This document shows, in pieces, positions 1 to 64,000 of a stretch of DNA of 64,000 nt (positions are counted from its first letter, which is position 1; each line of letters begins with the position of its first letter). A model generated the notes under the pieces. That model made no database searches. It worked only from the letters and a program-made list of their open reading frames with translations, and was not told the DNA's origin. The stretch spans positions 19,741,329 through 19,805,328 of the forward strand of contig NC_053418.1 of assembly GCF_016859285.1 (NCBI RefSeq), read 5' to 3'. The translations under genes were made by a program, and so were the position numbers. The DNA comes from Xiphias gladius (lineage: Eukaryota; Chordata; Actinopteri; Istiophoriformes; Xiphiidae).

Positions 1-965
1 GTTAATGTGGTAACAAGCTTAGTGTAGTTCCTACATTCAACACATCAGTGACATCAAGGAATAAAGAGTTGCTGGTCATCACATACTGTACTGTTAAACT
101 TACAAGTAAACAATGTGTGCGTAACAAATATAATTTTTACAGCTTTAATGTGATATTTTGACACACACTACATTACACATTTTACAAGTTCTGGTGCAAG
201 AATAGTTGTTTGCTTATAGTTATACTGTGTATGTGTGTCTGTGTGTGTGGTTCTGTGAGAATACTGATCCCTGTATGGCTTCGACGCACAGGCACACTTT
301 TGAACTCCTCCCCTCTGCCTTCAGCCAGGGTGTGATTAGAGCCAATACAATCTTGGGCAACCTGCACAGAGGGAGGGAGAGAGAGAGCGAGAGCAAAAGA
401 AAGAGTGGGCAGCCACTCTGGTGCACTCTGGTGGTTCTTGCAGCCGCGTCAGTGTTTGCTTGATCCCCAAACAGTCCCAACTGTGGCATTGTGGCTCATG
501 CAAGATTCAACAGAACACTGCACAGTAATCCCAGTGGATGCATTTAAATGGGGAAGGCTGGGTTTTCTTCTCTAAAACTTTTTTGGACATTTTTCTTGGA
601 TTCATGAAAGTGCTGCAACTCCATGAACTAATCTTCTTTCAGCTTTGTGGACAGTTTGGATACATATTTTTGGACATCATGTTGTTGCTTCCTAGACCAG
701 ACGAACTTCCTCAAAAAATCACATCTTTGGAAACATGAAGAGCCTCTAATGCGCTTTGAACATTGCCAAACAGGACTCCCAAGGTGTGAAATGTAAGCAG
801 TAACTGCAAAGTAAAGATTAACTATTATTTAGTGAGGAAAAATTCAACAACTTTGTTTTGAACAGATTTATGATGCTTGTAAAAAGTGCAGATTTTTCAG
901 TTCTGTTAACTGTGAAGTGAAAAACACATCTTCAACTTCTTCTAACTGAACTGAGCTGGTGAATA
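1..965. other. 5' flank and probable 5' UTR of adrb3
   Basis: No recognisable gene lies in this stretch; the short open frames in it have no family resemblance. The part nearest 965 is presumably the 5' untranslated region of the receptor gene starting at 966. I cannot place a transcription start: there is a CCAAT-like sequence near 338-344 and a purine-rich GAGA run at about 368-405, but no convincing TATA element at a fixed distance from either. Confidence 0.4.
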
Positions 966-2285
966 ATGGATGGAAACCTGAGCGCCTCAGCATCCTTGGA
1001 GATTAACGCAACAAAATCCTACCATGATGCAGCCGGACCCTGGAGCCTTATCATACTGGTCATCATCATACTGATCATAGTAGTAGGAAACCTGCTGGTC
1101 ATCATCGCTGTAGCGCGCACTTCGCAGCTACAGACAACGACAAACATCTTCATTATGTCCCTTGCGTGTGCGGACCTCATCATGGGGGTCCTTGTGGTGC
1201 CTCTGGGGGCCACAATTGTGGTGACGGGTGACTGGCAGCTCAGTGACACGTTTTGTGAGTTCTGGACTTCTGTGGATGTCTTGTGTGTGACGGCAAGCAT
1301 CGAGACACTGTGTGTCATAGCGGTGGATCGGTATATAGCCATTACAAGGCCACTCCGACACAAGGTCCTACTCAATAAGTGGCGTGCTAGAGTAATAGTT
1401 TGTTTAGTGTGGGTTGTGTCTGCCCTAATTTCCTTTGTGCCAATTATGAAAGGGTATTGGCGTGCAGTAGAAGACCCTGAAGCGCAGAGGTGCTACAGTG
1501 ACCCTGCATGCTGTGACTTTGTGACCAACTGGGCCTTTGCTATTATATCTTCTATAGTGTCTTTTTACGTTCCACTGCTCATAATGATATTTGTGTATGC
1601 AAAAGTCTTTCTAATAGCGACACGGCAGGTCCAGCTCATAGATAAGAATCGCATGCGTTTTCAGAATGAGTGTGCGACAGCACAGATGCAAGTTGGCCCC
1701 CACATCAACAATATCCTGCCATCAGCGTGTGTGGGCTCCAGCGGCTGCAACACTGCAGTCAGGAGAAAGAGTGCCAAGCGAAGGCCATCACGGCTAATAT
1801 TGGTAAAAGAGCATAAGGCCCTCAAGACTTTGGGTATCATCATGGGGACCTTCACTGTGTGCTGGCTGCCGTTCTTTGTCGCCAACATCATCAACGCTTT
1901 TAACAGAGACGTTCCCCCTGAGAAGATCTTCCGACTGTTGAACTGGCTGGGTTACATCAACTCTGGCCTCAATCCTATCATCTACTGCAGGAGTCCAGAG
2001 TTTCGTACGGCGTTCAAAAACCTGCTGGGCTGCCCGTGGCTGTCCACCCTGCGGCTCAATACTTTCTATAAAGAGCTGCGGACTCGCTGCTCCTGCTTTC
2101 TATTGCAAGCTGAGTCAGGCACGGCTGGCTCTTTCCAAAAGTCTCCGACCGGTAGGACTGAGGGCAACGAGAGCCTGGCCAGTTCACAGGGCAGCCGCAA
2201 AAGTGAGGAGGCTTCCCCTGGTCCTCTGCAGTCCAACGGCAGCACACAGTTCAGTGACTTATCAGAACCAGAAACCAAATTGTAA
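966..2285 (+). CDS. adrb3: Beta-3-type adrenergic receptor (class A GPCR)
   Basis: This 439-residue frame encodes a complete seven-transmembrane receptor for adrenaline and noradrenaline, a plasma-membrane protein that couples mainly to Gs. Visible hallmarks: N-glycosylation sites at N4 and N14, N42 in TM1, D70 in TM2, the amine-binding D104 in TM3, DRY at 121-123, the TM5 catechol serines S195, S196 and S199, CWLP at 299-302, N326 in TM7 and NPIIY at 336-340. The third loop has a basic RRKS phosphorylation-type site near 266. The beta-3 assignment rests on the second loop (EAQRC-x(4)-CC), on ATRQ after TM5 and on the neighbours got1l1, rab11fip1 and adgra2, which accompany ADRB3 in human. 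Whether this is the a or b teleost paralogue cannot be decided. The TAA stop (2283-2285) lies inside a perfect GTAAGT donor, so a spliced form may continue into a short exon at 9530. Confidence 0.93.
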
Positions 2286-5200
2286 GTTCCTTGGTCTTAT
2301 CTTATTTTCACCATACAGTCTTTTTTTTTTTAACTGCGATGAATGTTTTTAAATTTCCATTTTCTACAAACACATAAATACAATTAACACATCAAATACA
2401 GGAAGTGAATTCAGTATTTACAGACAATAATGTGTATAGTTTTGACAGCTCGTGTATTATATCACGTACATTCTACAATAGTACACATAATTACATTATG
2501 AAATCTGAGTTCATCTTATTGAAAGGTAGCTCATAGACTTCTCATCAACTCTTTATGATACTGACAGGACAGGGATGTACATTAGTCTGTGAGTCTGTGA
2601 CAGTGGCCGTTGGTTTGAAATCATTGACATCCTATACGCTTTTGTCCTTTTTTAGCCCATTCATTTCATAGAGCTTAGTGTTAAGTCAGTGGTCTATCAT
2701 GTGACATGTGAGCAGCTCTTTCATGCGGTGAAGCAGAAGTGTGAAGGCTTACAGTGTAGAATCAATGCCATGGAGAATCAAACATTTTACATTACTTAGT
2801 GCTTTTGGACCCACCTGCTGTGGAGTAACAGGGTACTGCACAATGATGATGATAAAAACATGCCTACGCATATGTACTTCTGGGTATTTTTCATTTGACA
2901 AATAATGGTTGCCAAAAAAATAATCAAAAACAAAACACTAATAGAAAATGTTAAGAGTTATAATTTTCTGGGAATTTCTAGTATTTCAAAAAGCCACTTG
3001 TTTTTAGGGAAGTATTAAATATATTTTATACAAGTTTGAATCATGAATCAAATGCTGTAAAAGTGTCTTTAAGGGTGAGTTTCATGAAATTCAGACACTA
3101 AACATTAAACCTTTAACAGAAAAACTTTTTTTGGTTTTCCTCTGATAACAAAAAAAATAGACATACATTTTTTTTTTTTGCCTTATCTGGCTTAAAAGGT
3201 TTAACTCCACATATCTACACACCCACCTGGTATGGTGCTTACTATATATAACTTCATGATATACAGTATGCACAGTGTAAAGACACATACTAGACATCCA
3301 AGAAGCCTTTAAAGATATTTAAAAATATCCTCGGGGCAACAGATAAAATAGATAGATGATAGAAAATGTGCATTTAATAAAAGCAGAAATCCATATTTGG
3401 ATATGTTCTAATACATTAGTGTGCTGCTGTCCAGGAGTAAAATAGATTCTGTAGAACAGTGCAGAAAATAAATCATTTCTGAAGCATCGGCTGCTATTGG
3501 GCTGTTACAATATTAAAACTAAAAGTGAAACATAATATTGAGTTTCATGCATGATTCAGTTAACATTTGAGGACTGCACCTGTATCGATTACTGCAACCA
3601 ATCTCTGCATCCAGCTGATCTCAACGAGGTAAAAATAACTAAAGGATGTCCACAGTACAGTTACTGGAACTGTGTTTGGGATGGGTATTATGTTTTTAGC
3701 ACACCTAACACCTATCCACAATATCCTGCCATCAGCGTGTGTGGGCTCCAGCGCCCGCAACAGTGCAGTTAGGAGAAAGAGTGCCGAGCTAATGGCAATC
3801 CAGCTAATACTGGTAAAAGAGCACAAGGCCCTCAAGACTTTGGGTATCATCATGGGGACCTTCATTGTGTGCTGGCTGCCGTTCTTCATCGCGTAACTAA
3901 TTTTGTATTTTATAGAAATTCAATACTCTTAAGGTAGATTTTTTATGTCAATTTCATCATCAGGTGTTTGAAAAAATGGTGTCCCATAATGAGAAAGATG
4001 ACTGTAAAGTGGCTCTGTAAAACCACTGGGCAATGCGTGAAAGGCTGATTCGAGAACAGCATGGCACATTTGAGGACATTTCTAAATATTAGTGTGGCTC
4101 CCTGCCTGTCAGTGGGCCTCAGTGCGCCCTGCCCAACACCCCCTGCAGCAGATAAATCTTTATCACTTACACACAAGACTTCCCCCATAACTCGAGAGGC
4201 TGTTTACAAGACTGACAGCCAATGAGAACACCCTTGCTAACACAGGTAAACTGGGGTTGGACGGCAGATTATTTGAGTCTTCATTATTCTAATACACAAC
4301 CCGAAGCTGACAGCAGGCCTGTCACAGACTATAGGAGTCATAATTATGCATTATAGTCTAATTGGTAGATTTTAGAAAGTCTTAACAATATTTGCTGTAA
4401 ATTTGAATTGTGTGGTCTGAATTTGACTTTAGTTGAAATTTTTCTTTTCAAAATTAAATTTAAATTTCAATAAAAAAAAGTTTAGAAATTACTGTCATCA
4501 GAACTTCAAATATACCACAAGATTTCAGATTCAACACCCGGAAGGCTTTCTGCTTGTTGCGACATCAACTCCAGACATTAAAACACCTTTGTTGCAGAGC
4601 TTTTGTGTGAGTTGCATTAGAAATTTTAGCTTGTGTAAATGAATTTCTATAAACATACGCACATTAAGTGTTTGAAACTACAAAATTAACATATTTAATT
4701 TCAGAATAAAATTAAAGGTACGGATATAAAATAAGTAGTTTCAACGAAAGAACATAAAATTTAAATTCACAACTCCTGATTCAATTTAATTTGACAAGCG
4801 GCACAACTCTGACACCACAGCATGCCTTGCTTTGGCATTTTAATTCCTATGAGTAACCCAGCTTTATGACAGAGGGATGTTTCTCTTTAAATATTTAGTC
4901 TGCAAACTATATATCATGTTTCTCTTCTCTTAACATGACACCCCTTCAGTGGAATTTTACAGATATAATCAATGGGGCTGTAAAACCGGAGACAAATTTT
5001 AGGAGCATATAAAAGTCTTCCTTAAAAGGAGCCTGCTGTGTTCTGTAGTAAATCACCCCAAGGGGAAGGCTCCGCAGACTCACCCTGCACTTTGAGCAGG
5101 ATTACAAACGTAAGTGAGACCAGCCGTTTGAGAATGACCCTAACGGGGCAATGGCTCGAAGACAGATTTCATGAAGGATTATGACGAAGAGTCTGGACTT

Positions 5201-8200
5201 GCTTCAGCATGCCAATAATGTCAGGCTAGGCATTTAGAGACCATATGCTCCACAGTCTTCCCGGTCAACTTTCTGTATCTATTTAACTTGCAGCATAAAA
5301 GAGCAACTGAGCAGTGTATTTCCTCTAAACCCCAGGACAACATGTATCAGCAGGGCTGGTACAGTCGGGAGCCAATGTAGCTGAGGGCTGATAAAAAGCA
5401 AGGTACAACCACTGACATGAATGGTTACTAGGGACAGGTGGCTGCACGACACCACACAGAATGACCATTATGAATAGTTACTTTGTTTTCACAGAAATAC
5501 ACGCAGGCATATCACTGCTGCCCTTATCAACATCCACAGCAGCCTTCAGCTTCTGTCACGTATGCACCATGTTATATGACATGTGCAATTTTTCACAGAT
5601 TCCCTGCCTTACAGCATTTCCAATTACACTTACATGATCACAAATTCAGATGTTTTGGTCATCAAATTGGAAGTGGTGGCAAATGTGCTAAGTTATGCAG
5701 TTCACATGACTTTTTTTTTCTTTTTCTTTTTTTTTTTTTTACAGATCTAATGAGGGTTTTGTTGTGTCTCCCCTTGTTATTGCCACTCTTGTTGCTCTAA
5801 ACAATGCCTGCTTCTACATTAGTCTTTATATGTGTATTGGAGTTGTTGAAGACAAAATCTTCATTTATTTAAAAGGCATCCCTGTGTGTTATGAGCAGAG
5901 GGAGATTGTTAGCACAGTTTATCTATGATTGAGAACAGTAAAGTCAAGCTAACAAGGAGCAGAATATTTAATTTCATAGGGCAGCAGCCAACTAGGTTAC
6001 GGCCTAAATTGCTGTGTGAATGTGGAGCAGAAATGAAGATTTTCTGTTAATGAACATGACTACAACTCTCCCTCTGCCTGCAGAGTTACAGTACAGGAGC
6101 CATAGAGGCATGTGAGAGCATGGAAGTGTATCAATATTATAGAGCTCATACTCGACAGAGAACGTGTTGTGCGCTACACCTGTGCTAGGCCATCACAATA
6201 TAAGTATCAAGAGATACACGGGAGGAAACGACTTGTCAACATATTGCTGAGTAACTGAGAAAACAGCTCGAAAACCTTGAAGAAAGAAATCTTGCATGGC
6301 CATCGAATGCACACTGATAATATTTTTCATCCTAGAAAAATTATAGGAGGACAAGCATTAATAAGATATCATGTGAAAAGCGCACACTAATGCGACATGG
6401 ACAGGATATCACTGAGTCCAGATTTTGCTCTAAAGCAACTTCTGATGGGTCACACATGGTTGGTTGAGAACACAAGAGAATAGATTTCTCTCTATAGAAG
6501 TTCTCTTTGGTGGCCCACAAAAAAATCTGCTCGTAACATAAAAATAAATAAATATGGCATATATTTGGATATACGTTCTTATTCTAAGCTTGTGAACTTT
6601 TTAACTGTGGTGAGCTAAATAGGCAAAAATAACCAGACATCACACAAAGCAGAGAGAGATGGTGGAGAATGACATTTCCAGTATAAATACTGACCCACTA
6701 AAGTCACTACAAGTGGCTCATTACTCCAAATGATTGTGTAAATATTTCAGACGTATTAGTTGACAACTCATAAGGACAAATCTAAAAGAACATTGTGTTT
6801 ATAAGCCTGGCATCTCAGGTTTATACTGTAAGTAACTGTGTGTTACTGGAACAAATTGTATCATTATGCTGGCTAAAGATGAAGATAAAAATTGTATTTC
6901 CCACACATGCATGCTGTATCCTCCCAAAGCACTTGATGCTGTATTAAAGGACACTTTGTTAATGTGAAAAAATATCGCATGCAGTAAATATGGAAGGAAA
7001 TTTAAGAAAAGTTTAAACAATTATTACTAATGTGCCATGTACTGTGCAGGATAAGTCATCTGTTAAACAGGAATCTGTACTGGCGACAGATTTTTGCTGC
7101 AGAGCCTGTGTTTGACAAGCTTTTTACCACACTGAGCTGCTAATGTGTGGCAGGTTACAGCTCCATTAGATTTCAAAGCAACCTGAACGCTGGTGTAATA
7201 AGTAAAGGCACTGCAGTGAGCATATCATTAGGCTCACATTAAGGCACCGTGATGTTTTGATGGCATTTTAGGAGGGGCCGGTGTGTGCTATGCTTTCTTT
7301 TTTTCCCTGTGCTGTGAACCCTGTGATTCTGAGCTTTTCTCTGCAGTATGCTAAGCGTGCTTCCGACCCAACTTCGCACACTGACTTCCATAATGTGCGT
7401 TTAGTTAGCTTAGAGCAAGATCCGTCCCAAGAGAGCAGGGAACAAGGTGCAGGATAAACCAAAACATGATGGTAGTGACCCTTGGGAGGCCTCCAACACT
7501 CCCTTTCAAGCTTGGCCAATCAATGCATCATGGTCTTTGAATGGAGGCAACTTGGAGTTGAGCAATCACTTGAGAAGGGTATAACTCTAAATTGTTAAGG
7601 TTTGGACAGAAAAAAAAAAAACCCTAACTGGATGTTCTTTTGCTTTATCCCCACAACAGCATCTAAAATCAATACTGTATGACTGAGGCTTTCAGTATCA
7701 AGACTGTGTATTACATTAACAACAGCAGAATTCAAGATATCAGTGTTCTAATGCTTGATATTTGATGAATAAATAATGGATGATTTTAATCATTTAAATA
7801 AAATATTTACATTTGTATTTCAAAGCTGTTGGTAGCATTTAATGGATTCAAGCAATTTGAAAAATGATATGTGTAGCCCTTGGGTTGGTCATAGCCAAAT
7901 TTGAACTCCTAGTACACTGATTTACTGTACTGTAAGATGTAAGATAACAGTATGACTAATTTTGACCATGATGGACTTCTTTAATGGACTTTAAGCTGAC
8001 TGGTTGGTTGAATGTCTGGTTACATGTCATTGGTGGTTGTAGCTGGCTGTTCTGAGTTGAATTATATGGCATTCAGACTTTTTATTTATGGACAATCTAA
8101 ATTAGGTTGGGAAGAGATTCACAGTGTTGTTCATTACAATTAAAAAAAATAAATTTGGTTTATTGTCAACCCCTACTTTTCATAGGAAAAGTCATCTACA

Positions 8201-9529
8201 TTTTTGATATTCACCTCAGAAAATTGTAAAAATTACCAAACAACAAAACAACAAATTAATGCAAATATGGTGATTAATTAATTGCAATTTGAGACATAAT
8301 GATTTCAGTCATTATGTCAGTGAATGCCATCCTGCTCTGACGAGCTATACATGCCACAGATGATGGATGGATTTTCCTTCATTTTGATGAGTTTAGCTTC
8401 TTTAACTTAAATGGAGACTAGAAAATATGTGCACGCTATGTCTGTGGTTTGTAACTTAAAATAATCCAACGACTCAACAGTGAAGGTGAGATTCAACAGA
8501 ATATATAACAGAAAGGGAGGGTTTTTTTTTTTTTTTAATGCATCAGCTTAAAATCACTCTTTTCTTCACCACATGAGTGCGATAGACCAAAGACTGCAGT
8601 GACTGCACCGTAAAAACAGTAAGACTCCACAAAACTATGGGAATTCTGATGAGGCCCCATTGAAATTGTTTCCTGCATATTTCTTCCTGTATGCTTTCAC
8701 ATTTCTGTGAAGCTTACAGTTCTCGGTAGTTTATGTCTTCCTGTGGAGACATGTACAGTGAAGGTGATAGCATCAGAATTCCTGTCTTGTTGGGGGAAAA
8801 GGTAGAGTTTTGCAGTGGATAAAAGGATGAGGGCAACTTTGCAATAACTTTATGTATTTACAAAGAAAAAATAAATAAAAGGGATAGGCGCAGCGATTAT
8901 ATCAATGCTGTTTTCTATATGAAAACACAAACACACTTATAAATAACCTGTAAGACAACAAACCGTTGTTGTTGTCTCTGAGCTTTCTTATCTGATAGAA
9001 AATGGAAAATCTGTACAGGGTGTGACCAGCACAGGCCAACAAGTCATACAGTAATGCAAAGTAAAAAGCTCATTGTTCGTAGGGTTACATCTCACAGGGC
9101 TGCACAGCAAGTCAACGATATAATGAGGTTCATATTGATATAAGAAGCTGGCCTCGGTATCAGGTACTTCCCAGTGATACTGAAGTCAAATAACACTTAA
9201 AAAAAAATAGACCATTTGTTCAGAATTTAAAGGAGAAAAAGGAGAATGGAGGCAAATGAGAGAGATGAATGTTGGATCCTGTCATTGTGTGAAATTTTTG
9301 CCTTGTATCTTTACTTTTAGAACAGAGATTAAATAGCACAGTTACAAAACAGGGAGTCAGACTGATTGTAATGACAATTCCTCCCAGTGTGATGTCACCT
9401 CATCTGTTCCTACCACTTTTAAAATACTCTACGTGCACGATAATCACATGTCTTTTGTTGTAGGGACATTTATTTCAAAAGAAACACTACATGCTAATAT
9501 GTCCACCTCTTTTTGGCTTCACATTGCAG
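2286..9529 (+). other. Non-coding region, probable adrb3 intron
   Basis: Apart from the receptor fragment at 3718-3892 I see no gene here. The region is AT-rich, with homopolymer runs (T at about 5710-5740, A near 7609, T near 8522). If the donor at 2282 is spliced to the acceptor ending at 9529, this is a single intron of about 7.2 kb. Human ADRB3 likewise has one intron close to the C-terminus, from general knowledge of the gene. Confidence 0.45.
3718..3892 (+). pseudogene. Partial adrb3 copy (third loop to TM6)
   Basis: These 175 bases align without any gap to 1708-1882 of the upstream adrb3 exon at a constant offset of 2010; by hand I count 17 mismatches, about 90 % identity. The reading frame is kept, covering receptor residues from the start of the NILPSACV segment to the FF-x-A end of TM6. 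It then reads straight into a stop (GCG TAA, stop at 3894-3896) where the parent continues into the third extracellular loop. There is no TM1-TM5 or TM7, so it cannot make a receptor. It may be a segmental duplication relic or what remains of a second tandem gene. Homology is certain; functional irrelevance is inferred. Confidence 0.85.
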
Positions 9530-10555
9530 GAAAAGGATGGATGAACTGTAGAATGTCGAGCCACTGAAGCAAACTATGCTCTCCAGCAGATACTGTGATT
9601 CCTGCAAAGGCTGAGACCAAACAGCAGTAAGGACAAGCTAAAGAAGACTACAGCCACCGGCTCTGATAAATGTAGCTGCGCCCAAAAGAGATGACTGGAT
9701 TGACTGTGTAGAACCAGTCAGGAACACTGTGACTGCCTCTGTGGACAGGAGATGGTCTGCTGCAACTCAGCGCTTCACAGACATTAGCTGACACAAAAGC
9801 TGACCTTCCCAGTGTGATCTAAATACTGTTTGCAAAAGACTCTCTGTTCCTGAATAAGAAAATACTTAGCTGCAAGTTTTGAATCAAAAATCAAAAAAGA
9901 CAGCTTAAACTCAGTTTTGTAAAGTATATTATCTGCTAAGTTATCTATTTATGATACACTGAATCTGTAGCAAAATACAAAAGTTGTCTAACTTGATACA
10001 AGGTCATCATTCTGGCAAGGCTGTCTGTCAAGTTAACAATCATTCATTTTCATCACCCAAACTGTTCAGTGTAATATCAGCTAAACCAAAGGGCTGTGCA
10101 TTCAAATACTCTATTCTGGTGTCTGTTTTCAGTCTTAATTTTTCTGTTTTGAACCTGGACTCTGCATCCGCACAATAGTTATCTTGCTTAAATCCCCTAG
10201 TCTATATTAGGTTATACCATGACTATGAAAAATGGCTGTTATAAGATCTTATATCAGGACATCTCAAACAAAATTCATTACAGTTTAATCATCAGAATAA
10301 GTCATTGTGCAAGGTACAGTATGTGAGCATAGCAAAATATGTCTGCTATGTTGCCAATAAATTCCCTATTCTTTTTTCCGTCTGGTAAGTGGCCATGGTA
10401 TAAATGGTAACACACTCTGATATATCCAAATATAGAAAAATAATGGACTTGATGTCATCCATTATTTTTTTGTATTGGGACACTTTTTTGTGTGTTATTA
10501 CTTACATAACATCATCTGTTGCATTGAGAAATAAAACATTATAAAACTGTGTAAC
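9530..10555 (+). other. adrb3: Candidate adrb3 second exon and 3' UTR
   Basis: A pyrimidine-rich tract followed by TTGCAG ends at 9529 and makes a strong splice acceptor. If exon 1 is cut at 2281, before GTAAGT, codon 439 is completed as leucine. The frame then runs KRMDEL to a TAG at 9549-9551, giving a C-tail six residues longer than the unspliced stop. The following sequence has no long frame and ends with an AATAAA at 10530 plus a GT-rich stretch, as a 3' UTR would. Human ADRB3 also has a second exon encoding only a few C-terminal residues, which fits. This is inference from splice signals; no transcript was available. Confidence 0.45.
10530..10535 (+). terminator. Poly(A) signal, probably of adrb3
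   Basis: Canonical AATAAA, followed about 25-50 bases later by a GT-rich element (around 10560-10580). It lies about 980 bases after the candidate second-exon stop. Confidence 0.4.
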
Positions 10556-10934
10556 ACTGGTCATGTGTGCTTTGTGTGCAAACAACTGAATATACAATTG
10601 TGCAACTTAAATACCTCTGATCAAGCCTGAATGGTATCAATGAAACCTCTGTCCTCTAATGTTATGTTCTATCAGTAACACGATCAGAGTCAAATATGGA
10701 TGACCAACTGGTAACCATGAGCACTTGAATATTTTATCTTAATTTAAATCTTGTGAAGTTTTTGAAAAAAGTTGAAATGAAAGAGATGAGTTCAAACTGC
10801 ATTAGATGAGTGATAGAATAAATTATGTCAATACCTACACATTCAGTGGCCTTTAAATTTACAGACTAAAATTGAAATGATTATGGCCTTTATTGGCCTC
10901 CATACACCACGGTCATTCATCAGTGCATCATCAC

Positions 10935-11255
10935 TCTGCACTACAGTTGTTCCCAAATGTTTTGGCTTGTGACCCCATAAAATTAAAAGGTTTTTATACT
11001 TGTGACCCATCATCACAGTTCATTCACAGACTTCAGTGTGGACATTTTTGAGGCGGTGAGAGTATACAGTACTTTACTCACAAGAAAACAGAGAAAATTA
11101 GAAAAAGGTCAGGACGAAATAAACTGAATTTTGTGTAACTGTAATTTTTTGTTTTCCCTTTCCTTTAATCAAATCGTGAACCCACAGATTCACACAGTCT
11201 TGGGAGCCCCTGGGGGGGTCTCAACCCCCACACTTTGAATCACAGCTCTATAACA
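10935..11255. repeat. Probable dispersed repeat
   Basis: The segment opening with 'GTTCCCAAATGTTTTGGCTT' and closing with 'CAACCCCCACACTTTGAATC' resembles a dispersed element I recall from other teleost genomes, with its 'GTGACCCCATAAAA' and 'GGGGGTCTCAACCC' signatures. Only one copy is in the window, so this is recognition and not internal evidence. The rest of 10560-13960 shows nothing coding. Confidence 0.3.
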
Positions 11256-13416
11256 CTGGGCAATGTTAAACTATTGTTGATATGAGCCTAAAGGGACAAT
11301 TCTGGAAAACTTCATTTTTCTTATTCTAAGTAATCCTCCAGCCACCGAAACCACGGTTAACACTGGCTCTGCTACTGTTTGACCAAACATCATAGTATGT
11401 TATGAGACAAATTCGATTTGGGACTTAAGAGATAAACCAAGAGCAGAATGCAAGACACATGAAAACAAACTGTGAACAGCATTAGCTCTGCCAGGTGGGC
11501 TGTGTGACTACTGAAATATCATCCAGCAAGAAAACCACAATGACTAGGAGGGGACACAATTATCCTGTCTGAAGTTAAGCTACATTCTTATCAGCTGATT
11601 CCTGTTACAATGTTTTCCATCAGCAGGATTTGACTGAAATCAATGCTTAACATTTTATAAGGAAAAGAAAAGAGAAACCTCCATTTAAGATACAACTGGG
11701 TCAGTTTGATAAAATATGAATACAGGAAACAAAAGTGCCCCGCATGAAAACTTATCCATGTGTATTTCACATAAACATTTCAAGTCAAACCATGGGGTCG
11801 AATAGTTTTTAAATCCAGTAGTTTTTTGCTGAAGGAGCAGCTCCTCTAGACAGGAAGACTTTCAATCTCAAATGATGTAGTAATATTTATTCCATGTTGC
11901 TTTGCTGAAATAATTTTTAGAGGATATGTTTCCAGTTCTTGTTATTAATATTGGCAAAGGCACTCTAATCAAAAACTGGTGTTTGATTAACAGTTTTTAC
12001 TCATGGACCTACTTTGAAGTGTGCCATATGTTTACTCTCTTTTTCTAGATTGCACATGCAAATCACTAGACTTTAATTATGCGTTATTCTGTTTGAAATT
12101 TTTTTTTTCCATTGAGCCTTCCCTGTGCCAACAGCTTGTCCTGACCTCGACGTAACAGCACAGTTTTCTTTAGAACAGACGGATGTTCTCAGAACACAGG
12201 GCACTTCAGACAAAAAAGTTACAAGCCATTTATTCTAATTGAGTCAACAGCACCTTAATTAGACTATTTATTGTGGATCGATCCTGGTAACTTCAAGGTG
12301 TGACTAAGGCACAAACCACTGGGTCCAGCTTACAACCTCCGCTATGGCCTTGTCTTTCTCACCACTCACACTACTAATAGCCTCCTGATATGACAGTGTG
12401 GTAGGAGATATATGAATAACTAAAAGTCTTTTACTTAGATGACCACAAGCCTGGGGTCACAGAATCAACAGTGGCTTCATTACAGGAATTTTGATAGTAT
12501 AGTTTCTATCTTTGTTTCTGGGCCCATTTTGTTGGTTGGCTGTAATTTATCTTATTCCAATGGACAACTGGGCAAACACAGATAACCTGACATCATCCAC
12601 AAATATTTAAGTTGCAGCCACGATGCAGCTTGTTGTGAGGAAAACATGTCAAGCAATCAACAAAGTCACAGGTAAATGTTTTGTTGTCAATCCCTCGGAA
12701 TGAAATGAAAGCAAATTTTTCTACGCTTACCATTCCCTACTGACATTCAGCAATCACACGAGGATACATCCATCACACAAAGGGCAAAGTTACAGATTTC
12801 TGTACAGACACCTACCTCAAGAGTCCACGACCAAGGCCTATAGTACATTTTAAGGAAAGGATGTAACTCTCGCTCTTTGCCTGGAAAAACTCCACCGTTG
12901 CACATAATAATGCTATTGCTTAAATAGCTCATTCTCTGATGATAAGTAATAGGAGAAATAGCACACAGTACAGTGGATGAAGCAGGCTGGGGAACAGTGT
13001 GTCTCTTAAATTACTCTTCTATAAAATGACTCCGGGTCACCTAATTGAGGAGACTAACTGCCTGGTTTGGCCATCTACTGCCATCTAGTGCAGTGATTTG
13101 TGATTATCAGCTTCATAATGTGAACTACAAAGCCTGACTCACTGGTTTTCTCTTTCATATAACAGCCGCAAGACGTTTACTTTGATTCTGAGTTTTCAAT
13201 TACTGTCAGATTCACTGCCTCTTCTTCATCTCCACGAAATGGCTGTTGTTTCATTCTCTGCCCAGGAGAATTGCTCTGTTTCTCAGAGGCTGGATGTACA
13301 AGCACTGTAGTGGTGTATTGTTATAACTTGAAGAGCAAGAGGGGAATCTGGGTGTCTCTACTTCCTCGGGATCTGAGTAAAGGAAGTGTGATTTGGTGTA
13401 CATGCACCTACAAATC

Positions 13417-13452
13417 AGCACATTTTATATCATTAGCCCATTTTATATCATT
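13417..13452. repeat. Two-copy 18-bp tandem duplication
   Basis: AGCACATTTTATATCATT at 13417-13434 is followed immediately by the same 18 bases with one change (A to C at 13438). It is a short replication-slippage duplication upstream of got1l1 with no evident function. Confidence 0.8.
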
Positions 13453-13961
13453 ACTAATGGATTTAGACTGCAAAAGGGATGTAATTCCACAAACGAGAGG
13501 CAGGTTTGATCTCTAAAAATGCTATGGGGTCCAAAAAAAAATCATCTACTGTGTACAGAGATGGATCAGTGGATCAGTGAAAGCCATAGAAGCAGGAAAT
13601 CTTACAAAGTATGTCCAGCGGCAGCTCATGTTGAATCCAAAGAGCCCGAAACACTTGTAAAATTAAACACTGGCTCTTGACTCGCAGCCTGAGTCATTGT
13701 GTCTTGATTAATTTAAGGAGGCTACATGCCTGATGTAGGCTAATGCCACCAAAATAAACCTTACATGAGGAGCAGAGGTTTGTTTGTTTTGATTTGTCAG
13801 TGCTAGAGGCTGAAGCATATACATTTGGGACAGGCCTCGCCTTGACCAAAACTGATAACTGATCCTTTCATTTCCAGCTAGCCTACTTGATGATATAGCT
13901 CACTGTGAGGTAAAGGTAAACTCACCAGACCCACAAATTAGGGAGTGACAAACTCATCCAT

Positions 13962-14014
13962 CACCGTTGCCGGGGGGACAGTATCCAAATACATGCTGTA
14001 GCCTGGCAACGGTG
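13962..14014 (+). promoter_or_regulatory. Inverted repeat with RFX-like half sites
   Basis: CACCGTTGCC at 13962-13971 and its exact reverse complement GGCAACGGTG at 14005-14014 face each other 50-100 bases upstream of the got1l1 start codon. GTTGCC and GGCAAC are the two half sites of the X-box bound by RFX factors, which drive ciliary and testis genes. Here the halves are 33 bases apart, not 0-3, so this is not a canonical X-box. Placement just before the gene suggests a promoter element, but that is inference. Confidence 0.3.
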
Positions 14015-14063
14015 CCTAGACAAACTTGCAGCTCATGTGCTGATTTGGCTGGCTGGGTTCAAG

Positions 14064-17000
14064 ATGAGTCGACCCAGCAGTGGCCATGATGAAAAAAGGG
14101 TCAACCAAAATGGAGACCCAGGAGCTCATCTCTCAGTGTTTACCAATACACACTGCTGCGCAGTGAGTATTGGTCCTGAAACAAAACTAATGTCCGCCTT
14201 CAAGACAGACACTAAGGCCAGGAAAGTCTGCCTAGCAGGGAGAGGTGAGTCTGCTCATCTGCCTTTATTTATGACGGTTTTCTTTTTTTGTTTCGTTAAA
14301 GGTCCAAGAGGAGAGGGAGGGGGGTTTAATAGTACCCCTTCCAATTTGCAAAATTTGAACTTCAGTTAATTCTGACGATGATTTTAATAATGTCATCTGT
14401 AGTAAGAGAGTTGGGATTCCTCGCAAAAATTATGACATGTCAGAAATAAATTTGCCTCTCTCAAAAATAGGAAAGTCTGTAAAATAGCGTGAGAAATGCA
14501 TGCTGGTGTCAGTTATGTTGCTGTCATGGTACATAATCAAAAGCTATGACAGAGCATTTGGCTTCATCAGCTATAAATCAGAGCAAGAGAGTTGTAGTCC
14601 ATTTCCATTGAATTACTGACTCAATCTACGGGTTCATGGACATTTTATTTGGCATAATACTCATGAATATTTTAATGGAGAGTTCAAAGTGAACTAGAGA
14701 GAGAATTTTAGTTAAATCAATAAATACAGATGCTGTCATAGCATAATAGTTCTCCATTTATGGAGCAGCGGCTCCAGGATTTGTGTCCATGGTTTGTTTA
14801 AAAAATCCCCTGTTCGCACCAGAAAAATGCTCTTTCTTGAAATAACTGTGACCAAACTCAGTCCCAAAATCGCCCCTTTTTACACCTTATTATCTCCTTA
14901 ACGGTACAATAATTTTGTAAATCTTTACCTAGACATACCATACAAACTAGCTACTAAGACAAAAACTTCTTAAGCATATTGCCAGTAGAGGATCACTCTA
15001 CTGCACCCTACCAAATGGGCTTAAACTTTTTAACTGGTTGTTGCCACTTCTTTGTTTCTAGATGGCATGATAACTACAAATCACACATTAAAACTGAAAT
15101 GTACATTCTGTATTTAAGGACAAATTCTAATTTCTCAGTCTCAGGCTACAGTTTTCCCTCACTGTGACCTTTCTTTTCCTTTTCCAGTTCACTTTGATAT
15201 CATTATGATTTTTCACATTTTTCGATACAGTGTTTTGTGGGATGAAAAAGCTTTTTGCAGTAATTGTCTTTCACAGAGTATTACAGCGAGGAAGGGAGGA
15301 CCTTTGAACTGCGTCTTGTTAGGAAAATAAAGCAACAGTTATGCGCCGATCCCACGCTTCGCCCAGAGTATCCATCTTCTCTTGGGCTGACGGAATTCAC
15401 CAGGCGAGCCACGGAGGTTGCTTTGGGGAAGAGCTCTCGGGCTATAGTGGAGAACCGGGTAATCTCAGCTGTACACGTATACTGTAACTAATCATAGCCT
15501 AGGTATATAATTGCACCTGAGTTTGCCCAGCAACAAAGACAGAGGGATGAAGCAGAAGCTTGTAGCCAATCATCAAGTTGATCTGCCCTGTCATCACCTG
15601 GACACACTGTGTAGAGGAATCTGTAATTATTCAGTCATGGATTTACTTCCTACTTCAACCTCAGATTAAAGTAGTACAAGACCAGCACTCCAGTGTTTTA
15701 ACATCATAGTCATATTAATAACTCAACTCTTGGTGGTTCCTGACTTTTGTTCCAGGTGTTAGGTGTCCAAACACCGGGTTTTACTGCTGCTGTGCGTCTT
15801 GGGGCTGAACTCTTGAGACACTGGTACGATTTCAGTGCTGCTTGGTGCGGGCCAGTCTACCTCTCTTCTCCTTGTGATGGTAAGTGAAACCTCACCTCCT
15901 TTAAACAGCATTTAAAGACACAACCATTAGTCTATTGCCTATAAAATGTAGGTAAACATTGAATTATACTCTTGAAACATAAATAAACCACTGTAGGTGA
16001 TAACCTCAGCGTGGTGATTGCAACTACAGTGTATATGCACTACATGTTTACCTCTGCAACATATTATCAACAAGACTAGAGAATGACGCCTATGTATACC
16101 ACAAATAACATATGAATAAATGATCAGCAAACAATGGACAGTAATTGCATCCATAGCAACATGAGCTACTGTGACATGAACACAATGCGATTTCTGAGAT
16201 TTCTGACAGAAAAATGTTGGAAATGAAAATTGCATAGAGTAGAATAGAGTGTACAAAGAAGACAAAATTTGAAGGATTGCACTTCAGAAAAGGCATAGAT
16301 AGAGGATAATCAGCTATTAATACAAACAGACCTTTAGCAGACATTCACTGACAGAATTTTACACCTTCGATAAACATTACATTCCCTTTATTTTTGCAGA
16401 TGTCGATGATCTCATGGAGCTTTTGAGATAGAGGAAACCTGTGAACAGAAAAAAAAAAAAAAAGATGTGCGAGACACATTAAAATTAAGGTTAGAATGTA
16501 GTAATACAATTATTTTCAAAAAAGTATTCAACATAAAATTTAAAAAAAGAAGGGAAAAAATCATATTCACTCACAGTGGTGGCAGCATACTGTAATTACA
16601 TGCTAGGGTATCTTGAGGAGTTTGTTCTGCTTTAGGCATCTAATATAATGTTTTGTCTTGATCCATACCGCAGACTCATTGGCTGGTATCTTCCAGGCAG
16701 CAGGGATCCAAGATATCCGTGAGTATTATTACTGGGATGACGAGCAGCGGGACGTTTGTTTGGAGAAGCTTCTGGAGGATCTGGAGAGGGCTCCTGAGCA
16801 AAGTGTAGTCGTTCTGTCAGCGTCTGCCCAATACCCAACCGGAGCTGATCTCTCTCAGGATCAATGGGCCGTGCTTACACAACTCATCACGGTAACTGAC
16901 ATGCACATTAATGAGGCTAAAATGATTTTTATCAGACATGTAGCTCTTCACTCCCGCTTAAGTCATCATTTGCTGTCTCGGCACTGTTTCAACAGAGGCG

Positions 17001-19641
17001 CAGGCTTTTCCCTTTCCTCTTACTCCCTGCTCAGGCGCTCCGCTATGGAGATTTCAAGCGGGATGCCTGGCCTGTTCAGCACTGTGTATCACAGGGGATG
17101 GAGCTCCTTTGTGCTCAGTCGTTCTCCCACTGCTTTGGCCTATACGGTGAGAGAGTGATGTTGAAAAAATCATTTATTTCAAGGATTTACCTGTGTCTCT
17201 CCTATAGCCAAAGGGACTCTGCTTGTCAAAATGAGCCCACACTATAAATTAAGACTGTAATCTCAGATGTTGAATCCACCGGTGGTGGCAGAAAAATTCA
17301 GATCCTTTACTTAAGTCAAAGTACCAATACAGCAATATAAAAATGCTCCATTACAGGTAAAAGTCCTGCATGAAAAATCCCACTTAAGTACAAGTGCATA
17401 AGCATTAGCAGCAAAATGTAGTTAAAGTATTAAAGTAAAAGTACTGGTTTGGTCCATCTGACCGATAAATTATTATATCTGACATCATTAGATGATTAAT
17501 ACTGAAGCATCAGCGTCTAAGTAGCATGTTACTGTGGCAGCTGCTGGAGTTCGTGGTAGTTTGGTGAGATATGAAATCATTTGAACATTTATTGAAATTA
17601 AACCATGTGAGAAGTTTAGAGGGGAAAATGCCAATTTGGTGGAGCTGTTAACAACTGATATCTGAAATGTGACCCTGACTACACACTGTTTTTGTAAGAT
17701 GTAAGTTTGGAAAGTACAATATTGAAATTTAGTGGGGTGGAAATATAAAAGTAGTATAAAATAGAAATGCTCAAGTACCTCAAATTTGCACTTAATTACA
17801 GTATTTGAGTTAATGTACTTAATGAGTTTTACCACTGTAATCAACGCAGAGTACAACCCAGAGCTGTTCTGCTATTAAAAAATAACACGGCAAATCACTC
17901 TGAACTCAATTTTCTTTTCTTTTGTGGAGGCAGGTAGTGTTAGCCCTGCATTCAGTCGACAAGGGCAACAGCGTATTCATGTTTATCTTACTGATTGTTC
18001 GCCAGATAGTACATGTTCATAGCATCAGAGGAGCCACAGTCTCTTGAGACGTCTGTATTAGCATCATGTAACTCATTGTGACGCAGATCACAGCTTTTGG
18101 CTTGTTTCTCCATGACCTGGTGAGTATTCATTAGCCCAGAACTGAGTGATTAATTTCATTCCAAAGTGTCCCTCTTCAATTTATTTTCAGTAGCAGTTTT
18201 ATAAGAGATAGAGAGTATAACTGTACATTACTGTTGCGGGAACATATGTCTTTCTTAACACCATGCGAATCTTCTTCTTCCCATCACCAGGTGAGGCTGT
18301 AGGACATCTCCTGTGCGTCTTAAAGCAGAGCTCCCTCCTCTTATCTGTGCAGTCTCAAGCTGACAAAATAGTCAGATCACTGTGGGCCCAGTCGTCTGTA
18401 GGAGGAGCACTTGTTGTTGCCACGGTGCTCAGTAACCCAGCCCATCTTGCTGAATGGTGAGTCACGCTCCACTTGAATGAGTAAACTGGTATTTAAAAAA
18501 TGTGGCTTGGAGGCCAGCATTGCTACTGTATCAGTAGATGTCCCCGGTGATAGCTGGACTGGTCGGGCAATTTCTTTGTGCATGCAAGGCTTCAGAAGTT
18601 GAGCTGACAGTGTGCTAAGCATTTAATGGTACCAGTGACAAAATCCTCCACTTTCCAAATGCACCTTTTGCTCACTGGACATTTTGCAGGTATTGGAATT
18701 TATACTTCAGATATTATTTCCCAAATGTTGTCCACTGTGTTTCCCAGGCAGGGAGAGGTTAAACGCATCGTTGAGAGATGTATGCTGATCAGAGACATTT
18801 TGAGAGAAAAGCTGAGGCTTTTGGGTACTCCAGGCTGCTGGGACCACCTGACAAGACAAGGGGGACTCTACTGTTGCACAGGCTTGAATGGTGAGGAGCG
18901 AACGGCACAGTTTCTGCCATGTTGGACTTGTGTAGAGCTATTTTTCTAATAATCTACATCAAATAATTCACTACAAAAGCCTCTAATAACAACATGATAG
19001 AACACTTTCTGATATTCATGATTAGTTTTCTCATATCTTGTTTTTCTCTTCTCCCCTGTGTAATGCTTTGAAATTGATAACTGGCATTTACAGTACATTT
19101 TTATACTGTTTATTCATCACTTTGAACGGAGTCAAGGCCTTACACTCTGGCTGCCTTTGAACGGAATATGCAATTATTGCACTTTATACATAGTTCCAAA
19201 AGATGTTCACTCACTCACTTTATGCATGTACAGGCACAGGCCTTAACCTTAGTCAGGGTTCATCAAGCTAATATTCACGATTTTGGTGATTTGCAGGGAA
19301 CTTTTTTTTTTACAGAGGTTGATTATTTGACAGTCGATATGATTGCGAATGATATCATTATTTAGTACCAAAATGTTTTACCAGACGGACATATTCTTTA
19401 AACACTACCAGCATTCTACAATAAAGCGATGAAGCCAACACTATTATCATAAATACTTATGTGTTTTCTCTGGACCTCTTGTATTTTTTGGCCTGCTATA
19501 GATCAGCAGGTGGAATCTCTGTCAAAGAGCAGACACGTGTACCTCCTTCCCGGCGGATGTCTAAATGTGAGTGCAATCAACAGCCGTAACCTGGAATATA
19601 TAGCTGAGTCCATCCATCTGGCCCTGACCACTTCACCCTGA
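14064..19641 (+). CDS. got1l1: Aspartate aminotransferase-like protein (GOT1L1), likely catalytically inactive
   Basis: Eight exons join in phase with GT-AG borders: 14064-14244, 15277-15458, 15756-15879, 16674-16891, 16996-17146, 18291-18456, 18748-18890 and 19502-19641. They give 434 residues against about 413 in cytosolic GOT1. Fold signatures are clear: LSVF in exon 1, EYPSSLGL, LGVQTPGFTAA, DIREYYYW, VVVL-x(5)-YPTG, CAQSFS, TPGCWDH and LLPGG-x-LNVS. The ATG at 14064 has A at -3 and gives about 22 extra residues before the family's usual N-terminus. Normal family members transfer amino groups between aspartate and 2-oxoglutarate using PLP. Here the PLP lysine is histidine (SFSHCF), and the family's N194, D222, Y225, R266, R292, R386 and W140 are Y, L, A, A, L, C and D. 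The frame is uninterrupted, so I read it as a conserved non-catalytic protein. Mammalian GOT1L1 is mainly testis-expressed, and a reported aspartate racemase role for it is disputed. Confidence 0.9.
17278..17838. mobile_element. Probable hAT-type MITE in got1l1 intron 5
   Basis: The segment begins near 'GGTGGTGGCAGAA', contains the 'TACTTAAGTCAAAGTACC' type body with several AAAGTA motifs, and ends 'TTTTACCACTGT'. The ends are roughly inverted (GGTGGT against ACCACT), matching a short non-autonomous DNA transposon common in teleosts. There is no transposase frame, and I could not confirm an 8-bp target duplication. It lies wholly within the intron between 17146 and 18291. Confidence 0.45.
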
Positions 19642-22600
19642 CCACGTGACTTTTGATCAAGATCTGAAAGCAGTGTCAAGGCGGCTTTTCAGCCTCACTG
19701 AAACCCATCCACATTGAACTGTTCATATATCACATTGAAATGATCTGTCTCCAGTTTCCTGTAAGTCCTATTGCAGGTTTAGCTATTGCAAAGTGAATGC
19801 TGTTAAACATGTAGAAAAATGTGGAGAAAAATACAATTGCTTATTGGATTGTCGCCGACTTTTCATGGTAGAAGTCCAGTTATCAGTAACTGAAACAGAG
19901 ACCAGGTTGTGATGCCCTTCCACATGAAACACAAAAGAGATGTGTCCATGTGTCCTGTGTGTAGTAGTAGGTCAGCCACATTAGGTAAACCATTATGACA
20001 GCAGTGCAGTGATCCTTTTGTGAACATTTTGTTCCTTTATCTGCTATTCTCTGCATTGAAACACTGCCAGTTGCTCAAAGACGAAAGTTTGCAATTTCCA
20101 TTCTTGGTTGCATTGCCAGTTTACCAAAGCCGGGCAGTGTCCGACCCGTGTCCAACCCTAGTTGAGAGGAGGGTCAGACCCGTCTACCGATAGACCCCTG
20201 ACATAGGTTTAACCTGTGTCACTGTGTCGGTCTGACTGGGGTATTAGTCAGCTTAAGCAGTGCTAGTAGGCAGATTTTGTTACCTGTGAACAGAACCAGG
20301 CTAGCTGCCCCTCCCTGTTTTCAGTCTTGTCGCTTAAATGTATGCTAAGCTAAGATAACAGGCTGCTGGCTGTAGCTTCATATTTAACACGCAAATAGAG
20401 CGGTATCAACCTTCTCATCAAACTTTCAGCGAGAAAGTCACATTTCCTATACAACATGTGGACATGTATATGTGATTAATGTCCTGACTGGGTGTGAGTC
20501 ATTTTATTTTAAATTGACTCTTCATTGAGTTGTTCTAGTTTTAATTTTGTAAAGTCAGAGAAGGTATAGTATCTTTGTGTGGCTATATATTAGACGTTGT
20601 GAAAGCCAAAATGATCTGTAGAGGATGTCACACACCAGCACTATCTAATATAAGGAGAATCAAGCGCTTAACAGTGGCCCAGAGTTAACATTTAGAGGGA
20701 TGAGCCTCAGACAAGCAGCCATATATTGCTTACTGAACACTCAAATCAGAAAGGATGCTTCATGAATTCCTTTCGGTTACTCTGAACAGCAGTCAGAAGT
20801 CACAGATGTATTGAAAATACATGTTGTGTACACAGCAGTTAATAATCCAGCTGGGGTTACTGAGTAAATAACCTTGACTAAAACATCATCACCAACGTCT
20901 ACGCTTCTTTCAAGTGATGCATTCTTGTGCAAATATTTACCATTTTTCCATCTGTAAGATTGATGCATTTCTTTGACAGTTTTTGGTTCTTTTCAAATAT
21001 CACAGGACAGTATGACAAATGTATCTTTATCCTCATATTACACATTTCTTCTCATCAACCAGGTTCATGTGTCAGTGCAGATCTGCAATATTGATAACTA
21101 CAATCATATCTAAAGAATGAAGAATTTTTATTTGTATTGAATTATTTGGGGCCTTTACCATCACATGGTCCAAATAATATTTTATGAGCATTTCCTTTCC
21201 ACTCAACTACAAAATATTTCCAAATGATGTGAATGTATTATACAGCAAATGATTGTTCGTCCTGAAACATCAATGAGTAATGCTCTCCCCATCTTGTCAC
21301 GTCTGTGTGGCAGAAAAGGAGCGATACCAAAATGGACATTATTTTCATGTTTTGTGAAAGAAAACCAAACTTTTTTGAAAAACATACAGCTTTTATCTAA
21401 CTAACTTTATATCCTCGGGGGCCCTCCTTTAATTTGTGAGATATGCCGCCATTGTCACTACATGATGTTCATTTCTGAGAAAAAGGTTGCAACAAGGTTT
21501 TTAATGGAGGCCGTGTGCTCGCTCTTTTCATTTCAGTGACCTCGGGTGAAACACGACAATCAGCATCCACCATCATAAAGACCCTGAGCCATTAGATGCT
21601 GTCCTTTGATTTGCATCTGAGCGTGCTTACATGCACATACTTTTGGCAGGCACTTGCTCATAGCAAATGTTTCAAGTTCGATATAAGTTGTTGACATGCA
21701 TCCTAAGATTTCTCGTGCAGTTATCCCCACATACATGAATAAGGAGGATTGCCTAAATACAAATATTGCCATGGAAACTGAAGCTGCACAGACTGCAAGA
21801 ACCAAGGGAGAAAAAGTGTTTTTTTCCCTTCCAGCCAATAAAAGGATTTCCCAGAAATGATTCAGGTTTATAACAAAGAAGACTGGACCGTTTCCTAAGA
21901 ATAAATGAAAATAAACGTGCAATTGAACACAATGTTTCAAAAACTGAATTCTCAAATACTTTACATTTGCATTTCATCTGAGATCAAATTTTTAAATGAT
22001 CATCTCCAACACGGATCAGACACCAATATCCAAGATTTGGGTATGGCATGGAGTTTTAAGTCATGGCTTTACAAATGTTAATGCAGTATATACTAATGCT
22101 GATCTGTTATAACATATTTAAAATCTCTTTAGCCAGGGTTTTACTCTCTCCCTCTGATAATAATTATCAGCAGTTATCACTTTTGATTATAATGGGTTTT
22201 TGCATTGTAATGAGCCATCAAGTCATTTGGAAAGGGTTTTTACCACAACTTACAACTATCAATTCGGATCAGTTGTTCGACCGATCGCAGGGATTTTTCA
22301 AAACCCTCAAACCAAGTTCTTCAAGTATGGTACTTTTTGGCCACACACTTTGAACAGAAGTGCTGAGGAATAAGGGAGAATCAGCATCATATTTCTCAGG
22401 TTCCATGCCAGCAAATGTGTATAAAACTATGAAGCCAGTCTGAGCTGAGCTGCTCTCAATCATGTACAAAGAACAATAGATACTATGATAATACCCCCCC
22501 CCCCAACAGTCTGCTTGTTAGCAATAGTGAGATTAGACCAATAATGATGAAGGATGACTGCAGACGCACAGTATTTACGGTCATACCTGTATGAACTGGG

Positions 22601-24247
22601 GAACATGCAATACAAAGCCCTTGAATGATCTGAAATCTGGAAACACTTTACGTAGCCAGCCAGACAGGGAAACAACCACAATGATCCATTGTACACTGTG
22701 CTGTCGTAAGATTTTTTTGGTCATAATTACATAAGTGAATGAACAAAAACAAGGTTGTTCATGTACTGTAAAATGTCTACAAAGTAATACAAGTTTAATT
22801 GATTTCGTATGTCAAGAAAAGGAATTCTGTCATTTTGTTTTGCACAGAACTCTACTGAGGGCTTGTTCCATGTTGACTTGAAAGAAAATAGCATTATTCC
22901 CTTCAGCAAAACACCATCTTAAGTGTCTGCTTTGGACTTAATAAAAAAACTATTCTGCTAAATTGAAGCTCACCTTAAGAATTCAAGGAGAGCTTAAATA
23001 GTCTTTTCAACAATCACAGAGTATGTCTCACTGCAGATTTACCCTCTAGCTCATGTAATCTTCATCTTACCTAATTACTTAGTTTTTACCTTAGAAGAAA
23101 TTGTTTTTCTGCCACTAATATTCCCACAAAGTTGTTTTTTGTTTTTTTTTACAAAAAAGTTCTTGGTTTGGACAAGAGGTTAACATCCTATATTTCCTGT
23201 GCTGGATCTTTCCCAATTGAATTATTTGATCAACAATTTTGAGTTTGACTTAAAAGTCGCATGAGACATTTCAGTCAGAAAGTTGAGTGTGAACTGTAAT
23301 TTTTCATTTGAGCACTTCTTTTTTTTTTTTTTTAAATTGTATTTTCTGTTCCGTGTTTTGGCCGCTTCTAGCACTCTTTAAGGACAAGTTCTGGCTTACG
23401 CTGTGTCTTAACAGATCCTGCTGAGAGGGGACTGAGCTGTGACTGGCTGCATGCTAGAAGAAGGGGGTGGAGAATTAGCTATTGATTACAACCAAACTCT
23501 TGTAGCTTTAAATGAACGCGCCGAAGCCTCAGACACACTGCGAGTACAACTTCCACTGTGTATATCGCCTCAGGATCTCCTTCGCCAGGCCCGGTCACCT
23601 GGCTCCACGACAGGCTATTGATTCCGAATCAGTCCACTGATGCCAGCATATACTGTAGCAGTGATTGTTTTGTCTCTGCCCAGCGGGCGAGTTTAGGAGA
23701 AACTGAGAGTCACATTGCACAAAGGAAACGCCGAGCCTGAAGAGCTCCATCTCTAATCGTCCTCCTCCCAAAAAGCCACTCCACATTCAGACATCTAATC
23801 GCGTCACCTCCTTATCAGTCTGCGCCTCAGTCCCTTCTACAAATATTTGTGACCAGTGAAGGGTGACAGTTCAAACATTAGTGCCACTGTGGCAGTGACC
23901 CCTGCCGCATTTAATCCAGACAGCAGTGTGACCTTTGGAGCTCGCATAAAAAGGTGCCTGTCACCACAACCCATCACTCCTCGCTGACATTAGAACTTCG
24001 GAGGACGGAAATGTCACGGTTTCTCCGCATTTCTCAACGTGACAAACTGACATGTGCCTGTGCGGAATATTATAGTGAGCCCATGTCGATAAATCAAACA
24101 CTAACTTCTCTTTACTCTCTAGAAATAGGCTCTGCTGGTGTAACGGCACCGCTGGAGTACCGTGCTCAACTACTGTCTCTTCCGCGGACACACGCGCCCC
24201 AGGGGCTCTTTCAGTCACGGGAGCTGTCGGTCACGTTTGAAGTCAGA
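19642..24247. other. Intergenic region between got1l1 and prlhr2
   Basis: No gene is recognisable. The start is presumably got1l1 3' UTR, although no clear AATAAA is close to the stop. It contains one dispersed repeat copy (20260-20465), a run of ten or more C at about 22494, and a rise in GC from about 23,400 onward leading into the prlhr2 upstream region. Confidence 0.5.
20260..20465 (+). repeat. Dispersed repeat, copy 1 (partial)
   Basis: This stretch aligns with 56400-56600 in the same orientation, sharing 'GTAGG-x-GA/TTTTGTTACC', 'CCAGGCTAGC', 'GCTAAGCTAAGATAA', 'GGCTG-x-GGGCTGTAG' and 'GGTATCAA'. It is truncated at its left end compared with the second copy. The family is an interspersed repeat that I recognise from percomorph fish; I cannot assign it to a class. 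Confidence 0.7.
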
Positions 24248-24480
24248 TATAAAAAAAAAAGCGAGTCGTCCTCGCCTGTCGCTCGGCTTCACTGCGACCG
24301 TCACGGTAGAAATCACAACGCGATACTGCCACGCGAAACAGCGTGTGTCCGAGGTTCAGTGGCGCTCGAGGCTCAATTTGCGCGCATCTCCCCAGAAGCG
24401 CACCGAGGCTCCGCGGCTGGAGGTCCGCACTGCCCTGGTAATCTGTGGCGGAGAAGCGGAGGAATCCACACACGGTGGGT
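24248..24480 (+). promoter_or_regulatory. Candidate promoter or 5' exon for prlhr2
   Basis: A TATAAAA box at 24248-24254 is followed by about 230 bases unusually rich in CpG for this window, with many CG dinucleotides between 24265 and 24430. This is the only CpG-dense block upstream of the receptor and lies 1.55 kb before its start codon. A TATA-driven promoter with a non-coding first exon is plausible; the frames crossing it show no protein family. A second TATA-like sequence, CATAAAAAGG, lies at about 23945. Confidence 0.3.
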
Positions 24481-25805
24481 GTGCTAGGCTGTTCTTACTT
24501 CAATTCCAGATGCCGGATTGGTAGCCTATGTTAGGTAAATTCAGTCGGGCCTGACTAAAAGTCAGCACAGCCAATGTTTGAGCTGAAAAGGGGAAAGGTG
24601 GGAATGATGCAAACACGTGCATCTGTTCTGTGTCGCTGCAAACTGTTTTGAATACTTTTCTCTTTAGAGAAATCTATAGTTACTTGCTCCTGCTTTAATT
24701 TAAAGGATGTTCAATAGAGACTTTTGTATATCTGTGCAGTTCCCTTCTAATTGCATCGCAGCATAAGACACAGTAAATAGTCCTGATGCCTTTAGTACAC
24801 TGGTGTTTGAACGGCTAAATGTGTCCGATATCGCAATATTGCCGCCACTACTTCGGTATGGTGTTAAAAACGGTTAACTGAGGAGCACGGAGCCTATATC
24901 TGATACTGTCGCGCCAGTCCGGTCGTCCTGAACGGAGACGCTGCCAAGTGCGAGAGTGATTTCGGGCAGGACGTTGCAGACTTTAATTGTGGTCTCGATG
25001 AAACCTTTTGTCAAATCAGAAGGAGCATATACATCTTCCACTTTTCATCGGATCCACACTTGTTTTTAGTCAGTTCAGATTTTTCACCCAGGACAAATCT
25101 GTACAGCAAATTCCAAAATGTGTCACTTCTGAGTGAACCCATTTCACTCCACAGTCTCTGCCATTTATGTCAGCGTTGTCCTGTTGTCGTGCAGTTGTAT
25201 CGCCTGGTTGTGCCCTTTAAAATTCTCCAGTTGGGCTGGGTAGATTTGAATTGAATTGAAGTGACTTGGGACCAGCACCTGCTGCGCGGCACATGCACAT
25301 TGTATGGACCGTCCAGAGCAGGTCGGGCTCACGCAGCAGCACCTGCTTATAATATTCAGTATTTGTGGTGAAGTTTGTGTGTAAATGATTGAAAGGCACA
25401 AGACTCCCGGAGAAAACCTTCCCCATGACAGAATCGCACCGCAGCAGTAGACCTCACTCGTTTAAGACTTCAAAACAGAATGATATAGACATACTTCGTT
25501 CGTCAAGGGGCACCTTGCCGTATTCTAATAGAAGGAAATGACTGTCAGTACAGTGGTTTTCTCCTCGGAGCCACATAGGGGCTGAAAAACATGTTATCAC
25601 AAGGGACAGAATTATAATTAGACAGAGGAAATGATTCATTAGGCTGCACAGTTTATCTGCAGTTACACAGGATTGTAATAAAACGGAAAATTTCCATTGA
25701 ACTTGGCAGCGTCTCATATTTTACTTTGCATGTTGTTGAGTACATGCACTGCAGTTTATTGCAATCGGGATTTGACCCCCTCCAGACCGACACCAGCCTT
25801 CTGGG

Positions 25806-27801
25806 ATGGAGGGCGCAGGCAGCGGCTGGGCAGCGGAGCCCACCGCCCCTTGTGCGAATTGCAGCGGCACCGGCGAGGTCTTTGAGGTGGCGCTGCGGAA
25901 CAGCTCGTCCAAGCGCAGCCCTCAGTTTGCGGGCGTGGAGCTGCTGCAGTCCTTCAAGCTGCTCGTCATTCCCTGCTACACTCTGGTGGCTCTGGTGGGC
26001 GTGTTCGGCAACTACCTGCTCCTCTATGTCATTTGCCGCACCCGCAAGATGCACAACGTCACCAACTTCTTCATCGGAAACCTGGCCTTCTCGGACATGC
26101 TGATGTGCGCCACATGCGTCCCCTTCACGCTGGCCTACGCCTTCAACCCGCACGGCTGGGTGTTCGGGCGTTTCATGTGCTACCTGGTGTACCTCGTCCA
26201 GCCTGTGACGGTGTATGTGTCAGTCTTCACTCTCACCGCCATCGGTGTGGACAGGTAAGGTCACGGTGAGCCAGAGGAACCGTGCACACGCTTTGGCAAT
26301 ACACCCCATTCGCATGCAACCTGTCTCTCACTGATAGGCCATAGCCAGCCATGCGTCATCAAATCAGCAAGAAGCGACCAGCTGTGAGGTTTTCAGCCTG
26401 ATGCATTTATAGACCGCCTGTTATAAACGCCACATAAATGTATAAATAATAGGGTACATAATGCCTCACATTGAATGTCACCATAACTTGAAGAAAATTG
26501 CACCAAATTGCAGAGGCAGATGCTAATGTCAGCCCCTGGATGTAGAGGATTTTTATGCCGTCTCTGAAAATAACCTACCTACTGAGGTTCCAGGAGCGTA
26601 GTGAACATATACAAGCATAATACAGGCATATATTACAATAATATGGGACCCGTTTTTTCACAAGTCTTCCTTGATTAGTCTAATACTAGTCCTGAAGTGT
26701 ATTGTGGGGTATTTCTTTGAGAAGCAATACTTGAGATGTTTCAAGGATAGTGGATCTCCAATCGCTTTTGTGTCTGCACTCCAAAGCTTTTACTGAAGGT
26801 TCATTGTGTGTAAGTTTGGTGAGCTGGGAGTCCATGGAAATTCAACATTTACCATTTGCATCTGTAAAAACGTGCGGCTTGTAGCTGCTCACACTACGCA
26901 GCTCTTGTGCAGGAAACCCAAATCCTGCTTTGTCTGTTGACCCTGGGATACAGTGGCAGATCTGAATTGGATTTGATATTAGTGAAGATAAAAAACATGA
27001 TTTTTTTTTTTTTCTGATTTGGTGTTGACTGAGTTGTTTGCTTCATGAGGCTGTATTATCTGTGGTGCCTGTTGAACTTGTTTGGCATGTTTTCCCCTAC
27101 AGTTTAGCTAGACAGATCTAATCTAATCCAGCTCTACTCTATTCTCTCCTCTCCTAATTTACAGATACTATGCCACAGTGCACCCTCTGAAAAAGCGCAT
27201 TTCAGTCTTGGCCTGCACCTACCTTCTGTCCAGTATCTGGCTGCTGTCCTGTGGTCTGGTGGCTCCGGCTGTGGCTCACACCTACCACGTGGAGTTCAAG
27301 AACGAGGGCTTCACCATCTGCGAGGAGTTCTGGATGGGCCAGGAGAGGGAGCGGCTGGCTTATGCGTACAGCACCCTCTTCGTCACCTACGTCCTGCCTC
27401 TGTCAGCGCTCTGTATCTCTTACCTGTGCATCTCTGTCAAACTACGGAACTGCGTCGTACCTGGCCACCACACCCAGAGCCAGGCAGAGGCTCGGCGCAT
27501 GCGAAAACGCAAGACCTTCCGCCTGGTTAGCCTGGTGGTGGCAGCATTTGGCATCTGCTGGATGCCCATCAGTGTCTTCAACGTTCTGCGTGACATTGAC
27601 ATTGACCTGATTGATAAGCGGTACTTTCTGCTCATTCAGCTGCTCTGTCACCTGTGTGCAATGAGCTCATCCTGCTGTAACCCATTCCTCTACGCCTGGC
27701 TGCACGACCGCTTCCGTGCTGAACTCCGCAAAATGTTCACATGCCGCCGTCGCATCGGCATCTCGGCCAATAACTGCGCCACTGCCAGCGTGGTTTTGTG
27801 A
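25806..27801 (+). CDS. prlhr2: Prolactin-releasing peptide receptor (PRLHR2 type GPCR)
   Basis: Two exons, 25806-26254 and 27165-27801, encode 361 residues of a class A peptide receptor that binds RF-amide peptides of the PrRP/C-RFa group. N-glycosylation sites are at N18 and N32. The GN of TM1 is at 68-69, the TM3 DRY at 149-151, and CWMP (TM6) and NPFLY (TM7) are intact. HTYHVEF and CEEFW in the second extracellular loop, VKLRN-x-VVPG after TM5 and AWLHDRFR-x-ELRK after TM7 are shared with mammalian PRLHR (GPR10). The C-terminus SVVL resembles the mammalian SVVI tail, which binds PDZ proteins such as PICK1 and GRIP. The intron splits the arginine codon of DRY (AG|A). Assignment to the second PRLHR paralogue rather than PRLHR1 is inferred from location. 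Confidence 0.88.
26255..27164 (+). other. prlhr2 intron
   Basis: A 910-base intron with donor GTAAGG and acceptor TTACAG after a long CT-rich tract. It holds nothing else recognisable. Confidence 0.85.
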
Positions 27802-29204
27802 AGCTCCTTGGTTTTAGGCTACTGCCGGTTAGTGTTCGTTTCTTGGGCAGTAGAGTATACTCATCTCGTTCTGGTAACATACAGGTAAAGCAAAATTAGA
27901 TAGGTGTATATGGGTAGGACTCTCTAGTTTCTATGGTGGCCTAGCTTTCACACAAGGCAGCCACATTAAATTTTGCTCTGTTGTGTACCAAAAAGCTGAA
28001 AAAAAGAGTACACCGATTTGGCATTGAATTCCTATAACATCCTGTAACAAATTTGATGAAGCAGAATCCGAGATATCATCTTTTTCGTTCCACGAATTCT
28101 CCTTCCTTGTCATAAACCTGGCACCTACATTACCCACAGTGTGGCTTGATTGCCGACAGTTCGGTTGGAGATTTGGGTGTGTTAGTAATAACGGCTTATG
28201 TAGCGTCAAGCCACTAGCCTAAAGCAGAGATGGGGAGCGGGCTACAGAGGTCTGGTAAGCTCACTACTTTCAAACTACTTTCAAACTCCACAACTCCGTT
28301 TTTTTTCCTTTTTCAAACCTGTAGTCTTGTAGACGCCACCAACATTGTCTCAAGTGACATCCATACAGGTAATTTATCAGATTTTGCGCAGCTCCCTCTG
28401 GAGCCACAAAAAGGCTTTAGACAACTTTTTTCACATATGCAGATTCACTTCCCAAGACCGCTAAACAGACCTTTATGTGTAAAATTGGTGAAGTTCCCCT
28501 TGAAGCCCAAACACAGTAGATTGACTGTCGACTGCCATGTGTGTTTATACAGATGCAATCACACCGAGTACCATGCCTTTTGTAAATTTAAGATTTAATT
28601 TCTCTGTTTTTGAAATGTCTTTCACAGGAGGTCAGCTCATTGGAAAAAATCTTATTGTATGATCTATTTGGTTGTTTGAACCATGAAAAACAATATGAAA
28701 AAAGATTTTAAAAATGGGTCAAAAACATATACTTTTGTTTTCAAAAAAAGACTAAATAATATCATCAGATAGATGGTCACTGTAGTTTCTGCAAACGTCA
28801 CACAAGCAGGAGTAAATTGTGAATTTGTTGGGGACTATTTTCTGCTGCAGATTTGGTGTGCTAGCAAATAGTCATGACAGCAGGACGAAATGTGTGGGAT
28901 TGATTGGGAATAAACTACAGTGCCCCTCTTCATTATAATGAAGGATCATTTCACTCTCACTGGTGTGTTTTTAATAGTTTTTGGACAAAAATGGAGGTCT
29001 ATGGCACTCAGGCTTTAGATACTCTGTAACTGTTAGAAGGATTAATTCATTGTTGATGTTTGTCTTTTCAAAAAAGAAAACTGGGATTTGTTGACAATAA
29101 TAAAAATATCTATCAGCAAACTTATCTGAGTCAGAAATATACAGTATTGCATTTTTATTTCCATTTTTAGGGATCAGTCCAACATAGCAAACAAAATCCC
29201 ACAC
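27802..29204 (+). other. prlhr2 3' UTR and flank
   Basis: No coding sequence is recognisable. The first 1.1 kb probably forms the receptor 3' UTR, ending at the AATAAA at 28909. A short tandem duplication, CTACTTTCAAA, occurs twice around 28263-28285. Confidence 0.45.
28909..28914 (+). terminator. Poly(A) signal, probably of prlhr2
   Basis: AATAAA located about 1.1 kb after the receptor stop codon, with a T/GT-rich stretch (CTGGTGTGTTTTTAATAG, near 28960) downstream. It is the first canonical signal on this strand after the gene. Confidence 0.4.
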
Positions 29205-31265
29205 ACTGTCTAACTTGCAATGATAAATTTATTTTCAACGTTTCACTGCTAGACTTTCACCAGGCAAATGGTTTGTGACAATGAGGAGCCATCTTAAATA
29301 GCAGTGGCTTTAGGCCTGCAACCAATCACATTACCCCATGTGAAATAGAAAGACATGAATACCAAACATCAATTTACTGTATAAAAGTTTCTCGAATCAT
29401 ACGTACAGCTAGAAAATTCAAAATATATTGTAGCAATAATACATAGTAAATTTACCCCAAAAATCTTACAAGAAATGGGTAAATTACTATAAAACGAATG
29501 CCTAAGGCCCTAAAGGCTAAACTGTATTCTCAAAAAGATACATTCCCCAAATATTACAGAACACATTTTAGATGAACCTGGAGGGATACAATTACATGGC
29601 ATATGAAAACAGCATCAGTACATAAATAGAACTCTTCATAATAAATAAATACAACAAGACCTCTCACAATTCTAATGGGCAAACACTACAGATGTTAAGT
29701 AACAATAATCAAATCTACCTCTACCTCTAAATAGATCCTGCAGGCCCCAAAGAAAAGAATTACATTCAAAAAATGCACATATGTGGTAGCTTACATTTGT
29801 TGGATGAACTTAACATAGCATATAAAAAAGTCATCACCAATCATAAATATACTTTGACCTTCCAAATTAATAAATATAATGGACATCTAGTCTAGGAAGA
29901 TTCATGCTGCATCAATGCATACATATATAAATGGACACAATCAACAGGTCACATTGGTAAATGAAGCCAATAACATACGTACTTATTCATAAGTATACAG
30001 GACTGTCTGGGGCTGGACAAGAAGTCCACAGAAAACAATGTACAGGAGATATACTGAAAATATTCAGAGTAAGGAATCACAAGAAAAAGTTACGAAGTAA
30101 TTCATCATTCAATCTTTTAAGGGCTAATGTTTGAAAAGTATAAATCCATGAAGCCTCACGCTGTTTGAGTAGTTTGTTATGCCCCCCCCCCCAATGGTAG
30201 GTGACCTGTTTGATACCAAAGAAACGTAATAAAGCGATGTCATTGCGAGCGTCATTGAAATGCAGCTGTCCCTGCTGTGCAAATCTGTTTTTCATACCCC
30301 TGGCCCTCTCCATGAAGTCTTCTATGGAATCACAGGTCTTTCTCAATCAAAAAAAGGAAGTAGGGTGAAAACTTGTAGCCAGCAACAAGGCGTTTTTGTC
30401 AGTGTCCTTCCAGTAGAGTGTTGTAATGATGGAACCCATTTTTTTCGTGACCCACATGTCAAAGAAACTCACTTTTTCATGACTGTATTTTGATGTAAAT
30501 TGCAGTAACAAATTGAGTAACAAAATTTGCCAGTTCACCTGAACTTCCATCATATATACAGACGATGTCATCAATGAATCTGTACCATTTTATAATCTTA
30601 GACAGATGATTGTTCTTGACTGAAGACAAAATTTCTCCCAAAAAAAACTACAGATAAATTAGCATAATCAGGTGCACAATGGTGCCCATGCTCCTGCTTG
30701 AAAATATAAATCATTTTCAAAACTGAAATGGTTGTATTTCATAACAAATTTGGCTTAGTCAATGATAGGCTGGTTAGGAAGGATGGATGTGTTGTTGCGG
30801 TCTTGTAAATAAAAACTTAAGGTCTCCAAACCACCTTCATGGGGTATGTTAGTATGATGGCTCGTGATATCAGGAGTCAGCTGAAAGATGGCATGAAATT
30901 TTATCAATGAAATCACTACTGTCCTTGATGTAGACTGGCAGGGTGTGGAGGGGGGCTTAATGAAGAAGTCCACAAAGTTTATGTGCCACAATGGGACGGC
31001 CTGGAGGGTTGGTTAGGGATTTATGTACTTTAGCCAAAGTGTATATTATAGGCCGTGTAGGGAGCTTGCAATATAGAAAATCAAGTTCTGATTCCGAAAT
31101 CCAACCTCTCTTTTTAGCATCTTCAAGATAAGAAGGTATTTCCTGTTGAAAAGAAATGGTGGGGTCTGGCATTTGACAATTTAGAGAGAATTTCATGCCT
31201 ATATTTCTCAGCATCTAGGATATAGATACCACCTCCTTTATCAGCTGGTTTGATGACAATGGCTT
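29205..31265 (-). mobile_element. Decayed Penelope-like retroelement
   Basis: On the minus strand, reading from about 31262 downward, broken frames show Penelope-type reverse transcriptase motifs in the right order. They are IVIKPADKGGG (near 31260-31230), YTLAKVHKSLTNPPGRPIV (near 31040-30980), a degenerate HTNIPHEGG block (near 30850-30830) and the catalytic RFIDD at 30567-30581. MKNRFAQQG follows at about 30290. A jump then leads to the element's C-terminal segment (RFFGIKQV and LLKQREASWIYT, about 30220-30140), which normally follows a GIY-YIG nuclease domain. That nuclease core is missing. Frames shift several times, so the copy is dead. The left end carries a terminal-type sequence, AAACGTTGAAAATAAATTT, read on the minus strand near 29250-29230. 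Outer limits are approximate. Confidence 0.8.
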
Positions 31266-33222
31266 AAATGTTCATCATTTCATACAAGGAAGCTTTTTTT
31301 TATAAAAGATTTTGTATCTTGCTCCACAACTCTACAACAGGTATGTATCGACGCATTGTTTGTGTGTGGAAAAAAGGTATCCCATCCCAAAGCCATTTAT
31401 GTTCCTTTCCTACGCAGCTGTTGCATGAAATAGATGTGCCCTGTGGTCGTCTGTTCATAGATCAGTCCCAACTACTTTATTTTGTTTTCTGAACTGTAAG
31501 TTTTATATATATTTTTAAAATTATTTTTTTCTTGATAAATGTTACAATACACAAAATGATTACTAAACAACATAACCCTGCTGGAAGTGGGAGATACACA
31601 TAACGAAAAACACATAAGACAACAGCTGGAGTTGTCAATGCAATTTGTAGCTTGTTTGAAGGCTTATAAAATGATAAGTGTTATGTAGATTAACATTTCA
31701 TTTCTGCAAGTTGGTTTTATTTCTTTCAAAATGTACATAAAATTATTGTAAGTAATTGCAGATACAAAAAATCTGGGGAAATAATTAGTGTCTTTATTTC
31801 AAATAAAACCATATTTTGCTGAGTAATCACTCCTTTCAGAAGTTTTACATTGGCTGTAGAATTTTTTCACGTCAGACAAACACATCAGGCTGCAAATTTG
31901 TTGAACTCTCACTCCAGAAAAAGCAGAGAGATAGCCAACATCCAGCAAACATAAAAGTCATGAAAAAAGGTTTTGAAGGCACAGGTCTGTACATTCTGAA
32001 GATTAATATTGCTATAATTTCTGCCAAGACATCAAACAGTATTATCATGTAAAGGCGTAGATGCAGGTTTTCATTCATTTATGTAGTTCAAATACAAAGA
32101 CAAGGCTAGTTATTACTGATACTGAGTCTATTAGGGTTCCTCTGATGATTCATTTTTGACCAGCTCTTGGTTTTTATTTTATAAATACAACACAAACATC
32201 ACAGTGATCAAAATCTTACATTATTATTAGAAGAGTTTTGAGTATTTACTATTACTTGCATAATATTTTACTTTCAGCAATGTGCACAGGCTACATTACT
32301 ACCACATAAAGGAAAAAAACTGCTGTAACTACTGTGTACTCAAGGTATATACAGTACATAGTAGCTGCTTGCTTTTATTAATTGCTGGTTTTCTAAATAA
32401 CACCTCTTTGAAGCAAAAGTAGGCACAATATCTTTTTAAGGACTGGACGCCCAGCTGACATTCAACTGTGGTGAGTGACACAGGTGAAACTGGTTAAAAA
32501 AATACATGCTTGATGAAAATAAATAATTAAGACTTCAGTGGTGGAGGGAAAAGTCAGCGTGCTCTTGTTATATGAACAATCATGGTCTTGACTTGGCTGA
32601 TGAGGCCAGAATTCATAGTTACTATCTGCAGCAATGCACTGCAAGTTAATTAAACAATTTATTGCAAATATATTTACCGTTCATTCCTACCTCATCAAGA
32701 TGGTGCATGAATTTGGAATGGTTGTAGTTTATGCGTATGTTAAGGCATCGCACAGTAGTACGTTACACAAAGCCCAGTGTAAAGAGTTTAAAAAAAAAAA
32801 AAAAAAATGTCCAGAGAATAGTTTAAGAAAACTATACTTTTCTCTGCATTGTAAGTATATTAAATAAAGCTCAACCCAAGTTTCATCAAGTATGGTATAT
32901 AAATCAAGATGAAGAATATATTTTCATGTAATACGTTTTTTTTAAGCAAATTCTAGTACCTTAGTGTCACAACAAATACCTTAATTTGCCTATATAAAGA
33001 TATTTACTCGCTTGTCATTAAGTAATCACCAAGTATAATTAGTTCAAAGACAACTTTCCAGCATTCTCAAACAAATTTGACTCTGAAACTAAAAAAAGTG
33101 CATATGCTCTAAGACCTTCATAGAGATTGTGTCTCTCAGTACACAGTGACAACAGTACAAACTCACACAAGAGACAAAACTGGGACCTTAAGTGGGACTC
33201 TCTCCTTCGAGGAACCATGACC
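31266..33222. other. AT-rich flank, rab11fip1 3' UTR side
   Basis: No gene is recognisable. Part of this stretch must be the 3' UTR of rab11fip1 on the minus strand. AATAAA on that strand occurs at 32658-32663 and again near 31794, but neither has a clear downstream GT-rich element, so the transcript end is not assigned. There is an A run at 32790-32807. Confidence 0.4.
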
Positions 33223-36200
33223 TTACACTGGCTTGGCAGGGCTAAGGGCTTGCAGGATACTGGGTTTTTCCTCTATGACGCGGAGCAGCAGGTTGTCGAT
33301 GTACTCTTCGAGCTCAACGATCTTGGCGTCCTTCCTGGACAGGTCTGTTTGCTGTTTCACCACCAGTGTGATCAGCTCTTCCTGGGTCAGCTGAGAATAG
33401 GGTCCACTTTGACCTGAGTCTGCCACCTGAGGGGCATGCAAAAAGTTAATGCAGCATATACCATCTAAACATTTGATTAATTTAATTAAGTACATATTGA
33501 ACTGTTAAGAGCTCTTTGGTTTATCCGCAGATAGAATAAACTCACGAACGCTTTTTCAGAGAATAAAAAAAAAAGAAATAAAAAAAATCATCTCATTATG
33601 TCTTACTTACTTAGTTTTCCACAGCTCTCAGCCACATCTTTTTATCAGCAGATGGAGTTTTTCTTAAGTTATTGAAAACTGAGAAAAAAACTCCTTCCGC
33701 TGAGTCGAAAAATGTGGCAAGTGGACTTTTTTGTGAAGATTTTTTTTTTTAATCAAACTGCTATTTTCAAGGTCAAAAATTAAACTCATTACATAACAAT
33801 ATTTTCAGAGTTTTCAAATGTGAAAAATCATTCACTCCAACTGCAACTGACATTTTTTTCATGGATTTAATTTTTAAATTCCATTAATATTTCTTTGGAT
33901 TTACTCAAAAAAGCACTACTTGTAAATATGTAAAATGTAGATTTTGTTGCAGGGTGAAAAGAGATTTTATGTAATGCATCCCAGAGTTCCTCCAGCAGGA
34001 AAATCCAATTAACTTGGCGTGTGGGCACATGTCAAATCAAGTCTTTTGGTCTCAGTGTGTTATTTATGTCATGATGGTACCTTAATCTTCCCCAGTGTGC
34101 TGTCCCGGACCTTTATCTCTTTCACAGCTTGGGTGCTGGTGGCATGCTGGCTCTCAACTGAGGTCAGGGGCTTCACGGGATGAGGCCTGTAAAGAAAAAC
34201 CACACATTATTATAAAGCCCTCAGAAAGATCACTCCACGTACAACAATATATACAGAAACTTCACAGAAAATAATTTTAAAAAATAAATATTATAAATAG
34301 GAATTAAAGATTAAACGATTTAATCTAGTATTTTGCAGATCTTCCAAATCACTCCACTGTGATCTACGTGCAATACTCAGAATTAAACTCAAAATAAGGA
34401 AAGTAAACCAAGAAATCACAAGCTTTCAAAATAGTCAAACCCAAGGTAAATCCCAACACCTTACAATACAACAGCATCAGCCATACGCAAATCTAGATAA
34501 ACAGTCCACAGAAGCATTCTTTGTAAGTGGCCTCTTTAATCTCACCTGCGTGGCGTTGAGGCTAGCCCACCTCCATTGCTAATCTGAGCATTGACAGGCT
34601 GAACCTCAGACGGTGAAACCCATGCTCGCATTAGTGTCGTCTTTCCCAAAGACAAACCTCCTGCTGGTTCCTCCGTAATTACCTGGAGGGGATCTGAGGA
34701 AGTGAAAGCGTAGGGCGCAGTAAAAGTCTCAGCTCCAAATGGATCCTCTCCTCCATAAAAATTGCTTTGTGTTTTTAAATCAACTTGATGCTGAAGTGTT
34801 ACAGACTCATTCATGACATCGCTTGTGGGGAGGCTTTGTGTGCCTTTATTATCTGAGGGAGTTTTTGGCGTAAGAATCTGTTTTTGTCTCTGCGAATTCC
34901 TTCTTTGGAAAACAGAACTGACTTGTTTTGAATCATCATCTTTTTTCCTGTGTTCACTGTGTTTGTCTGAATCACTGCCATTAAAAATAGCAAAGGAATC
35001 TGTTGGCTCATCTTCACTAAAAATTTTATAAAGATCATCTGCCGTCATTCCCCGATCGTCAGGCTTCTGTTCTTTCTGTATGTTGCCAGTAAAGAGGTCG
35101 CCGACTTCTTGCTTCTGCTTCACCTGTGTCCATGGGCCTTTGGAAAGAAACTCAGTACTGGGGAATGGGTCAAACTCTGAAAAGTTCTCCTTTGTCTGCC
35201 CGCCCTTTTTGTCCAAGCTGCTCACACTTTGACTAAATAACTTTTGGGTGTCACTGTTCATATTTTTGTCCGGTGTCACAGCAGAATCTTCTTGCTGTGT
35301 TGGCTCTTTGCCGTTAACCCTCCGTCTGGGTTTGGTTGTTGGCGCTTCTTTGTTCATGGAGAACTGCACTTCCCTTTGTTCATCTGCTGGAGCTGTATCC
35401 ATGTGGCTAGTTGGGCTGGGTACATGTGTTACTGCAGGAGGTGGGTGCAACACCTTCTTTGCTCCATCCATTGACATCCCGGAGAGACTTTCTCTGCTTG
35501 AGATGTCAGTGTTTACAGGTCCTGGGATTGCAGATAGATTAGGCCTCATGACAGATTGCTCAGCAATGTTCTGGCTTTGTCTTTGACTAGAATCTGCTAC
35601 TGACTGAGGGTGCTGAGATGTGACTGGTTTGGGGGGAGCTGGAGCAGCTACTTTTTTTGATGACATAGGTTTGGTCTCCTGACTTTGTGTTTGATGATAC
35701 CTCATAGCAGGACTCTGTTGTGAGATGGAAGACCTAGGACTTGGTTCATGCTCCCCTGGGCCATCCACACTCATCTCTGGGCCAATAAATTCAGGTGGAG
35801 TGTCCCTGTGTCTCTGACTGACCTCAGCGATTATATGATCCCATCGAGTGTGCCCTTGCACTCCATGCCTTTTCTGTGGATAGAGGGTTTCATAATCAGG
35901 AAGTGGAAGAGACGTTTTTTTGTCATGTTGTGATCCATCTGCTTCTACATATGCAGGGTTCTTGATCTCTCTGACAGGAACGTGATTTCCTCCAATTTGG
36001 GTTCCATGTACATGATACCGAGGTGGCAGGGGGGCTTTTCTCTTCTTCTCCGCCATGGTGGTTGAAGATCCCAAAGATTCCACCGATGACAAATTCTCTG
36101 TGCTGCAACAGGGCAAACCAGACTGGTTTTGACTTATGTTTGGCGGAGCCAAGGATGAGTGGAGGTTGGAGAAATTATCAGGGGACTCAGATGTGACACT

Positions 36201-39200
36201 ACAGAGGTTGGACTCAGATGTGGCTGGGGAAGGACACAGCTGACTGTGGGTTTGGCAGTCAGCGGGTTCACACTTCAGAGATTGAGCCAATCTGCCAAGG
36301 AGTGAAAACAAAGGCCTACAGGTCAGTGTGACCATCACATCACCTAAAGTCACTTCCACCAATGTACAACCCGTCACCAATTTAACCAGCGTCTCGCATG
36401 TCAACAAGTTGGTCAACAAAAACTATTCAATCCCCGTTTACAACCTCACATTAATGTTAACAATGGGATACAAAACAATTTATCCTAAATCTTATACAAC
36501 TGAGAACAAATCTGTGATCTGTGACAACAAACTTCATTGTATCACAGTTATGCACTAGAAAAGGCTCCCATTCAATATGACAAAATCCTTTGGTTATAAA
36601 ATGGTCCACTGTTCAATGTCAATGGCCAAACTAAAGACAGAACTTGATATTCACATGTCTTTCAATTACATTTTCTGTTTTTAGCTGTGACTTTCTCACA
36701 TTGAGAAATTTCAACCTTCCAACACGTAAAGACTACAATGTGACATTTCTGCTTTAAGATTTTGCCACTTAGATCATCCTAGGTAACCCAAAGTGGGATT
36801 AAAATATAACAAAATATATATAACAACTTAATACAAACAACTTTAAATGCGTTGTCTAGTATCTGCCATCTAGCAAACCTCCTTAAAAATAAGGATTACT
36901 GCAACATCACTGCCAATAGCGAGCACAAGCCCCTTACAGTTATGATCCAAAAATAAATAATCCAGTCCAATCCACTTCAGAAACAACTTTTAAAAAAAAT
37001 ATAAAAACAGAATCCAATCACCCAAGACAGCTACATAGAAAGTCACACTGTGGCTCAGTCACTCCTTATGAGCTCTGGTCAGTCCACAACCTGCCCCACA
37101 ACATCTTCACAAACACTTGCCACACCCAGATTCTCATCTCTACAGAGACCAAACAGGTCAAACAGGTCCGTCATCCACTGGATGCAATTCAAAGTTTTGG
37201 CCAGACACAAGGTTGAGTCAACATGAACAGAGACAGGATGGAAAGTTGTGAGTTTCAGTGTGGACAGACATGGTGTAGGATAAAAATTAATAACCAGAAA
37301 TATGTGTTATGTTTTCTTAAATAACATTTGTAACTGATATGTGCCTCTTACTTGTGCCTGGATAGTAATGCACATACCACCAAAAAGGTTACGGAATGTG
37401 CGGGCACGGCTGTGGCCCCATTCATCAAATTCCAGTCACACAAGTCTAAGAATAGTGTGACTATAAGCAACAAATAGCATGCCAAGCATCACAACAGTGA
37501 TTTAACAACAGCATTATTACATAGCCGCAACTTGTTAAGAGTATAAAATGCAACCAAATGAGAAGAAGGCCTACCTGGGTTTGACTGCAGACACTTTAGC
37601 CGTGCGGTTGAGGAAGACCATGGCAGAGGGGGTTTGTGGGTTGCGGCTGGATATTTGATGATCAGCTTTGCTTTCATTACTGCTAATTGTAGGATCTAAA
37701 CTGAGGGGAATGTCCACAAAGGGGTTGGTGGAATGGTGGGAGATCGGTTGATCAGGATCTCCTGAGTCACTGCGAGGGGCTGGTGTAGGTAACTCCTCTT
37801 CAGTGTGTTGCTGAACCTCCTCTTTTTTCTCCTCCTTCTTTCTGATCATTCCAAAAAGAGTCGACAGCCTGTCACTCATGGAGGCCTCCTCCTGTCGTTT
37901 CTGCTCCTCTACTTTGCGACGCTCCTCCTCAAACCTCTGATTCTCTGCTGCTTCCAGTATCCTGCGCTCTTCCTCTTGCTTTCTTTTCTCTTCTTCCTCC
38001 TCCTTCTGTTTCTTACTCCTTGCTTCATCCTCGAGGAAGTGTCTCTTCCTCTCCTGTTCTTCTCGGTATCTGAGCTCCTCTTCCTCCTGCAGTCTCTTGG
38101 CCTCTGCTCTGTATTTCTCCTCTTCCTCCAGCCTCTTTGCTTCTGCTCTGCGCCTTTCTTCTGCCTGCCTTCTCTCCTCCTCCTCTTGATGGCGCTGTTG
38201 CTCCATTATGGCTCTATCTGTAGACTCACGCCTGTAGGTGGGGACAGGTACACTTTTAAAGGAATCTGCAGAGACATCAGAGGTGTGTTTGCGGACATCC
38301 TCCACAGAGCCTTGGCCTGAGCTGTTCAGACTGAGTGTAGATCCACTCTTGGGCTCTGCCTCCTCTGTGTACACATGGCTGCCGTTGATGCACAGGTTGT
38401 TCAGATCACTGTTGCTCTGCTTGGAGCGACCCAGTAGGGAGAAAGGACCCTGAGAGACCTTGCTGTCAGAGCTGCCTGTCCGCTTGTGTCCCAGGAATTT
38501 GAATTTCTTCTTAACTGTGGGAGCAGAGAAAGTGAAGCCATATGTCATTGTTGCCATGCAAAACCCCATTATTTAACTTGCACTGTGCAGCACACTAAAG
38601 ACAACTGTCCACATACAGTACACAAAGAGTACAGAAAGGTCAAGTTACCCTCAGGAGAGTCTATGTTCAGGCCAGATGAGCGGCTGCCACTGAGAGATGA
38701 GTTCTTCTCGGGAAGAGTCCCCAATGTAGACATGGACTGCGAGATGTTACGATGCAAGTTTGATTTGGGGGCAAAGAGGGTTTTGAGCTTTGATTTCTTT
38801 TTCGCCCCTGGAGACTGATTGAGTGACTGTGCATCAGCCTCTCCCTCACTGTCAGTGAGGACCTGGCTGACAGATGGAACAATAGCTGAAGCCGAGTCAG
38901 AGAAGCCATCCTTTTTCTTCCCACGGACTTTATCTTTCAGCTTGGAGATTCGGGAGCGTGGTTTGTCCTGTATAGAAAGGTCAAACATGCTAGCCGACAT
39001 GTTGTTTCTCATAAACTGTATATCCAGAAACACCTCCCCTCGCGCCTTGTCCTCTTTTCCAGTCTTGTCCACCAGCTTGAACCACCTGCAAATGACAGAA
39101 AAAAATTAATCAGATGTTTAAAACAGAATTTTTGAAAGCTGAGAGAAATTTTCTTTAGAAATAATGATAGACATAAAACTTTGACATTTTACATAGTTTC

Positions 39201-42200
39201 TTAAACTGCAACAAACTTCCCTCTTATCAGGTAAATTAGTCTCATAGTCACTCTTCATGATTAGACAAAAAACAAACAAACATTGCAGCAGGGTAAGACT
39301 GAGATTTCCACTTGTCTTCAATGCATGTGGCTTTTTTTCCAGGCACTGAATTGGTATCAAGATACATATTACATGATCCTAGAAATTGTACAAGTTGATT
39401 TGTGTAGGAAACAGGGGAAATAATTTAATTCCAGTTGAAACTAAAAGAGTGGTAAATGTCTGTTTCTGATAAAGCTTTTTGTTTGAAAAATAAAAAAAAA
39501 TTAAATTATCAATCAAACACTTTGTTTTGATAATTGCTTAATCATTTAAGTCATTTATTAAGCAAAAATGCCAAACTTTCTTCGGTTTCAGCTTCTCAAA
39601 TGTGAGGATTTTTTCTTTGCTTTTGACTGTTCCTTATCATTGTAAATTAAATATATTTGAGTTTTGCACTATTGGTCAGGAAAAATAAGCCATCTGAAGA
39701 TGTCACTGTGGGCTTTGGCAACTTGATATGAGCATTTGTCACTATTTTCTGTTATTTTATACATTTAAAAAACATATTGATTACCAAAAAAATTATGTAT
39801 AGATTATTCGATATCCAAAAGAATAATTAGTTCCAGCCCTAGACTGCAAATTAATCTGAGTTCATATAAATCTTGTGCTCACTGCTGTGTATTGGTAGTG
39901 TCACTACAAACCAAGACAGGTATGCCACAAAACTATATTTTGTACAGAACAGTATACAGTAATTTGATTTTGGGTTGGCCCTACACAACTGTAAACAAAG
40001 CAACCTACAGGCTCACTTAAACTGGGGTTAAATGAGGTTAAATGCAAGAGGAATTTAAAAAACAACATACTGTAAATACATCCCCAACATATATCCCCTG
40101 GTTCTTAATGGCTCTGACTTCAAACGCTTCGAATCTGTTGCCATTATTCTGCTGTGTCTCGTTCAACCTGAGACTGATAGGTGTCATTAACCATTGTATG
40201 GCTTGTTCCAGTTCCTGTTGGGAGTACCATGCCAACCACAGATAAAGCCTGACAATTACAGCTTTGTTCAGCACCCCTCCCATCCCCCCATGTCCTCTCT
40301 GTTGTACAGGATCAGCACTTATTGTCTGCAAGGGGAAAGGTAGGAGTGTTCTGGAGAGCCCTGTCTAAAACCATGCCAAAACAAGCTATTTGTGCCATTA
40401 CATACAGATGCTTTTCTGCTTGTATAATTAAAGCCTTGCTATTATTAGATGTACTAATACTGTGGCAGAAGTGCCGATTATAGTGAGCCTTTCCCCTTTT
40501 GAACTTTTTTGTTCCACAGCAGAGCCCTCCAATTGTTTCACTTTAAGTAAAGGTAACTGTGTGATTTGCACTTTGGTAGTTTTGTAGAATAATACTGTAT
40601 GTGGGTCCTATTAAGGTTCAGTCTAACCTTGTAAGTGATAAACTGGGGTATACTGACGATATCTATCACTATATGTAAATACAGAACGTGGTGTGACATT
40701 GACCGGACAGTTATCTGCAGTTCATATGGAATTTACTGCTGCAGCATTCATTTTTGTGTCATGTAGCAGACATCCAGACAGGCTTGCAATGGGACAGCAG
40801 TCAGGAAACAAGCAGGGGAGTGAACAAACATTGTTCGCACACTTTCAAACATGCAGGGAGGTGCTGTACAGTATGTGGGTAATGAAAGTTATACTGAGCC
40901 TAATTCAAACATTCCTCATCTCCCACCCTAAACTGAGCGTGCCAAGTCAAACAATCACTAACCAAGTCTAACCACAGGGGCAGAGAGATCACACTTTCTC
41001 AAGCCAATCAAGAAACCGATAGTGGTTCTTGTCTTGTCTACGTCAATTAAAACAGAGTATGCACTTTCGTTGACTACAAAAACAAAATGCATTGTTGCAA
41101 TCATTATCAGGTTGACAGGGTGTGCATGTTCTGTCCTGTCTGCACAGAAGTACAGAACTGTGCCCCTGATGCTCGCTCTAACCTGTCCTGCTGGACAGGT
41201 TCCCTCTGTCAACTGTCAAGGGCACTTTTCTTGCATGTGTAATCATTAACAAGAGAGCCTGTATTTTGTATCCTGTGAGTGGATACCAGAATGGACTCAG
41301 CCAATTACATAACAAAGTGTAAAGAGAGTAAAATATCGATGGGTTCCTCCAAAATATTGCTTTAACACTAACTGATACAATGCGCTGACATTAAACTAGA
41401 TTTCAGTGTTTTTTAAGGAATTATCTGATAATAATATCCTATTTAAAAATGTTCTCAAAGCCTCGGCAGAAAAGTTTTATATGTTGATATTTTTTTTTAT
41501 CTCACCGAAGGTGACTCTCATACTAGGTGAATATAAATCTTATGTCAGGAAGGGAGATTTTTTTAATGCCACTGCTCCAGTTTCTTTATAATATAAATAT
41601 TGTGGCTGAGGTGTCTGAACAAATGGACCTGACTCTGAAGAACCGGCTCTGCCACAACCGGAACTAGTCCAATATCATTACTCCATATCTAGTGCAATTA
41701 ATGGATTAATCTTTTAAGTAATTTTTCAAGCAAAAATTCCAAACATTCACTGGGTAACGCTTGAATTTCTTGAGAGAATTTCCTGCTTTTCTTTGTCTTA
41801 TATGACAGAAAACTTATACTCTGTTTAGGGTTTAGACAATAGGTTGGACAAAACAAGCAATCTGATGATATCAATTTGGGATTCAAGATATTGGGACTGT
41901 GAAAATTTGTGATTTTTCACAGTTTTCTAACATTTCATAGACCAAACAAAGAATCAATTAATCAAGAAAATCATTGGCGGTTTACTGAATAATGAAAATA
42001 ATTGTTACTGATACAAATTTATCAAAGAATCTGTGAAAGAACATCCTGCTGATTAAATAATTTCTTCATGTAAAAATTTACCCAAATAGAGCAGCAATAA
42101 TTAGGTGAATAATCAATTCATAGATCGTCAGAAAATCAGTGTGTTGATAATCGATTAGTTTTTGCCAAATGTTCCCTGGTTCCAGCTTTTAAAATGTGAT

Positions 42201-44411
42201 TATTGCAGCCTCTCTCTGGTTTACATAATTGTAAACTGAATACTTTTGAGTTTCGGACTGTTGGATGGACAAAACAAATTTTCTGACATTTTATAGATTA
42301 ATCAATTAACTGAGTAAACATTTGGCAGATAGATTGCTAATGAAAATAATTGTTAGTTGCAGCCTTACGGTCAAATCACAACTTTAAATCACTCCATACT
42401 GAATAATTCCCGAAATTTAATATAAAACTAATCCTTTAAATTAACATTTTCCTAGGTATTTATCTTATTTGATGATTTGGGATAGCAAATGACTCCCAGT
42501 CTTTGACGAACTCAAATATTTGGCATTATAACCTAATTTCATCTCGAACACACTCTTTTGTATTTGAAGCAACTGTAGAGTTCCCTTTCAGCAGAAAAAA
42601 AAAGTCCTCAATGTCACACCCTGTATCAGCACGAAAGGGAAGCAGGATAGTAATCTAACACCACACTTACAGGCGGTACCAGCAACATCCAATACCCAGC
42701 CCGCATACTGGATCTTAAAGGAGACAGAAGGAGCAGGCCAAGTAAGCAGAGTGAGAGTGTTCAGACTTTGAAAGGAAAGCGCGAGGAATGAACTTTGCCA
42801 ATAAAGTGTAAAAATTTACACAGCAAACACTAGATAACATTTCAGATATGTCGGTATAATAACCAAGTGAATGAGGTCATTCCAGCACCATATCAAGACT
42901 GCCCTTGGTTGAGCGATTACAGAGAACTTGCAACCACTAGCTCACTCTGTCTTTACCAAAGGTCATCTCAGACCTTTGGTAAAGGTTTACCAGTGTGGGA
43001 TAAAGTTTACGGAGTTTATATTAAGCCATCTTAATATTTAAAATTTCACTTACATAAAAGGGTGTGTACATCCCAATTTAACACTAATGCCGTGTTTTAT
43101 TTTGAGTCCTGTTACACCCATGTTACACCCAGGCTATTACAAACCACAGATGTCATCCTGACGCATTTAGCACATCTGGGTGTGAGCAGACGTATTGTTA
43201 ACTAGTCTGAGGAACATGCAGGATTTACAGCAGCAATGTGAGAAAATTATTTCCAGATAGGCCTCCATTAGAGTTGGCTTCACACCAGTTTATGAAGTAA
43301 ACACTGGATTCCCATGTCAGTAAAAGGCACCATCAGGTTGGTGCTCATGAGCCACTAATATTTTTTTTTAATGCTTTCTTAGAAAAGGTTGAATTAAGCC
43401 CACATCTGCAATAAAAGGACAAGTAAGAAAAACACAACAAGTCACTGGCCATTTCGAAAACACAACACAAAAGGTGCAGGAAAACCATTCAATGAAATAA
43501 AAATATAGTCAGTCATCCGTCACAGTAAAATATGGGCCAGTCTGGCATTAATTGTTTTGAGGGACTTGTTCCTTTAACGTATGTTTAGAATCACCCACTC
43601 AGGGGAATATGGAAGTAAGTTTTACAGAGAAGGCGGTTTTGTCGGTCTTGGTTCAAAATAAGGGAACCAACATATTATTTGTTTCCCTCCCTATTTATTG
43701 GAAGATTAAAGTTTACTGATGCTATACAGTTTTATGATTTAGTCTAAATTATATTAAGTTTTTTAAGTAATATTGAAGTTATGTGGATGGACCATATTTT
43801 CATTCTGCAAGTGTGCTGAGACGTTCTGGGGTGGATGCTGTAATTTAACTGGAGAAAGGTTTAAGCTGAGCTTAAAGAAGTAAAAAATCATTCTTCCTCT
43901 GAACTAGTGGAAACCTTTGTGGAACCCTTAACTGCAACAAATAACCCCAAACCAAGGGTTAATAACCTGATTATCTGCTTAATGGGACACAGTGTAACAA
44001 AAGCATGCTATAAATGCGCGAGTGATGAATACGTTAGGCCCACTTAATAGTGGTTACTTACTCTGTCTTTTTGCGAGACTTGTTGTCATGAAGATCCACT
44101 AAGTTTATCACAGCTTGACCCAAGAATTTGTCGAGCCCCACTTGTGCGCGGTGCATGACTATGATATACAGTGTACAGCGTTCGGCGTTTCCCGGGTGGA
44201 AGAGTGGCAGGTCAAACGAAGCCTCTTCTTTCCACGCTGGAGCGACACATTTCTCAGCCACAGAGGTAGAAAACTTGTCTTTGGCCACCTGGATGATGGC
44301 ATAGGCGTCGTTGGTGCCATTCTTGCCCTTGACGCGCAGGTTCCGAGCCTGATGCACCGTCACCTGTACACTCGTAGGAAACCAGTGCTGGCTCTGCACG
44401 GCCAGAGACAT
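33223..44411 (-). CDS. rab11fip1: Rab11 family-interacting protein 1 (RCP)
   Basis: Six exons on the minus strand join in phase: 44411-44062, 39085-38649, 38514-37575, 36291-34546, 34186-34081 and 33426-33223, giving 1260 residues. The protein is a Rab11 effector that sorts receptors through recycling endosomes. An N-terminal C2 domain (about 1-130: VQVTVHQARNL, GTNDAYAIIQV, LDKFLGQA) is followed by EVFLDIQFMRNNMSASMFDL. Exon 3 carries a strongly charged E/R/K segment (about 363-503) and an NPF motif (526-528). Exon 4 is long and low-complexity with DPF motifs and ends AWVSPSE, as in mammalian FIP1. The C-terminal Rab-binding domain spans about 1204-1250 (TQEELI, ELEEYIDNLLLRVIEEKPSIL). The start is the ATG at 44411. 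An alternative exon 4 acceptor at 36315 would add eight residues in frame. Confidence 0.93.
39520..39840. repeat. AT-rich dispersed repeat, copy A
   Basis: Shares with copies B and C the blocks 'AAGCAAAAATGCCAAAC', 'TTTTCTTTG', 'TTGAGTTTTGCACTATTGG' and a tail ending AATTAGTTCCAGCCCT. It is the most diverged of the three. The family recurs in fish genomes, with a typical end like GTTAGTTGCAGCCC; I cannot name its class. Confidence 0.65.
41697..42010. repeat. AT-rich dispersed repeat, copy B
   Basis: Begins ATTAATGGATTAATC and has 'CAAGCAAAAATTCCAAACATTC' type sequence, 'GTTGGACAAAACAAGCAATCTGA' type sequence and 'ATAATGAAAATAATTGTTAC' at its end. It matches copies A and C in the same orientation. 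Confidence 0.7.
42110..42367. repeat. AT-rich dispersed repeat, copy C
   Basis: Shows GATAATCGATTAG, 'GGTTCCAGCTTTTAAAATGTG', 'TTGAGTTTCGGACTGTTGGA', 'GGACAAAACAA' and the end 'AAAATAATTGTTAGTTGCAG'. It lies only about 100 bases after copy B, in the same orientation. Confidence 0.7.
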
Positions 44412-44817
44412 GGCGAACCTCCGTTGAGCTTTACCAAAACTCAATCCGAATTGTCTTGTAAAAATAGCTTACAAAGTCGGACTGCTGCTTAACCTCTTAC
44501 TGAGCTGTGTTTTCCACCTTCAGTGTCCTCTGCGGCTGTAGGTTTAGGTTACCTAGCTTGACTTCAGCCCAGGAAGCTCAAGTCGATGTCGTAATACTTC
44601 TCCCTCGACTCCGTAACGCTATATCCAACACCTGAATTGAGTTAACACCACATTTACGCTAGTACTAGCCTGCGTAACCCAACCAGGACATAACTGCGGT
44701 GCAATTAGTTCCTGTGGGAGGCTTTTGTATGAAGACTTCCCTTGCTTTGCCTCCGCAAAGTTTAACAGTTCACTTCCCCGATGTTATGAGTTCCGACCCA
44801 TACTCTATACAGCGCTA

Positions 44818-44870
44818 CCCAATTGGCTAATATTTCTGTCAATTTTTGAAGTGCGTCATCGATTGGACAG
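44818..44870 (-). promoter_or_regulatory. Candidate rab11fip1 promoter with paired CCAAT boxes
   Basis: Two inverted CCAAT boxes (ATTGG at 44822-44826 and 44862-44866), 40 bases apart, lie about 410-450 bases upstream of the rab11fip1 ATG and read CCAAT on its strand. The second is joined to GATGACGCA, a CRE-like half site. Paired NF-Y sites near such a site are typical of broadly expressed TATA-less promoters. A divergent transcript cannot be excluded. Confidence 0.3.
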
Positions 44871-45147
44871 CGGAGAAGGTGGGCGTTGAGACATGGCGGA
44901 CCGTTAACTAGCAATATCAGCCACTGATCAGGGATCAGTTTACCCTGGCAAAAGTCATAGAAGACTTAAACAGGGCAACAATCAACAATTTCCAGCGGTG
45001 CTAATTTAGCACTTTAAGGACAGAAGATGTCCAGACAAATTATTTTTCTCACTTTATTTTGGGATTTCTTGAGAAATATATTACTGAGTCAAAGAAGGAT
45101 TTCAAAAATATTTTATAGACTGTCACTGCAGGACATGTTATTATAAT

Positions 45148-45184
45148 AATAAGGTCTATATGCAAATAAGGTCTATATGCAAAT
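45148..45184. repeat. Tandem 17-bp duplication with octamer motifs
   Basis: AATAAGGTCTATATGCA occurs at 45148-45164 and again, identical, at 45165-45181, followed by AAT. Each copy completes an ATGCAAAT octamer (45160-45167 and 45177-45184), the classic POU-factor site. It could be simple slippage or a doubled binding site. Confidence 0.75.
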
Positions 45185-46674
45185 CTTAAATTTAATTTTC
45201 TTATTAAGAGGAATGTTTTGACACACCAAAACTGATGATAGTGTTGCTTGTTTGGGGAAGCTCAAAGTATGTTCATGTAATGACTGATTAAATTATGGCA
45301 GATGGCCTAAATGTTAATCCATGGAATACACATATTCAAGGTGAAATCACTTAATCTTTCATCTCTCACATCTTTCTATGAAAATGAGGCCTTCATCAAG
45401 ATATTTAAGTGCAAATTGATTTCAGGCAATGTCCCTTTAATGGTTGATTATACTGGGGTGTGAAAAGGGAGAAGAAAATGTATGTCGTATCCCCACATTT
45501 TCATGGGGTTTTGTAGGCTTGTGTAGTATGCAAAACAGAGTAGACTCCACAGACTGATTGTTTCAAGGCTGGAACATTTAGCAGAATTTAACATTCAGTT
45601 ATAAATAAATAGAAATGTGTATGATTGAAAAAGCCACTGACAGGTCTCCAATCTTTCAGCAACATAGCAGGCATTTTGGCACATTAGGAAAAAAAACAAT
45701 TAAAAATTAATTATTATAATTTTTCAAAAAGTGTCTCATAATGTTTATATAAAAATGTGGGTTTTTTTGCATACACGGGAAAACTTGGAGATTATTAACA
45801 AAATCATGATACAGAGGCAAAGTCAAGAGTAGACCTATGGGTAACTCAGCCATGGCCATGAAAGACAGTGTGCACAGCTGCACCTACATCATGGATCTAC
45901 ACACATGATGTACTTGAGCATGATGACTGAGTCATGAGATTCAAGACTAGACAAGACTATCTCAATGTTTATATTTGTTTTCCATGAGAGGCTCAACATA
46001 CTGTAAGTCACAGTCATATGTAACAGATAATAGTTTTCATGTTTTACATCCTGAATACATCCTGCTTAGGGCTGATCAAAAAGAGGATACTGCATACAGA
46101 ATATACAACAGTATGCACAACAGACCGACCATATTAAAACAGTAACAGAATACAGTCTGTGATTTTCTGAATTTCATGAAGACTTCCTCTAAAAGAACAA
46201 CTGGAAAAGCAGTGACAATGAGTTGCATAGTAGATACAATATTTCCTGTTAATGTAATTTCCTGAATTGCAATTGTATAAAACTGACTAAAAAAGTCTCC
46301 TCAAAAGTGAAGGCAATATTCAGATTGAATTTATTCAGTGCATGCGGTGATGTTTTTTGGTTGTGCCCCTGATACATGACTAGTATTTTGTGGATACTCC
46401 TTTGAGAAATTTCGAATACTAACACCTATCAAATTATAGTGAGACAATTTACTGTTTAGTCAGTCATTGTAAAAACATCATTGTAAAACCTGTGCGATGT
46501 GACTGACACATTTATTCTAACACATTTCTAATCTGTGACAGTGACTGAAAAGTTTCATTGTCATCCAAAAGGGGGCAGTCATTCATACATTAGACCAGTA
46601 AAAGTCCTCTGTCAGATGTGGAAATTGAATCAAGTGACTGCGAATGAGAAAGACAATTATTGTTTCCCCTGATT

Positions 46675-46695
46675 TTTATTCTTTCTGAATTTATT
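46675..46695 (-). terminator. Candidate poly(A) signals of adgra2
   Basis: On the minus strand AATAAA occurs at 46680-46675 and 46695-46690, about 750 bases after the adgra2 stop codon. Use of either is inferred only from position. Confidence 0.25.
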
Positions 46696-46851
46696 AGATA
46701 GGGGGAACTCTGTCAGTGCTGATGGGAGTACATACCATTAAAAATGAAACATTTTCATCATATATTCAAAAGTCTCGCATAGCTTTTTTAAAATTCACTC
46801 AGAGATTCTGTACATCTACATTCACACAATTATTCTCCTACTGTATGTGCA

Positions 46852-46854
<3 letters not shown>

Positions 46855-46908
<54 letters not shown>
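46855..46908. repeat. AC dinucleotide microsatellite
   Basis: A pure (AC)27 run is followed by an imperfect AC-rich stretch to about 46980. If the poly(A) sites near 46690 are used, it lies in the adgra2 3' UTR as (GU)n. Confidence 0.97.
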
Positions 46909-46915
<7 letters not shown>

Positions 46916-47442
46916 CACTTGCACGCACACACACAAACACACACACAGAACATACAAGTGCATACATGAGCACACACAAACAATTACTTGAAGCAAACAG
47001 ATGGGTGAAAGGTTGCCCACAGATTAAATGCATATAGCTGTAGTTTGGAAATGGACAATCTTGCATTCCATTTCATGCTATAGTTGATATGCATAGAAAA
47101 ATCCCAACTAAAACAATAAAGCTTTCATAAGACATCCAAAATCAACATCATATGCCAATTTGGGATATCTTGCACATTTTTTTGTGAAATGAATAAAATA
47201 AATGAGTATCTTATGTTTGAAAATGAGAATTAAAAAAACCCAGCCTTATTATTTTTTTCACCTTTTCACAGCAAATTTTTACAATGCTACAGAGGCAAGA
47301 GTACCAGTTTAGGGTCCTGGATGCCTTCATGATTTTATATCTTAAATTATATAATTATTATAATCAAGAGACCATTCAAACATAACCCAATCATTTCAGA
47401 GTCCATTAAGGTCATGCATAGAAGTTCACATATAAGTATAGG

Positions 47443-50400
47443 TTACACTGTGGTTTCACTTTTCCACAAACCACTCTTCATTCCAACAGAGCTCTGGGAT
47501 TGGTCTGTGCCGCTCATATCCTGCTCCAGCTCTAGCACTGAATTTTTCAAGGTGCCATTTGGGGCAGTGGCCCCTGGCACAGTATTGGTGACACTGTTCA
47601 AAGGGTAGGAGCAACGCTTCGTTTCCCGCTCTGCAGCAGCAGCCAGTTTCAAATTGTCTCTGCTGGCACATCGTCTCTGAGCATCGTGCATGGCCGCTCT
47701 GCTGGCCACAGAGGGCAGCAGGGGGAAGGGTTTGCGGCTCCCACTGCTGCCCCCATCACTTCCCTCCGAGGGGCTGGTGGCCACTGACTCTCCCACCCGC
47801 TTCCCATTTGTCAGCGGGCTGGCCTGGTTCTCTGAGAGGCTGTGGTGGATGCTGCCATTCTCACTCGTGGCCTGTTTGTAAACCCCATGTGAAGAACTGA
47901 GGTGCTCTAAGCCTGTGGGCCCTAAAGCTCCAAGGCTGCCCCCACCGCCAGCAGTCCTTAGAGCTTTGAGACGATAATGACCTCTGCCCTCACCCCGATG
48001 GTGATACTGGCTGCTCCCTTGTTTAGTTCTGCTACTCACTTTCCTTCTCTGGGGATTCACTGCGGCTGCAGAGTTAACGCTGGGCAGAATATTGTTTGTT
48101 GGCTTGGTGATGTTGTCAGTACTGGTGCTAGTGTTGTTGCCTGCAGGGGCACGTGATGTGTTGTTTGGATAGTCTTGTGCCACCTGCAACAGATTGGTGA
48201 GCTTGCAGGGTCCAGGACCCACGCTGCTGATCCCACTTGGCGTGGATGATGACCTAGCTGATGAGGAGTTATGAGAGTCACCGGGTGGATGGCAGTTGAT
48301 GAAAAGTTGGGATCCCTGCTCAGAAGTCTGCTCCCCACTCCTGGAAGTGCAATTGTGTGTTTGAGTAGACATGGGATGTGAACGGCGGTAGCCTGGGCAA
48401 CATGCCAGCCATGAGGCCTGCACATCCAGACGTCTGAAGCAGTGGTGCACCACCAGAAACACCCCCAAAACTGTGGCAGCCATCCCATAGAGACAGCTGA
48501 ACAACAAGCTGGTGTGCCCTGTCAGCCACATTGCCATGGCTCCACAACACCAGAGAACCACAAACAGGAAATGGGTTGCCATCAGCACCAAGAACTGTGT
48601 CTTCAGCGAGTACTGGTCCTCTGGAGCCACGACAGGATTTATAGGTCCCACCACTGAGTCTGTGGAGAGCAGGCTGGTGCTTCCTGCCAGTGCAGGCTGG
48701 CTCTCAGTCACAGGAGAGGACAGTGTGGTTCCTGTGCATTCTTTAGCCACACGGTGCCTCAGGCGAAACACAGTGCACAGGAAATAGATCCAGGTCACCA
48801 ACACCACTAGGCCAGCAGGGACAAAGAAAGACCCTAGACTGGGGCGCCACACCAGCCAGCAGCTGGAAGAGGCAGAAAAGATTTTAGGAGGGTCAGTGCA
48901 AAACAAGGAGATCTCTGTGTATTAAACATGTCAGACAGAATTATTCACATCAGCACCAAACAAAACAACATAAAGTCAAGGGACAAATGGCTCAAGGATA
49001 AAGAGAGAAGTACTTACTAAGGGCTGTTGTCTCCATAGTTGTTGACATTGACAGCTGCAGTGATCCCACAAATGATAAGAGGGACTCCACCAGCTATCAA
49101 ATAGAACCTTGAATAACAGAGAAAAACATATCAAACACAAGTTCCCAGCTGCAGTTTTAGAAATAAAGAGCAGTTCTTGTTTGTGCTACAGGATGCTGTA
49201 TGACCTTTGGCTGCTAAGATGTTTTTAAAGTGTGCATGTTGGTGTCATTTTCCTTTTCTTGTTTTTATGTCTCTTTGACTGTCTATAATCTCAACAGAGC
49301 TGTGTGGTCCTTCACTCTTTTAGTGGGCAGAGTGTTACGAAGGTCAGTATAGGCCCAAGAAGGCTGTGATTTAATTCAGCCTGATCACATGTGGCTGAGT
49401 AGGCAACAAAGGGGTGGCTGGTCCGTGAGGTCAGGGGCACAGTGTATGATCGCGGGTTCAGGGTCAGAGGGGTGGGGGTAGGGGGGGTGGGATAAATAGA
49501 GGGGAATATTTGGAAAGACAGTGCACCCCCTGAATCACCCGGCTCAGATTTATGGTGACCCCTTCTGCTTCTGTTATGTTGGATTCATACATTCCTCCCC
49601 TCCCCTGAGTTCGTCTAGGCTTACGGCTTTTCTGTGCCTTACAGCAATACTCTCTTATGTCCCTCCAAGGTTTTCTTAAAAACAGAGGGACTTTGGTTGT
49701 TGGGCACAATGACCGCTGTTGATGGTGCACAGTTTGGGTGGCCATGTGCAAGAACTCTGTCTAATGCATAAACCCTATTGACAGCAAACAACAAACTCAT
49801 GGTACATTAGTAGGGTGAGGGTAGGTTATGGCAGGCTCCCTGACCTGAGCATAGGTCGCTGAGTCGGTGGAGCTGGAGACTCTCCCTCCAGCTGCCGCGG
49901 CAATCTCCACAAAGCCTCTTTGTAGATGACCCTGGCACTGACTCCGACCCACAACAGGGTCGACAGTGACGAGTAGTGCAGAGCAATGCCCACCTGTCAC
50001 GCATTGCAGTCAGATCAGACATCAAGCTTACATGCCAGTAATAAAAAAAATAAGGAATCTGTGTAAATTCAGTACTTACTGCTTGACAAACCACTGGGTA
50101 GCTGGTCAAGCTGATGCCTCCTGCGTAGATAGCTGTTGTCATGGCAATGTGGAAGCAGGTATTGAGTAATGTGTGCCAGCTTTTTCTTGATATGTGAATA
50201 GTACTGTAAGGACACAGTAAAATAATGAGGAAATGAAACAAATAACAAATAGAACCGAGAGGTCTGTTAATGTACATGCACTACAATACCTGTGATGTAG
50301 GATGTGTGTGATGATGATGGTGAAGAGGCATAAGAGTAGCACTGCAGTGCAGGCATAGACCACAGGGTGGAGCACTCTTACAGAGATGGGTGTGGAGCTT

Positions 50401-53400
50401 GGGAAGTCAGGCACCTCCTAAAAAAAACCCCAATGACGGTCAAAAGAAAGTCTCATTAACCTTTGTGATGAATGATAAGTTAAATACTCAGGGCTGTCCT
50501 ACCTGAAGCACAGCATAGTTGCTAAGCAGAGAGCAGCGCATCTTGGAGGTGCTGCTGTCACTGTGGACCAGCTGACAGCCCTCCTGGCTCCAGCCTCCCT
50601 GCTTCTCCAGTCCCTTCAGGCTCCACTGGGCTGCCACAGCGTCAGCACCAGGAGACAAGTGGCGCAGCGACACCCAGATGGGCTCTGAGTGGTTCCACAT
50701 GCTGCAACCGTCTGTCACAGAAAGGGAGCAAATTACCAATACAAAAATGTACTGACACCAGAGTTGCTTAATGTACATTCAATTGAAAAATCATTGATGG
50801 ATAATTTAATATTATTAGGTAAATCAGTTTAAACTGGAGTCAGCTTCCCTCAGTCTGAGTCATGTTCTTTTACACTGCTTGATGAGTTTCTAAAATGTCC
50901 AAAATGCCTCTCAACATCTCCCAGAGAAAGGGATCCAAAGTGCTCTTTAGATGTAGGTGGAAAGAGCTAAAATAACAGCAAAGCTTGTCAAGGTCAAAAA
51001 AACCAAAAGAGAAAAGGGAGTGGACAAAGAACGGGGCTGTGGTTTGTCAGGCCCAGTAGCTCAGATAAAGTAAATTCCAACAACTTTTTTACAATGCAAG
51101 TTTTTTTACTTCGTGTTGTACCAGTAGCCAATCTGCAAAAATGTAACCGGCACTACTGTTAGTATAGAAAGTGGCTCTCTGCTTCTTCTACGATAGATTT
51201 TTCCTAGATTAAAACTGTTTAAAATAAATACAAAATGTTGGGTATTTGTTTTACCCCAAGACATAACCATGATTGTTCATGTTATACAGGAATTATGCTA
51301 CACTGTAGTAGTACTGGAAGTATTATAAAAAATATGTCATATATTATATATATCTACAAGAACTAGAATTAAAAAATGCCCAAAAATACATCGATCAACC
51401 ACATTTAAAACCGGTAACTGGATTTAATGTTGAGTTGTGCATATTTCTATTATATTTTATTTTCTATTTAGTAGTTTAAGAAGCATGTTTTCTTTAAATA
51501 TGGGGAATAGGAAGTGGATTTCACTAATTAGAAGTTTCCTTACCTAGGCCTACAAAGATGACAGGAGTGTTGACACTACGTCTGCGGGTGTGTTCCCCTG
51601 TGTTGCTTGAGTTCCCAGACAGAGGAAAAAAGCTGCCAGTTCGGAAGACTACAAACTGCAGCTTACAGTCTGCAGTAGCATCGGGAGGAAATAGAGTAGC
51701 TGGGAGAGTCACAGATGCCAGGGCTACTGAATTCTGGAAAAGAAAACATAAGACACATGCAAATCATGTATCTAATGTTAAAATCCTGCACTAAACCTTG
51801 ATAACTGTGAATGCAGATAAAATAGGTTACTAATGGCACAGCATATAGTAATAGAAGCAACAAGGAGATGCAAGAGGGGTGCTCGGCCTCACCTTTAGGA
51901 GAAAATTGTTGAGGGAGATGTTATGGGAGCCAGTGCTGCAACGGAAACGAAGCTGTTGTTCATGGGCAGACTCTGTCATTTCTATTCCCAGGCTGCCCAC
52001 TGAGACCTCAAGACGCAGATATGCAGTGCATGTTATGCCAGTAAAATGGGCAGGTCGAATTAAGTGGGCCTCCATCACAATATTCCTAGACACCTGTACA
52101 TTTCAAAATCGAATATAAAGGGTAAGGATTATCTCCATGTATTGTCATTTGTTCACTTCAGTCATCCATATAGGGTGTCTAACATCTAAATAAATTGAAA
52201 ATACAACAAAAAATATTCACATTTACACTTTGGTTGTAAATTTATGCACTACTCCCAAATTTCATGAATGACTCATATATGTCTTTCCTGTTGTCACAAT
52301 GAACTATAAATATATTCGGTGTGTTTCTCTAGAAGTTCCGCTTGCACTGTTAAAAAAAGGTTATGAGGAGATTAAAAAAAAAAAAAAGAAATAAGAAAAC
52401 TTAGGATGACGGTCGCTACCATGGAGAAGTCCTGAGCATGACTATGTAGCTGAGGCCAGGCCAGTGTCTCTAGAGAGTGGACTATGGAGCTGCAGGCTCT
52501 CTTTTCTCTCTGTGCAAGAGCGAGGATCTGATCGTCCACCTGCATCAGGTTACTGCCCATCTCGACCAACACCTCTGACAACTAGAACAAACACACACAG
52601 AAATTTTACAGTAAAAGGACAGTAAGGTCAGGAGAAAGCATGACACAAGCATATATTTACATAGTCATTTTAATATGCAATAAAATCTTCCTCACCTCCC
52701 GCAGCTGTCTGACATATTCCATAAACTTCTCCATCATTTGTGCCACATACAACACATCTACTGAGTCCGTGAAGCCTGCAGCCTCCAGGGTGTATGTTCG
52801 CACCTGATGTGCCACAGTAACAGCATTCGACGCATTGATGGGCCTCTGTAAAGCAAGAGCAAACATATGGTGAGGACACAAGGTGTGAAGTCATGAAACT
52901 AAATCTACAATGTGTTTACTGAACATGAACTATGTACCATGGTAAACCTTGCCCTGACAGCAGTACTGACCAGAATGAACGTATGAAGGACACGGGTGAT
53001 ACCATTGGTGTAGTGACAGTTTGAGTAGTCACCCTCCTGCCACTTTCCAGTACGGTCACAGTAACGAGAGGCTTTTTTCTGCTCCATACCCCCCTCCACA
53101 GACAGGGAAGGGTAACGCAGCTGTAGGCAGTACTGATGGGAGGTGATGCCTGCCAGGGTTCTTGGCCACCTGGGAATCAAAACCAGAGAATAATGAGAAT
53201 GCTGAATCCTTAGGTGTGTAATAATAAATAATGTAACAGTAACTAACCTGAACTCCCCACGGTTGTTGACAACTTTATCCTCTGGACAGAAGGAGGCACT
53301 GTTCTCCAGCACCACTATTTCAACACTGCGAGACGTATTGCCCCGCCCAGTAGAAACCACACACTCCCACTCTCCACTGGCCTCCACATGTACGTTGAAT

Positions 53401-56154
53401 AGAATAAGCTCACTGGATAAAGATGATGTAACAAGCTCATTATAACACATCACCACCATATACTCATGGGTGTGCTTTAACTTTATTCATTCTATATTTT
53501 GTTTGCACAAAAACTATTTGAATTATGACTGAAAAACAGCATCGTCAAAGCACATTAGAGCAAAATAGAGCAGTCAGAGTGCCTGAATAGTTTTGTAACC
53601 ACACCTGGTGATGAAGGTGCAGTCATGCAGCACACTGTTCTCCAGCTGGACACCCATCTCTGGGTCAGAGGTCACCAACTGACCATTGTGACGCCAGTGC
53701 AAGGTGGTGATCTTGTCCACCAAGGCAGCAGTGCAGTGGAAGGGCAGTCGATCGCCTTTGAAGACCACCTGGCGCTGGGACGGCAGCAGCGACAGAGTGT
53801 GCAGCTCCAGAGGGCCATCTGAGCACCATGGTGGGAAAAGTCACAGATGTGACTGTTATACATAACTCTGAATTTTTTCTGCTGCTCTCTCATTACTAGA
53901 CCTCAGCTATGTTTCCACAGAAGCTATTATGAGTCTGCTGTTCTAGAAAAGATTGGATGCAGACAGCAGCAATTCATAAATGCAACCCACAGGATTAGTT
54001 GTCACAGCTCACTGATACATTTAGAAATATTTCCCTGCTGAGCTGCTGGGAAAGATATATTTCTCTCTTTTTTTTCTACTAATTCTTCAAATTACTGAGG
54101 TGATCTTGAGCAATGTTATGAGTTTACTCTCACTGTCATTCAGAAGCTAATGTTCTCTGAAACAAAGCATAGCCTCAATCTAGCCAGGCTCTCACCACAG
54201 CTCAGCTGGCTTTCCCTTAGTCCACGCAGGGGCTTTCCCCTCAGGTTCCTGGGATAGGCACACAGGGTTTCATCCCCCAACCGGGCTGAACTGCTGCGAA
54301 AAAAGCCTGGGACCCAACGCAACCCGCAATCACATGACAGATGGTCCGAATTGAAGTTCCTGGAGAGAGAAGTCAGATACAGTGTTATATCTAGTTGCTT
54401 ATTATAGGATCTACACACAGTATCATACCTGTACGTGACAAAAAAAACCCTTAAAGGCTTGGTGAATTGTTTTCACTCTGAAATGAATTAACTGTTTTAT
54501 TCTACCAGTACTACCAGTACTTCATATAAAAAATTTAAAAAAAGTTTGTTGACACACTCATATTCTGATTCATGATAGCCTAAATTGAAATATGGTTTTC
54601 ATCTACAAATAATACATAGATGAAAATATCCAAATTCAAATAAACACATGTCCACATTGATTTTAAAACAGTTAGCAAACCCTAGCCAAAATAAATATTA
54701 ACTTAAATAAATGTTATCTTTGTCTAGAATATTTATTGTTTTATTCAGATATGGAATGGTATGCTATGAGACTGATTTTTTGCAGACAGCGTCTAATACT
54801 CACACTAGCTTCAGGGACGGCAGCTCTTCAAATACTCCTGGATCCATGGTCGATATGATGTTGCCAGAGAGGTTCCTGGCAGAACACAAATTAGATACAA
54901 GCAAGTTAACTCAATAGCTTGAACGTAACACAGAAAGTCTATTATTTTTATGGAATCAATTCATCTGTCGCTTACAGTTTGGTGAGATTGGTCAGCCCCT
55001 GGAACATGTCTGCAGTCAGGCAGCCAATGCGGTTGTTGGATAGGTCGCTAAAAGTGTAAAAAGACAAAGGAATGCGTGGCTTATTTTCAGATTTGTCTCA
55101 GCTACTCAGCCACAGATTGTGATATCTTGACTCTTTCACTGCCTATGTTGTTTTTGTGATATCAGATCAAATACTACATATCCAACATACAGACAAAACT
55201 GTGCAACACTTCCTTTCCAGTCTCGTTTATAATGAAATGAATAATGATAAAGGATTTTCTTTGATTCTAGTACCTCTATAGTATATTTTACTGCAGTCTG
55301 CTCTTTTCTTAGAGAGTTAAAAATCTAAATAAGCATGCCAACAGTCTCTGCCACTTTCCCTTATCACAACTCCATGGGACCCCAGTAAAAGTTTATCACC
55401 AATGAGGTAAAAGCAGGGCCCCTGTTCTGCTGTTCACCCCTGAGTGTGATGTATAGCCACAGCCAGAGAGGGATCTGCTCTGTTGCACCTCTGACACTAC
55501 CCAGCAGAGAGCTGTCCAGAGCATGTGTTTATCTCCCCCTGTTTGTTTTGAGAAGCCCCAGACTTTGCAGGGAAAACACAAGGAGGAGGAAAGGGGAGTC
55601 ACGCGGTGCAGCACAGACAACCAGCTCCGACCCACGCCGTACCCAGACCTCGGTGTCCAAAAACACAAAACGTGAGCAGCGAGCGGCTGCAAACAGCTGC
55701 CTGTCACATCCAGTGACATGTGAGGAGCCTCTGCTTGGGCCCGAGGTTTCCACGGTGGCGGAGCGGGGCACCAGAGATGATATTGTATGACCCCCACAAG
55801 GATCAGCAGAAAAACTTTAGAGAAGGAGGCCTTTATGGTCACACTAACACCAGGAGCTCAATATAACACATGACGACTGCCGTGAGCTACCAGAATAGTA
55901 TTAGCTTCTCTCTTTGAACGACTGCTGTCAATTTGGTAAACAATCACCCCCCAAAAAAAAAAACCTACAGACGCTATCATCCGCCTCATAACAAACCGAA
56001 AAAAAAACGAATTCAAAATTTGAATTCAGTGTTTGATGCTCTGAAACCACATGGAATTTGATTTATGTTAATGTCTACTTACAGTTTCCGAAGCTCAGAT
56101 AGGCCTTGGAAGGCTCCAGGCATGATGGTGCTGATTAAATTGTGCTTGAGGTCC
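47443..56154 (-). CDS. adgra2: Adhesion G protein-coupled receptor A2 (GPR124), 5' exons missing
   Basis: Fifteen minus-strand exons join in phase: 56154-56083, 55047-54976, 54875-54804, 54359-54196, 53818-53605, 53412-53248, 53169-52971, 52845-52696, 52581-52420, 52093-51893, 51733-51544, 50711-50503, 50417-50290, 50203-50080, 49993-49845, 49107-49018 and 48862-47443 (the last two LRR-to-tail pieces bring the total to seventeen), giving 1259 residues. Domain order: three 24-residue LRRs, LRR C-terminal cap (CDCGLRW), Ig domain (HCTAAL, GEWECVV), hormone-receptor domain ([19 protein letters not shown]), GAIN region, seven TM helices, and a long cytoplasmic tail ending GLWKSETTV, a class I PDZ ligand. 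Known role: with Reck it forms the Wnt7a/Wnt7b co-receptor needed for brain angiogenesis. Signal peptide, LRR N-cap and first LRR are absent and presumably encoded beyond 64000. Confidence 0.93.
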
Positions 56155-59100
56155 CTGGGGAGAGAGAAAATATTAGGTCAATGAGAGAACGCATGCAGGG
56201 ATAATGCAGACAAATCTTCAAGGAATATTTCTATATGTTGGCAAATACACAACTTTACATTTTTGTCGAGATTTAGATGAGAACATCGACACTACTCTCA
56301 TGTCTGTGCTGTAAATATGTATCTGGAGCCAGTGGCTGGTTAGCGTAGTTTAGCATAAAGACTGGAAGCAGGGGGAAACAAGTAGCGTGGCTCTGGGAGC
56401 TTTAAAGGTGCTGGTAGGTTGACTTTGTTACCTCAGGAAAGAGCCAGGCTAGCCGTTTCCCCCTGCTCCTGTAAGCTAAGATAAGCTAATTGGCTGCGGG
56501 CTGTAGATTCGTACTTAACAGACAGACATGACAGGGGTATCAATTGTCTAACTTTTTGCAACAAAGCAAATAAGTGTATTTCCAAAAATGTAAAAGTATT
56601 CCACTGAGACTCCAAGAGAAGGCTTCTAAGTTTAAAATGAAGGGGACTGGAGACACATTTCCAAAACCTGGCCCTTCCGCTGGGATACGGAGAGATATTT
56701 CTGCACACATAGGAAAATCTTATCCGATCCCATCCCAAGTAACCTGGACTTGAGGCTAGCAAGATGCAAATACTTGACAAAATTAAATATTGGTGGAGTC
56801 TAAACCTGGATACAAGGGGTTCTGTCATACCTCGTTTGTTTCAAAATAACTCTTTCCATGATAAACCTGGCTATTGCAAATCCTAAATGTGAATTCCTTT
56901 AACTGCTTTTTAAGATCTAATTTCATACTATCTGCAGCACTTTTCTCCACCCTCTTTCCATTCCGCACCCACACCCACGTGTTAAACTATTCAGACAGAT
57001 GCCCCTTCTCCATCAGCTAACCTGCATTAGATTTGGAATCCAAGAAGTTTTTTATTGGCCAGATGGGAATAGTGAGGTTAAGGCAGGTCAGGAGATGGAT
57101 GGTTATCGGCAGGACATGGTGGTTGTGGGCTGGAATGTGATCCATGTTTCTGCAGCATGAAAAATGCCTGGTCCCAATGGAATAGTCACAGAGGAGGATT
57201 TCCTTCCAGTAGTGCACAATCATCAGTGCAGTGGCTGCATTTTTGTCTATTTCACTTTTTACCGAGATGCCACTGAGGTAGGCAAGACCTCAGGGGACTT
57301 TCTGGACCTTTTTTTCACGAAGATTATCTGTCATCGCAGTTCTCGACCACGCTGCATCACACCATGTACAACCTCAGGCATCTCTTAACCATTTTCTTGT
57401 CTGCTTTCCAAGAGATGAGTTATTCTGATCAAACTAGGACAGGAAAATTGTTTTAGAAAATGGCTTCCAGTAACAAATTAGACCATGCGGTATGGCTTGG
57501 ATAGAGTCAGAGATCAGGGGTTTTGCTGTTGGTCCAAGCTCTCTCCAAGCCCATCGCTCATATCTAGATTATAGACAGGAGACAGGTTATAATGACGGAG
57601 CAAAATCTATCTGGCCTCCGACCAAAAAGCTGAGGTCTGTTGTGTTTGTCTCAAAGCAGACAGCTTTGGACAGCTCAGCTCAACTCTTTGAGTACATGCC
57701 AGCTTGTCACACAGAACATTTTGCAACAACTTCACAGCTTTTTTAAAAGGTGGAGATATTTCCACCTCTTCACCTCTATGATTGTGACCAATAAGGTAGC
57801 CAAAAAAAAAATCTTGATAGCTTTAGCTTCACAAAGTAGAGTTTGTGTGTGTTTGACAAAGAACCAAAGTATGTGTGTGTGTATGTTGTAATCTCTGCGG
57901 GCCTATGTGTCCCACTATAGATGTACATGCAATTATAGGCGAGTGGGGGGAGAACAATACTGCAGTTTCCAGTCTGTGTGTCCCGGGGCTCATTAGTGCA
58001 GCGATGAAAGAAAAGGCACGGCCCACTATTTCCTCTCTCTGATGACCGTCTCTCCCTCCCTGTCTGTCCTTTTCACAGACATACTGTATACAAGCATGCA
58101 TTTGCTGTGTAACACTGGTCTCCATGTATATGCACTAAAACATGCTTCGCAAGTGGCTTAAGATGATACTACAAACAAGGTAGAGCCCACACCCAATTCT
58201 GATTAGGTCACTAGTTTGCAATTTTACTTTCAAACCTCATGTCTTTCAACTGTCTCAGAAAGTAAAGATTAAAACGTGCTCATTCCACTCTAATTTTCAA
58301 GTATCTTATACTGACACTTAATATATGGTTATAACTTTACATATTATTGTACACCTGTCCTGAATCTTAACGACCCTGGAAAAAAAATCTCAAGACTGAC
58401 TCCAAATACCCCCCATGGAAATACTGGATTTAGAAAGACTCTCTTCTGGTACACCTACATATGAATTTAATGAATTACAACGAATACTAAAACTGAAATG
58501 TTTCAACCCGTTGGCTGATTTAAGCTTTTTACATGTATTTTTTGGGGCATTTTATAGAGACGTTACAAGAAAGCAACAAAGGTTCCTCACAAGCTTGGGG
58601 ACAAGAAAAACTTTTAACAATAGAACTATTTAGAGATGTTTGTGCTGGTGTTTGTGTTGGTATGTCATCTTCTAATGGAAAGACACAATATATCATACGG
58701 ACAATACCTAAATCAAAAAACAGAACTTACATACACAAATATACATACACAGGCGTACAGACACACAAACAAACACATTGATTTTGCTGTTCTTAGAGGA
58801 CATTACACTTTACTTGGCGATTTACTGTTACATTAATAACTGATACATCCATGAACCCGCACCAGATCGAACACAAACATACACACACACACTCAAACAC
58901 TCACACACATTGAGGCACAGAGGTTTCATGTCAGTGAATCTTGCACTGAGAGCCACATAGTGACACTGGTAGCATGGAGTTCATAAGTGCCTTAAACTCT
59001 CTGAAGGGGAGCTTTTTGGGCCATTGAACTGTGAGACAAATTTTCAACTAACAATACACCCCAAACAGCTGCATTTCCTACCCGGCTTGAAAGGGTACAG

Positions 59101-62100
59101 TGCTGTGTGTATCAGCAGTCCACTACTTCTGATACACTCTCTTATCACCAAGCTGGGGAATTTGAAGGAGCTCTCCAGAGTCGACAGGATTTGAAGTCCT
59201 TGCCAAGTGCTTAGCCTTACCGTAGCCCAAATGTCAGTTCTCATTCACCACCATAATCCAGGCTAAATCTCAGCGGCAGCCCCACGCCACTTGTCCACAC
59301 TCTCAGATTTATTTCCAACTTTATCTCAAACCTACAGTACAGTACAAACTGCAGCTCCAACTGGCCTCACACTCTGGCAATGACTTGTCTCTGTGCCCTC
59401 TGGAGTAGACAGACAACAGCTTCACAGCTCAGTGGCCTTGACACTAATGGCGACAGCTGTCATAAAGCAAGAGGGTAATAGCAGAGACAAGAAATATTTC
59501 AAAGCCTCACACTTGCTGAGCATGAAAATATTATTGTTAAAAAGTTTAGAAGTTGCAACTCGTAGCTATTAATTTTTCATTATTTTCCTCAGTAGCAGCA
59601 TGTAGCTCTTAAAAAAGCTACATGATTGGTGGTGACACAGTATTATTGTGACTATGGCCTTCCTCTCTGAGTTACGCTTTGTAACCTTGGGAGTGCATTG
59701 CTTTTTCCCCTTCACCATATGTGGCCTGTGTGATTGGGTTGTGACAGACTCAAGCTCACTCCCAGCCCAAAAAAAGGGCCATTGTCTGCTGCCACTGGGC
59801 CTAACACCAGAGGCTGCCATCAAGAATGTCTATTTTTTCCTACAAACTCCTCCTGGTCAATGGGGTTGGTCCTCTGCCATTCTGAAGAGTCATTTCTCTG
59901 TGGGTATAAGGGATGAGCACCTGGGCCCCATGCAGGCTGGAGAGGAGCGACGTGCTTGTGGGGCAGCAAGAGGGTAATAATGAAGACATGGTCTGTAAAG
60001 CGCTCCAGACGTGGAGTGCTTTACAGGAGCGCAACGGCAGGGACTGGAGTGCTCTACTGACATTGTTTAAGCCCTGGCCCCCGGAGGGAGCTGGGAAAAT
60101 GACTGAAACCAGGGAATGGCCACTCATTATCACCAGACTGGAATCAACAATTTCCCGTTCCTGGAATTTTTTGATGGAATAACATGGCATTACAGGGCCA
60201 ATTTCTATACTTTAATTACCTGTATCTCTTGATGCAGACCAATATAAGAAACTTCCTGAAGACAGAAACGAATATATAAGTCTATGAATAAAAGGTATGT
60301 TGGACAAGAAAAACAAGGGGGGTTAACTAGCACCTTGGCTGCTGGCAGAGGTCAGTGGAGACCATTTTTGTGCCGCGTGTCATTTCCTGTCTGGTTGGCG
60401 TCTCTAGTATAGGCTCTTGCTCGTTTATTTTTACAGTTTCCTTTTTCTCCTTTTTTTACTAGCTAGCTTTCCCCTGAAGGGAGGGGCAGGTGGGTTCGGG
60501 GATTCAGTTCTGAGCAAAATTGTCCCTGTGTATGGCCCCGCAGACCCCACCTCCCTACTCCTCAACACACTTGCTCACAATGGGGGCTCTGTAACACAGG
60601 CCCCAAACGTATTTCTGCCTTCCCCCCAAAACAGGAAACCAGGATCTGCCGAGCTCTTGTTTTTCTACTAATTTCCTGCTTTGCTGCCCCTTCCCCAGAT
60701 TATTTGCTTTATTTTTTTCTGGTTCCTCTCAGATTGGATATACCTAATCAACTTTTTGTTTGCCTTCATCAGGAAACCAATTGCTTTGATGAAACTAAAG
60801 GAGCAAAAACAGGCATTTTGTATTATACTGTATTCATAATACTGCTGCCATTTGGATTACCGCTGGACACATAGCACCCTACCCGTGGGATGCTTTGGCC
60901 TTGGTAGCACTACTCTAGTTGTTTTTTGGTCTGTACCAGACTCAGTCTTCACACAACTTTGAAAAATTATACATTGTCTGAAAGCTCTGAAGGTCTTTAA
61001 AAGTCTTCTGATTCTGTCTGTGCATAGCATTTTAGGATCATCCATATCACTGCCATAGCTGCTGACACAAAATTGGTTCAGATTTGTGGCTATGGCTCCA
61101 AAGTGTTTTCCACACAAAAGGTATTGGTACAAGCGTTTTATTCCCTTATTTAGTAATTTAGAAAAGAATAGGCAAAGCAATAAAACTCACATTTCTACCA
61201 TGTTTGTGCCTCTCTAACTTTGGGTCAGCGTTTCTTTTACTCATTCTGAACTTTAGGCTGTAAATTACCTTACAAAGAAGACCAGGGTCATGACTTTAAT
61301 CAAAAGGGTTGAAGAATAGTGACTGTTTAATTCTGGGTACATTATTATATAGTCTGTGTACAAAAATGGATGTGTTAGTTAAGGGGTAAAGGTATTTCCT
61401 TCAGACCTGGACAATCACAACCTGACCATCCCCTGCTGTTACTGTACTATGGTTTACTGTTCATAACTGACAGTAACAAACTGTGGATCCAATTGCATAG
61501 CCGTCAGCTGGATGTACAGAAATAGCAATATACAGTTTTAATTGAAGTGTAAAATTTCCTAACTTGATTATATGTTTCTATACTTTGCAGCAAGAGGCGC
61601 TTGGGATTATTCTGCCAAGGAAAACTCTGGAACCACGGACTGTTATTGACTTCAGTTCTGGCTTATGGAGCAGCTGAGAGACGGGGGCGATGCCCGCTTT
61701 GGATGCTCTGTTGATTTTCTACTAGTATGCATAGCAAGTCATAAACAATCAATCTCAGTTTATGGTTTTAATGCAACATAGGCTACAGTAGATTATTACA
61801 ATTGTTTATCAGATTTATGATCATGTAAGGTCAAAGTTTCTCAGAGTCAGAAGTGATAGAATTCTGAAAAGAGAGTAGGCTGTAAGATGTCATTTTTTTT
61901 CCAGTTTTTTCCCTTACTTATCTTAATAAAATGTATGGCAAAACACAACTACAATATTATTGTTGTGTCAAATTTAGTCAATTGATCTGAAAAATCCATC
62001 ATAACATAGGCTCAAAGAATACACATTATGCCTGGGAAGGAAACAGGAACAAACACTTTTCAATCAAATTATCAATGAAAAGACAGCCTTATGTACGTGA

Positions 62101-64000
62101 GTGAATTTTCAGCCAGTAGGTGGACTACAGCTTGTAGAGAATGAGAAGGGGGAGGAACAGCAAGAGACCCAGTGAGCTGGGAGAAGGGAGAAGGGAGATG
62201 CAAAAATAAAGCAGAAAAGGAACACAATCGGAAGTGGGGGGAAGTAAGTCCAGAGAAAGCTCAAGTTCCTCCAAAAAATAAAAGGCCATTGAAACCATAT
62301 CAAGTTTGCCAAATGAGTGTGCAAGAGAGTTACTGGCGTATAAAGCGTACGATTTGGTAATGGGCTTATGAGGGGGCTCGCTCACTGTTTCAATAAACCC
62401 CCCGAGCCATGACTGAGCTAGGCTTGCAATACAAACACACCCCGTTCCTTTAGTTTATCTGAAAGACACATCTGGAATCTATCAACTCCAGCAACACCCC
62501 CCCTTTCTGTTTCCACTCTCCAGCACGCTTAACCCCTTCCTCACCCGGTCCACCCCTTAATGTCATGCACTCTAATTAGATGACTGTTGCCGAACCGGGG
62601 GCCACTCAGTGGCGTGTGCGGGAAAACATACTAACCCAAATGTTAATTTTTGTGTGAGGGAGAAATGCAACTCCCGTGTGCAACCTCCATGGCTGACCTT
62701 TGCTCTCTTCAGAGTGGTTGGCAGGTCAGGTCCTACCCAGACTGGTCTAGACAGAAGGGCTCCTTGCCATGTCCGCACATTCTCCACTGTTTTTACATGC
62801 TATAGTGCTGCCCACCTGTGCTTTTTTCCCCACTCATCAGGGTAATTTTTTCTTAGCCTGTGTGGAAATAATGTTAATCTCCCGCTAAGGAAAACAACTT
62901 CAGATTTTTACAGGACAAACTGCAGGAGTGTGCTTTCCTCCTTCTCTCCCTCCCTCACGCTCCTTCTTCCTCTCTTTCCCTCTCTCTCTCCAGCCACCAT
63001 ACCATCTTTAGCCATCTCGGCTCCGCTTCCCCTGTGTCAGATGGTAAAGTTGTTTAAGTTGGACTTCATCCTAACCCCAGCTGCTCAGAATGGCAGAGGC
63101 GATTTCAGGGTTGGTTTCAGAGAGGCTTAGGCAAGGACTGAGTGGCCTGTCTCCCCTTTTTTAAAACAGATACTATCAAGTCAAAATGTAATAAATTGGT
63201 CTAGGCATTCTTAACCATAATGTGATAATACTGTATATATTTTCCATCTTGCAGACATTTTTCTAAACATATCTACCCATTCTCATGACCTGTGTGACTT
63301 ATTGGTCGCAGGTTTCTATGCAAACTTCCCTGAATTCTTGTTGCTCTACAAGCATTAATCACAAGCAACTCCTTATTTCCTGCTCTTGAATGAAGTTGTT
63401 ATAAGTCAACAGGAAGGTTTTAGTAATCTTGCATGATGTTTCCTGTGCATACTCTTCTGTAGCACAACAAAAGTAAAATTACAGTCATGTCAAGTAGGTT
63501 TATACTGTAGTGATCATTTCAGACTCTCTTGTTGACAAAGTCTATCATGCTGCCAACACCTTGAGCCTCTAACCAGTCCTAACCACAAACCTCACTCCTG
63601 CCTTTCAGACCTGTCCACTACAAGCACCCTGCTGCTCCCTCATCCATCATCATCGCTGCCCTCTGCTCTCCCTCTCTGCTCTCTGCTCCCTCTCTCCCCG
63701 TAGGGTGAGCAGACCTGGTAATGAGGGCCTCTTGTGCCCTGCCTGCCTGTCCTGTGTCCCACGGAGCAGTGGGGCCCGGTTGGACAAGAGCCAGACTGCT
63801 TCGGCCCTCTTTGCTCATTATTCTCATTACCTCGCCTCAAATCAGTGCAGGACAGGCTGCTGGGATCTGTCCACAACTCATAAAGGTCCCGGCTCGTTAG
63901 TGGGGCTGCCAGCGTCAGCTCCCATCAGAAAGGGTGTGCATAGAGATGGAGGTGCACAAATAGTTACACAAGTACAGTATCAAAGCCCTAATGGTGTGAC
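56155..64000 (-). other. Probable upstream intron of adgra2
   Basis: The exon ending at 56154 begins in mid-domain with an acceptor (CTCTCCCCAG on the minus strand), so the gene must continue upstream. I searched this stretch on the minus strand for a further LRR exon or a signal-peptide exon and found none, nor any other gene. It holds one dispersed repeat copy (56311-56600), CT-rich tracts at about 62930-62995 and 63660-63700, and a stretch rich in TG at about 57840-57890. Confidence 0.6.
56311..56600 (+). repeat. Dispersed repeat, copy 2
   Basis: Fuller copy of the element at 20260-20465, same orientation. It starts with 'TAGTTTAGCATAAAGACTGG' and 'GCAGGGGGAAACAAGTAGC', sequence not retained in copy 1, and ends 'AAATAAGTGTATTTCCAAAA'. 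It lies in the adgra2 upstream intron. Confidence 0.7.

Follow-up and report, generated by a model that had tools for sequence, protein, structure and literature searches.

The closest described relative of the gene analysed here is mouse GOT1L1, itself a degenerate relative of cytosolic aspartate aminotransferase (GOT1). According to one paper, a report of 2010 opened a dispute over the function of GOT1L1, with aspartate racemase, weak transaminase and neither of the two as the positions. In mouse, Got1l1 mRNA is found in the testis, in spermatocytes and sperm, and the protein has no racemase activity; made in HEK293T cells it shows some L-aspartate aminotransferase activity, so mammalian GOT1L1 may still be an enzyme. 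In E. coli, mammalian GOT1L1 was poorly soluble. A structure of the sperm central apparatus (PDB 9ijj) also includes mouse GOT1L1, tentatively modelled as six chains in the C1b projection, where its companions are SPEF2, CFAP69, LRGUK and LRRD1. The authors call this assignment uncertain, since GOT1 and GOT2 have a similar appearance in the map. In Chlamydomonas, the C1b projection contains enolase and HSP70A, so that metabolic and chaperone proteins serve there as parts of the axoneme, as proposed below for got1l1, although the families are unrelated; according to the mouse paper these two proteins are absent in mouse and GOT1L1 is absent from the Chlamydomonas structure. A literature search found no paper pairing GOT1L1 with the term 'pseudoenzyme'.

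The got1l1 gene of Xiphias gladius lies at 14064–19641 on the forward strand of the window, the 64,000-nucleotide stretch of NC_053418.1 that was analysed and to which all coordinates refer. In the window sequence its eight exons, separated by introns that are all GT...AG, form an open frame of 434 amino acids. All seven junctions were recovered identically by a spliced protein-to-genome alignment made with a custom aligner and human GOT1 as the sole query. The sequence-only reading of this locus, which had described eight GT-AG-bordered exons joined without frameshift or stop, is thereby confirmed. The encoded protein matches the aminotransferase class I/II domain (PF00155) with 108.3 bits against a cut-off of 19.7. 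It aligns with GOT1, a member of the same family, over 391 residues at 45% identity and, as had been proposed, free of gaps.

Within this conserved framework the catalytic site has been largely replaced. The comparison uses 17 GOT1 positions that we take to contact cofactor or substrate, and GOT1 numbering. Exon 1 (14064–14244) carries the start codon, places 22 residues before the LSVF motif of the N-terminal arm and ends after the first base of codon 39, just past residue 38 (G38R). Exon 2 (15277–15458) keeps Y70; exon 3 (15756–15879) keeps T109 and carries G108F and W140D. Exon 4 (16674–16891) carries H143L, H189S and N194Y, and covers the site of the GOT1 intron at position 179, which got1l1 lacks. 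In exon 5 (16996–17146) SFSH replaces SFSK, so that the Schiff-base lysine is lost (K258H, encoded by CAC at 17128–17130, where the change had been placed near 17127); D222L and Y225A lie in the same exon and S255 is kept. Exon 6 (18291–18456) contains R266A and S296A together with a retained R292, exon 7 (18748–18890) F360Y, and exon 8 (19502–19641) R386C and the stop codon.

In total, 13 of the 17 listed residues are changed, with every exon but exon 2 affected, and only Y70, T109, S255 and R292 remain. Six of the positions (D222, R266, N194, Y225, W140 and G108) presumably help to hold the PLP cofactor, and D222, Y225, R266 and N194 have become L, A, A and Y. R386 and R292 are assumed to be the substrate arginines, and one of the two is lost. 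Nine of the ten changes listed by the sequence-only reading stand (W140D, H143L, H189S, N194Y, D222L, Y225A, K258H, R266A and R386C). The tenth, R292 to L, is rejected: R314 of the fish protein (IVRSLW) aligns with R292 of human GOT1 (IVRITW), and the arginine that became leucine is R304 (GAR/GAL). G38R, G108F, S296A and F360Y, from the same 17, extend that list. Loss is concentrated in the active site, with 4/17 residues kept compared with 83/133 of the other residues invariant in eight catalytic chains (Fisher p = 0.0033). Judged from these residues, the got1l1 product is a member of the aminotransferase fold family that is predicted to be unable to form an internal aldimine with PLP. With most of the residues that hold cofactor and substrate gone as well, it is best described as a pseudo-transaminase.

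Mouse GOT1L1 shares 37% identity with the fish protein over 382 aligned residues, and the two carry 19 identical derived residues at sites invariant in GOT1, including A224P. Both have the arm motif LSVF where GOT1 has SVF, and G38, G108, W140, H143, Y225, R266, S296 and F360 are changed in both. At five positions the pattern is reversed: K258, D222, N194 and R386 are present in mouse GOT1L1 and R292 is not. The earlier statement that mammalian GOT1L1 keeps the lysine is thus borne out by the mouse chain in PDB 9ijj. To call the fish copy further along in decay is too simple a view, given the loss of R292 in mouse and its retention in fish, and decay therefore appears to have been partly parallel in the two lineages. 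Preferential loss from the active site is not demonstrated for mouse GOT1L1, which keeps 6/17 active-site and 72/133 other invariant residues (p = 0.20).

The fish gene has been under long-term constraint. A dN/dS of 1 is rejected for the got1l1 branch (2ΔlnL = 16.4, p = 5e-5), with dS saturated; the estimate for that branch is 0.071 compared with 0.039 elsewhere (difference p = 0.43), and because of the same saturation it averages over a branch of great length and is silent on recent times. In the same genome, the listed site residues are intact in one GOT2 gene and no fewer than two GOT1 genes, the GOT2 count being likewise a minimum. The rejection of neutrality, the skewed residue loss and the two site-intact GOT1 genes together support the earlier suggestion of selection for a non-enzymatic role. 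We consider it probable, at roughly 0.6, that got1l1 has been kept by long-term selection as a constrained pseudo-transaminase, most likely a structural subunit of the axoneme.

The gene is best explained as an ancient copy of the cytosolic aspartate aminotransferase gene, made by duplication at the DNA level. Each of the seven got1l1 introns has a counterpart of identical position and phase in both GOT1 genes, and an origin as a retrocopy was rejected on these grounds. No second got1l1 copy was present among 17 own-genome matches (26 candidates scored): eight are the window exons and nine, on C11 (four), C15 (four) and C1 (one), belong to the GOT1 and GOT2 genes. A broad PF00155 search of the genome gave ten matches, with nine of 48 candidates scored. 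Six stretches were modelled, leaving aside matches on C8 and at 18.67 Mb of C11, so the count of GOT and other transaminase genes is a lower bound. Three stretches (L029–L031, on C18, C18 and C21) yielded no GOT model, scoring 55–67 against 832–1537, and took no part in the residue comparison or the tree. Among prokaryote genome contigs 14 stretches matched a search pattern and none was a relative.

Synteny points to got1l1 as the fish ortholog of GOT1L1. Beside the gene, the window encodes domains of a beta-adrenoceptor, a prolactin-releasing-peptide receptor and an ADGRA2-type receptor, which fit the vertebrate GOT1L1 block of ADRB3, PRLHR and ADGRA2 (GPR124). The order gpr124-prlhr-got1l1-adrb3 has been published for human to zebrafish, and a human gene table gives a matching neighbourhood, so that mammalian GOT1L1 and fish got1l1 share a chromosomal block. 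The window adrenoceptor scores best to beta-1 chains with beta-3 next, and its subtype therefore rests on synteny. A tree groups fish GOT1L1 with that of mouse at 90/91, with long branches meeting, and the alternative of a fish-specific duplication survives testing (p-AU 0.071).

Other explanations for an intact frame around an emptied site were weighed. Early decay, in which constraint lasted until recently and was then relaxed with the frame not yet broken, accords with a constraint measured over the whole branch only. It would also suit the viability and fertility of Got1l1 knockout mice, an observation that counts against an axonemal role. Nevertheless, all 14 splice dinucleotides and the start and stop codons are intact, which at 3% neutral divergence has a chance of about 0.002 when stops, assumed indel rates and splice sites are counted, or 0.18 from stops only; thirteen active-site losses would moreover take long to build up, and retention is higher among the other invariant residues. 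Early decay is accordingly judged unlikely. Hardly different in standing is the proposal that got1l1 is a cytosolic non-catalytic partner that forms dimers with an active GOT1 subunit and modulates its activity. We assume that Y70, R292 and S296 contribute to the neighbouring subunit's site, and the retention of Y70, R292 and the LSVF motif while the protein's own pocket was lost is what such a partner might show; S296, however, is gone, about 55% of the aligned residues differ from GOT1, and mouse has lost R292, so the role would not be shared.

The replacement of lysine by histidine in particular invites comparison with the PLP-dependent sugar dehydratases ColD and E1, which have His in this place, and an enzyme using histidine as its active-site base would explain SFSH. 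In ColD and E1 the cofactor site is kept, whereas got1l1 is without D222, R266 and N194, and Y225, W140 and G108 are also gone, which makes this reading very improbable. For a gene model built from genomic DNA it is conceivable that the assembly is wrong or that the lysine comes from an alternative exon which was overlooked. Yet turning AAA or AAG into CAC takes two base changes or more, and a single base error therefore does not account for SFSH; the 13 losses, too, are spread over seven exons. Furthermore, tblastn at E up to 10 with three GOT1 proteins and the lysine exon alone found no second SFSK exon, only the known exons and weak matches elsewhere (E 0.66 or worse). Only two S-[FYL]-[AS]-K strings occur in 13001–21000, an in-frame SLSK in exon 8, away from the site of the lysine, and a second string on the opposite strand. 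An error of this kind is scarcely credible.

The axonemal structural role favoured here would place the product in the axoneme of sperm, or of motile cilia, within the C1b projection of the central apparatus; for the fish protein, this location is suggested by analogy with mouse. Drawn from the literature, the sperm central apparatus is a more specific location than the dimer partner suggested by the sequence-only reading, which did not name it. Zebrafish got1l1 is listed in a gene table from exposed embryos, a context that is not sperm-only and counts against the axonemal reading. A vertebrate GOT1L1 ortholog that appears unable to form the PLP Schiff base and yet has been constrained points to a conserved role other than catalysis. 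The gene is in effect a natural experiment, with the chemistry gone and the protein kept, and is a separate argument for assigning the sperm C1b density to GOT1L1 in preference to GOT1 or GOT2. More tentatively, and with some doubt, GOT1L1 may serve throughout the bony vertebrates as a structural pseudo-transaminase in the flagellar central apparatus; its PLP site would then have become dispensable in the common ancestor and been emptied later, differently in fish and mammals, with the lysine lost outright in fish. If so, the mouse C1b density would be GOT1L1 rather than GOT1 or GOT2, the D-aspartate question would be closed for GOT1L1, and a partner might now occupy the emptied pocket.

A putative RFX X-box, GTAGCCTGGCAAC, lies at 13998–14010 on the forward strand, 53 bp before the got1l1 ATG, and matches the published consensus (GTNRCC N1 RGYAAC) exactly. 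The window contains three exact X-box sites, compared with an average of 0.76 in 100 simulated windows, the X-box having been noticed after the sequence was read. Through this predicted site RFX factors could switch got1l1 on with the ciliary programme. In mouse testis, Spef2, which encodes the C1b scaffold, is among the RFX2-regulated genes.

The got1l1 gene of Xiphias gladius is real and lies on the forward strand of the window. Its exons are found at 14064–14244, 15277–15458, 15756–15879, 16674–16891, 16996–17146, 18291–18456, 18748–18890 and 19502–19641 (the last with the stop), and every intron has GT...AG borders. Joined, the eight exons give 434 codons and a stop, the intact frame that the sequence-only reading had described, and all seven junctions were found again by a spliced aligner with human GOT1 as its sole query. 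The protein matches a single Pfam family, PF00155 (108.3 bits), and aligns without a gap over 391 residues with GOT1 chains of the PDB, being identical at 175/391 to the chain we take to be human and at 173/391 to that we take to be chicken. At 14064–14129 the fish protein carries 22 residues ahead of the N-terminal arm LSVF; mouse GOT1L1, which forms six chains of PDB 9ijj, carries 3.

Residue numbers follow pig cytosolic aminotransferase, anchored on K258; the position of R386 in SGR agrees. Seventeen residues taken to make up the active site are invariant across eight aligned catalytic chains (four GOT1 and four GOT2). Fish got1l1 retains four of them (Y70, T109, S255 and R292) and changes 13: W140D, H143L, H189S, N194Y, D222L, Y225A, K258H, R266A and R386C, all nine named by the sequence-only reading, together with G38R, G108F, S296A and F360Y. 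A tenth substitution in that reading, R292 to L, is a shift in position, the residue really changed being R304. The 4/17 retained compare with 83/133 for the remaining residues invariant in the catalytic chains (Fisher p = 0.0033). Mouse GOT1L1 retains 6/17 and 72/133 (p = 0.20), so that a loss concentrated in the site lacks statistical support there. No alternative exon that would restore the lysine was found in the window: tblastn queries with human GOT1, with each of the two fish GOT1 proteins and with the lysine exon by itself gave, beyond known exons, matches of E ≥ 0.66 only. Fish got1l1 is best classed as a probable GOT1L1 ortholog that falls outside the definition of an aspartate aminotransferase, and the protein is very probably non-enzymatic.

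The same genome (690.8 Mb searched, 1298 contigs) holds two complete cytosolic GOT1 genes, on contigs C11 and C15, which are identical to human GOT1 at 301/391 and 303/391 residues and to each other at 328/391, and which probably stem from the teleost genome duplication. Contig C1 carries a GOT2 gene. K258, D222, R266, R292 and R386 are intact in all three. Further GOT2-like genes may exist, since only part of the family matches was modelled; no second got1l1 copy is among the search matches. The introns of got1l1 (residue.phase 39.1, 100.0, 141.1, 214.0, 264.1, 319.2 and 367.1) are all common to both GOT1 genes, so got1l1 is a DNA-level duplicate of GOT1. The only GOT1 intron absent from it, 179.0, would fall within exon 4 and is present in both GOT1 genes and GOT2.

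Orthology with GOT1L1 is probable because of synteny. The window also contains a beta-adrenoceptor reading frame (963–2285, +), a receptor that matches the prolactin-releasing peptide receptor best among PDB entries (about 25.8–27.8 kb, +) and an ADGRA2-like adhesion receptor with LRRCT, HRM and GPS domains and an Ig domain that scores under the Pfam cut-off (50.5–54.5 kb, −). Long reading frames at 34545–39105 (−) have no Pfam match and in stretches presumably resemble RAB11FIP1. Loci reported as common to the npm2b regions of human, mouse, alligator, Xenopus, coelacanth, gar and zebrafish include gpr124, prlhr, got1l1 and adrb3 (PMC6233590). A human gene table places ADGRA2 forward and GOT1L1 and ADRB3 reverse, the same relative orientation as in the fish, whereas the RAB11FIP1-like frames lie opposite to got1l1 in the fish and both genes are reverse in the table (PMC7598661); a local inversion is thereby hinted at.

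In a protein tree of ten rows, fish got1l1 pairs with mouse GOT1L1 at 90/91; the node carries no star, long branches are warned of, and the fish row is flagged for odd composition. A fish-specific duplication would cost 5.8 log units and is not rejected (p-AU 0.071), and placement of the fish protein with the four GOT1 chains gives p-AU 0.125. When either protein is omitted, the other falls into an unresolved fork with GOT1. Fish and mouse can be compared at 265 GOT1-invariant sites. Both retain the residue at 88 of these, where independence would predict 67.7, and both have changed it at 85, 19 of them to the identical residue; 29 residues are common to the two and occur in none of the five catalytic chains of that count.

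At five sites the two proteins are opposites: R292 is lost from mouse GOT1L1 and kept in the fish, and K258, D222, N194 and R386 are kept in the mouse and lost from the fish. Both are changed at G38, G108, W140, H143, Y225, R266, S296 and F360. The remark of the sequence-only reading that mammalian GOT1L1 has the lysine holds for the mouse. If the genes are orthologs, their ancestor would most simply have had all five residues, which would place the lysine loss on the fish line, as represented by this one species.

A codon model fitted to 383/391 aligned codons of four genes (got1l1, GOT1 from C11 and from C15, and GOT2) gives a dN/dS of 0.071 for the got1l1 branch and 0.039 elsewhere, the former a rough average across the entire branch because branch lengths are deep in saturation. 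For the got1l1 branch the data reject a ratio of 1 (2dlnL 16.4, p = 5e-5); they do not reject a single ratio throughout (p = 0.43). It is possible that constraint was relaxed recently, for a short time. Stops arise from 4.4% of point changes in the coding sequence, and at 3% neutral divergence the gene would be intact with a probability of 0.18 counting stops only, or about 0.002 when splice sites are included together with indels, which are assumed to occur at 0.12 per substitution and to break the frame in 80% of cases.

As to where a constrained pseudo-transaminase might act, mouse Got1l1 mRNA is reported from spermatocytes and sperm in testis, knockout mice are fertile and viable, and racemase activity was not seen and some L-aspartate aminotransferase activity was (PMC4282708). 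Two groups obtained little soluble His-tagged protein from E. coli (PMC4282708; PMC9283133). Mouse GOT1L1 has been modelled with SPEF2, CFAP69, LRGUK and LRRD1 in C1b, a projection of the sperm central apparatus, an assignment over GOT1/GOT2 that its authors describe as uncertain (PMC12297659), and a later preprint retains it in the C1b definition (PMC12642653). Such a part of C1b would be expected to be a pseudo-transaminase, and the fish protein exemplifies this more clearly than its mouse counterpart. The full reading, a constrained pseudo-transaminase with an axonemal place, is given a probability of about 0.6. A literature search with most subscription journals outside its reach found nothing joining GOT1L1 with 'pseudoenzyme', and no title on the got1l1 active site among zebrafish or teleost papers mentioning the gene.

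A candidate X-box, the site of RFX factors, lies at 13998–14010 (GTAGCCTGGCAAC), ending 53 bp before the got1l1 ATG, and matches the consensus GTNRCC(0-3N)RGYAAC (PMC5752003; PMC10530576). Three matches occur in the window, whereas 100 simulated windows average 0.76; those at 30375 and 48388 are untied to known start codons. Chance expectation from the simulated rate is about 0.0024 per 200 bp, which is not a clean test because the site was spotted only after the sequence was read. Six stretches taken from the same genome hold one match, on the minus strand at 2836 of the C15 GOT1 stretch and not at a start codon; the promoter of that GOT1 gene lies beyond the stretch; the C11 stretch, with about 0.9 kb ahead of the first modelled GOT1 exon, has none. 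Got1l1 is unnamed in the main text of a mouse RFX2 study, which counts Spef2 among the RFX2-regulated flagellar genes (PMC4745085).
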